NCBI GenBank assembly: GCA_030041455.1
Contig: JASHNV010000113.1
Coordinates: 1 to 37,191 of the forward strand
Reading direction: 5' to 3'
From: Spirochaetia bacterium
GTDB taxonomy: Bacteria; Spirochaetota; Spirochaetia; DAHUYW01
DNA: 37,191 nt
Part shown: one piece after another, positions 1 through 37,191 of the stretch
Layout of the letters: the number at the start of each line of letters is the position of its first letter
Numbering within the stretch: position 1 is the first letter of the stretch
Program-made: the position numbers and the translations under genes
Notes under the pieces: model-generated
Told to the model about the DNA's origin: nothing
The model's input: only the letters and a program-made list of their open reading frames with translations
Database searches by the model: none

Positions 1-180
1 GACTTCACCCAGGTTCTGCTCCAACTCCTCGCGGCGGCGTTCATCATCGTGCTCAACGTGGTCGGGACCTTCATCATCTTGAAGATCATCTCGATCTTCG
101 TTCCATTGCGCATGAATCAACAACACCTTGAGGCGGGCGATGCCGCGGTGCACAGCGAAGAGGCCTATTCAATGGAGTAG
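1..180 (+). CDS. amt: Ammonium transporter, C-terminal fragment (cut by window edge)
   Basis: The first 59 codons, ending in TAG at 178-180, read as the end of an Amt/Rh-type ammonium channel of the inner membrane. A hydrophobic helix rich in Val, Ile and Phe (about residues 8-36 of the fragment) is followed by a short cytoplasmic tail containing LRMNQ, LEAGDAAVHSEEAYS. The pattern arginine, then E/L-G-D, H-S-E-E-A-Y is the conserved Amt C-terminal region that contacts neighbouring subunits and GlnK-type regulators. The start and the pore residues lie outside the window. No glnK/glnB follows; a terminator-like hairpin lies 93 bp downstream, so amt is the last gene of its unit. Confidence 0.85.
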   Translation, partial: DFTQVLLQLLAAAFIIVLNVVGTFIILKIISIFVPLRMNQQHLEAGDAAVHSEEAYSME

Positions 181-272
181 GGAGAAACACCACCCGAATC
201 GAATACCGGTCTCCCCTCTTCGAGGTTCAGCCTGAGACCGGGCGCGGAATTGATTTTAAAATTGCGAACCGC

Positions 273-312
273 GGGCGGGCGTCCCCATCACGGACGGGAC
301 GCCCGCCCTTTT
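273..312 (+). terminator. Rho-independent terminator after amt
   Basis: A perfect 13-bp inverted repeat (GGGCGGGCGTCCC at 273-285, complement at 296-308) with a 10-nt loop is followed at once by TTTT (309-312). The distal arm could instead pair with a second copy of GGGCGGGCG at 316-324, so two mutually exclusive hairpins are possible. Confidence 0.7.
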
Positions 313-363
313 CGCGGGCGGGCGCTCCGGTCGCCGTACCCCGCTTTTCGTTCGACTGCTTTT

Positions 364-453
364 GGAAGGCGGCCTTCCGATCGTCCGTACGCGACACCGG
401 AGAGAGCGTACGGAATCTTTCCGGACGTTTTGGTCGTCCAACGTCCTTCGGAC
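364..453. repeat. Row of short inverted repeats (hairpin cluster)
   Basis: Three perfect inverted repeats sit end to end in a stretch with no convincing gene: GGAAGGC/GCCTTCC (364-378), CCGTACGC/GCGTACGG (385-392 with 406-413) and GGACGTT/AACGTCC (423-429 with 440-446). The last overlaps a small GTCC-TTC-GGAC hairpin (443-453). With the terminator stem at 273-308 this makes four or five consecutive stems in 180 bp. Open frames cross the region on both strands, but their products are low-complexity Arg/Pro-rich and look like GC-driven noise. The rest of 181-663 shows nothing else I can support. Confidence 0.4.
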
Positions 454-663
454 TTCGCGCGCTGGATTTGGCCTTTTGCCATACAAACTCACTCAACTGG
501 CGGTATGAGCGTGAAACATCGTAGACCTTGCCACGCTATCGAGCGGGAATTCCCAAACGTTCAGGTCGTCGGAGTCAACCGGGGGAACCCCGATTCGAAC
601 TCGGACGGCGAACGACATCGAAGCCGCGCTCGCCGATCGCCGTTCGGAGTCGCGCTCGCCGGA

Positions 664-999
664 ATGGCCACGTACCTGCCGCTCGGCGTAGTGTGTGCCG
701 TACTCTTCGTGGGTAAACTGAACGCGGCGCCCGAAGAGGAGTCGACAACGGACCCCGTGCCGGCCGTGCTCGGATGTATCAATCTGACCAGCGGCGCAAC
801 ATGGCAGCTCACGATTGATGCGTTCGATAGGAAGGTAGGGTCATACCCCGCGAGAATCACCGCGAAGAGCATCGATTGGTACGATTCTTCGAACGGAGGC
901 CACGATCACTTCGATCGCGCTTCGCTCGTCTTGACGGAAATCTTCGCATCGAGCACCGGCGGCGTTACCTTTCAGTACGCGTGCCGCGCCATTCGGTAG
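664..999 (+). CDS. Small secreted or membrane-anchored hypothetical protein
   Basis: This 111-residue product starts with a hydrophobic segment (about residues 4-22, ending ...KLNAAPEE) that looks like a signal peptide with an Ala-x-Ala-like cleavage site or a single membrane anchor. The mature part has a compact pattern: a Cys near its start (VLGCINLTSG), W-Q-L-T-I-D, P-A-R-I-T, I-D-W-Y-D, G-G-H-D-H-F-D-R, an A-S-S-T-G-G turn and a final Cys (YACRAIR). The two Cys could form a disulfide. The alternating hydrophobic pattern suggests a small beta-rich exported domain of the kind annotated only as hypothetical. The ATG at 664 was chosen because it sits just before the signal-like segment; the frame extends upstream (ATG at 505), but that part looks non-coding. 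No good ribosome binding site is visible. It stands alone between amt and the SPFH remnant. Confidence 0.55.
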   Translation: MATYLPLGVVCAVLFVGKLNAAPEEESTTDPVPAVLGCINLTSGATWQLTIDAFDRKVGSYPARITAKSIDWYDSSNGGHDHFDRASLVLTEIFASSTGGVTFQYACRAIR

Positions 1000-1142
1000 G
1001 CACCCACATCGCGCGGGTCGGCCCCGTACTCCGAGGGATCGTCGCAGGAGAACCAAGGTCACGCGGCGGCGAGGATTCGGCGTCGGACGCCCCACGAAAT
1101 CCCGAAGGCTGCTCCTCATCGGCGTCCACTTCGAACATCTTC

Positions 1143-1175
1143 TTGACGATACGATATAGAAGTGATATCATATCA
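1143..1175 (+). promoter_or_regulatory. Sigma70-type promoter with palindrome over the -10 box
   Basis: TTGACG (1143-1148), a 17-bp spacer and TATCAT (1166-1171) make a near-consensus promoter in a locally AT-rich island. A perfect 13-nt palindrome, TGATAT-C-ATATCA (1163-1175), covers the -10 element, as expected for a repressor operator. The ATG of the SPFH remnant lies 30 bp downstream of the -10 box. The palindrome resembles the one over the PadR promoter at 14204-14216. Confidence 0.65.
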
Positions 1176-1201
1176 ATATCGACCTTGAGGACGTTCGCCC
1201 A

Positions 1202-1536
1202 ATGGAGGACGTTCAGGAATCGAAACTACGGAGGATCAACGGATTCGCCGCGGTCCTCGCAGGGATCATGCTCGGGTTCGTGATCTGGAGGCTCACGAGG
1301 CACCTCCTCGGAATAGGGACCCAGGGCACGTCGGCTTGGCAGTGCTCTCTATCCGTGTGCTTCTCGTTCTCCGGGGCTTCTTCGTCGTGCATCCGAGCGA
1401 GGCACAGGTGCTCGCCTTCTTCGGCACCTGCGCCGGTAGCGAGCGGCGGGCCGGTTTCCACGGGTCGAATCCCGTTACGACCCGGAAGGCGGTCTCCGTG
1501 CGAGTCCGCGATTTCAACAGCGAAAGGGACGTTTAA
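1202..1536 (+). pseudogene. SPFH/band-7 family protein, frameshifted and truncated
   Basis: The reading frame opened by ATG 1202 begins like SPFH proteins (acidic start, LRRINGF, then a hydrophobic helix of about 20 residues) but loses family similarity after about residue 44. The family pattern resumes in the +2 shifted frame from about 1336: LRGFFVVHPSEAQVLAFFG, then GFHGSNPV, TRKAVSVRVRDFNSE, ending at a stop at 1534-1536. Intact family members read GFFxVxPNEAxVLxxFGxYxG, then GFxWxNPF, KxxSLRVxNF, and continue for another 150-200 residues, which are missing here. So one frameshift (between about 1260 and 1345) plus loss of the C-terminal two thirds destroyed the gene. SPFH proteins are membrane scaffolds of uncertain role. 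A promoter and operator-like palindrome survive upstream. A sequencing error could explain the frameshift but not the truncation. Confidence 0.75.
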
Positions 1537-1760
1537 TGGAAAGCGGGAAACCCTCTGACGCCGCCGAGCAAGTTCGCAGCGCGTGCGAACCCGCGGGAAT
1601 CTCCTCCCCATGCTCTCGCGGGTCCTGATTTCCGGGAAACACTTGAAACGATTCGGTTTTTCGAGCGTCAATGATCGCGCCGCGCGCGCAATCCGGAAGA
1701 GAGCGGCCTACGCGGATCACGGTTTTTGACGGCGGCTGTTGCGGCGCGGAGGTGGTTTCC

Positions 1761-4244
1761 TTGCGACCCTACATTTTACCGGCTTTGTTCGTGCTTTCCG
1801 CGCCTTTGCTATGGGCCTCGCCGGGCAGTCTCGTGATCACGGTCGTCGACCAAGACATCGGCACGCCGCTTGAGGGAGTCCGCTTGACCGTTCGCGGCGT
1901 TCCGGGAACCTTCCAGACAGGGGCCGACGGCGCGGCGACCGTCGCCCTTCCGGCCGGGAGCGGCGCGCTCCTCGTGACCGCCCAGCTTCCCGGCTACGAG
2001 CCGGCGAAGGCCGTTGCGAGGGCGGGGGAGACGAAGCTCCTCATCAAGATGGCGCTCGCCGGGGAGGTGGGGGGCAGCGAGCTCGTCGTCGAGCAGCCGA
2101 GACCGAATGTGTCCGAGGGGGAGGCCGGCGTCTCGGAGGTCGTGACGAAGAACGACATCACCGACACGACCATGGGAGTGGTGCAAGACATCATGTCAAC
2201 CATCAAGATGCTTCCGGGAGTCGGCTACACGAGCACGTTCAACGCCGAGCCGTCGATCCAGGGCGGCAATCCGAACGAGCTGCAGGCCACCCTCGACGGG
2301 GCCTATGTCCTGTACCCCTACCAGTGGGGCGGCGCCGTGTCGATCTTCAACCCCGACATGGTGGAGTCCGCCGAGCTCTCAGACGGGATCGTCTCGGCGC
2401 GCTACGGCCAGTTCCTCTCGGGGCTTCTTGAAGTCAACTCGATCACCCCGACGCAGACGCAGCCGACCGTCGACTTCGACCTCTCGACCTCGGAGGTCGA
2501 CTTGTTCGCGAGCGCTCCGATCGGAAACAACGCCGGGCTCTACTTCGGAGGCACGCAGACCTGGCTTCAGGTTCCGCTTGCCCTGTTCGGGGAATCGCGC
2601 TTCGCCCCGTACATCACCGACGGCTTCGGAAAGCTCTACTGGGACCCGTCGCCGAGCGTGAAATGGTTTCTCGACACCTCGATCGACACCGACGGCGTGA
2701 CGATCAACAACAGCTCGTCGCAAGCGCCCACTCCTCCCAACACCCTGACCACGAGCGGAAGCGGCTCCTATAGCAACAGCGAGGTCCTCCTCGCCTCCGG
2801 CGCGAAGCTCCTCCTCACCAACGATCTTCTCCTCAATCTCCTCGCGAGCTTCAACAACCACGACTTGAACTTCTCGGGCCAGTCGGTGGCGAACGGGACC
2901 GAGTACTACAGCCAGAGCTTCATCAACACCTACGGGAGCATGCTCGGCGGAGCCACGAGCTTCACCCTGAACGATCTGACCTCTTCGGTGAGCGAGTCGA
3001 CGGACGACTACCTCTACCAGGGGAAGGTCGACCTCGACTGGCAGCCCGCGGAGGGCCAGCTCCTCTCCTTCGGGGTGGAGGAGCTTCTCCGGGACTCGAC
3101 AACCGACGAAAACGTGAACACCTGGCAGACCGTGTTCTCCGGAGGAACGCCTGAGTTCGTCAACGTGGTCTCCAACGTCTCGACGAGCGACGACAATACG
3201 CTAACCTCCGCGCTCTACGCCGACTACTCCTTCAGCCTGTGGCGGGGGCTCCTCAAGGGCGAGGCGGGGGTGCGCGCGAACTACACCGTCGTGTACAACG
3301 CCGACATGACCCTGCTCACCCTCCCGTCGGTCGATCCGCGCATCCGGCTCACCCTCACGCCGATCCGAAACAGCGGGGCCTTCCAGTCCATCTCGTTCGT
3401 CGGGGGCACCGGACTTTTCTCCGAGTTTCCCGTCGACAGTCCCTACATCGACACGCAGTACGGCGTGAGCAATTATCAGATCGGCCCCGAGCGGGCTTGG
3501 TTCAACGAGCTCGGGGTGGAGGCGGTCACGAAGGACGGCTGGAAGCTCGATGTCGACGGCTACTACAAGGACTACTTCGACCGCTTCTACGTCGTGGCGG
3601 ACGACCTCGCCAATCCGGTGACCTATTCCCTCTACGACGACGGGGTCGGCTTCGCAACGGGCGTGGACGCGCTCATTCAGCGAAGCACGCGCTACTGGGA
3701 GGGCTGGCTCAGCTATTCGTTCGTCGTCACGCGCCTCTACAACCCCGACGATCCCGGGAATACCGACACCGCCGGCGATCCGACCGGGATCTGGTACTAC
3801 CCGAGCTACAACAGCGAGAACGACTTCAGCCTCGTCCTCACGCTCAAGCCGACGAGCGGCTTCTCCTTCACCGTCGAGGCGCAGGTGGCGAGCGGAACGC
3901 CGCTTTCGCAGCTCGGGCCGATCACGCCCTATATCGCGGAGCTGCCCGACGGCACCTACGTCGAGCGCTACGCGCAGACCTCCACGTACAGCGACACCCT
4001 TCGCACGGGCTGGTCCTACCCGGTCGACCTCAAGGCATCCTGGCACGGGTTCTACCGCGGCACCAAGATCGGCTGGGAGTTCTACCTCGCGGTGCAGGAT
4101 GTCTTCGCGATGCTCTACACCGCGGCGGCGAACGGCAATCCGCCCTTCGACCCATGGACCGGCGCCACCCTTACCGGGACGTCCGCCGCCTCCTACGACC
4201 TCGGGTTCCCGATTCCCTCGATCGGTTTCGACGTGACCTACTAG
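1761..4244 (+). CDS. TonB-dependent outer-membrane receptor with carboxypeptidase-regulatory-like N-terminal domain
   Basis: This 827-residue product is an outer-membrane beta-barrel for energised uptake of an unidentified ligand. A signal peptide (LRPYILPALFVLSAPLLWA) is followed by a carboxypeptidase-regulatory-like beta-sandwich (about residues 22-100: VDQDIGTPLEGVRLTV, TGADGAATVALPAG, LPGYEPAKA). Next come a possible TonB box (SELVVEQ) and a plug domain (about 125-230: DIMSTIKMLPGVG, SIQGGNPNELQATLDGAYV, NPDMVESAELSDGIVSARYGQFLSGLLEV). The rest is a barrel rich in aromatic Y/W strands that ends in a terminal Tyr (GFDVTY). TTG 1761 is chosen as the start because GGAGGTGG lies 5-6 nt upstream and the signal peptide begins right there; an ATG at 1671 would add a 30-residue polar extension before the signal. 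It is first in an operon with exbB, exbD and tonB, so it is probably served by its own energy-transducing complex. The ligand cannot be read from the sequence. Confidence 0.88.
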   Translation: MRPYILPALFVLSAPLLWASPGSLVITVVDQDIGTPLEGVRLTVRGVPGTFQTGADGAATVALPAGSGALLVTAQLPGYEPAKAVARAGETKLLIKMALAGEVGGSELVVEQPRPNVSEGEAGVSEVVTKNDITDTTMGVVQDIMSTIKMLPGVGYTSTFNAEPSIQGGNPNELQATLDGAYVLYPYQWGGAVSIFNPDMVESAELSDGIVSARYGQFLSGLLEVNSITPTQTQPTVDFDLSTSEVDLFASAPIGNNAGLYFGGTQTWLQVPLALFGESRFAPYITDGFGKLYWDPSPSVKWFLDTSIDTDGVTINNSSSQAPTPPNTLTTSGSGSYSNSEVLLASGAKLLLTNDLLLNLLASFNNHDLNFSGQSVANGTEYYSQSFINTYGSMLGGATSFTLNDLTSSVSESTDDYLYQGKVDLDWQPAEGQLLSFGVEELLRDSTTDENVNTWQTVFSGGTPEFVNVVSNVSTSDDNTLTSALYADYSFSLWRGLLKGEAGVRANYTVVYNADMTLLTLPSVDPRIRLTLTPIRNSGAFQSISFVGGTGLFSEFPVDSPYIDTQYGVSNYQIGPERAWFNELGVEAVTKDGWKLDVDGYYKDYFDRFYVVADDLANPVTYSLYDDGVGFATGVDALIQRSTRYWEGWLSYSFVVTRLYNPDDPGNTDTAGDPTGIWYYPSYNSENDFSLVLTLKPTSGFSFTVEAQVASGTPLSQLGPITPYIAELPDGTYVERYAQTSTYSDTLRTGWSYPVDLKASWHGFYRGTKIGWEFYLAVQDVFAMLYTAAANGNPPFDPWTGATLTGTSAASYDLGFPIPSIGFDVTY

Positions 4245-4251
4245 GAAGCCC

Positions 4252-4278
4252 ATGAGCGTGGAGCCCCATACATCGTGA
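4252..4278 (+). other. Possible 8-codon minicistron coupling receptor and lipoprotein translation
   Basis: ATG 4252 opens an 8-codon frame (MSVEPHTS) whose TGA (4276-4278) overlaps the GTG start (4275-4277) of the lipoprotein gene as GTGA. An AGGAAG sequence lies at 4243-4248, a short 3 nt from this ATG and 26 nt from the GTG. The lipoprotein start has no Shine-Dalgarno sequence of its own, so ribosomes terminating here could re-initiate on it. This is a reading of the sequence, not a known element. Confidence 0.3.
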
Positions 4279-5054
4279 AAACAGCCGTTACGATTGCCCT
4301 TGCCGCGCTCGCGGCGGCGCTTCTCGCCGGGTGCGCGACCTTTCCGGTCCAGGAAGCCTACGCGAGCACGGACTCGCTCCGCATCGAGATCGCGCCCGCG
4401 GCCCACGGCGAGCGGGAGGCGCGTCTTTCCGGCGGACCGCTCCTCGGCGCCGTGCTCTCAGGCGAGGCCGTGCCCGACCGCGCGGGCGGCTGGGAGGTGA
4501 GCCTCATCGGCATGAAGTGGTTCAACAACTGGCCGAACGGGTGGACGGAAGCGACCTTCGTCGCGGACGGGAGCTTCGACCTGCTCCCGAGCCAGGGCGG
4601 CTTCGCGATTCGCGTCAAGGACGCTCCGGAGATCGACGCGCCGAGCGCCGCCCGCATCCGGTACTTCAGCGACTACTACGGCGGAACCGAGGCGCTCGAG
4701 CAGCTCACGCGCCGTTGGAACCGGATCGAGGCCTACGCGGGTTTCCTGCAGTCGCGCCACGACAGCTCCTGGTTCGGCGACCGGCGGAGGGTGAGGCGCT
4801 TCCTCTTTCCCGAGCTCTACGGCTATGATCAGCCTCCGGAGCCCGGCCACGCGAGCGTTCTCGCCGACTCCATCCGCTGGAACACCGACTATACCAAGAA
4901 GGAGTTTCCGGAGAACCTGAGGCCGCTTCGCGATAGCGGCACGATGCTGCGGGACTACGAAGAGTCGCCGGAGCTCTGGGCGCTCGCCGTCCGCTGGGAC
5001 ACCCTGTGGACGGCGGGCATGAAGACGCGCGTCTTCCATGCCGTGAAACGCTGA
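4275..5054 (+). CDS. Hypothetical lipoprotein in the TonB operon
   Basis: This 259-residue product has a lipoprotein signal: short basic start, an Ala/Leu-rich core and the lipobox LLAGC with the lipidated Cys at position 20. The mature protein matches no family I recognise. It has a beta-rich N-terminal half (SLRIEIAPAAHGEREARLSG, WEVSLIGMKWFNNWPNGW, TEATFVADGSFDL) and a more helical, Arg/Trp-rich C-terminal half (RRWNRIEAYAGFLQSRHD, LFPELYGYDQPPEPG, FPENLRPLRDSG, WALAVRWDTLWTAGMKTRVFHAV). It begins at a GTG 30 nt after the receptor stop and ends 19 nt before exbB, so it is co-transcribed with the TonB system. A surface or periplasmic partner of the receptor (ligand capture or plug interaction) is plausible but is inference from position only. 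Confidence 0.75.
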   Translation: MKTAVTIALAALAAALLAGCATFPVQEAYASTDSLRIEIAPAAHGEREARLSGGPLLGAVLSGEAVPDRAGGWEVSLIGMKWFNNWPNGWTEATFVADGSFDLLPSQGGFAIRVKDAPEIDAPSAARIRYFSDYYGGTEALEQLTRRWNRIEAYAGFLQSRHDSSWFGDRRRVRRFLFPELYGYDQPPEPGHASVLADSIRWNTDYTKKEFPENLRPLRDSGTMLRDYEESPELWALAVRWDTLWTAGMKTRVFHAVKR

Positions 5055-5073
5055 TCCGAAGAGAGGAGTCGTC

Positions 5074-5754
5074 ATGCTGAGGACCATCACCGTCGACAAT
5101 CCCGTCATACTCGTCGTCCTTGCGATTCTCGTCTGCTTTTCCATCGCTTCGTGGGCGATCATCATCCAGAAGCTCATTCAGCTTCGCTCGCTTCGGCGGA
5201 GCTCTCGGGAGTTCGTCGAGCTGTTCTGGGAGGTAAAGGAGTTCGCCGCGATCGAGACGCGGCTTGCCGGGCTGAAGCCCGGGCCGCTATCGGCGCTTTT
5301 TCGCGAGGGCTATCGGGAGACCGAGCGCCTGCTCTCGGCCGAGATGGAGCCGGGAGCCGAGCGCCTGCTCACGGCGGAGGCGGGAGCCGTGGAGAACGTC
5401 TCGAGGAGCCTGCGGAGAGTCGCCTCGCGCGAGATCGCGCGCATCGAGCGGGACGTCGCCTTCCTCGCCACCGCCGGCTCCACCACGCCCTTCATCGGAC
5501 TGTTCGGGACCGTGTGGGGCATCATGACCGCGTTCCAGAGCATCGGCAAGGCGGGTTCGACCTCCCTTGCGATCGTCGCTCCGGGCATCTCCGAGGCGCT
5601 CATCACGACGGCGATCGGGCTCGCGGTGGCGATCCCGGCGGTCATCGGATTCAACTACGTGCAGGGCAGGATCCGGCGGTTCGTGGGCGACGTCGACGGC
5701 TTCTGCTCCGACTTTCTCGGCATCGCGCAGCGAATCTTCGCGGCGAGGAGGTAG
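5074..5754 (+). CDS. exbB: ExbB/TolQ/MotA-family proton channel protein
   Basis: The 226-residue product has the ExbB layout: a first membrane helix at about 9-31 (NPVILVVLAILVCFSIASWAII), a long cytoplasmic loop with amphipathic helices, and two more helices at about 128-155 and 165-195. These carry the family signatures TAGSTTPFIGLFGTVWGIMTAF and PGISEALITTAIGLAVAIPAV. The Pro/Gly/Thr residues there line the proton path used by ExbB-ExbD to energise TonB. GAGGAG lies 6-7 nt before ATG 5074. It sits between the lipoprotein and exbD in one transcription unit. A TolQ role in a Tol-Pal system is less likely because exbD, tonB and a receptor are adjacent and tolB/pal are not. Confidence 0.93.
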   Translation: MLRTITVDNPVILVVLAILVCFSIASWAIIIQKLIQLRSLRRSSREFVELFWEVKEFAAIETRLAGLKPGPLSALFREGYRETERLLSAEMEPGAERLLTAEAGAVENVSRSLRRVASREIARIERDVAFLATAGSTTPFIGLFGTVWGIMTAFQSIGKAGSTSLAIVAPGISEALITTAIGLAVAIPAVIGFNYVQGRIRRFVGDVDGFCSDFLGIAQRIFAARR

Positions 5755-5758
5755 CCGC

Positions 5759-6178
5759 ATGGAGTTTCAGCGCCGCGAGGAGCGCGAGCCGCTCTCCGGC
5801 ATCAACGTGACGCCCCTCGTGGACGTCATGCTCGTCCTGCTCATTGTCTTCATGGTGACCGCGTCGCTCGGCCAGCAGGGCATCACCGTGCGCCTGCCGA
5901 AAGCGCAGGCAAGCCCCTTGAAGGTGGCCGAGGACACGGTCGTCGTGTCGATCGACGCCCACCTCAACACCTACATCAACTCCGCTCGGGTCGACCCGTC
6001 GCAGCTGAAAGCGCGTCTCGAGGCGATCTACCGCGCGCGGTCCGACAAGACCGCCTTTCTGAAGAGCGACAAGGCGGTCTCCTACGGGGACTTCATCCGG
6101 ATCGTGGCGCTCATGAAGTCGGCCGGCGTGGAGCAGCTCGGCATGATGACCGAGGAGCCTCAGGCGAGCTCTCCATGA
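5759..6178 (+). CDS. exbD: ExbD/TolR-family biopolymer transport protein
   Basis: This 139-residue protein has a short cytoplasmic start, a single membrane helix at about 20-38 (PLVDVMLVLLIVFMVTASL) with the essential membrane aspartate at position 22, and a periplasmic domain (ITVRLPKAQASPL, VVVSIDAHLNTYIN, FLKSDKAVSYGDFIRIVALMKSAGVEQLGM). With ExbB it forms the proton-driven motor for TonB. ATG 5759 is preceded by GAGGAGG (5746-5752), and the gene starts 4 nt after exbB ends. Its TGA overlaps the ATG of tonB (ATGA), indicating translational coupling. Confidence 0.94.
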   Translation: MEFQRREEREPLSGINVTPLVDVMLVLLIVFMVTASLGQQGITVRLPKAQASPLKVAEDTVVVSIDAHLNTYINSARVDPSQLKARLEAIYRARSDKTAFLKSDKAVSYGDFIRIVALMKSAGVEQLGMMTEEPQASSP

Positions 6179-6807
6179 GATCGGCGCTCGCCTTGCCGGC
6201 AGCGACGCCCTCGTGGCGGGGGGTGGCCATCGCGATCGCGATCGCGCTCCACGCCGCCGGGATTCTCCTCGTCCTCGAGCTCGGCCGCGAGCCGAAGCCG
6301 CCCGCTCCGCCCCGCGCGCTATCGCTCGTCGACCTGGACGTCGCGCCTCCGCCCCCCGCGCCGAGGCTTCCGCCGCCGGCCGCGGAGCCCGCCGAGCCGA
6401 CTGCCGCACCGATAAAGCCCGCGGCGCCCACCACACCGGCAAAGCCCGCGGCGCCGGCCGCCCATCCGGTGTCGAGCGCTCCGAAGCCGCCCGCTCCGAG
6501 CGAGCCCGACTACCTGCCGCAATACCGGATCACCGACGTGCCGGTGATCCCGGCCGCCGAGATTCTCTCGCGCATCGAGTATCCGCCGATGGCCGCCCGG
6601 GAAGGCATCGAGGCGACGGTGTACCTCGAGCTCTACATCGACCAAAGCGGGGTCATCCGCAAGGTGCTCGTGCTGAAGGATCCCGGCTACGGGTTCGCCG
6701 ACGCGGCGGTGAAGGCCGTCGAGGGGGTCGTCGCCACCCCCGCGCGCGCGGACGGAAAGCCCGTCGCCGTCCGCTTCCGCTACGCCGTCCGCTTCACCTT
6801 ACGGTAG
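6175..6807 (+). CDS. tonB: TonB energy-transducing protein
   Basis: The 210-residue product has the classic TonB layout: a membrane helix near the N-terminus (about 16-34, GVAIAIAIALHAAGILLVL, with the His typical of TonB), a long Pro/Ala/Lys-rich spacer spanning the periplasm (about 40-110), and a C-terminal domain (about 120-210: IEYPPMAAREGIEATVYLELYIDQSG, KDPGYGFADAAVKAVEG, RFRYAVRFTLR). This domain pairs with the TonB box of the receptor. It overlaps exbD by 4 nt and is last in the operon. A 7-bp GC hairpin (6814-6830) lies just after the stop but has no T-run, so termination there is uncertain. Confidence 0.94.
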   Translation: MRSALALPAATPSWRGVAIAIAIALHAAGILLVLELGREPKPPAPPRALSLVDLDVAPPPPAPRLPPPAAEPAEPTAAPIKPAAPTTPAKPAAPAAHPVSSAPKPPAPSEPDYLPQYRITDVPVIPAAEILSRIEYPPMAAREGIEATVYLELYIDQSGVIRKVLVLKDPGYGFADAAVKAVEGVVATPARADGKPVAVRFRYAVRFTLR

Positions 6808-6847
6808 CCGGCCGCCGGGAGGTTCCCGGCCGGGGAGCTAATTCGCT

Positions 6848-6875
6848 TTGATTCCGGTCCGAACGGCGGTATATT
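6848..6875 (+). promoter_or_regulatory. Predicted sigma70 promoter of pflB-pflA
   Basis: TTGATT (6848-6853), a 16-bp spacer and TATATT (6870-6875) lie about 100 bp before pflB. This gives 4/6 and 5/6 matches to consensus and a 5' leader of about 90 nt ending in a perfect AGGAGG (6961-6966), 7 nt before the ATG. I found no clear FNR or ArcA box beside it. Confidence 0.55.
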
Positions 6876-6973
6876 GGGGGTGAAGGCGGGTCGCACGGGC
6901 GCCTGCTTGACACCTCCCGCCGACTTCCCCATTCAAAAACGTTACCAAACCACTCGACGTAGGAGGCTTCGTC

Positions 6974-9208
6974 ATGAAACTACGAAGCGAATGGGTCGCG
7001 TTTCGGGGCGGAACGTGGACGGATCACATCGATGTTCGCGACTTCATCCAGCGCAACTATCAACCGTACGACGGCGACGAGGGCTTCTTGGCCGGCGCAA
7101 CGGGCAGAACCCGATCTCTGTGGGACCGCCTGCTCGATCTCATGAAGGTCGAGCGCGAGAAGGGGGTTCTCGACGCGGACACCGAGGTCGTATCGTCGAT
7201 CACCTCCCATCGGCCCGGTTACATCGACCGGGAGAAGGAGACGATCGTCGGGCTGCAGACCGAGCTTCCGCTGAAGCGAGCGCTCATGCCCTTCGGCGGC
7301 ATCAAGCTCGCCGGGAAGGCGCTTGAGTCGTACGGATACGCGATCTCCCCGAAGGTGGAGGAGATCTTCACGCGCTACCGGAAGACTCACAACGAGGGCG
7401 TTTTCGATCTCTACACCGAGGAGATCCGCAAGGCGCGCCATTCCGGCATCATCACGGGCCTTCCCGACGCCTACGGCCGCGGAAGGATCATCGGAGACTA
7501 CCGCAGGGTCGCGCTCTACGGGGTCGATCGGCTCATCGAGGACAAGAAGGCGCAAAAGGAGGCCGGCTCCGCCGCCGAGACCGTCTGGCAGAGACTCGCG
7601 GAGATCGACGAGCTCGCCGAGCAGATCAAGGCGCTCGGCGAGCTCAAGGAGATGGCGGCCTCCTACGGCTTCGACGTCGGCCGTCCGGCGGCGAGCGCCA
7701 AGGAAGCGGTCCAGTGGACCTATTTCGCCTTCCTCGCGGCGGTGAAGGAGCAGAACGGCGCCGCGATGTCGCTCGGCCGCGTCTCGACCTTCTTCGATAT
7801 CTACTTCGAGCGGGACTTGAAGGCCGGCGCGATCAGCGAGTCGGAGGCGCAGGAGCTCGTCGACCACTTCGTGATGAAGCTGCGCCTCGTGCGCTTCCTC
7901 CGCACCCCGGACTACAACGCGCTCTTCTCGGGCGACCCGACCTGGGTGACCGAGGCGATCGGCGGCGTGGGGACCGACGGTCGGCCGCTCGTCACGAAAA
8001 CGAGCTATCGATTCCTCAACACGCTGCGCACCCTCGGTCCGGCGCCCGAGCCGAACATGACGGTCCTCTGGTCGAAGGGGCTTCCCGAGCCGTTCAAGCG
8101 CTACTGCGCGGCGCTCTCGATCGACGCGAGCTCGATTCAGTACGAGAGCGACGACCTCATGCGCCCGATCTTCGGGGACGACTACGGCATCGCCTGCTGC
8201 GTCTCGGCCATGCGCCTGGGCAAGCAGATGCAGTTCTTCGGCGCGCGCTCGAACCTCGCGAAGGCGCTCCTCTACGCGATCAACGGCGGCCGCGACGAGA
8301 TCAGCGGCATCCAGGTGGGGCCGGAGTTCGCGCCGGTGACCTCCGACGTCCTGGACTACGAGGAGGTCATGCGCCGCTTCGATCAGACCCTCGATTGGCT
8401 CGCCCGCATCTACGTGGAGGCGCTGAACGACATCCACGCCATGCATGACCGCTACTGCTACGAGCGGCTGCAGATGGCGCTCCATGACCGCGAGATCCTG
8501 AGGACGCTCGCGTGCGGCATCGCGGGACTCTCGGTGGTGGCCGACTCGCTGTCCGCCATCAAGCACGCGAAAGTGACGGCGATCCGCGACGAAAGGGGCT
8601 TGGCGGTCGACTTCCGTATCGACGGAGAGTACCCCGCCTTCGGCAACAACGACGAGCGGGTTGACGCGATCGCGCGCGACGTGCTCGAGAGGTTCATCAC
8701 GAAGCTCCGCCGCCAGCGCACCTATCGGGGATCGGTGCCGACCGTTTCGATCCTCACCATCACGTCGAACGTGGTCTACGGCAAGATGACCGGAACCACC
8801 CCGGACGGCCGCAGGAAGGGCGAGCCGTTCGCGCCCGGGGCGAACCCGATGCACGGACGCGACAAGAACGGCGCGGTCGCTTCGATGGAATCCGTCGCGA
8901 AGCTTCCCTACCGTCTCGCCCTCGACGGGATCTCCTACACGTTCTCGATCGTCCCGGGCGCGCTCGGGCGGTCCCGCGACGAGCGCACGTCGAACCTCGT
9001 GGCGCTGCTCGAGGGGTACTTCAAGGACGGCGGCCACCACATCAACGTGAACGTCTTCGACAAGGAGACGCTCCTCGACGCGATGGACCATCCGGAGAAG
9101 TACCCGCAGCTCACGATCCGGGTCTCCGGCTACGCGGTCAACTTCATCAAGCTCACCCGGGAGCAGCAGCTTGAGGTGATCCACCGCACCTTCCATCAGC
9201 GGTTCTAG
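6974..9208 (+). CDS. pflB: Pyruvate formate-lyase (formate C-acetyltransferase)
   Basis: This glycyl-radical enzyme converts pyruvate and CoA to acetyl-CoA and formate in the cytoplasm under anaerobic conditions. The 744 residues compare with about 760 in E. coli PflB. The catalytic Cys pair is present in [15 protein letters not shown] (C408-C409), which separates true PFL from the diol- and glycerol-dehydratase-type relatives. The radical glycine lies in [11 protein letters not shown] (G719) near the C-terminus, as in PflB. Other landmarks are [36 protein letters not shown] and [23 protein letters not shown] perfect AGGAGG precedes the ATG. The activase gene follows after 10 nt. No focA formate channel is adjacent. 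Confidence 0.97.
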
Positions 9209-9218
9209 GGGGCGTTCC

Positions 9219-9965
9219 ATGGACACGGTAGGCAGGATCCATTCCTTCGAAAGCTGCGGCACGCTCGACGGCCCGGGTCTGCGCTTCGTGATCTTCTTCC
9301 AAGGCTGCTCGCTTCGCTGCAAGTTCTGCCACAATCCGGACACGTGGAATCCGAACGGCGGGCGGGAGTACACGGTCGACGAGATCCTCGACGAGGCGGA
9401 AAAGTACCGCTCCTACATGGAGGCCTCAGGCGGCGGGATAACCGCCACCGGAGGCGAGCCGCTCTACCAGGCGGATTTCGTGGCGGCGCTCTTCCGGAGC
9501 GCCCACGAGCGTGGCTTCCACACCACCCTCGACACGGCGGGGTACTCCGCCCGCGCGGAGGAGGCGCTCCTCCATACCGACCTCGTGATGTTCTGCCTCA
9601 AGGCCTACGACCCCGTCGCCTTCAAGCGGGTCGCGGGAGGCTCGGTCGAGCTCCCGCTCGCCTTCGCCGAGCAGCTCGCCCGGCTCGGCAAGCGGACATG
9701 GCTTCGCTACGTGCTCGTTCCCGGGCTGACCGACGACCCGCAGGAGATCGGGGCGGTCGCCCGGTACGCCGCGTCGCTCGGGGTCGTCGAGAAGGTCCAG
9801 GTCCTGCCCTTCCACAAGATGGGAGAGTTCAAGTGGGAGAGCCTCGGCTACCCGTACACCCTCAAGGAGGTGGATCCGCCGGATGACGCGATGATTGCCC
9901 GGACGGAGGCGTTGTTCCGCGAGGCGTTCGCGCGACATCCCGTGCGCATCGAGAGCTCCCGATAG
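9219..9965 (+). CDS. pflA: Pyruvate formate-lyase-activating enzyme (radical SAM)
   Basis: The 248-residue protein generates the glycyl radical on PflB using S-adenosylmethionine and a 4Fe-4S cluster. The CX3CX2C cluster motif is seen at C30, C34 and C37 (QGCSLRCKFCHNPDTW), followed by the radical-SAM GGEP segment (TATGGEPLYQ). The start (HSFESCGTLDGPGLRFVIFFQGC) and the end of the barrel (VLPFHKMGEFKWESLGYPYTLKEV) match PflA rather than other glycyl-radical activases, and there is no extra ferredoxin insert. It begins 10 nt after pflB and is followed by a strong terminator, so the two form a bicistronic unit. Confidence 0.97.
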   Translation: MDTVGRIHSFESCGTLDGPGLRFVIFFQGCSLRCKFCHNPDTWNPNGGREYTVDEILDEAEKYRSYMEASGGGITATGGEPLYQADFVAALFRSAHERGFHTTLDTAGYSARAEEALLHTDLVMFCLKAYDPVAFKRVAGGSVELPLAFAEQLARLGKRTWLRYVLVPGLTDDPQEIGAVARYAASLGVVEKVQVLPFHKMGEFKWESLGYPYTLKEVDPPDDAMIARTEALFREAFARHPVRIESSR

Positions 9966-10011
9966 CTCGAGCCGGATGCCGGCGGCCTCCCAACCGCGCG
10001 AGAAGAGGGAC

Positions 10012-10076
10012 GAGCTCGCGGCGCGCACGGGGACCGGCAAGGAATCCCCGTGAAGAGCGCCGCGAGCTCTTTTTTT
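10012..10076 (+). terminator. Strong nested-hairpin terminator of pflBA
   Basis: A perfect 13-bp stem (GAGCTCGCGGCGC at 10012-10024, complement at 10057-10069) is followed directly by seven T (10070-10076). Inside its loop is a second perfect 7-bp stem (ACGGGGA 10027-10033, TCCCCGT 10045-10051), giving one long coaxial two-stem hairpin. It begins 47 bp after the pflA stop. Confidence 0.92.
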
Positions 10077-10754
10077 CGCCGAACGGGATTCGCGGGAGGC
10101 ATGGACGCCACCGTCGTCGATCCCCACGTCCCGTTTGACGAAGCGCTGGAGGTGACGGACGACGGGCAACGAGATCGTCAATGTCCATGAAGCGGAGGCT
10201 CGACTCACCGCGTCCCGGGAACTCGCGTAAGGCGGGCGAGGAAATTGTCCTGGCACGAGCGGGCGGACCCCATGCTCGATGCGTCCCGCCGATCGCGCCG
10301 AAGGAGCCGGTGGCCCCTGGCATCCCGAAGAGCTTCCCGACTCGCGCTTCAAGCCGCTTGCCCGGGACGAGCTTGAGCTCCTCTATGGCGCGGTTGCAGC
10401 CCGAAGGCTTTTCGCGGAGCCTGAGCGCCGCTCCGCGACCCGACGACCCCGGGACATTGCCGCCACGCAACGCATCGGGACGTTTCCGAACGGCGGCAGG
10501 ATCGTGGCGCGCGGGTCGAACTCACGGTCCCCTGCGCGATCGGAGAGCTACCAGGATCAGGATCCGCGCCCGCCCGGGGTATCGACGCTGAAATTCTCCG
10601 GGCCCAGCCGTCGTCCGGAGCGCGCGGAGGGCTCGCCCGCCCCCATGAAGCGGGTCGAGCTCCGGCTCCCGACAAGGCGCGCCGACCGCTCCGCTCCGGT
10701 GAGCCGCCCTCAGGCGCTCCCGGCCTCTCCTCTCGCGGCGTCCGCGCCGGAACC
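10077..10754. other. 678-bp region without a supported gene
   Basis: Between the pfl terminator and the DJ-1/PfpI gene, open frames run on both strands because of the high GC content, but their translations are Arg/Pro/Ser-rich and lack recognisable domains, signals or ribosome binding sites. I see no tRNA, transposon end or long repeat. It may be the eroded remains of a gene, but nothing is identifiable. Confidence 0.5.
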
Positions 10755-11453
10755 TCAAGGAGGCGCCGGATGTTCGGCGCGCCGCAACGCTTCGGCCGCG
10801 CGTTCGACCGCGGCGCGGCGCTCCTTCATGAGCGGCGCGAGCTTCGCGACGAGCGCTTCCCGCACGCGCCGAGGAGCGGTCTCGGGGCTGCCCGCGTCGA
10901 AGGGCGGCTCGGGGGCGTACTCGAGATTCAGCTGGATCGTCTGCGCGGCCTCCGCGCCTGCGAGCTCCTCGATGAGCGCGAGGGCGAAATCGATGCCCGC
11001 CGTCACACCGCCCCCGGTGACGATGTTGCCGTCGCGGACGACTCTGGCCGCATCGGGGATCGCGCCGAAGCTTGAAAGGAGCTCTCGCCACGCCCAATGG
11101 CAGGCGGCTCTCCTTCCCCGAAGCAGGCCTGCGGCCCCGAGGATGAGCGAGCCGGTGCAGACCGAAGTGATCCAGCGGGCGGTGGACGCGAGGCGTCGGA
11201 CGCCCGTCAAGAAGGCCGCGTTCTCCATGGCGTTGACGCACCCGCCGCCCCCCGGAACGCAGAGGACGTCGCAGCGGTCGATCGTCTCCAGATTCGCAAG
11301 CGCGGAGAACACGAGGCCGTCCGCCGGGACGTCGGCCGCGCCGACCGAGGCGACGATCACGTGAGTCTCGGGAAGGCGGCTGAAGAACTGGTGCGGCCCG
11401 GTGAAGTCGAGATGCGTGACCCCGGGGTAGACGGGAAATACGATGGTCGTCAT
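10755..11453 (-). CDS. DJ-1/PfpI family protein, isonitrile-hydratase-like
   Basis: The 232-residue cytoplasmic protein has the DJ-1/PfpI fold as found in isonitrile hydratase (InhA)-type proteins. Landmarks are FPVYPGVTHLDFTGPHQFFS with an acidic residue near the active site, the CVPGGGG turn, and the nucleophile elbow WITSVCTGSLILGAAGLLRGRRAACHWAW holding the catalytic Cys and downstream His. Then follow VVRDGNIVTGGGVTAGIDFALALIEEL, typical of the GlxA/InhA branch. ATG 11453 has AAGGAG about 9 nt upstream. It is divergently transcribed from a GlxA-type regulator that carries the same domain, so the regulator probably controls it and may sense a related compound. The C-terminal 40 residues are Ala/Arg-rich and slightly longer than usual. 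The substrate is unknown. Confidence 0.88.
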   Translation of the reverse strand: MTTIVFPVYPGVTHLDFTGPHQFFSRLPETHVIVASVGAADVPADGLVFSALANLETIDRCDVLCVPGGGGCVNAMENAAFLTGVRRLASTARWITSVCTGSLILGAAGLLRGRRAACHWAWRELLSSFGAIPDAARVVRDGNIVTGGGVTAGIDFALALIEELAGAEAAQTIQLNLEYAPEPPFDAGSPETAPRRVREALVAKLAPLMKERRAAVERAAEALRRAEHPAPP

Positions 11454-11470
11454 ACGGAGATCTCCTTGCC

Positions 11471-11499
11471 TTGACACCCACAAGGTAGCTCATTATGGT
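11471..11499 (+). promoter_or_regulatory. Promoter of the GlxA-type regulator
   Basis: A consensus -35 box TTGACA (11471-11476), a 17-bp spacer and TATGGT (11494-11499) face the regulator gene. On the opposite strand a CATAAT sequence (11492-11497) overlaps and could be the -10 box for the divergent DJ-1/PfpI gene, so the two promoters may share DNA. Confidence 0.6.
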
Positions 11500-11500
11500 G

Positions 11501-11516
11501 ATGTCCGAAAGGACAT
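11501..11516. promoter_or_regulatory. Palindromic operator or hairpin in the divergent promoter region
   Basis: A perfect inverted repeat ATGTCC-GAAA-GGACAT lies just downstream of the regulator -10 box, around the expected transcription start. As DNA it would be a good repressor or activator site between the two divergent genes. As RNA it would be a 6-bp stem with a GAAA tetraloop, followed by five T. Confidence 0.55.
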
Positions 11517-11535
11517 TTTTCCCTCGAATAACGTC

Positions 11536-12492
11536 ATGACCAGGCGAATCGGTTTCTTCATCTTTGCCGACTTTCAGCTCCTCGACCTGACCGGTCCTCT
11601 TGCCGCCTTCCATGTCGCGAGTCAGGTCGCCGGCACCGAGCCCTATGCCCTCCATGTCCTTTCCGCCAAGGGCGGCCTCGTCGCGAGCACCGCGGGCCTT
11701 CGGGTCCCTTCCGAGCGGGCCGGGCTCCGCGCGCTCGACACGCTTCTCGTTGCCGGGGGGAGCGGCTCGCGCGCCGTGGCCAAGGATCCCAGGCGCCTCG
11801 AACTCGTCCGGGCCCTTGCCGCGCGCTCCCGCCGCGCGGCAAGCGTCTGCACGGGCGCCTTTATCCTCGCCGCCGCCGGCCTCCTCGACGGACGCCGCGC
11901 CACGACCCACTGGCGCGCGGCGGCGTCGCTCCAGCGGGACTACCCTCGGGTCAAAGTCGAAGGCGAGCGGATCTTCGTGAAGGACGGTTCCCTGTGGACC
12001 TCAGCCGGCATCACCGCGGGGATCGATCTCGCCCTTGCCCTCATCGAGGAGGATCTCGGGAGCGAGGTGTCCAGGGCGGCGGCGCAGGAGCTCGTCGTCT
12101 ATCACCGCCGTCCCGGCGGCCAGTCGCAGTTCTCCGCCATGCAGGAGCTCGAGCCGGAATCGGACCCGATGCGTCTTGCGCTCGCGTTTGCCCGGGGACA
12201 TCTCTCGGAGGCGCTCACCGTCGAGCGCCTCGCGGCGGCGGCCCGTCTGAGCGAGCGGCAGTTCGGCCGCGTGTTCAGGAGAGAGACCGGCGAGACACCG
12301 GGGAAAGCAGTCGAGCGCCTGCGGGTCGAGGCGGCTCGCCTGCTCATCGAGGAGTCGTCGGAACCGATCGAGTCGATCGCCTCCTCGGTGGGCTTCCGAG
12401 ATCCCGAGCGGATGAGGCGCGCCTTCCTGCGGCGCATCGGACAGCCGCCCCAGGCGCTCAGGCGGAGCGCGCGTCAGTCGAAGCGAGTCTGA
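11536..12492 (+). CDS. GlxA-family AraC-type regulator with DJ-1/PfpI sensor domain
   Basis: The 318-residue protein fuses an N-terminal DJ-1/PfpI-like domain (about 1-190: GFFIFADFQLLDLTGPLAAF, LLVAGGSGS, AASVCTGAFILAAAGLLDGRRATTHW) to a C-terminal AraC-type double helix-turn-helix (about 215-310: LTVERLAAAARLSERQFGRVFRRETGETPGKAVERLRVEAA, then IASSVGFRDPERMRRAFLRRIGQPPQ). Family members are transcription regulators whose DJ-1-like domain binds small nitrogenous compounds; the Cys in SVCTGA is retained. ATG 11536 is preferred because it starts the DJ-1 fold (MTRRIGFFIF); in-frame upstream codons run through the predicted promoter and palindrome. It probably controls the divergent DJ-1/PfpI gene and itself. 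Confidence 0.9.
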   Translation: MTRRIGFFIFADFQLLDLTGPLAAFHVASQVAGTEPYALHVLSAKGGLVASTAGLRVPSERAGLRALDTLLVAGGSGSRAVAKDPRRLELVRALAARSRRAASVCTGAFILAAAGLLDGRRATTHWRAAASLQRDYPRVKVEGERIFVKDGSLWTSAGITAGIDLALALIEEDLGSEVSRAAAQELVVYHRRPGGQSQFSAMQELEPESDPMRLALAFARGHLSEALTVERLAAAARLSERQFGRVFRRETGETPGKAVERLRVEAARLLIEESSEPIESIASSVGFRDPERMRRAFLRRIGQPPQALRRSARQSKRV

Positions 12493-12497
12493 GGCCC

Positions 12498-12513
12498 CCG
12501 GTCCAAGGACCGG
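12498..12513. other. Short palindrome between convergent genes
   Basis: CCGGTCC-AA-GGACCGG is a perfect inverted repeat 5 bp after the GlxA-type regulator and 54 bp from the 3' end of the carbonic anhydrase gene on the other strand. It could act as a two-way terminator, but there is no T-run on either side. Confidence 0.35.
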
Positions 12514-12567
12514 TCTGCGGCGCGGTGTCGACGAGCGCGCCGATCCCGCGCGGCAGGCTCAGACAAG

Positions 12568-13209
12568 CTACTCGAGGTGGTAGAGCTCGCGGATACCCCG
12601 CAGCTTCTCGTCGAAGTCGACCCGCAGATCGTTCAAGAGACCGCTCTGGATGTCGAAGACCCACCCGTGAACCGTCAGGCGCCTTTGCCGGGCGGCGATC
12701 TGCACGTCGGCGACCTTCAGGACGTTGACGCATTGCTCCTCCACGTTGAGCTCCACGAGACGCCGGTAGCGCTCTTCCTCTCCACCGATCCCGGCGAGCT
12801 CCTCGCGGTGCAGCCGAAAGACGTCCCTGATGTTCCTGAGCCACGGGTTGAGGAGGCCCATGTCCTTTGACTCGAGGGCGGCTTTCACCCCGCCGCAGAA
12901 GTAGTGACCGCACACCACGACGTGCTTGACGCGGAGGACAGCGACCGCGTACTGGATAACCGTCATGGCGCTCAGGTCGAGGTTGGACACCATGTTGGCG
13001 ATGTTGCGGTGAACGAAGGCCGCGCCCGGGCCGACCCCCATGAGCTCCTCGGCGCTCACCCTGCTGTCGGAGCAGCCGATGTAGAGAATTTCCGGGCTCT
13101 GGCCCTGCGAGAGATTCCTGAAGTAGGTGGGGTCGGCCTCGATCTTTTTCCTTGCCCAATCCCGGTTGTTGCGAAAGATGCCTTCCATGTCCATGGACAA
13201 ACCGTACAC
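12568..13209 (-). CDS. Beta-class carbonic anhydrase
   Basis: The 213-residue cytoplasmic zinc enzyme interconverts CO2 and bicarbonate. The zinc ligands and catalytic dyad are seen in IGCSDSRVSAEEL (C46, D48, R50) and CGHYFCGGVKAAL (H102, C105); HRNIANMV and the C-terminal VHGWVFDIQSGLL are also typical of the beta class. The longest frame starts at GTG 13209, with GGAAGG about 9 nt upstream; ATG 13194 or 13188 are alternatives without a visible ribosome binding site. Length is normal for the family. It is convergent with the GlxA regulator and divergent from a MarR remnant. In a fermentative cell it would supply bicarbonate for carboxylations. Confidence 0.95.
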   Translation of the reverse strand: MYGLSMDMEGIFRNNRDWARKKIEADPTYFRNLSQGQSPEILYIGCSDSRVSAEELMGVGPGAAFVHRNIANMVSNLDLSAMTVIQYAVAVLRVKHVVVCGHYFCGGVKAALESKDMGLLNPWLRNIRDVFRLHREELAGIGGEEERYRRLVELNVEEQCVNVLKVADVQIAARQRRLTVHGWVFDIQSGLLNDLRVDFDEKLRGIRELYHLE

Positions 13210-13274
13210 GAGTTCCGACCTTCCCGCTATCCCGCCCGAGCGGCTCGATCGTCCCGGCCCGACAACAAAAGGAG

Positions 13275-13448
13275 GTGCCGTTCCGGCTGACGCCCCTCGG
13301 AAAGGAGCTCTTCGAGGTCCGCCGCGCTTTCGATCGCACCATGGAGGCGGGGTTCGTTCGTTTTCTCAGGCGCTACGACGCGGAAGGCCTGCGCTTCATC
13401 GCGAGGGTGCTCCGGGATCTCGCCGAGGCTTCGTTCCGGGGTCCCTGA
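13275..13448 (+). pseudogene. MarR-type regulator, C-terminal remnant
   Basis: A 57-codon stretch reads FRLTPLGKELFEVRRAFDRT, MEAGFVRFLRRYDAEGLRFI, ARVLRDLAEASF. This is the end of a MarR-family winged helix (the L-T-P/x-G-K-E-L after the wing) plus the C-terminal dimerisation helix with its E-G-L-R-x-I-x-R-V-L-R-D-L pattern. The N-terminal dimer helix and recognition helix are absent; the upstream codons to 13152 run into the carbonic anhydrase gene on the other strand and look random. GGAGG stands directly against the GTG at 13275, too close to serve as its ribosome binding site. I read it as a gene remnant without DNA-binding ability. Confidence 0.5.
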
Positions 13449-13502
13449 GTCCGGGCCCCTTCCGCGTGAAGGGAGGCCCGCTCCGAATGCCGCCGCCGGA
13501 GC

Positions 13503-14009
13503 TCAGGGGGCGGGGCGCAGGATCTTGTCGTAGCAGTTGAAGACCCGCGGGCGGCCCGGGAAATGGACTTCCCCGACGAAGCGGTAGCCCTCTTTGCGGA
13601 AGAGCGCGTTCATCGGTCCGTTCAGCGAGTAGGTGTCCGACCTCAGGTAACCGGTCCCCTCCTCGAAGGCGACCTCCTCGGCGAAGCGCATGAGCCCGGA
13701 GGCTACGCCCCTGCCGCGCATGGTCGCGTCCACCGCCATACGGTGAAGCACCGTCGCGCGGCGCTCCGCGGACCAGACGAGCGACCGGTAGGCTTCGTGC
13801 TCGCGGCCGTTCACGCAGAGGAATCCCGCGAGCCTCCCCTCGGTTTCGTGGACGAAGAGCTCTCGGCGCCGGATGTCCGCGAGAAAATCGGCGGCGCTCG
13901 GATAGGCTTCGCTCCACTGATCGCTTCCCTCCGCGCGCATCTCCCGGATGACCTCCTCGATGATGCGCATGACCTCTCCGATATCCGTTTCCACCGCCCG
14001 CCGAATCAC
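13503..14009 (-). CDS. GNAT-family N-acetyltransferase
   Basis: The 168-residue protein has the GNAT fold: IRRAVETDIGEVMRIIEEVI at the start, a central strand LFVHETEGRLAGFLCVNG, and the acetyl-CoA loop VLHRMAVDATMRGRGVASGLMRFAEEVA with the R-x-x-G-x-G/A motif. The final segment (LRSDTYSLNGPMNALFRKEGYRFVGEVHFPG, FNCYDKIL) resembles amino-acid or small-metabolite acetyltransferases. GTG 14009 has AAGGAG 7 nt upstream. The acceptor substrate cannot be predicted. It is divergent from the PadR efflux operon. Confidence 0.9.
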   Translation of the reverse strand: MIRRAVETDIGEVMRIIEEVIREMRAEGSDQWSEAYPSAADFLADIRRRELFVHETEGRLAGFLCVNGREHEAYRSLVWSAERRATVLHRMAVDATMRGRGVASGLMRFAEEVAFEEGTGYLRSDTYSLNGPMNALFRKEGYRFVGEVHFPGRPRVFNCYDKILRPAP

Positions 14010-14183
14010 CGCGCGCTCCTTGTAGCGGAAGCGGCCGGCCTCCGCCGGGCTCTAGGAGAGCAAAGCGCTTGGCTCCGGTCAAGCCGTCGCGACGTCAGGG
14101 CTCGACGAGGCGATCCGCGCGGGACGGAGGCGACGGCTCCGGAAGCGCGTAAGAGCCGGGCCGTTCTCACGCCGAGGAAAAGC

Positions 14184-14216
14184 TTGACAGGCACCGCTAT
14201 CTATGATAATTTATCA
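14184..14216 (+). promoter_or_regulatory. Promoter and palindromic operator of the PadR-efflux operon
   Basis: TTGACA (14184-14189) is followed by GATAAT at 15-bp spacing (14205-14210) or TAATTT at 17-bp spacing (14207-14212). A perfect 13-nt palindrome TGATAA-T-TTATCA (14204-14216) covers the -10 region, the natural site for autorepression by the PadR protein encoded 68 bp downstream. The surrounding DNA is strikingly AT-rich against the local background. Confidence 0.65.
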
Positions 14217-14283
14217 AAATCATTTTTTCAAAGGATGCGCAGGCGAGCCCGCCTGAGTCGCTCGCGAAGGATCGTAGGAACTC

Positions 14284-14853
14284 ATGGTAGCGGATATCGT
14301 CATCCTCGGGCTTCTCAAGCTCGGGCCCAAGCACGGCTACGAGATCAAAAAGACGGCCGAACAGTTTTTCGCCCGCAAGCTTCGGATGAACACCAATTTG
14401 CTCTACCCGGCGCTTCACCGCCTGGAGGAGGCGAATGCCGTCGAGCGGGAGGTCCGGGCGCAGCGGGGAAAGCCGACCAAGCACGTCTACCGCGTCACCC
14501 CGGAAGGCGAGCGGCTCCTCGTGAGGCTCATCGAGGATTTCGGCGAGGCGGACGCGGCGAAGGAGGAGGAGTTTCTCGTGCGGCTTGCTGCGTTCGACTT
14601 CCTCACCCAGCGCCAGCGTCAGCGGATTCTCGACCAACGGAGGCTGTCGCTGAAGCGGAAGCTCGTCTCCATCGGGGAGAAGAGCGCCGCCTTCGAGCGG
14701 GATTTCGCCTCGCCGTGGATCCGTCACATCACGAGCTTCGCGGAGCGGCATGTCGTCGAGGAGCTTCGGTGGATCGACGGGCTTGAGAGCGTGTCCGTGA
14801 CCGGCGAGGCGAAGCAGGGGCGCTCGCGCCCGCTCAGCGAGGCGCGGGCATGA
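14284..14853 (+). CDS. PadR-family transcriptional repressor
   Basis: The 189-residue protein has the PadR winged helix at its start (VADIVILGLLKLGPKHGYEIKK, MNTNLLYPALHRLEEANAVERE, KPTKHVYRVTPEGERLL) and a helical C-terminal dimerisation domain (about 95-175, FLVRLAAFDFLTQRQRQRIL, ERHVVEELRWIDGLES). PadR proteins repress efflux or detoxification operons until they bind a hydrophobic compound. It is the first gene of the operon, overlaps the MFS gene by ATGA, and has a palindrome over its own promoter, so autoregulation with drug induction is the likely mode. Confidence 0.93.
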   Translation: MVADIVILGLLKLGPKHGYEIKKTAEQFFARKLRMNTNLLYPALHRLEEANAVEREVRAQRGKPTKHVYRVTPEGERLLVRLIEDFGEADAAKEEEFLVRLAAFDFLTQRQRQRILDQRRLSLKRKLVSIGEKSAAFERDFASPWIRHITSFAERHVVEELRWIDGLESVSVTGEAKQGRSRPLSEARA

Positions 14854-16448
14854 GCGATCCGGCGCGGGCGATTCCCGCGGAAAAGGCGCCCGACCGGCGG
14901 GCGGACGAAGCTCGCGGAGGCGAGCTTGGAGCCCGCTGGGTCGCTCCGGTTCTCGTCGCGTTGATCGGCGCCTTCATGGCGATTCTCGACAGCAGCATCG
15001 TCAACGTCGCGCTTCCCACGATCATGAACGTCTTCGGCGTCGACACGAGCGGCGTCGAGTGGGTGTCGACCGCCTACCTGCTTGCCCTCGGCGTCGTGGT
15101 GCCCTTTACCGGATGGCTCGGCGACACCCTCGGCTACAAGAGACTCTACATCCTCTCCATGGCGGCCTTCATGGGGGGGTCCCTCCTGTGCTCGGTCTCG
15201 CTCAGCCTCAACTTCCTCATCTTCGCGCGGGTGGTGCAGGCGGTCGGCGGCGGCATGATCATGCCGACGATGATGGCGATGGTCTACCGCATGGTGCCGC
15301 GCACGAAGGTCGGATCCGCGATGGGCGTGCTCGGCGTCGCGCTCCTCGTCGCCCCCGCCCTCGGCCCGACCCTCGGCGGGTATCTGGTCGAGTACGTCGA
15401 CTGGCGGTGGATCTTCACGATCAACCTGCCGATCGGCGTCGTCGGCATCGTCCTCGCGTGGTTCGTCCTGCCGGAGTTCGGCTCCGCGAACCCCGGCAGG
15501 CTCGACGTCGGAGGGGCCGTCACCTCGACGGTCGCGCTCTTCTGCCTGCTCCTTGCCCTGAGCAAGGGCGCCGACTGGGGGTGGGGCGCCGAGTCGACCG
15601 TCATGCTGCTGTTCGTGAGCCTCGTCGGCGCGGTTCTCTTCGTCTACATCGAGCTCACGGCGCGCTCGCCGCTTCTCGACCTCCGGGTCTTCCGCTACAC
15701 CTCCTTCACGATGGCCAACCTCATGATCGTGGTGACGACGGTCGGCATGTACGCCGGGCTTTTTTATTTGCCCCTTTTTCTCCAGAACATCCGAGACCTT
15801 GGAGCGCTTGAGACCGGCCTCCTCATGATGCCCGGGGCGCTCCTCTCGGGGATGATGATGCCCGTCGTCGGGAGGCTCTACGACAGGATCGGCGCGCGCC
15901 CCCTCGTCGTCGTCGGCGTCGTGCTCCTCATGGTGACCACCTACCTGTTCCACAACCTGAGCCTCACGACCGCCACGTCGACCGTCATGTTCTGGGTCAT
16001 GATCCGGGGGATTGCGATGCCGCTTGCGAACATGCCGGCGCAGACCGCGGCCCTCGTCGACATCCCGAACGAGCTCGTCGGACGGGCTTCCTCGGTGACG
16101 AACATCATCAACCGGGTGTCCGGGTCGTTCGGCATCGCGGTGCTCACCTCGATTCTCACGACGCGCCAGACGATTCACGCCGCCCATTTCTCCTGGGCGC
16201 TCAACGACGCGAACCCGGCGCTCGCCGCCACCGTGGACCGCCTCTCGGCGCTGTCGGGAGGAGAGCGCGGCGCCGGATTCGCCATGGCCTATATCCAGGA
16301 GCTCCTCCTCAAGAACGCCTTCGTAAGCGCGATCGACGACATCTTCATCATCACCTCCCTCTTCACGATCGTCGCGCTCGTCCCGGCGCTGCTGCTCAAG
16401 GAGGGCATTCGCGGCAAGGCGAGGGGCTCTGCCGCCGCGGCGGAGTAG
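14850..16448 (+). CDS. MFS multidrug efflux transporter, DHA2 (EmrB/QacA) family
   Basis: The 532-residue inner-membrane protein shows the 14-helix drug:H+ antiporter-2 pattern. Motif D1 is FMAILDSSIVNVALPTIM, motif A is GWLGDTLGYKRLYILS, and the antiporter motif C is GVALLVAPALGPTLGGYLVE, followed by DWRWIFTINLPIGVVG. The N-terminal 30 residues are charged and cytoplasmic. It is translationally coupled to the PadR gene and ends 4 nt before the HlyD-type adaptor, giving an EmrAB-like arrangement that would push compounds across both membranes with an outer-membrane channel encoded elsewhere. Substrates are unknown. Confidence 0.95.
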   Translation: MSDPARAIPAEKAPDRRADEARGGELGARWVAPVLVALIGAFMAILDSSIVNVALPTIMNVFGVDTSGVEWVSTAYLLALGVVVPFTGWLGDTLGYKRLYILSMAAFMGGSLLCSVSLSLNFLIFARVVQAVGGGMIMPTMMAMVYRMVPRTKVGSAMGVLGVALLVAPALGPTLGGYLVEYVDWRWIFTINLPIGVVGIVLAWFVLPEFGSANPGRLDVGGAVTSTVALFCLLLALSKGADWGWGAESTVMLLFVSLVGAVLFVYIELTARSPLLDLRVFRYTSFTMANLMIVVTTVGMYAGLFYLPLFLQNIRDLGALETGLLMMPGALLSGMMMPVVGRLYDRIGARPLVVVGVVLLMVTTYLFHNLSLTTATSTVMFWVMIRGIAMPLANMPAQTAALVDIPNELVGRASSVTNIINRVSGSFGIAVLTSILTTRQTIHAAHFSWALNDANPALAATVDRLSALSGGERGAGFAMAYIQELLLKNAFVSAIDDIFIITSLFTIVALVPALLLKEGIRGKARGSAAAAE

Positions 16449-16452
16449 CGCC

Positions 16453-17358
16453 ATGAAGAGAGGAGCGGTCATCCTCGTGATTCTCGCCTGCTCGCTCGTC
16501 TGCGGGGGCGCGATTCTCGGCTTCTACCGCTACGAGAATCTCTCGATCGTCGCGACCGACGACGCGACGGTGCGCGGCGATCAGGTGGTCGTGAGCCCCC
16601 TGATGCTCGGCCGGATAACGCGCATGTACGCCGCTCCGGGAGAACGCGTCGTGAAGGGGCAGCTCCTCGTCTCCCTCGACGCCGAGGCGCTCGACGGCGA
16701 GGAAGCGCAAGCGCGCTCGTCGCTTGCCGCCTCCGTCCAGGCGCTCTCGGCCGCCGAGGTCGCGCTCGACACGTCGCGGGAGGATTTCGCGCGCGCGAAG
16801 CGGGAGTTCGCAGGCGGCGTGATCTCCGAAGAGCAGTACGATCTCGTGAAGTCGGGTTTCGACGAAGCGCAAGCCGAGTACCTCATCGCCTCCGATCAGG
16901 AGCGGCTTGAGGGCGCGAAGCTTGCCGGGGTGCGGACGAGGCTCGACCGAGCGACGATCAACTCGCCGGTCGACGGGATCGTCGCCCGGGCGTGGGAGCG
17001 TCCCGGCGACGTGGTCGGCCCGGCGCAGTCCATCTACACGCTCTACGACGGCAGGAATCTCTGGGTCCAGGCGAACGTCGAAGAAACACGGCTCCGGCAC
17101 GTGAGGGTCGGGGATCGAGCCGAGATCGCCGTCGACTCGGCGCCCGGTCGCGCCTTTTCGGGGCGGGTCGAGGAGATCGGCGCCGCGACGGTCGCCGTTC
17201 TCTCCTCCGGCTCGGTCGGGGGAGGAAGCAGCTTCACGAAGCTCGTTCAGAGAGTGCCGGTGAGGATCTCGATCGAAGCCCCTCGGGGCGTTTCGGCAGG
17301 CGAGGGAATCGAGCCGGGTAGCTCGGCGGAGGTCCGGGTGGAGATCGGCCGACCCTAG
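16453..17358 (+). CDS. HlyD/EmrA-type membrane fusion protein
   Basis: The 301-residue periplasmic adaptor has an N-terminal membrane anchor (about 5-25, AVILVILACSLVCGGAILGFY), a lipoyl-like half-motif (ATVRGDQVVVSPLMLGRITRM, PGERVVKGQLLVSLD) and a short coiled-coil hairpin (about 78-160). The second lipoyl half (LDRATINSPVDGIVARAWERPGDVVG) and a beta-barrel domain (NLWVQANVEETRLRHVRVGDRAEI) complete it. It would link the DHA2 pump to an outer-membrane channel. The hairpin is short compared with EmrA. It starts 4 nt after the MFS stop; no TolC-like gene follows. Confidence 0.93.
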   Translation: MKRGAVILVILACSLVCGGAILGFYRYENLSIVATDDATVRGDQVVVSPLMLGRITRMYAAPGERVVKGQLLVSLDAEALDGEEAQARSSLAASVQALSAAEVALDTSREDFARAKREFAGGVISEEQYDLVKSGFDEAQAEYLIASDQERLEGAKLAGVRTRLDRATINSPVDGIVARAWERPGDVVGPAQSIYTLYDGRNLWVQANVEETRLRHVRVGDRAEIAVDSAPGRAFSGRVEEIGAATVAVLSSGSVGGGSSFTKLVQRVPVRISIEAPRGVSAGEGIEPGSSAEVRVEIGRP

Positions 17359-17747
17359 CGTTGCCTCTGACGGACTGGCCTGGACACCGCTTCATAGCGA
17401 ACGAGGCCGCCGCGAAGGGCGGCTCGAAGCGCGGCGACCTCCGCGATGCTATGGCATCGCGGAACGTTTCGGCGGCGTGGTCCTGCGCGCCGCGGAAGCG
17501 GCGGGAGCTTCGAGGAGAACGCAGGAAGACAGCGATCGCGCCCTGAGGCACCCGCCGTCGCGGTTCACGAGGCGCGCAACGTGACCGAGCATGAGGGTTC
17601 GGCACCGAATCGGCTCATCGACGCGGGGCGGCGGACCTTCCCGCCCCAGGAAATCGGATCGTGCCGGAAGCCCGCCGCCAAGCACCGGAGGACCGCGCCC
17701 TCTTCACGGAAGTTCGACGCCGCGCGCTTCGAAAGCCGGAATAGCCG
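17359..17747. other. 389-bp intergenic stretch with one clear hairpin
   Basis: Between the efflux operon and the 3' end of the AAA ATPase gene (convergent) I find no convincing gene. A perfect 9-bp hairpin CCGCGATGC-TATG-GCATCGCGG (17441-17462) stands 83 bp after the adaptor stop. It has no T-run on either side, so it is at most a weak terminator or mRNA-end structure. The rest looks non-coding. Confidence 0.5.
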
Positions 17748-18926
17748 TCATATCGCGGGCAGGAGCTCGCCGCAGCTCCGCCAGGTCAGTACGCGCATCC
17801 CTTTCCAAGAAAGCTCCGTGTCCCCCGCGAAGAGGATGCTGCAGCTTTCCGCGCCGACGCTCGAGAAGCGCCGCCACGCCTCGATCCCCTCGGCGAACTC
17901 CGGAAGAAACACCTTTCCCGCCTTGACCTCGATCGCCCGCGGCGTCGAGCCGTCGTCGAAGATAACGTCGACCCCTGAGCCCACGTTGTCGCGCCAGAAG
18001 GAGAGGTCGGGGTCTTTCCCCCGGTGAAGCCGCGATTTCAGAAGCTCCGCGATCACGAAGGTCTCGAAGAGCGCCCCGCGATGGGGGTGAACCACGAGCT
18101 GCTCCGCGGTGTTGATTCCGAGGAGGCGAGCCGCGAGGCCGGAATCGACGAAGTAGAGCTTCGGGCTCTTTACGAGACGCTTCCCGAAGTTCCGCTGGTA
18201 CGGCCTCAGGAGATACACGATCCCGCTCGTCTCGAGCACCGAGAGCCAGGATCGCGCGGTATTGTGGGAAATGCCGCAGTCGAGCGCGATGGCGCTCACG
18301 TTGAGGAGCTGTCCGATCCGCGCGGCGCACATTCTCACGAAGGTCTGGAATTGTCCGAGGTTCTTGACGTCGAGGATCGATCGCACGTCGCGCTCGACGT
18401 AGGAGGCGATGTAGCTCGTGTACCAGTCGTACGGGACCACGTCCCGGTCATAGAGCGGCGGGTAGAAGCCCTTCAGGATCGCGTCATACGGCTCTTGCGG
18501 GCTCAGACCTCCGGCGGATAGCTCGGCCACCGAAAAGGGCAACAGGCGTACGAAGGCCGCGCGTCCCGCGAGCGACTCGGTTATCCCGGAGAGGAGATCG
18601 AATTGCCGGGATCCCGTCACGACGTATGTACCGGGAGAGGGCTTGCGATCCACGGCAGTCTTCAGATACGCAAAGATGTCGGGTACATACTGTGCCTCGT
18701 CGAGGACAAGGCCGTCCCGAAAGCCGTCGAGGAGCCCGCGGGGATCTTCGCGCGCGAGGCGGGCGACGTCGGGATCCTCGAGCGAAAGATAGGGTTTCTC
18801 GGGAAAGGCCGCTCGGACGAGCGTGGACTTCCCGGATTGACGGGGCCCCGTGATACAGAGCACGGGAAAGCCGCGGGCGAGGCGATGGAGGGTTGATTCC
18901 GCGAGGCGAGGTACCATGACGCTCAT
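17748..18926 (-). CDS. AAA ATPase with C-terminal DUF4143 domain
   Basis: The 392-residue protein has an N-terminal AAA_14-type P-loop domain: Walker A ITGPRQSGKSTLV (27-35), Walker B DGLVLDEAQYVPD (D76-E77), and sensor-like YVVTGSRQFDLL. The C-terminal DUF4143 part begins near YIASYVERDVRSIL and includes a helix-turn-helix-like stretch (LNVSAIALDCGISHNTARSWLSVLETSGIVYLL). It ends with a PD-(D/E)XK-like core (GSGVDVIFDDG, then RAIEVKAGKVF). The family is widespread and often horizontally acquired; its role is unproven. It stands alone with GC-rich non-coding DNA on both sides. Confidence 0.9.
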   Translation of the reverse strand: MSVMVPRLAESTLHRLARGFPVLCITGPRQSGKSTLVRAAFPEKPYLSLEDPDVARLAREDPRGLLDGFRDGLVLDEAQYVPDIFAYLKTAVDRKPSPGTYVVTGSRQFDLLSGITESLAGRAAFVRLLPFSVAELSAGGLSPQEPYDAILKGFYPPLYDRDVVPYDWYTSYIASYVERDVRSILDVKNLGQFQTFVRMCAARIGQLLNVSAIALDCGISHNTARSWLSVLETSGIVYLLRPYQRNFGKRLVKSPKLYFVDSGLAARLLGINTAEQLVVHPHRGALFETFVIAELLKSRLHRGKDPDLSFWRDNVGSGVDVIFDDGSTPRAIEVKAGKVFLPEFAEGIEAWRRFSSVGAESCSILFAGDTELSWKGMRVLTWRSCGELLPAI

Positions 18927-19264
18927 GCGACAGCGTCGGGTATTCTTTTACATTTTGTCAATTGGAGTGCGATTTTGTAAAACACTCCCGGTCAAGCGAG
19001 CTCTTCGCTCTCTCTCTCGCCCCGACTTGAGCCCGCGGAGGAAAGCTCACGTCTTTTTGCTCGAGTCGCCCCACGCGCCGGTCCGCATGACCACCGACTC
19101 AGACGATCCAGGGAGGTCGCGCAGAGGTCCTCTCAGGCGTCACGCCTTCGCGTTCCCGGGAGCGGTCCGGAACTGTCGCGCTTGAGCTTTCTCGATCATG
19201 ACCGAGATGATCCTCGTGCCCGCTCCCTCCCGCCTTCGGAGCCTCCGAACCCCGGGGCGGCCGC
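18927..19264. other. 338-bp intergenic region with AT-rich promoter island
   Basis: Next to the ATPase start lies an AT-rich patch (18946-18982). It holds an inverted repeat TTTTACA/TGTAAAA and a direct repeat ATTTTGT at 18952 and 18972, 20 bp apart, that is on the same face of the helix. Read on the minus strand, TTTACA (18976-18981), 18 bp and CAAAAT (18952-18957) form a plausible promoter for the ATPase. The rest, up to the end of the DenD-like gene, shows no gene, tRNA or terminator that I can support. Confidence 0.45.
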
Positions 19265-20233
19265 TCACGTCACCCCTTCGTCCTCGATGTGAGCCCGGAT
19301 GATCTCGTCGACGCTCGCGTCGCTCCGGAAGCCGAGCGATCTCGCCCGCTTTGCCTCGAAGCTCGCGGGCCAGCCGCTCACGATCTTTTGGATCCTTTCG
19401 TCAAGACGCCACTCGACGAGCTCGGCGGCCCTCTGCCCGGCCGCTCGCTTCAGACCGTCGACGAGCTCGCCGATCGACGCGTCGATTCCCGGAAGGGTCA
19501 GGGAGCGCTGGGCTCCGAGCGATTCGCTCGGAAGCTCCGCGGCTCGGATGAGGGACTCCACGACCCTCCGGGGCGAAAGGATGTACATGCGGGACTCAGG
19601 TCTCACGGGGCAGATCGCGGGCTTTCCCGCGAGCGGCTCCCGGATGATGCTGCTCGCGAAGGTCGACGCGGCTTTGTTCGGCTTCCCCGGCCGAACGACG
19701 ATCGTCGGGAGCCTGAGCGTTCGTCCGTCGACGAAGCCCTTGCGGGTGTAGTCCTGGAGCAGGAGCTCGCCGGCCGCCTTTTGGGCGCCGTACGACGTTT
19801 GCGGCGTGAGGATCCAGCTGTCGGGGACGACGTCGGGCAGGTCTCCCCCGTAGCAGGCGCACGAGCTCGTGAAGACGATTCGAGGCGGCGAGGGCAGGCG
19901 CCGTGAGGCCTCGAGGAGATTCCGGGTGCCGCCGAGGTTCACCCGGTAGCCGAGATCGAAGTCCTCTTCCGCGTTCGAGCTCACGATCGCGGCAAGGTGA
20001 AAGACGAGCGCGGTCCGCTCCCCGAGCGCCGAGCGAACGCTCGCAGGGTCGCCGATATCCCCCTCGCGGAAGGTCACCCGCGGGTCTCGCGCCGCCTGGG
20101 GCGCGGGGCCGACGTCGAAGAGCACGATTTCGTCGATCGGCTCCTGCGCGCCCTCGATCTTCCCCTTGGCGAGGAGCGCCCTCAGGAGCTTCTGCCCGAT
20201 GAAGCCCGATCCGCCGGTAATGAGCACGTTCAT
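19265..20233 (-). CDS. denD: NAD-dependent epimerase/dehydratase-type SDR, probable D-erythronate dehydrogenase
   Basis: The 322-residue extended short-chain dehydrogenase has the NAD motif ITGGSGFIGQKL (7-13), the acidic residue after strand 2 (LFDVG), a catalytic Ser in FTSSCACYGGDLP (S123/S124) and YxxxK at Y148/K152 (TSYGAQKAAGELLLQDY). The following region RKGFVDGRTLRLPTIVVRPGKPNKAASTFASSIIREPL is what I recognise from DenD proteins, which oxidise D-erythronate to 2-oxo-erythronate; they share this Pro/Gly-rich loop. A strong GAGGAGGGAG lies just before the ATG at 20233. It is divergent from an SMP-30 lactonase, and a Hyi/OtnI-type isomerase lies 6 kb away, supporting a sugar-acid role. 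A different aldonate or nucleotide-sugar substrate remains possible. Confidence 0.8.
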   Translation of the reverse strand: MNVLITGGSGFIGQKLLRALLAKGKIEGAQEPIDEIVLFDVGPAPQAARDPRVTFREGDIGDPASVRSALGERTALVFHLAAIVSSNAEEDFDLGYRVNLGGTRNLLEASRRLPSPPRIVFTSSCACYGGDLPDVVPDSWILTPQTSYGAQKAAGELLLQDYTRKGFVDGRTLRLPTIVVRPGKPNKAASTFASSIIREPLAGKPAICPVRPESRMYILSPRRVVESLIRAAELPSESLGAQRSLTLPGIDASIGELVDGLKRAAGQRAAELVEWRLDERIQKIVSGWPASFEAKRARSLGFRSDASVDEIIRAHIEDEGVT

Positions 20234-20347
20234 TGGGCTCCCTCCTCGCCTGAGAGACTATCACCCGATCGCGGGTCTGGGAATGGCGCCGCTCACTTCA
20301 GGCGGCGGAGAGCCCGGCCGCTCCGCGGCTCGCGTTCGTCCGGGGCA

Positions 20348-20379
20348 GTGTCAACCTCCCGGAGAATAGGCTATACTCC
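20348..20379 (+). promoter_or_regulatory. Promoter giving a probably leaderless SMP-30 mRNA
   Basis: GTGTCA (20348-20353), 18 bp and TATACT (20372-20377) place the transcription start at about the ATG of the next gene (20384), leaving no 5' leader; there is no Shine-Dalgarno sequence before that ATG. A near-perfect inverted repeat, GGAGAATA-GGC-TATACTCC with one mismatched pair (20361-20379), surrounds the -10 box and could be an operator. Confidence 0.5.
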
Positions 20380-20383
20380 CGCA

Positions 20384-21286
20384 ATGGACTACGAATACAT
20401 CGAGCCTGCCTTCCGCACGCTCGTATTGGGAAACGCGAGCGTGGAAACGCTCTACACCGGCACGCGCTGGGGCGAGGGGCCCGTCTGGTTCGGCGATTCC
20501 GGCTGCCTCCTGTGGAGCGACATTCCCAACAACCGCATGCTCAGGTGGATCGAGGGCGCAGGCGTCTCCGTCTTCCGCCAGCCCTCGAACAACTCCAACG
20601 GGAACACCCGGGATATCGAGGGCAGGCTCGTGACCTGCGAGCACCTGCTCCGCCGCGTGACTCGCACGGAGCACGACGGAGCGATCACCGTCATCGTGGA
20701 TTCCTACAAGGGCAAGAGGCTCAACTCGCCGAACGACGTCGTCGTGAAGTCCGACGGGACGATCTGGTTCACCGACCCGCCCTACGGGATCCTCTCCGAC
20801 TACGAGGGCGGCCGGGCCGAGAGCGAGCTTCCCGGCTGCTACGTCTTCCGGTTCGATCCCGCGAGCGGCGCCCTGTCCGTCGCCGCCGACGATTTCGTCA
20901 AGCCGAACGGGCTCGCCTTCTCGCCCGACGAGTCGGTCCTCTACGTCTCGGACACCGGTCTGTCGCACGACCCCCACGGTCCCCACCACATCCGAAAGTT
21001 CTCGGTCAAGGACGGGAACCGACTCTCAGACGGGGGGATCTTCGCCGAGGTGAGCCCCGGACTCGCCGACGGATTTCGCCTCGACGAGCGCGGCAATCTG
21101 TGGACGAGCGCCGGCGACGGCGTGCAGTGTTTCACGCGGGAGGGAAGGCTCATCGGAAAGGTCAAGATTCCCGAGGTCGTCTCCAACGTCGCCTTCGGGG
21201 GCCCGAAGAAGAACCGCCTGTTCATCACCGGCGAGTCAAGCCTGTACGCGGTCTACCTCGCCTGCCGCGGCAACAAGGTCCGCTGA
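20384..21286 (+). CDS. SMP-30/gluconolactonase family lactonase
   Basis: The 300-residue six-bladed beta-propeller would hydrolyse a sugar lactone to the aldonic acid using one divalent metal. Likely metal and substrate residues are E31 (RWGEGPVWFGDSG), N117 and D118 (LNSPNDVVVKSDGTIWFTDPPYG), N175 (KPNGLAFSPDES) and D190 (LYVSDTG). The repeated blade pattern (WSDIPNNRMLRW, GNLWTSAGDGVQCF) is clear. No signal peptide is seen, so it is cytoplasmic. The ATG at 20384 is chosen because the family fold starts there and the promoter lies immediately upstream. It is divergent from the DenD-like dehydrogenase, so lactone opening followed by acid oxidation is a sensible two-step route. Confidence 0.93.
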   Translation: MDYEYIEPAFRTLVLGNASVETLYTGTRWGEGPVWFGDSGCLLWSDIPNNRMLRWIEGAGVSVFRQPSNNSNGNTRDIEGRLVTCEHLLRRVTRTEHDGAITVIVDSYKGKRLNSPNDVVVKSDGTIWFTDPPYGILSDYEGGRAESELPGCYVFRFDPASGALSVAADDFVKPNGLAFSPDESVLYVSDTGLSHDPHGPHHIRKFSVKDGNRLSDGGIFAEVSPGLADGFRLDERGNLWTSAGDGVQCFTREGRLIGKVKIPEVVSNVAFGGPKKNRLFITGESSLYAVYLACRGNKVR

Positions 21287-21356
21287 CCTCGACCCGGGGA
21301 AATACACGGAGAGGTGCGCGCGATGCCCAGGCCCATGAACCGCGGTCCCCGCGAGC

Positions 21357-22343
21357 TCACAAGCCGAGCGATCCCATCCGCTCTGCCGGGTAGCGCGTGC
21401 CGTGGGCGGCGCCGGGGGGCACGAGCTTGCCGAGCTCGGCGAGCTCCTCGCCGCCGAGCTTGATTTCCACCGCGGCGATGTTGTCGCGGAGGTAGCTCTC
21501 CCTCCTCGTACCCGGAATGGGGACGATGTCCCTCCCCTGGGCAAGCACCCAGGCGAGCGCAATCTGTCCGGGCGTGCATCCCTTTCGGGCGGCGATGGCC
21601 TCGATGTGCTTCACGAGCTTCAGGTTCTGGCCGAGGTTGTCTCCCTGGAAGCGGGGCGAGTAGGCGCGGAAGTCCCCGGCCGAAAGCTGCGCGCTCGAGG
21701 TGATCCGGCCGGTGAGGAAGCCGCGACCGAGCGGGCTGTAGGCGACGAAGGCGATGTCCAGCTCGCGACACGTCGCGAGAATGTCTCCCTCCGGATCGCG
21801 GGTCCACAGCGAGTACTCCGTCTGGAGCGCCGCGATGGGGTGAACCGCGTGGGCCCGCCTGATGGTTCGGGGTCCGGCTTCCGAGAGGCCGAGAAAGCGC
21901 ACCTTTCCGGCCTTCACGAGCTCGCTCATGGCGCCGACGGTCTCCTCGATCGGCGTATCCTTGTCGACGCGGTGCTGGTAGTAGAGATCGATGTGGTCCA
22001 CCCCGAGCCGCTTCAGGCTCATGTCGCAGGCGGCCTTGACGTACTCCGGCCTCCCGTTGATGCCGAGGTGAGCCCCGTCGATGCGACGCATGTTGCCGAA
22101 CTTCGTGGCGAGAATCACCTTGTCGCGCCTGCCTCGAAGCGCCTGGCCCACGATGATCTCGTTGTGGCCGACGCCGTACATGTCCGCGGTGTCGAAAAAG
22201 GTCACGCCGAGGTCGAGCGCCCGATGGATCACCTCGATCGAAGCCGCGTCGTCGGTCGCGCCGTAGAACTCCGACATGCCCATGCAGCCGAGGCCGATCG
22301 CGGAGACCTCGACGCCGCTGTTACCGAGCTTTCTCAATTCCAA
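21357..22343 (-). CDS. Aldo/keto reductase
   Basis: The 328-residue TIM-barrel NADPH-dependent oxidoreductase has the catalytic tetrad D51 and Y56 ([14 protein letters not shown]), K81 (LATKFGN) and H124 (DLYYQHRVD). The cofactor region [21 protein letters not shown] has the usual Arg. The start [28 protein letters not shown] and the overall length fit the AKR13/YakC-type branch. Translation probably starts at a TTG (22343) because GAGGAGG lies 7 nt upstream and the fold starts here. It runs in the same direction as the old-yellow-enzyme gene 98 bp upstream of it, so the two may share an mRNA. The substrate is unknown. Confidence 0.93.
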
Positions 22344-22441
22344 TTCGCTGCCTCCTCGGGGAGGAGGGGCGCCGCTTTGCCCGCCCGTTCTCGCCCTGTT
22401 TCCAGTCTACCCGCGCGCCTCCCGCTGTCAACGCCGGCCGC

Positions 22442-23500
22442 CTACTGCCTCGCCCTCAGGTACTGATTCGGCCACGCGACCTCCGCCTTGAGCTCACTTG
22501 CCGCGCGAAGCGGCCAGTAGGGGTCCCTGAGGAGCCCGCGCGCCATCGTGACCAGATCGGCCTGACCGGAGCGAAGGATGTGCTCCGCCTGCTGCGCGGA
22601 GGTGATGAGCCCGACCGCGCTCGTCGCGATACCCGCCTCGCGGCGGATCCGCTCGGCAAAGACCGTCTGGTAGCCGGGACCGATCGGAATCTTCGCCGTC
22701 GCGACGTTGCCTCCCGACGAGCAGTCGAGGAGATCCACCCCCTCGCCCGCGAGCAATCGCGCGAGCTCCACCGACTGCTCGATATCCCAGCCGCCCTCGG
22801 TCCAATCGGTCGCGGAAATCCTCACGAGGAGCGGAAGCCGCTCCGGCCAGACCGCCCTCACCGCCTTCGCCACCTCGATCACGGCGCGGACGCGGTTCTC
22901 GAACGGGCCGCCGTACTCGTCGGAGCGGGCGTTGGAGAGCGGCGAGAGGAACTCATGGAGAAGATAGCCGTGCGCGGCGTGGATCTCGACCGCCTGGAAG
23001 CCCGCGTCGAGGGCCCGGCGCGCGGCGTCGGCGAACGAGCGGACGATCCGCGCGATCTCGGGCTTCGAGAGCGCCTCGGGGATCGGGTAGCCGGGCGCGA
23101 ACGGCGTCGCGCTCGGCGCGACCGGCGTCCAGCCTCCCGCCCGTTCGCTCACCGCGCCCTCGCCCTCCCACGGGACGGCCGTCGATCCCTTTCGCCCGGC
23201 GTGGGCGAGCTGCATTGAGGCGACCGCCCCGCGCGCCTTGATGAAGTCCGTGATCCGCCTCAGGAACGGAATATGATCGTCCTTCCAGATTCCTAGGTCG
23301 CCGGGGCTGATCCTGCCGCGCTCCTCGACGGCGGTCGCCTCCGTGCTCACGAGGCCGGCGCCTCCGACCGCGCGGCTTGCGAGATGAACGAAGTGCCAGT
23401 CGTTTGCGAAGCCGTCTTCGCTCGAATACTGGCACATGGGCGAGACGGCGATGCGATTCCGCAGTCTGACGTCCCGCAGGGAAAGCTCCTCGAACAGCAT
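22442..23500 (-). CDS. namA: Old yellow enzyme family NADH:flavin oxidoreductase (YqjM/NamA type)
   Basis: The 352-residue FMN enzyme reduces activated C=C bonds with NAD(P)H. YqjM-class marks are the start LFEELSLRDVRLRNRIAVSPMCQYS with the redox-tuning Cys (C23) and Tyr (Y25), QLAHAGRKGST, the substrate-binding His pair in VEIHAAHGYLLHEFLSPLSNARSDEYGG, and the FMN-phosphate segment VGLITSAQQAEHIL, then ADLVTMARGLLRDPYWP. Length matches the class. GAGGAG lies 10 nt before the ATG. It precedes an aldo/keto reductase on the same strand and is divergent from a LacI regulator. Confidence 0.95.
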   Translation of the reverse strand: MLFEELSLRDVRLRNRIAVSPMCQYSSEDGFANDWHFVHLASRAVGGAGLVSTEATAVEERGRISPGDLGIWKDDHIPFLRRITDFIKARGAVASMQLAHAGRKGSTAVPWEGEGAVSERAGGWTPVAPSATPFAPGYPIPEALSKPEIARIVRSFADAARRALDAGFQAVEIHAAHGYLLHEFLSPLSNARSDEYGGPFENRVRAVIEVAKAVRAVWPERLPLLVRISATDWTEGGWDIEQSVELARLLAGEGVDLLDCSSGGNVATAKIPIGPGYQTVFAERIRREAGIATSAVGLITSAQQAEHILRSGQADLVTMARGLLRDPYWPLRAASELKAEVAWPNQYLRARQ

Positions 23501-23534
23501 GGTTGAACGGCTCCTCGCGCTTGAAATTTCGCGT

Positions 23535-23558
23535 CGAGGCCGGTAGCAGCCGGCCTCG
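23535..23558 (-). other. Hairpin in the leader of the old-yellow-enzyme gene
   Basis: A perfect 9-bp stem CGAGGCCGG/CCGGCCTCG with a TAGCAG loop (plus-strand reading) lies 35 bp upstream of the gene, inside its predicted 5' leader. It has no T-run and may just be a stabilising or regulatory stem. Confidence 0.35.
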
Positions 23559-23628
23559 ATGCGACGCGACTCGCCCCCGGCGGATCAAGGGAGTCCCGAT
23601 CCGCGCGATCGGCGAGCCCGACCCCGTC

Positions 23629-23657
23629 AATTTAGTCATAAAGCCTCCGGTCGGCAA
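23629..23657 (-). promoter_or_regulatory. Possible promoter of the old-yellow-enzyme gene
   Basis: On the minus strand TTGCCG (23657-23652), 17 bp and TAAATT (23634-23629) match consensus at 4/6 in each box, giving a leader of about 120 nt. The only other evidence is the AT-rich patch here. Confidence 0.35.
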
Positions 23658-23696
23658 ATGGGCGACCGCTCCGGGGAGGCGTCATCGACCGGATCG

Positions 23697-23725
23697 TTGA
23701 CGCTCCGGCGCGATCGTGCTAGGAT
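23697..23725 (+). promoter_or_regulatory. Promoter of the first LacI-type regulator
   Basis: TTGACG (23697-23702), a 17-bp spacer and TAGGAT (23720-23725) lie 45 bp before the regulator ATG. No obvious palindrome overlaps it. Confidence 0.5.
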
Positions 23726-23770
23726 CCGCGCGGTTGCGCGTGGGACCGAGAGCGCGGGAAAGCGGGAACG

Positions 23771-24781
23771 ATGAAGGCAATGAGGGACGTCGCGGCCCTC
23801 GCGGGCGTGTCGGAGACCACCGTGTCGAGGGTGATCAACGGGAGCAGCATCGTGAGCGCGGTGACGCGAAAGAGAGTGGAACGGGCGATCCGGAGCCTGC
23901 GGTACAAGCCCAATCTCGTCGCTTCGGGGCTCCGCAAGAAGAACAGCCTCCTCGTCGGGCTCGTGGTTCCGGAGGCCGTGCACTTCACTTTCGCGACGCT
24001 CATTCAACACATTCACCAAGACTGCACGGCGCGCGGATTCGACGTCCTCGTCGGCTGTCACGGAAACCGGCCGGAGACCGAGGAGCGGTTCATCGAGGGC
24101 CTCATCCGGCGGCATGTCGACGGAATCATCTTCACCCGCGTGTCCGACGAGAGCCGGTCTCTGCGGCTCCTCGAGCGGAGCAAGGTCCCGATGGTCGTCA
24201 TCGACCGCGCCGTCGCGAACGAGCGCATCGCGCACGTCGTCGTCGACAACCGCGCCGCCGGAGCGCTCGCGGCGCGCCACTTCGCCGAGGGCGGCCACCG
24301 GAGGATCGCCTGCATCACCGGCCGCGAGAAGATCGCGCTTTGCCGCGAGCGTCTGAGGGGCTTCAGCGAGACGCTCGACGAATACGGGATCGGTCTTCCG
24401 GCGCAGAGCGTCTTCCCGGGAGACTTCAAGTTCGAGTCGGGCATCGAGGGCGCCCGCGCGCTCCTTTCCGGCAGGAACCGCGCGAGCGCGATCTGGGCGC
24501 AGAACGACCTCATGGCTGCCGGAGTCCTGAAGTTTTGCGCCGCGTCGGGAATAGCGGTGCCCGGGGAGCTCTCCGTCGTCGGGATGGACAACAGCGGCCT
24601 GAGCCGAATGATTACCCCCGCGCTCTCGACGGTATCCCAGCCGTTCGAGGAGATGTGCACGGAGGCGGTCGGCCTGTTGATGGCCGCGATTCACGGAACG
24701 GAGACGTACGGCGAGCGGCGGATGGTCGAGCCGCATCTCATCGTGCGCGAGTCGAGCGCGCCGCGAAGGTCCCCCGCCTGA
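23771..24781 (+). CDS. LacI-family transcriptional regulator 1
   Basis: The 336-residue protein has the LacI helix-turn-helix and hinge at its start (MRDVAALAGVSETTVSRVINGSSIVS, LRYKPNLVASGLRKKNS). A periplasmic-binding-protein-like effector domain follows (about 62-330: LLVGLVVPEAVHFTFATLIQHI, FIEGLIRRHVDGIIF, AGALAARHFAEGGHRRIACITG, AIWAQNDLMAAGVLKFCAASGIAVPGELSVVGMDNS, LSTVSQPFEEM). Effectors of the family are sugars or sugar derivatives. It lies directly upstream of the cupin and Hyi-like genes on the same strand, its most likely targets. Confidence 0.94.
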   Translation: MKAMRDVAALAGVSETTVSRVINGSSIVSAVTRKRVERAIRSLRYKPNLVASGLRKKNSLLVGLVVPEAVHFTFATLIQHIHQDCTARGFDVLVGCHGNRPETEERFIEGLIRRHVDGIIFTRVSDESRSLRLLERSKVPMVVIDRAVANERIAHVVVDNRAAGALAARHFAEGGHRRIACITGREKIALCRERLRGFSETLDEYGIGLPAQSVFPGDFKFESGIEGARALLSGRNRASAIWAQNDLMAAGVLKFCAASGIAVPGELSVVGMDNSGLSRMITPALSTVSQPFEEMCTEAVGLLMAAIHGTETYGERRMVEPHLIVRESSAPRRSPA

Positions 24782-24875
24782 AAGCGGTCGAGGCGGGACC
24801 GGACTCGGCCGAGCGGCTGCGGGGCGCTTCCGGACTCCCGAGCAACTTCGCTTCAAATAGGCTACTATACGGATC

Positions 24876-24941
24876 ATGAGGAAAGCGCAGCAAAGAGGAA
24901 AGCCGCCGGATTCGACGCGGCTTTCCTCAAGAGAGAGGTAG
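24876..24941 (+). other. Possible regulatory uORF in the cupin gene leader
   Basis: ATG 24876 opens a 21-codon frame (begins MRKAQQRGK, ends LSSRER) closed by TAG at 24939-24941, only 6 nt before the cupin ATG. A TATACG sequence (24866-24871) just upstream would put the transcription start near this ATG, making the uORF itself nearly leaderless. Ribosomes on the uORF would pass through the 12-bp stem at 24895-24928 and end on the cupin Shine-Dalgarno sequence. Basic composition and short length also fit chance. Confidence 0.35.
24895..24928 (+). promoter_or_regulatory. Perfect 12-bp stem-loop in the 5' leader of the cupin gene
   Basis: GAGGAAAGCCGC (24895-24906) pairs perfectly with GCGGCTTTCCTC (24917-24928) around a 10-nt loop. 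It ends 2 nt before the GAGAGAGG ribosome binding site (24931-24938) of the gene starting at 24948. A second copy of GAGGAAAGC (24878-24886) could compete for the same 3' arm, so two alternative stems are possible. There is no T-run, so control of translation or mRNA stability is more likely than termination. Confidence 0.6.
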
Positions 24942-24947
24942 AATCAC

Positions 24948-26144
24948 ATGGCGACACATCGAGAATTGACGGATCGAGCGCTGAACGACGGCAACGGCAT
25001 CCTCCGCCTCATGCCGAATTGGGTCCCGCGGTCGTTCTGCGTGCCGGGCAAGCGCATCAAGCTGCACCCCGACCACTACTACGCCTATGGCGCCCATCGC
25101 GGAGGCATCGACGAGCGGTGGTTCTCGTCGACGACGAGGGCGCAGAACGGCCCCGAGACCCTGCCCGACGAGGGGTTGAGCTACATCTACGTCGAGTCGA
25201 CGCGCGAGAAGGTGCTCCTGCGCGACGCCCTCGCGAGCCACGGAAAGGAAATCCTCGGCGCGAAGGTCATGGAGAAGCACGGCGGCTGGACGATGTACAG
25301 CAAGTTCTTCGACAATCAGGGCCCGCTTCCCTTTCACCTCCACCACACCGACGCCAAGGCGGCCGAGGTGGCGCAGCGCGGAAAGCCTGAGGCCTACTAC
25401 TTCCCCCGGCAGCTCAACAACCACGCCGGACACTTTCCCTACACGTTTTTCGGGCTCCATCCGAGGACGACGCGCGAGGAGCTCAAGCGCCGTCTCGCCG
25501 ATTGGGACAAAGGGGACAACGGGGTGCTCTTCCTGTCGAGCGCCTACAAGCTCGAGCTCGGCACCGGGTGGAACGTCCCGCCGGGCGTCCTGCACGCCCC
25601 CGGCACGCTGCTCACCTACGAGCCGCAGCGGGCCTCCGACATCTCGTCGATGTTTCAGTCCATCGTCTGGGACGCCTACATTCCCCGGGAGCTCCTCACG
25701 AAGGACGTTCCCGACGACCGCAAGAACGATCTCGACTACCTCGTGAGCCTCGTCGAGTGGGAGCTCAACGTCGACGCCGACTTCCACGAGCGGAACTTCA
25801 CGAAGCCGAAGCCGGTGAAGCCGATCGAGCAGATGCGCGCCGAGGGGTACGAAGAGAACTGGATCGCCTACAAATCGGAGTACTTCTCCGCGAAGGAGCT
25901 CACCGTCCTCCCCGGAAGGACCGCGACCATCCAGGACGAAGGCGCCTACGGCGCCATCGTCGTCCAGGGCAGGGGTCGGATCGGCGCGCTCGACATCGAG
26001 TCCCCGGCGATGATCCGATTCGGCGAGATGACCCACGACGAGCTGTTCGTGACCGAGGCGGCCGCGAAGGGCGGCCTGCGCGTGACGAATACGAGCGGCG
26101 TCGAGGATCTCGTCATGCTCAAGCACTTCGGTCCCTCCGCCTGA
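24948..26144 (+). CDS. Cupin protein resembling class I phosphomannose isomerases
   Basis: The 398-residue cytoplasmic protein shows a metal-binding cupin: PFHLHHTDAKAAEVAQRGKPEAYYF gives the H-x-H...E motif, and LGTGWNVPPGVLHAPGTLLTYEPQ gives the second His motif. The arrangement resembles type I mannose-6-phosphate isomerase, with a second, degenerate cupin-like C-terminal part (ELTVLPGRTATIQDEGAYGAIVVQGRGRIGALDIES, then FGEMTHDELFVTEAAAKGGLRVTN). Identity to characterised isomerases is not obvious. A sugar or sugar-phosphate isomerase or epimerase role is inferred from fold and context. GAGAGAGG lies 9 nt before the ATG; the structured leader and uORF upstream suggest regulated translation. 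It is followed after 38 nt by a Hyi-like TIM barrel and preceded by a LacI regulator. Confidence 0.72.
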   Translation: MATHRELTDRALNDGNGILRLMPNWVPRSFCVPGKRIKLHPDHYYAYGAHRGGIDERWFSSTTRAQNGPETLPDEGLSYIYVESTREKVLLRDALASHGKEILGAKVMEKHGGWTMYSKFFDNQGPLPFHLHHTDAKAAEVAQRGKPEAYYFPRQLNNHAGHFPYTFFGLHPRTTREELKRRLADWDKGDNGVLFLSSAYKLELGTGWNVPPGVLHAPGTLLTYEPQRASDISSMFQSIVWDAYIPRELLTKDVPDDRKNDLDYLVSLVEWELNVDADFHERNFTKPKPVKPIEQMRAEGYEENWIAYKSEYFSAKELTVLPGRTATIQDEGAYGAIVVQGRGRIGALDIESPAMIRFGEMTHDELFVTEAAAKGGLRVTNTSGVEDLVMLKHFGPSA

Positions 26145-26182
26145 AAATGGCCGCCCGCGCGCCCGGGCGGGAGGCTTCGACG

Positions 26183-26992
26183 ATGGTAAGCGTCTGCATC
26201 GAGACGGTGTTCACCGAGCTCGGCTACGAGGAGCGCGTTCGGAGGATCGGCGACCTCGGTTTCCGGGGGGTCGAGATCTGGAGCATCGACGGCACCTGGG
26301 ACGGCGCCCGGATCAACCGGGAGCGTCCGAAGGACGCCGCGCGGCTTGCGCGCGCCTGCCGGGAGGCAAACGTCGAGCTCGTCGGCCTCGTCATGAACGC
26401 GACCGACGGCTCCGAGGGCGCTCCGGTGAGCCTCGCGGGGCGGAGCCTCTTCGAGGGGCAATTCGCCCGCGTCTCGCGCTTCATGGCCGACTCGGGCTGC
26501 CGGAACGCCGTCGTGATGCCGGGTCCGATCGATCCCCGACTGAGCCCCGCCGAGATGGAGCGCAATCTTGAGGGCGCGCTCGAGCGAGTCCTCCCGGGCT
26601 CGGAGCGGCTCGGAATAACCCTCCTCCTCGAGCCGCTCAACACGGTCGTCGACCACCCCGGTTTTGCGCTCGCTCGCTCGGCGGACGCCTTCCGCATCGT
26701 GCGCGCGATGGGAAGCGATCGCCTGAAGGTCCTCTACGACCTCTACCACATGCAGATCATGGAAGGGAACCTCATCGATACGATCCTGGGAAACCTTCGC
26801 GACATCGCTCACCTGCACGCCGCCGGGGTGCCCGGCCGGGCCGAGATCGAGGGCTGCGAGCTCAACTATCCGGAGATCGTTCTTCGCGCCGAGCGGGCGG
26901 GCTACGGGGGATATGTCGGGCTTGAGTATTTCCCCACCTACGATCACGCGCAGTCCCTCGCGCGGCAGCTCCGCTACCTCCTCCCGCGCTAA
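26183..26992 (+). CDS. Hydroxypyruvate isomerase / OtnI-like TIM-barrel isomerase
   Basis: The 269-residue protein belongs to the AP-endonuclease-2 TIM-barrel isomerases, closest in pattern to Hyi (hydroxypyruvate isomerase) and OtnI (2-oxo-tetronate isomerase). Seen are the metal/catalytic Glu E150 in LLLEPLNTVVDHPGF, D186/H189/Q191 in VLYDLYHMQIMEGN, LHAAGVPGRAEIEGCELNYPEI with the Hyi-type PGR-x-E loop, and E248 in YVGLEYFPT. ATG 26183 is chosen because GGGAGG precedes it at about 9 nt; ATG 26147 in frame would add 12 unrelated residues. It follows the cupin gene in the same direction. The reaction is aldose/ketose-type isomerisation of a short oxo-acid or sugar; the exact substrate is open. 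Confidence 0.85.
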   Translation: MVSVCIETVFTELGYEERVRRIGDLGFRGVEIWSIDGTWDGARINRERPKDAARLARACREANVELVGLVMNATDGSEGAPVSLAGRSLFEGQFARVSRFMADSGCRNAVVMPGPIDPRLSPAEMERNLEGALERVLPGSERLGITLLLEPLNTVVDHPGFALARSADAFRIVRAMGSDRLKVLYDLYHMQIMEGNLIDTILGNLRDIAHLHAAGVPGRAEIEGCELNYPEIVLRAERAGYGGYVGLEYFPTYDHAQSLARQLRYLLPR

Positions 26993-27055
26993 GGCCGCGA
27001 ATCGGGAAGCGGCCTCGAGGCTCCAGCCGAGACCCTCGTTCGAGCGCGCACGCTC
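26993..27055 (+). terminator. Two hairpins after the Hyi-like gene, weak terminator
   Basis: GGCCGC/GCGGCC (26993-26998 with 27009-27014) starts right after the stop codon, and CGAGCG-CGCA-CGCTCG (27040-27055) follows. Neither has a proper T-run; the second is followed within 10 nt by a T-rich GAGTTTCTTGTTG. They may protect the mRNA end or terminate weakly before the second regulator. Confidence 0.35.
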
Positions 27056-27219
27056 GGCCGTGAGTTTCTTGTTGCGCGTCGGTCCGAGGTGTGATAGAGC
27101 TTTGGAGAGATGATCGGGTCGCGCGCCGGCGGGCGGTTTTTCGCCTCGGCGCGCGAGACCGGAGCAAAAGCCGCGAGTCGGCGCCGAAGAGCGCGATGCG
27201 GGCTGGGGAAATCGTCAGC

Positions 27220-28206
27220 GTGAAAGTCACCTTCAAGGAGATCTCCGAGATCTGCGGCGTCTCCCTCGGCACCGTCGACCGAGCGATCAACAACAGGCCG
27301 GGGATCCACCCCGAGACGAGGGCGCGCATCCTCGAGGTGGCGAAGCAGCTCGGATATCGCCCCCACCTCCTCGCGCGCAGCCTCGCGACCGGCTCCACGA
27401 TGACGATCGGAGTCGTCGTCCCGAACCTCACGAACTCCTTTTTCTCCGAGCTCGCCGAAGTCATTCAAAAGGGGGCGCGCCGGGCGGGGTACTACGTCTA
27501 CCTCATGCTGAGCGAGTACGACTCCGTGGAGGAGATGGAGTCCCTCGAGCGGTTGCGATCGCTCAACGTCGACGGGATCATCATGACGTCGGTCAACCGC
27601 GGCCGCTCCTTCGACGCCTACCTCACGAGCCTCGCGACGCCGGTCGTCTCGGTCAGCAACCGGATCTCGAAGCGGCGCGCCTGGGTGGGCATCGACGACT
27701 ACTCGGCGACCCGCGACGCGATGAGGTTCGTGCTGTCGAAGGGGTACGAGCGGATCATCTTCGTCACGGAGAACCGAGGTCCCGGGAAGGTGAGCAATCT
27801 CTACTGCGACGAGCGGAGGATTCGGGGCTACAAGGACGCGCTGCAGGCAAGCGCTCTCGACGCCCCCCCGACCGTGGTCAGCGACGACGCGATGCTCGCG
27901 ATGCTCGATTCGGGGGGCGCTCTCGACGGGAAGCGGACCTGCATCGCCTGCTCGTGCGACGAGGTCGCGCTCAACATCCTGAACGCCTTGCGAACGCGCG
28001 GCATCGCCGTCCCCGCGGAGGTCGGTCTCACCGGCTTCGACAACCTCGATCAGCTCGAGTACGTGGTTCCTCGGCTCACGACGGTGGCCTATCCCATGGA
28101 ACGGATCGGCGAGGAGGCCTTCAAGAGCGTCCTCGACGAGATCAACGGCCGCGCGGGCGGCTCGCGCACGCTCGAGCACCTCATCGTCGAGGGGGAGACC
28201 GTGTAG
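27220..28206 (+). CDS. LacI-family transcriptional regulator 2
   Basis: The 328-residue regulator has a LacI helix-turn-helix (KVTFKEISEICGVSLGTVDRAINNRPGI) with TVDRAIN in place of the common TVSRVLN, the hinge (YRPHLLARSLATGSTMTIGVVVP) and an effector domain (ELAEVIQKGARRAGYYVYLMLSEYD, RLRSLNVDGIIMTSVNR, FVLSKGYERIIFVTE, RGIAVPAEVGLTGFDNLDQLEYVVPRLTTV, GEEAFKSVLDEI). GTG 27220 gives the standard MKVTFKEI start; ATG 27196 in frame is the alternative, and neither has a strong ribosome binding site. It lies just upstream of the ABC transporter/GH51 block, whose promoter carries a LacI-type palindrome with a central CG, so it is the likely regulator of that block. Confidence 0.92.
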   Translation: MKVTFKEISEICGVSLGTVDRAINNRPGIHPETRARILEVAKQLGYRPHLLARSLATGSTMTIGVVVPNLTNSFFSELAEVIQKGARRAGYYVYLMLSEYDSVEEMESLERLRSLNVDGIIMTSVNRGRSFDAYLTSLATPVVSVSNRISKRRAWVGIDDYSATRDAMRFVLSKGYERIIFVTENRGPGKVSNLYCDERRIRGYKDALQASALDAPPTVVSDDAMLAMLDSGGALDGKRTCIACSCDEVALNILNALRTRGIAVPAEVGLTGFDNLDQLEYVVPRLTTVAYPMERIGEEAFKSVLDEINGRAGGSRTLEHLIVEGETV

Positions 28207-28437
28207 CGTGGGCTTCGGATCCGCGAAAGGGCCCGCTCAAGCCGCATTTTCGTGTCCGCTACCGGTCTACGCGGTCCGACGAGGGAAAATCGGAGGCCCG
28301 GGGCGGGATCGTCGTCCGCCAGCTTGTCCCGTGCGGATCGCGGGGGGATTCGATAAGTCATGGCGTGTAAAGCACCTACTCGTGGCGCATCGACGGACGA
28401 TCGGAGCACGACCACCTCGTCTCGGAAGAGGATTCTG
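28207..28437. other. Intergenic region before the arabinoside operon
   Basis: Between the second LacI gene and the operon promoter there are 231 bp without a gene, terminator or repeat that I can support; the whole gene-free gap runs to 28528. Confidence 0.5.
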
Positions 28438-28466
28438 TTGACAGGGGAGGGAGACCGTGCTAATGT
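28438..28466 (+). promoter_or_regulatory. Promoter of the VOC-ABC-GH51 operon
   Basis: Consensus TTGACA (28438-28443), a 17-bp spacer and TAATGT (28461-28466) preceded by TGC, an extended -10 TGn. This gives a leader of about 55 nt to the first gene. The -10 box touches the palindromic operator at 28466-28483. Confidence 0.65.
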
Positions 28467-28483
28467 TCGTGCGCGCACACGAA
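28466..28483. promoter_or_regulatory. LacI-type operator
   Basis: An 18-bp inverted repeat with arms TTCGTG and CACGAA around a 6-bp centre (CGCGCA) whose axis falls on a CG step. LacI-family operators are typically 16-20 bp palindromes with a central CG, where the hinge helices insert. It lies immediately downstream of the -10 box, so bound repressor would block transcription start. A LacI gene ends 260 bp upstream. Confidence 0.7.
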
Positions 28484-28528
28484 AATCGGCGTTATTTTCT
28501 CGCGACCTGCTGTTGAAAGGACCCATAC

Positions 28529-28975
28529 ATGCCGGCAATCAATCCGAAAGGCGTCTGTCAAATTGCGCTTGTCGTCAGGGACATTCAAAAGACTGCGCGG
28601 AGCTTTTCCGAGGTGCTCGGGCTCCCGATGCCGAAAATCTTCAGCACCCCGCCCGCCGAAGTGGCGCACACCCGCTTCCGCGGCAAACCGACCAACACGC
28701 GGGCGCAGCTCGCGGTGTTCGATCTCGGCCCCGTCGTGCTTGAGCTTACCCAGCCCGACGGCGAGCCGAGCTCGTGGAAGGAGTTCCTCGATGCGCATGG
28801 CGAGGGCGTCCACCACATCGGGTTCAAGGTCGACGATCTCGGCGGAGCGCTCGCATTCCTGGAGCAGAAGGGCATGCCGGAACGGCACAGCGGGGACTAT
28901 CCCGGCGGCCGCTATGTCTTCGTGGAGAGCGCCGAGAGGCTCGGCGTGCTTCTGAACATTAAGCACGACTCCTGA
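28529..28975 (+). CDS. VOC-family protein 1 (glyoxalase/methylmalonyl-CoA-epimerase fold)
   Basis: The 148-residue protein has the two beta-alpha-beta-beta-beta units of the vicinal-oxygen-chelate fold: QIALVVRDIQKTARSFSEVLGL, AQLAVFDLGPVVLELTQPDG, then GEGVHHIGFKVDDLGGALAFLEQKG and YPGGRYVFVES. Compared with methylmalonyl-CoA epimerase, the first metal His is Gln (Q11), the His in GVHHIGF is kept, and the last metal Glu is Asn (N143), so the metal site is altered. It is clearly a paralogue of the VOC protein at 32363-32818 (shared RGKPxxxRA, G-P, EPSSW/EPSTW, GEGVHHxxF, GGRY). GAAAGG precedes the ATG. It is the first gene after the operon promoter. Function is unknown; keto/enediol sugar chemistry or lyase/epimerase activity is possible. 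Confidence 0.85.
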   Translation: MPAINPKGVCQIALVVRDIQKTARSFSEVLGLPMPKIFSTPPAEVAHTRFRGKPTNTRAQLAVFDLGPVVLELTQPDGEPSSWKEFLDAHGEGVHHIGFKVDDLGGALAFLEQKGMPERHSGDYPGGRYVFVESAERLGVLLNIKHDS

Positions 28976-29046
28976 GGAGCGGACGAGGGTGAGGGAAGCG
29001 GTTTGGTGAAGAATCACGTCACGATTTCGGCCAAGAGGAGGCAGAA

Positions 29047-30363
29047 ATGACCAAGAAGAAGTGGGCGATGCTGAAACTCGTCGGGCTCCTTGCCGGGGTG
29101 GTCGCATTGCCGGTGCTCGTGGGCGGATGCTCCGCAGGCTCGTCGACGGCTTCGAAGGGTGGCACCCTGACCTATTGGTCCCCCTACGGCGGGGACTCGT
29201 TGAAATGGGATCAGTGGCGCATCGGCCAGTTTCAGAAGGCCAATCCCGACGTCACGGTCAACCTGATCGCGACGCCGAGCGGCGGAATCACCAACGGTAA
29301 GCTGCTCGCGGCGATCGCGGGCGGGGACGCGCCCGACATCATCATCTCCGACAACGCAAGCGCCGCGTACTCCTTCGCCGCGAACGGAACGGCGACTCCC
29401 TGGGACATGAGCAAGGTCACGCTGAAAATCGCCGACCTGCTTCCCGGCATGCAGCCGGTCACCCAAATCAACGGCAAGACCTATCTGCTCCCGCAGGACT
29501 CGAACGTGATCATGCTCTACATGAACACGAAGCTCTTTCAGGAGGCGGGGCTCGACGTCAACAACCCGCCCAAGACGATCGACGACCTGGACGCGATGGC
29601 CGCCAAGCTCGACAGCATCAGCGGGGGCAACATTCAGCGCTTCGGCTTCATCCCCTGGCTCGACTACGGCGGGGACAACGCGTTCTACTGGCCGTGGATG
29701 TTCGGAGCGACCGTCTACGACACGTCGTCCGGCAAGCTCGACCTCACCTCGCCCCAGATGGTGAGCGTGTACAAGTGGATGAACAAGTACGCGCAGAAGA
29801 CGAGTCCGACCACGATGAAGGGCTTCACGTCCGGATTCGGCGCGCTGTTTTCCCCCGATCACCCCTTCATGACCGGCAAGGTCGCGATGACGGTGGTCGG
29901 CAACTGGTTCACCAACGCGCTTCGAATCTACGCGCCGACGATCCAGTACGCGGTCGCGAAGGTGCCGGCGCCCGAGGGCGGACGAGCGGGCGGGACCGTT
30001 TTCCAGTCGAACGTCTACCTGCTTCCGAAGGGCGCGAAGCGCCTCGACCTCGCCTATCGTTTCTACAACTTCTGCGAGACCACGCCGATCCTCGCGAACG
30101 ACTTCGACATCTGGCGATCGATCCCGACCAACGACAAACAGTTCGACGAAGTGAGCTGGACGAAGAAGGGCGACCCGATCTACAAGATCGAGCGAGAGCT
30201 CGCGAACTCGCCCAACTCGGGCACTCCCGCCCTGACGAAGGTCGCGGCCGAGCTCGGCGACGACCTGAACGCGCTTCGCGACGACGTCATCTACAACAAC
30301 CGGGATCCGCTCCCGCTCCTGCAGAGCCTGCAAGACAAGTACACCAAGGAGCTCGCCCAGTAG
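29047..30363 (+). CDS. ABC sugar transporter, lipoprotein substrate-binding protein
   Basis: The 438-residue family-1 solute-binding protein starts with a lipoprotein signal (basic start, hydrophobic core, VLVGGC with C28 lipidated). The mature part has the binding-protein pattern: GGTLTYWSPYGGDSLKWDQWRIGQFQKANPDVTV, KLLAAIAGGDAPDIIISDNA, YLLPQDSNVIMLYMNTKLFQEAGLD, FPDHPFM-like GALFSPDHPFMTGKVAMTVVGNW and VFQSNVYLLPKGAKRLDLAYRFYNF. These match oligosaccharide or glycerol-3-phosphate type binders. A strong GAGGAGG lies 6 nt before the ATG. Permease genes follow; the GH51 enzyme downstream points to arabinose-containing oligosaccharides. A lipid anchor on a binding protein in an organism with an outer membrane is typical of spirochaetes. 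Confidence 0.94.
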   Translation: MTKKKWAMLKLVGLLAGVVALPVLVGGCSAGSSTASKGGTLTYWSPYGGDSLKWDQWRIGQFQKANPDVTVNLIATPSGGITNGKLLAAIAGGDAPDIIISDNASAAYSFAANGTATPWDMSKVTLKIADLLPGMQPVTQINGKTYLLPQDSNVIMLYMNTKLFQEAGLDVNNPPKTIDDLDAMAAKLDSISGGNIQRFGFIPWLDYGGDNAFYWPWMFGATVYDTSSGKLDLTSPQMVSVYKWMNKYAQKTSPTTMKGFTSGFGALFSPDHPFMTGKVAMTVVGNWFTNALRIYAPTIQYAVAKVPAPEGGRAGGTVFQSNVYLLPKGAKRLDLAYRFYNFCETTPILANDFDIWRSIPTNDKQFDEVSWTKKGDPIYKIERELANSPNSGTPALTKVAAELGDDLNALRDDVIYNNRDPLPLLQSLQDKYTKELAQ

Positions 30364-30378
30364 CCTGGGCGGCTCCGT

Positions 30379-30406
30379 CGCGGCCGCCCTCCCTAGGTCG
30401 GCCGCG
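30379..30406 (+). other. Intercistronic hairpin after the binding-protein gene
   Basis: A perfect 8-bp stem CGCGGCCG/CGGCCGCG with a 12-nt loop begins 15 nt after the binding-protein stop and has no T-run. Such stems commonly keep the upstream binding-protein message more stable than the permease message. Confidence 0.45.
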
Positions 30407-30529
30407 CGCGGAAGGGCTCGTCAAACCGCCCCGGAACCGGCCGATCGACGGTCTCGGGGCTTGATGTTCCTCCCGCTTTGGAGTAACGAGAGGGAAAGCG
30501 CGGAGCGCGGGCGGGGCGGTGTTCGGAAG

Positions 30530-31387
30530 ATGGCGGTTATCGGGAGACTGAGGAGAGCGAGGTACCTAGAGCGCGGCGAGCTCGTCGTCACCGTCACGCT
30601 CCTCGGAGCGCTCAGCGTCGTTTACATCGTTCCGTTCATCTGGATGGCGCTGAGCTCGCTCAAGCTACCCCAGGAGCTCTTCATCGTGCCGATGCGCTGG
30701 TTTCCGAAGAAGCTCGAGTTCTCGAACTACGCGCGGATGTTCAGGGAGTTCCCCTTCCTCCTCGACTTGAGGAACACCATGATCCTCGTCGTGGTGAACA
30801 TCGTGAGCGCGGTCCTCTCCAACACCTTTATCGCGTACGGATTCTCCAAGATCGAGTGGAAGGGCCGGGAGCCGCTCTTCTACGTCGTGCTCGCGACGAT
30901 CATCCTGCCCTTCCAGGTCGTCATGATCCCGCTGTTCATCATGTTCCATACGTTCCACTGGATCGGCACCTTCTTTCCGCTGACCGTTCCCGGGTTCTTC
31001 GGCAACGCGTTCTTCATCTTTCTCCTGCGCCAATTCTACCTTTCGATCCCCAACGAGCTTTCCTACGCCGCGAAGATCGACGGCGCCAACGAGTTCATGA
31101 TCTACAGCCGCATCGTTCTTCCGCTCTCGAGCGCCGCCATCGCGACGGTGGTCATCTTCTCCTTCCTGCGCACGTGGAACGATTTTATCGGCCCCCTGAT
31201 TTTCCTGAGCGACAACCGGCTCTACACGCTGTCGCTCGGCGCCCAGCAGATCATGCAGAACCTCGATCCGAAATGGGACCTGCTGCTCACCTTGGGGGTC
31301 GTCATGACCTTCCCGGTCCTCGTGTTGTTTTTCCTGCTGCAAAAGTACTTTATTCAAGGGATCGCGATGTCCGGGATCAAGGGGTAG
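30530..31387 (+). CDS. ABC sugar transporter permease, MalG type
   Basis: The 285-residue inner-membrane protein has six predicted helices and the MalG-class start (ERGELVVTVTLLGALSVVYIVPFIWMALSSLKLPQELF). The EAA loop that docks the ATPase is LSYAAKIDGANEFMIYSRIVLPLS, and the C-terminus (WDLLLTLGVVMTFPVLVLFFLLQKYFIQGIAMSGIKG) is classic for MalG. ATG 30530 with GGAAG nearby is preferred to an in-frame ATG at 30461 that would add a polar 23-residue tail. It precedes the MalF-type gene, the reverse of the usual order. Confidence 0.93.
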   Translation: MAVIGRLRRARYLERGELVVTVTLLGALSVVYIVPFIWMALSSLKLPQELFIVPMRWFPKKLEFSNYARMFREFPFLLDLRNTMILVVVNIVSAVLSNTFIAYGFSKIEWKGREPLFYVVLATIILPFQVVMIPLFIMFHTFHWIGTFFPLTVPGFFGNAFFIFLLRQFYLSIPNELSYAAKIDGANEFMIYSRIVLPLSSAAIATVVIFSFLRTWNDFIGPLIFLSDNRLYTLSLGAQQIMQNLDPKWDLLLTLGVVMTFPVLVLFFLLQKYFIQGIAMSGIKG

Positions 31388-31393
31388 GGGAGC

Positions 31394-32272
31394 ATGCTGA
31401 AAGCTCGTCGGAATCAGATCAACGGTCTCCTTTTCGTCTCCCCTTGGATCGTGGGCTTTCTCGTGTTCATCACCTATCCGGTGCTCGCGTCGCTGTACTA
31501 CTCCCTCACGAAGTACGACGTGATCCACCCTCCCGAGTTCCGCGGGCTGGGGAACTACCTCGATCTCATCCTCCGCGACGACGTGTTTCGCATCGCGCTC
31601 CTGAACACGCTCTACATGATCGTCGTGGGGACCGTCGTGATCACGGTGGTCACCATCACGATCGCGATCGTGCTCAACAACCGGCAGATCCGGGGCCTCT
31701 CGGTGTTCCGGGTGGTCTTTTTCATTCCCACCCTCGTCCCGCTCGTGATTCTCTGCATCGTCTGGATCTGGATCCTTCAGCCGCAGACCGGCCTGCTCAA
31801 CACCTGTCTCTCCTACGTCGGCATCCGCGGGCCCGGGTGGCTCGCCGATCCGCGCCTCGCGAAGCCGGCCTTCATCATGATGTTCCTCTGGACCTCCGGA
31901 GGCGCGGTGATCATCTACCTCGCGGGGCTTCAGGACATTCCCGAGACGCTCTACGAGGTCGCCTCGATCGACGGAGCGGGCTTCCTCAGGCGGACCTTCA
32001 CGATTACGGTGCCGCTCCTCTCGCCGGTCATCCTTTTCAACGTCGTGACCTACGTCATCGGGATTTTCCAGTCGTTCGCCGAGTCGTTCATCATCACGTC
32101 GGGCGGGCCCGACCGCTCGACGCTCTTTTACTCGCTCTACCTGTACCAGAACGCATTCCAGTACTTCAAGATGGGCCTCGCCTCCGCGATGGCATGGATC
32201 CTGTTGATCATCGCCGCGCTGTTCATCGCGATCCTGCTCGGCCTGGAGAGGCGGTTCGGCTACCGGCAGTGA
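31394..32272 (+). CDS. ABC sugar transporter permease, MalF/UgpA type
   Basis: The 292-residue six-helix protein starts like MalF/UgpA permeases (RNQINGLLFVSPWIVGFLVFITYPVLASLYYSLTKYDV). It has the EAA loop DIPETLYEVASIDGAGFLRRTFTITVPLLSP and ends ...LGLERRFGYRQ. It starts 6 nt after the MalG-type gene. With the binding protein it forms an importer lacking an ATPase gene in this window; a shared MsmK-like ATPase encoded elsewhere would have to energise it. GCGC-GAAA-GCGC (32281-32292), a small tetraloop hairpin, follows the stop. Confidence 0.93.
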   Translation: MLKARRNQINGLLFVSPWIVGFLVFITYPVLASLYYSLTKYDVIHPPEFRGLGNYLDLILRDDVFRIALLNTLYMIVVGTVVITVVTITIAIVLNNRQIRGLSVFRVVFFIPTLVPLVILCIVWIWILQPQTGLLNTCLSYVGIRGPGWLADPRLAKPAFIMMFLWTSGGAVIIYLAGLQDIPETLYEVASIDGAGFLRRTFTITVPLLSPVILFNVVTYVIGIFQSFAESFIITSGGPDRSTLFYSLYLYQNAFQYFKMGLASAMAWILLIIAALFIAILLGLERRFGYRQ

Positions 32273-32362
32273 GGGCGCTCGCGCGAAAGCGCCGTTCGGC
32301 CCCGGGTCGCCCGAGACGCGCCGGCCGGCAACCCTCGAGGAAAACGTAAGGAGGAGAAATCG

Positions 32363-32818
32363 ATGGAAAACGCCATTCTCGGAACGCACGTCGTCGCCCA
32401 GGTGGGCATACTCGTCCGCGACATCGAGAAATCCGCGCAGGTCTACGCCGACTTTCTCGGCGTGGAGAAACCGGAAATCCGGCTCACCGACGCGATCGAC
32501 CGGGCGCAGACCAAGTTCAAGGGCAAGCCCTCGACGGCGCGCGCGAAGCTCGCCTTCTTCAAGGTCGGGCCGACCTTGGACATCGAGCTCATCGAGCCCG
32601 ACAAGGAGCCGAGCACCTGGAGGAACGACCTCGATCGCAAGGGGGAGGGGGTCCACCACCTCGCCTTCGTGGTGAAGGACATGAGGGACAAGGTCGTGAA
32701 GCTCGAGCGCGAGGGCATGACGCTCCTGCAGACCGGGGAATACACCGGAGGGCGGTACGCCTACTTCGACGCCGAGCGGGACCTGAAGGTCGTCGTCGAG
32801 CTTCTGGAGAACGACTGA
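32363..32818 (+). CDS. VOC-family protein 2, paralogue of the operon's first gene
   Basis: The 151-residue protein has the same fold and order as the VOC protein at 28529-28975: VAQVGILVRDIEKSAQVYADFLGV, KGKPSTARAKLAFFKVGPTLDIELIEPDKEPSTW, GEGVHHLAFVVKDMRDKVVKLEREG, TGGRYAYFDAERDLKVVVELLEND. Here too the first metal His is Gln (Q13), but the final Glu (E146) is kept, so the two copies differ in their metal sites. AAGGAGGAG is about 8 nt before the ATG. It lies between the permeases and an aldo/keto reductase in the same operon. Two diverged copies suggest a heterodimer or two successive reactions. Confidence 0.85.
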   Translation: MENAILGTHVVAQVGILVRDIEKSAQVYADFLGVEKPEIRLTDAIDRAQTKFKGKPSTARAKLAFFKVGPTLDIELIEPDKEPSTWRNDLDRKGEGVHHLAFVVKDMRDKVVKLEREGMTLLQTGEYTGGRYAYFDAERDLKVVVELLEND

Positions 32819-32851
32819 GTCCGGAGGGCCTTCCGGATTCGGATCGTCACC

Positions 32852-33793
32852 ATGAGCGCGGCGCGGAAGCCGGCGAAGATTCCCGGAGGTCTCGGGCTCG
32901 GATGCTGGGAGTTCTCGGATATCGGAAGCGGGCCGCCGAGCGACGAGCGCTCGATCGAGATCATTCGCACCGCGCTCTCCCTCGGAGTCCGGCACTTCGA
33001 CACGGCGCAGGATTACGGCGACGGTCACTCCGAGCGCGTCCTCGGGCGGGCGATCGCCTCGGTCCCGGGCGGGATTTTCGTCGCGACGAAGACCCACGCC
33101 GCCGGGCGCGCCGACACGATCAGCCGGGTCGAGGAGTCCCTCGCCCGGTTGGGGAGGAGCTCGGCCGACCTGTTCTACGTCCATTGGCCGCACCGGGGCG
33201 TCGACCTCCGTCCCATGATGGAGGCGCTTGAAGAGCTCCGCTCGCGCGGTCTCATCCGGCTGATCGGGGTGAGCAATTTCGGCGTCGAGGAGATGGCGCT
33301 CGCGGGAGAGGCGTGCAGGATCGACGTCCACCAGCTCTGCTACAACCTGCTCTGGCGGTTTCCGGAGCGGGAGGTGATCCCCTACTGCCGTGAGAACGGC
33401 ATCGAGATCGTGACCTACAGCTCGATCGCCCAGGGGCTCCTCTCCGATACGCCCCGCTCGCCCGAGGCGTTCGATCCGGGCGACGCCCGCCGGAGAACCG
33501 TGTACTACCGCGACGACGTTTGGCCGCGCCTTCGGGAGGCGGTCGACGCGATGCGCTCGATCGCGAGGAGGGCCTCCCTTCCCTTGAGCACGCTCGCGAT
33601 CCGGTGGCTGCTCGGCCGTCCGGGCGTCGCGGGCGTCCTCGTCGGCGCACGGTCGGTGGAGCAGCTTCGAAGCAACGTCGAGGCCGCATCGGGCGGGCTC
33701 GACCCGGCGACGGAAGGCGAGCTCGACCTCGCATCGGCGGAGGCGATGCGTCACATCCCCGATGTCGGGAACATCTTTCTCTTCTATCCGTGA
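32852..33793 (+). CDS. Aldo/keto reductase of the arabinoside operon
   Basis: The 313-residue TIM-barrel oxidoreductase has the full catalytic tetrad D50 and Y55 (HFDTAQDYGDGHSE), K80 (FVATKTHAAG) and H111 (FYVHWPHRG), plus the cofactor loop VLVGARSVEQLRSNVEAA. It is clearly different from the aldo/keto reductase at 21357-22343. The substrate pocket region (VHQLCYNLLWRFPEREVIPYCRENGIEIVTYSSIAQGLL) fits the sugar or sugar-ketone reductase branch. It lies 33 nt after VOC protein 2 and 62 nt before GH51 in the same orientation, so it probably acts on the same substrate family. Confidence 0.93.
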   Translation: MSAARKPAKIPGGLGLGCWEFSDIGSGPPSDERSIEIIRTALSLGVRHFDTAQDYGDGHSERVLGRAIASVPGGIFVATKTHAAGRADTISRVEESLARLGRSSADLFYVHWPHRGVDLRPMMEALEELRSRGLIRLIGVSNFGVEEMALAGEACRIDVHQLCYNLLWRFPEREVIPYCRENGIEIVTYSSIAQGLLSDTPRSPEAFDPGDARRRTVYYRDDVWPRLREAVDAMRSIARRASLPLSTLAIRWLLGRPGVAGVLVGARSVEQLRSNVEAASGGLDPATEGELDLASAEAMRHIPDVGNIFLFYP

Positions 33794-33855
33794 AGAGCAT
33801 CGCCGCCCCGGGGCAATCTCGAAGATCGCGCGACCCGACACCAGGAGGCACGCAT

Positions 33856-35358
33856 GTGAACGCAAAGGCGACCGTCGACAGAGATTTCGCGATCGGAAAG
33901 ATCGACCCGAGGATCTACGGCTCGTTCATCGAGCATCTCGGGCGCGTCATTTACGGCGGGATCTACGAGCCGCTCCATCCTCGCGCGGACGCGAACGGCT
34001 TCCGCCGGGACGTCATCGACGTCGTCAAAGAGCTTCGGGTTCCGCTCATCCGCTACCCGGGAGGCAACTACAGCTCAAGCTACGACTGGCGGGACAGCGT
34101 CGGTCCGGTCGCCGAGCGGCCGGCGCGGCCCGATCTCGCGTGGAGGTCGCTTGAGCCCAACACCTTCGGGCTCGACGAGCTCGACCGGTGGTCGAAGGAG
34201 CTCCCCGCGGGAGTCTTGATGACGCTCAACATGGGGACGCAGGGCCTTCGGGAAGCGATCGAGCTCCTCGAATACTGCAATCTGCCCGGGGGAACCTCGC
34301 TCAGCGATCTGCGCAGGCGCCACGGTCGGGAGAAGCCCTACGGGATCAAGCTCTGGTGCCTCGGAAACGAGATCGACGGCCCGTGGCAGGTCGGACAGAA
34401 GTCGGCCGCCGAGTACGGGAGGCTCGCAAACGAGACCGCGAAGGCGATGAAGCTCCTCGACCCCGAGGTCAAAGTCTGCGTCTGCGGGAGCTCCTTCCTC
34501 AAGATGCCGACCTTCCCGGAGTGGGAGCAGACTGTCCTCGATCTGTGTTACGACAACGTGGACTATCTGTCGCTTCACACCTATTGCCGAAACGAGCGCG
34601 CCGAGCGCTCCGCCTATCTCGCGGAGCCCGTCGGGATGGAGCGCTACCTCGAGACTGCGCTCGGCGTGTGCGACCGCGTGAGGCTCAAGAAGGGAGCGGC
34701 AAAAAGGCTGGACGTCTCGTTCGACGAGTGGAACGTCTGGCCGAGGGCGAGGGAGTCCGACCGGGATCGCGACCCCTGGCAGGTCGCTCCGCCCCTTCTC
34801 GAAGAGGCCTATACGACGGAGGACGCGCTTGTCTTTGCCTGCATGCTCAACGTACTCTTACGGCACGCCGAGCGGGTGCCGATCGCCTGCCTCTCGCTCC
34901 TCGTGAACGCGCTCGCGCCCATCATGACGGAGACCGGCGGCGCCGTGTGGAGGCAAACGACGTTCTATCCGTTCAAGTACGCCTGCCTCTACGGCACCGG
35001 CTCGTCGCTTCGCCTCGCCGTCGACGGTCCGGTCTACGAGGATCGGGTCTTCGGAAGCGTGCCCTTTCTGGACGCCTCGGCCGCCTACGACTCGGCGCGC
35101 GGGGAGATCGCCGTTTTCCTCGTGAACCGAAGCGACGCCTCGGCGATCGACCTCGAGCTCGCGCTCGGTCGCGGCGAGCATGCCGAGCTCATCGAGCATG
35201 TCGTGCTCGAAAGCGGGGATCCGATGGCGGGAAACGACGCCGGCTCCCCCGGTCGGGTGGTTCCTCGGCGAAAAGACGGCCCGAGCGAATCGGTCGGGGG
35301 AGCATTTCGGCTGAGTCTCCCGGCATTTTCTTGGAACATGATTCGCCTCGCGCTGTAG
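33856..35358 (+). CDS. abfA: GH51 alpha-L-arabinofuranosidase
   Basis: The 500-residue retaining glycosidase removes alpha-L-arabinofuranosyl groups from arabinan, arabinoxylan or their oligosaccharides. The acid/base Glu is E172 in WCLGNEIDGPWQVG and the nucleophile is E291 in VSFDEWNVWPR; IYGSFIEHLGRVIYGGIYEP, RYPGGNYSSSYDWRDSVGP and EPNTFGLDEL are GH51 hallmarks. No signal peptide is present, so it works on imported oligosaccharides in the cytoplasm. The start is GTG 33856: AGGAGG (33843-33848) lies 7 nt upstream, while the overlapping ATG at 33854 is followed at once by TGA. Length is normal for intracellular GH51 enzymes. Confidence 0.96.
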   Translation: MNAKATVDRDFAIGKIDPRIYGSFIEHLGRVIYGGIYEPLHPRADANGFRRDVIDVVKELRVPLIRYPGGNYSSSYDWRDSVGPVAERPARPDLAWRSLEPNTFGLDELDRWSKELPAGVLMTLNMGTQGLREAIELLEYCNLPGGTSLSDLRRRHGREKPYGIKLWCLGNEIDGPWQVGQKSAAEYGRLANETAKAMKLLDPEVKVCVCGSSFLKMPTFPEWEQTVLDLCYDNVDYLSLHTYCRNERAERSAYLAEPVGMERYLETALGVCDRVRLKKGAAKRLDVSFDEWNVWPRARESDRDRDPWQVAPPLLEEAYTTEDALVFACMLNVLLRHAERVPIACLSLLVNALAPIMTETGGAVWRQTTFYPFKYACLYGTGSSLRLAVDGPVYEDRVFGSVPFLDASAAYDSARGEIAVFLVNRSDASAIDLELALGRGEHAELIEHVVLESGDPMAGNDAGSPGRVVPRRKDGPSESVGGAFRLSLPAFSWNMIRLAL

Positions 35359-35417
35359 GCGCCCGGGGCGGATGTGAACTCTACGAGCTCAAGCGCGACG
35401 GAAGGAGACGATGGAAT

Positions 35418-36080
35418 ATGAAACGTGCATTGATCGTGAGGGGAGGCTGGGACGGGCATGAGCCGGTCAAGGTATCGGAGCTCCTCGGGGGGCTTTTGCG
35501 CGAGAACGGGTTCGAGGTGGAGATCTCCGATACCCTCGACTCTTTCAACGACGCCGACGCGCTGAAGCGCTTGAGCCTCATCGTGCCGATCTGGTCGATG
35601 GGGCGCATTCTCCCCGAGCAGGAGAAGGCGGTGCTCTCGGCCGTCGAGTCGGGGGTCGGGATCGGCGGATGCCACGGAGGCATGTGCGATTCCTTCCGCG
35701 AGAGCGTCGGGTGGCAGTTCCTGACCGGCGGGCAGTGGGTCGCTCATCCCGGAAACGACGGCGTCGAGTACGTCGTGAACGTGAGGAGCGCCTCGAGCCC
35801 GATAACCCAGGGCATCGGCGATTTTCCGGTGAAGAGCGAGCAGTACTACATGCACGTCGACCCCGCCGTCGAAGTGCTCGCGACGACGAGGTTTCCGATC
35901 GCGCCGGGTCCCTACGCCTCGAACGGCCAGGTCGACATGCCCGTCGTCTGGACGAAGCGCTGGGGCAGGGGAAGGGTGTTCTTCTCCTCCCTCGGCCACC
36001 ACGCCGACGTCATCGATCACGGCCCCGCGCTCGAGATCGTCCGCCGCGGCCTCATCTGGGCGTCGGCGGAGGACCCGTGA
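35418..36080 (+). CDS. ThuA-like (trehalose-utilisation) family protein
   Basis: The 220-residue protein has the class-I-glutamine-amidotransferase-like ThuA fold: ALIVRGGWDGHEPVKVSELLGGLL, DALKRLSLIVPIWSMGRI, GVGIGGCHGGMCDSF with the GGCHGG elbow, GQWVAHPGND, DFPVKSEQYYMHVDPAVEVLATTRF, and MPVVWTKRWGRGRVFFSSLGHHADV. ThuA proteins act with Gfo/Idh-type ThuB in catabolism of 3-keto-disaccharides. Here too a Gfo/Idh gene follows after 20 nt. GGAG stands 12 nt before ATG 35418; an out-of-frame ATG lies at 35411. Its partner reaction in an arabinoside operon is open. Confidence 0.88.
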   Translation: MKRALIVRGGWDGHEPVKVSELLGGLLRENGFEVEISDTLDSFNDADALKRLSLIVPIWSMGRILPEQEKAVLSAVESGVGIGGCHGGMCDSFRESVGWQFLTGGQWVAHPGNDGVEYVVNVRSASSPITQGIGDFPVKSEQYYMHVDPAVEVLATTRFPIAPGPYASNGQVDMPVVWTKRWGRGRVFFSSLGHHADVIDHGPALEIVRRGLIWASAEDP

Positions 36081-36100
36081 GGCTCGAAGGAGAGCGCGGC

Positions 36101-37191
36101 ATGAGAAAGGTACGAATCGGGATCATAGGCTGCGGAAACATCAGCGGCATCTACCTCAAGAACTGCACCACGCGCTTCGGCGCGCTCGAGGTCGCCGCCG
36201 TCGCCGATCTCGTCGCGGAGCGCGCCGAGGCGCGGGCGAAGGAGTTCGGGGTGCCCCGCGCATGCCGGGTCGACGAGCTCCTCGCCGATCCCTCGATCGA
36301 GCTCGTCGTCAACCTGACGGTTCCGAAGGCTCACGCGGAGGTGTCCCTCGCGGCGCTCGCCGCGGGCAAGCACGTCTACGCCGAAAAGCCGCTTGCGCTC
36401 TCGATCGAGGAGGGAAGGCGGGTGGTGGAGGCGGCGAAGGAGCTGCGCCTGCGCGCGGGCGGAGCTCCGGACACCTTCCTCGGCGGCGGACTTCAGACCT
36501 GCCGCAAGCTGATCGACGACGGATGGATCGGAAAGCCCGTCGCGGCCACCGCCTTCCTCGGCAACCACGGTCACGAGGGCTGGCATCCCGATCCGGAGTT
36601 CTACTACAAGCCCGGCGGAGGGCCGCTTTTCGACATGGGTCCCTACTATCTCACCGCGCTCGTCTCCCTCATGGGCCCGGTGAAGAGGGTTTCGGGCTCC
36701 GCGCGGCGAACCTTCGAGAAGCGGACCATCACGAGCGCGCCGCGCCGCGGCGAGGAGATCCGCGTCGAGGTTCCCACCCACGTCGCGGGAACTCTCGAGT
36801 TCGAGAACGGCGCGATTGCGACGCTCGTGACGAGCTTCGACGTGTGGGGCCATTCGGTGCCGAACCTCGAGATCTACGGCACCGACGGCTCCCTGAGATT
36901 GCCCGACCCGAACACCTTCGGCGGACCGGTGCTCGTCAAACGCGCCGGAGCGGCCGACTGGAAGGAGCTGCCCCTCACGCACGGGTTCGCCGAGAACTCG
37001 CGCGGGCTCGGCGTCGCCGACCTTGCGCGGGCGGTCGTTCTCGGCGGTGCGCACCGCGCGAGCGTCGAGATGACCTTCCACGTCCTCGAGATCATGTGCC
37101 GGCTCCTCGATGCCGCGGCGGAGGGGCGGCGCATCGAGCTCGCAAGCACGTGCGCCCGGCCCCTTCCGCTCGCGACGGGATCTCCCGAGGG
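36101..37191 (+). CDS. Gfo/Idh/MocA-family NAD(P)-dependent oxidoreductase (runs off the window)
   Basis: The frame from ATG 36101 stays open for 363 codons to the window edge, close to full family length (about 340-390). The N-terminal Rossmann motif is RIGIIGCGNISGIY, then VAAVADLVAERAEARAKEFGV, NLTVPKAHAEVSLAALAAGKHVYAEKPLALS with the EKP signature, and the C-terminal beta-sheet domain (GGGLQTCRKLIDDGWIGKP, YYKPGGGPLFDMGPYYLTALVSLMGPVKRVSGSA, then HVAGTLEFENGAIATLVTSFDVWGH). These enzymes oxidise or reduce ring carbons of sugars and glycosides. It follows the ThuA gene by 20 nt (GAAGGAGAG before the ATG), the ThuA-ThuB pairing known from keto-disaccharide catabolism. No stop is visible, so a few C-terminal residues may be missing. 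Confidence 0.92.
   Translation, partial: MRKVRIGIIGCGNISGIYLKNCTTRFGALEVAAVADLVAERAEARAKEFGVPRACRVDELLADPSIELVVNLTVPKAHAEVSLAALAAGKHVYAEKPLALSIEEGRRVVEAAKELRLRAGGAPDTFLGGGLQTCRKLIDDGWIGKPVAATAFLGNHGHEGWHPDPEFYYKPGGGPLFDMGPYYLTALVSLMGPVKRVSGSARRTFEKRTITSAPRRGEEIRVEVPTHVAGTLEFENGAIATLVTSFDVWGHSVPNLEIYGTDGSLRLPDPNTFGGPVLVKRAGAADWKELPLTHGFAENSRGLGVADLARAVVLGGAHRASVEMTFHVLEIMCRLLDAAAEGRRIELASTCARPLPLATGSPE

Follow-up and report, generated by a model that had tools for sequence, protein, structure and literature searches.

Closest described relatives

Human glyoxalase I coordinates its zinc ion with Gln33, Glu99, His126 and Glu172 (PMC10810659). The methylmalonyl-CoA epimerases (MMCE; 1JC4, 3RMU and 6WF6), which have the same two-module VOC fold as the proteins described here, contain His as first and Gln as second ligand (Q60 in S. 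coelicolor) and a Glu as acid-base residue (E43 in S. coelicolor, mutated in 6xbs). Two VOC proteins, VOC1 and VOC2, are encoded in the window analysed, i.e., the whole stretch of 37,191 nucleotides from a Spirochaetia bacterium. Their closest relative of solved structure is 3GM5 from Thermoanaerobacter tengcongensis, which is 62% identical to VOC2 (TM 0.89, rmsd 1.0 Å) and 41% identical to VOC1 (TM 0.87) in structure alignments, while the MMCE structures represent the next best fold matches. The ligand columns of 3GM5 read Gln/Glu/His/Glu (Q/E/H/E), as in VOC2, whereas VOC1 differs by an Asn at ligand 4. Note that 3GM5 is an MMCE only putatively, as stated in its title, and that several of its relatives are encoded in mannoside or oligosaccharide loci.

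In human glyoxalase I (1FRO), the four ligand types occupy the columns that they have in VOC2, but the overall similarity to the family is very low (E 0.001 by profile) and the context is a different one. The equivalent of Glu172 is missing in VOC1; in glyoxalase I, this fourth ligand position is that of the catalytic base. In contrast to the MMCE, the family of VOC1 and VOC2 carries Gln and Glu at ligands 1 and 2, and the residue aligning with E43 is Arg58, although the alignment is weak around this column, and the combination of His/Gln ligands and E43 is accordingly absent from both VOC proteins.

The VOC pair and its operon

Both VOC genes are located on the + strand, as are all other genes of the window described below, and start with ATG, VOC1 coding for 148 aa (28529..28975) and VOC2 for 151 aa (32363..32818). 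They are the only members of the family in the 3.39 Mb source assembly, and both belong to the VOC superfamily (PF13669/PF00903), as indicated by their profile matches (PF13669, 8e-17 for VOC1 and 2.5e-18 for VOC2) and the paired beta-alpha-beta-beta-beta modules. The first-pass annotation had described them as full-length paralogues sharing four motifs, which agrees with an end-to-end BLASTP alignment of 42% identity and 67% similarity (E=1e-42) and with the presence of all the motifs (GKPTNTRA/GKPSTARA, EPSSW/EPSTW and GEGVHHIGF/GEGVHHLAF in VOC1/VOC2, and GGRY in both). In the AF2 models, which were built from a shallow input alignment of 10 rows and in the case of VOC1 contain weak stretches (pLDDT 85 for VOC1 and 94 for VOC2), the residues Q11, E72, H96 and N143 of VOC1 and Q13, E75, H99 and E146 of VOC2 fall on strands 1, 4 and 5 and on the final strand of the two modules. 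The ligand columns are therefore Q/E/H/N and Q/E/H/E, and the earlier placement of N143 and E146 at the last ligand is confirmed.

The Gln at ligand 1 had been regarded as a replacement of the usual His. Its position in the ligand column is real, since the family profile places position 13 on residue 33 of 1FRO, and the His which serves as first ligand in human MCEE (LNHVAIAV) falls in this column, too. The end of the profile, where 149 is matched to 175 of 1FRO, fits a pairing of E146 with Glu172, as read from the ranges only. The idea of an altered ligand was nevertheless rejected: Q/E/H/E occurs in most relatives (63 domains of the type QEHE/Q plus 16 other QEHE among 114 homologous domains), in 3GM5 and in human glyoxalase I. 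The subfamily envisaged for a Gln variant does exist, with several members in sugar contexts, but Gln is its rule rather than a variant. Both proteins belong to this 3GM5-type subfamily by close sequence relationship and the Gln at ligand 1. Because the Q/E/H/E set is the subfamily rule and also that of human glyoxalase I, VOC2 is regarded as having a normal and complete metal site (Q13/E75/H99/E146), as judged from sequence only. Only the Asn of VOC1 is thus unusual; it leaves this protein with an incomplete set of the four residues and is the real novelty of the pair.

The genes upstream of the pair code for a 398-aa protein without Pfam match, which appears cupin-like by eye (24948..26144), a xylose-isomerase-like TIM barrel resembling hydroxypyruvate or tetronate isomerases (26174..26992; PF01261, 2.6e-29; TIGR03234, 8e-39, which is under the cut-off), and a LacI-type repressor 5' of the operon (27217..28206; PF00356 and PF13377; start picked within the ORF 27091-28206). 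As described earlier, VOC1 and VOC2 bracket ABC transporter genes: the interval between them contains those of a sugar-type substrate-binding lipoprotein (SBP, 29047..30363; PF01547, 1.5e-27) and of two permeases of the BPD_transp_1 type (PF00528; 30530..31387, with a presumed start codon in an ORF opening at 30461, and 31394..32272). VOC2 is followed by the aldo/keto reductase AKR2 (32852..33793; PF00248, 2.6e-65), a GH51-like glycosidase of the alpha-L-arabinofuranosidase type (33856..35358; PF06964, 1.6e-38; presumed GTG start) and a ThuA-domain protein (35418..36080; PF06283, 5e-47).

Both VOC types recur in carbohydrate clusters of other genomes, together with ABC importers, LacI regulators, glycosidases of families GH1, GH4, GH51 or GH130, ThuA proteins, AKR or SDR enzymes and TIM-barrel isomerases. 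VOC2-type genes are accompanied by AKR, ThuA, LacI and ABC genes, by ThuA, an AGE-family 2-epimerase, GH130 and LacI, by SDR, ThuA, AGE, GH130 and GH5, or by a mannosidase-type GH2 and GH5. An AKR gene adjoins or lies near them in L003, L066, L100 and L103, and ThuA is a recurrent neighbour (L003, L066, L068, L100, L150 and L151). The N-type genes, as the VOC1 type is called here, occur with GH4, LacI, TIM, FGGY kinase and ABC genes or with Gfo/Idh, TIM and ABC genes, and in G931 with a 47% homologue of the 398-aa protein. The glycosidase types differ among these neighbourhoods, and a single common substrate is therefore not established. Likewise, some VOC2-type genes are solitary beside housekeeping genes (L004, L007, L067 and L101), so that a role in sugar metabolism does not apply to all of them. 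A literature search for VOC proteins in sugar, ThuA or keto-sugar clusters yielded nothing useful, and no metal, substrate or activity data were found there for any family member.

The clade with Asn-x-Lys at ligand 4

VOC1 belongs to a monophyletic N-type clade (support 99/96) from six genomes of two phyla, in all of which N143 and K145 (N-x-K) are conserved (6/6). The Glu-to-Asn change is derived and conserved in the clade. VOC1 and its nearest orthologue, that of G440, differ by dN 0.17 and dS 1.19, and VOC2 and its counterpart in L003 by dN 0.22 and dS 0.71 (Nei-Gojobori, dS values rough), which indicates that VOC1 is under purifying selection; a drifting pseudogene was rejected because dN/dS is low and N-x-K does not vary. 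Asn143 is frequently accompanied by a His at position 120, but a strict active-site exchange of Gln to His120 along with Glu to Asn143, which fitted perfectly in three to four genomes, was weakened by G495 (Gln) and G931 (Thr), which have Asn alone.

Every one of the six N-type genomes also carries a Q/E/H/E partner. In a sample of 395 genomes of the class, close family members were found in only 16, and all five N-type genomes of this sample (5/5) contain a close Q/E/H/E member (hypergeometric 6e-8, ignoring phylogeny). In G440, G495 and G931, the partner gene is found on a different contig or at a distance of about 0.9 Mb. Degenerate VOC companions arose at least three times, as the N-type, as a K-type (KEFE/KEYE/KESC) and as SEEE in a tandem pair.

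Proposed roles and alternative explanations

The best explanation, to which we give an even chance, is that VOC1 and VOC2 are ancient paralogues serving an (oligo)saccharide-catabolism operon rather than its transporter, VOC2 as an isomerase or epimerase and VOC1 as a re-tuned paralogue. VOC2 is most likely a metal-dependent keto-sugar isomerase or epimerase. It would bind one divalent ion at its glyoxalase-I-like Gln/Glu/His/Glu site and hold a sugar of the alpha-hydroxy-ketone (or aldehyde) type through a pair of vicinal oxygens, while Glu146 would move a proton through an enediolate; the substrate may be a keto-sugar that the AKR/SDR, ThuA and TIM-barrel enzymes encoded nearby produce or consume. 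Since VOC1 retains Gln, Glu and His and is under purifying selection, a functional but re-tuned protein is most likely. The new chemistry that had been proposed from the changed ligands is thus plausible for VOC1 with its derived, clade-conserved Asn, as a neofunctionalised paralogue, but does not apply to the normal site of VOC2. VOC1 may contain a metal site with three protein ligands or a site lacking the enediolate base, and would act on another, related intermediate of this pathway, which probably degrades an unusual sugar. A bolder and rather doubtful extension is that the N-type clade represents a new type of VOC enzyme, with the catalytic Glu ligand swapped for an invariant Asn-x-Lys (often with His120), which might catalyse a catabolic keto-sugar step new to VOC proteins, e.g., a lyase or dehydration reaction on a keto-glycoside, in sequence with the glyoxalase-like Q/E/H/E isomerase.

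It is unlikely, although worth serious consideration, that VOC1 is instead a pseudoenzyme subunit of a VOC1-VOC2 heterodimer, tuning stability or specificity while only the VOC2 site is catalytic. The constant presence of a Q/E/H/E member in N-type genomes and the repeated origin of degenerate companions are consistent with such a subunit, as is the common dimerisation of VOC proteins (PMC6525113), but VOC1 has kept three of the four ligand residues, its Asn-x-Lys is invariant without drift, and the distant partner genes in G440, G495 and G931 are not co-transcribed with it. A non-catalytic ligand-binding or regulatory function of VOC1, e.g., as a sugar sensor akin to VOC-fold binding and immunity proteins, would agree with the loss of the fourth ligand, the position of the catalytic base in glyoxalase I, yet appears quite improbable for a protein without DNA-binding or signalling domain that is encoded in catabolic operons of varied make-up, several of which have their own LacI (the window and G931).

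That both proteins are ordinary MMCE or glyoxalase I enzymes is suggested by the title of 3GM5 and by TIGR03081, the MMCE equivalog, as top NCBIfam match. However, the scores of 41 and 47 bits fall short of its cut-off of 115 by about 70 bits, TIGR00068 (glyox_I), whose cut-off is 120, gives 18 and 17 bits, the differences from MMCE at ligands 1 and 2 and in the E43 column argue in the same direction, and sugar genes rather than CoA-pathway genes adjoin the VOC genes, which makes this reading very improbable. We consider it hardly credible that VOC1 and VOC2 cooperate with the ABC importer itself, e.g., as delivery or binding factors. Within the window their genes flank those of the importer, and in G138 VOC genes directly follow the permease genes, but no signal peptide is evident by eye in either protein, VOC2-type genes occur without a nearby importer (L003 and L102), and the VOC1 orthologue of G440 (74-75% identical) is encoded next to a GH1 gene and to an importer of unrelated type (SBP 25%). 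This unrelated importer and the partner genes located elsewhere in three genomes argue against the transport-linked binding role raised in the first-pass annotation and against an obligate, co-transcribed form of the heterodimer. 

These results define a conserved VOC pair in carbohydrate operons. They also point to a likely mis-annotation, since 3GM5-like proteins named methylmalonyl-CoA epimerase are often encoded in sugar loci. An active N-type protein would be an example of a VOC site operating without the usual Glu, and could reveal a missing step of bacterial glycoside breakdown via keto-sugars.

The VOC pair and its setting in the window

VOC1 (28529-28975) and VOC2 (32363-32818), both on the plus strand, are found where the first-pass annotation had placed two VOC genes. 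Both products match Pfam Glyoxalase_4, and they are the sole family members in their assembly; the proposed paralogy is borne out by 42% identity over 137 residues (E=1e-42). The ABC transporter genes that they were said to bracket indeed lie between them, encoding a lipoprotein of the SBP_bac_1 family and a pair of permeases with BPD_transp_1 domains, with no ATPase gene in the VOC1-VOC2 block. Since all genes from VOC1 through that of a ThuA-domain protein (35418-36080) are on the plus strand with short gaps (VOC1-SBP, 71 bp; permease-VOC2, 90 bp; VOC2 to the aldo/keto reductase gene AKR2 at 32852-33793, 33 bp), they likely form a single operon behind a LacI gene. The window's version of the cluster also contains an arabinofuranosidase-type glycosidase. 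Elsewhere in the window (6974-9965), a putative formate-acetyltransferase (PFL)-like glycyl radical enzyme and an activase are encoded.

Metal-ligand positions

Alignments and models concordantly give the ligand columns as Q11/E72/H96/N143 in VOC1 and Q13/E75/H99/E146 in VOC2, and the AF2 models (pLDDT 85 and 94, respectively) carry them on the expected strands. The nearest solved structure for both is 3GM5 (TM 0.87 and 0.89). In profile alignments, the family Gln shares its column with the His that serves as first ligand in human MCEE (3RMU; ligands His50, His122 and Glu172, PMC6525113) and, by range, with position 33 of the human glyoxalase I structure 1FRO (ligands Gln33, Glu99, His126 and Glu172, PMC10810659). 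Both proteins score below the equivalog cut-offs for methylmalonyl-CoA epimerase (MMCE) and glyoxalase I, and MMCE differs from them at ligands 1 and 2; the column of S. coelicolor MMCE E43, mutated in 6xbs, holds Arg58 here, a call from a weakly aligned stretch. Among the papers covered by the literature search, none described the function of the subfamily.

The retrieved loci supplied 114 homologous domains. The QEHE set is present in 63 that have Gln where VOC1 has H120 and in 16 more that differ from these at that position; about 20, the more distant ones, read HEHE. Because QEHE is thus ordinary, and is also what 3GM5 itself reads in the alignment, the VOC2 site is, as judged from sequence, normal for its own subfamily. 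Of the altered metal sites proposed for both proteins, the Gln part therefore falls away, whereas the Asn of VOC1 does mark a genuine and conserved sub-clade; its kind is known, and no description of the sub-clade itself was found.

The Asn variant and other degenerate copies

Asn at ligand 4 occurs in VOC1, in G440, G330, G138 and G931, and in G495 (Bacillota; locus L147), and these six N-type sequences form one clade (support 99/96 against 32 other rows). N143 and K145 are kept in 6/6. Residue 120 varies, being His in four sequences, Thr in the G931 protein and Gln in that of G495, so it is Asn-x-Lys that marks the clade, and His120 often accompanies it; the G138 protein has His as ligand 1. 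The VOC1 gene is maintained, as indicated by a dN of 0.17 versus a dS of 1.19 against G440, and the invariant Asn-x-Lys pair argues for purpose, not decay.

Close family members (E<=1e-28) occur in only 16 of the 395 genomes of the class sample, including all five N-type genomes, each of which also has a Q/E/H/E copy (hypergeometric 6e-8, ignoring shared ancestry), as does G495. Such pairing would suit VOC1 as a partner of VOC2, and both copies share one cluster in the window, G330 and G138. Because they lie apart in the other three of six genomes (G440, G495, G931), we lean toward VOC1 being an enzyme on its own.

K-type degenerate VOCs are present at L006:7308-9439 and L105:2319-3956; KEFE and KEYE (L006) form one clade with KESC (G348), of an origin separate from the N-type. 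In L006, four consecutive VOC genes adjoin sugar ABC genes. An SEEE VOC in G898, in tandem with a QEHE copy, also arose separately from the N-type. The tandem QEHE and SEEE pair at L185:7337-8292 is located in an ABC/LacI/GH1/Gfo-Idh/MR_MLE/UxuA cluster, its SEEE copy being an independent, strongly degenerate companion. Fused tandem VOC domains reading QEHP (Pro at ligand 4; L039:9884-11877, L042:8020-9033) adjoin genes resembling pyruvate-dehydrogenase-type components.

Gene context in relatives and possible chemistry

About 15 of 21 VOC2-type loci (hand count) have a sugar setting. The genes adjoin AKR2 and ThuA in L003/L104, L066 and L100, AKR2, ABC and GH1 in L103, and ThuA in L068; the Bacillota loci show ThuA, an AGE-family 2-epimerase, LacI and GH130 (L150), SDR, ThuA, LacI, AGE, GH130 and GH5 (L151), SDR beside ABC (L148, L149), or GH5 and GH2 of mannosidase type (L152). 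Some are solitary by housekeeping genes (L004, L007, L067, L101). Upstream of the VOC2-type gene, G330 (Pfam search) and G350 share a PD40 beta-propeller plus a tandem-VOC protein of 293-314 aa (L066:11288-13674, L102:7385-9786). An FMN oxidoreductase of the OYE family (window 22442-23500) is 69% identical to that at L003:3478-4704, which is divergently adjacent to the VOC2 orthologue.

N-type genes are accompanied by GH1 and ABC (G440), by Gfo/Idh, TIM barrel and ABC (G495), by TIM barrel, SDR, Gfo/Idh and ABC (G138), and by GH4, LacI, TIM barrel, FGGY kinase and ABC (G931). The G931 gene (L183:12861-14093 for the neighbour) also adjoins a 47% identical homologue of a 398-aa protein encoded at 24948-26144 of the window, which had zero matches in Pfam and NCBIfam and may, given this neighbourhood, belong to the same pathway as the N-type VOC.

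A glyoxalase-like site beside keto-sugar-type oxidoreductases and isomerases would, from VOC and sugar biochemistry, be consistent with an enediolate mechanism acting on a sugar of the alpha-hydroxy-ketone type. The Glu that provides ligand 4 of glyoxalase I doubles as the catalytic base; since VOC1 has Asn there, that base should be removed or moved in VOC1.
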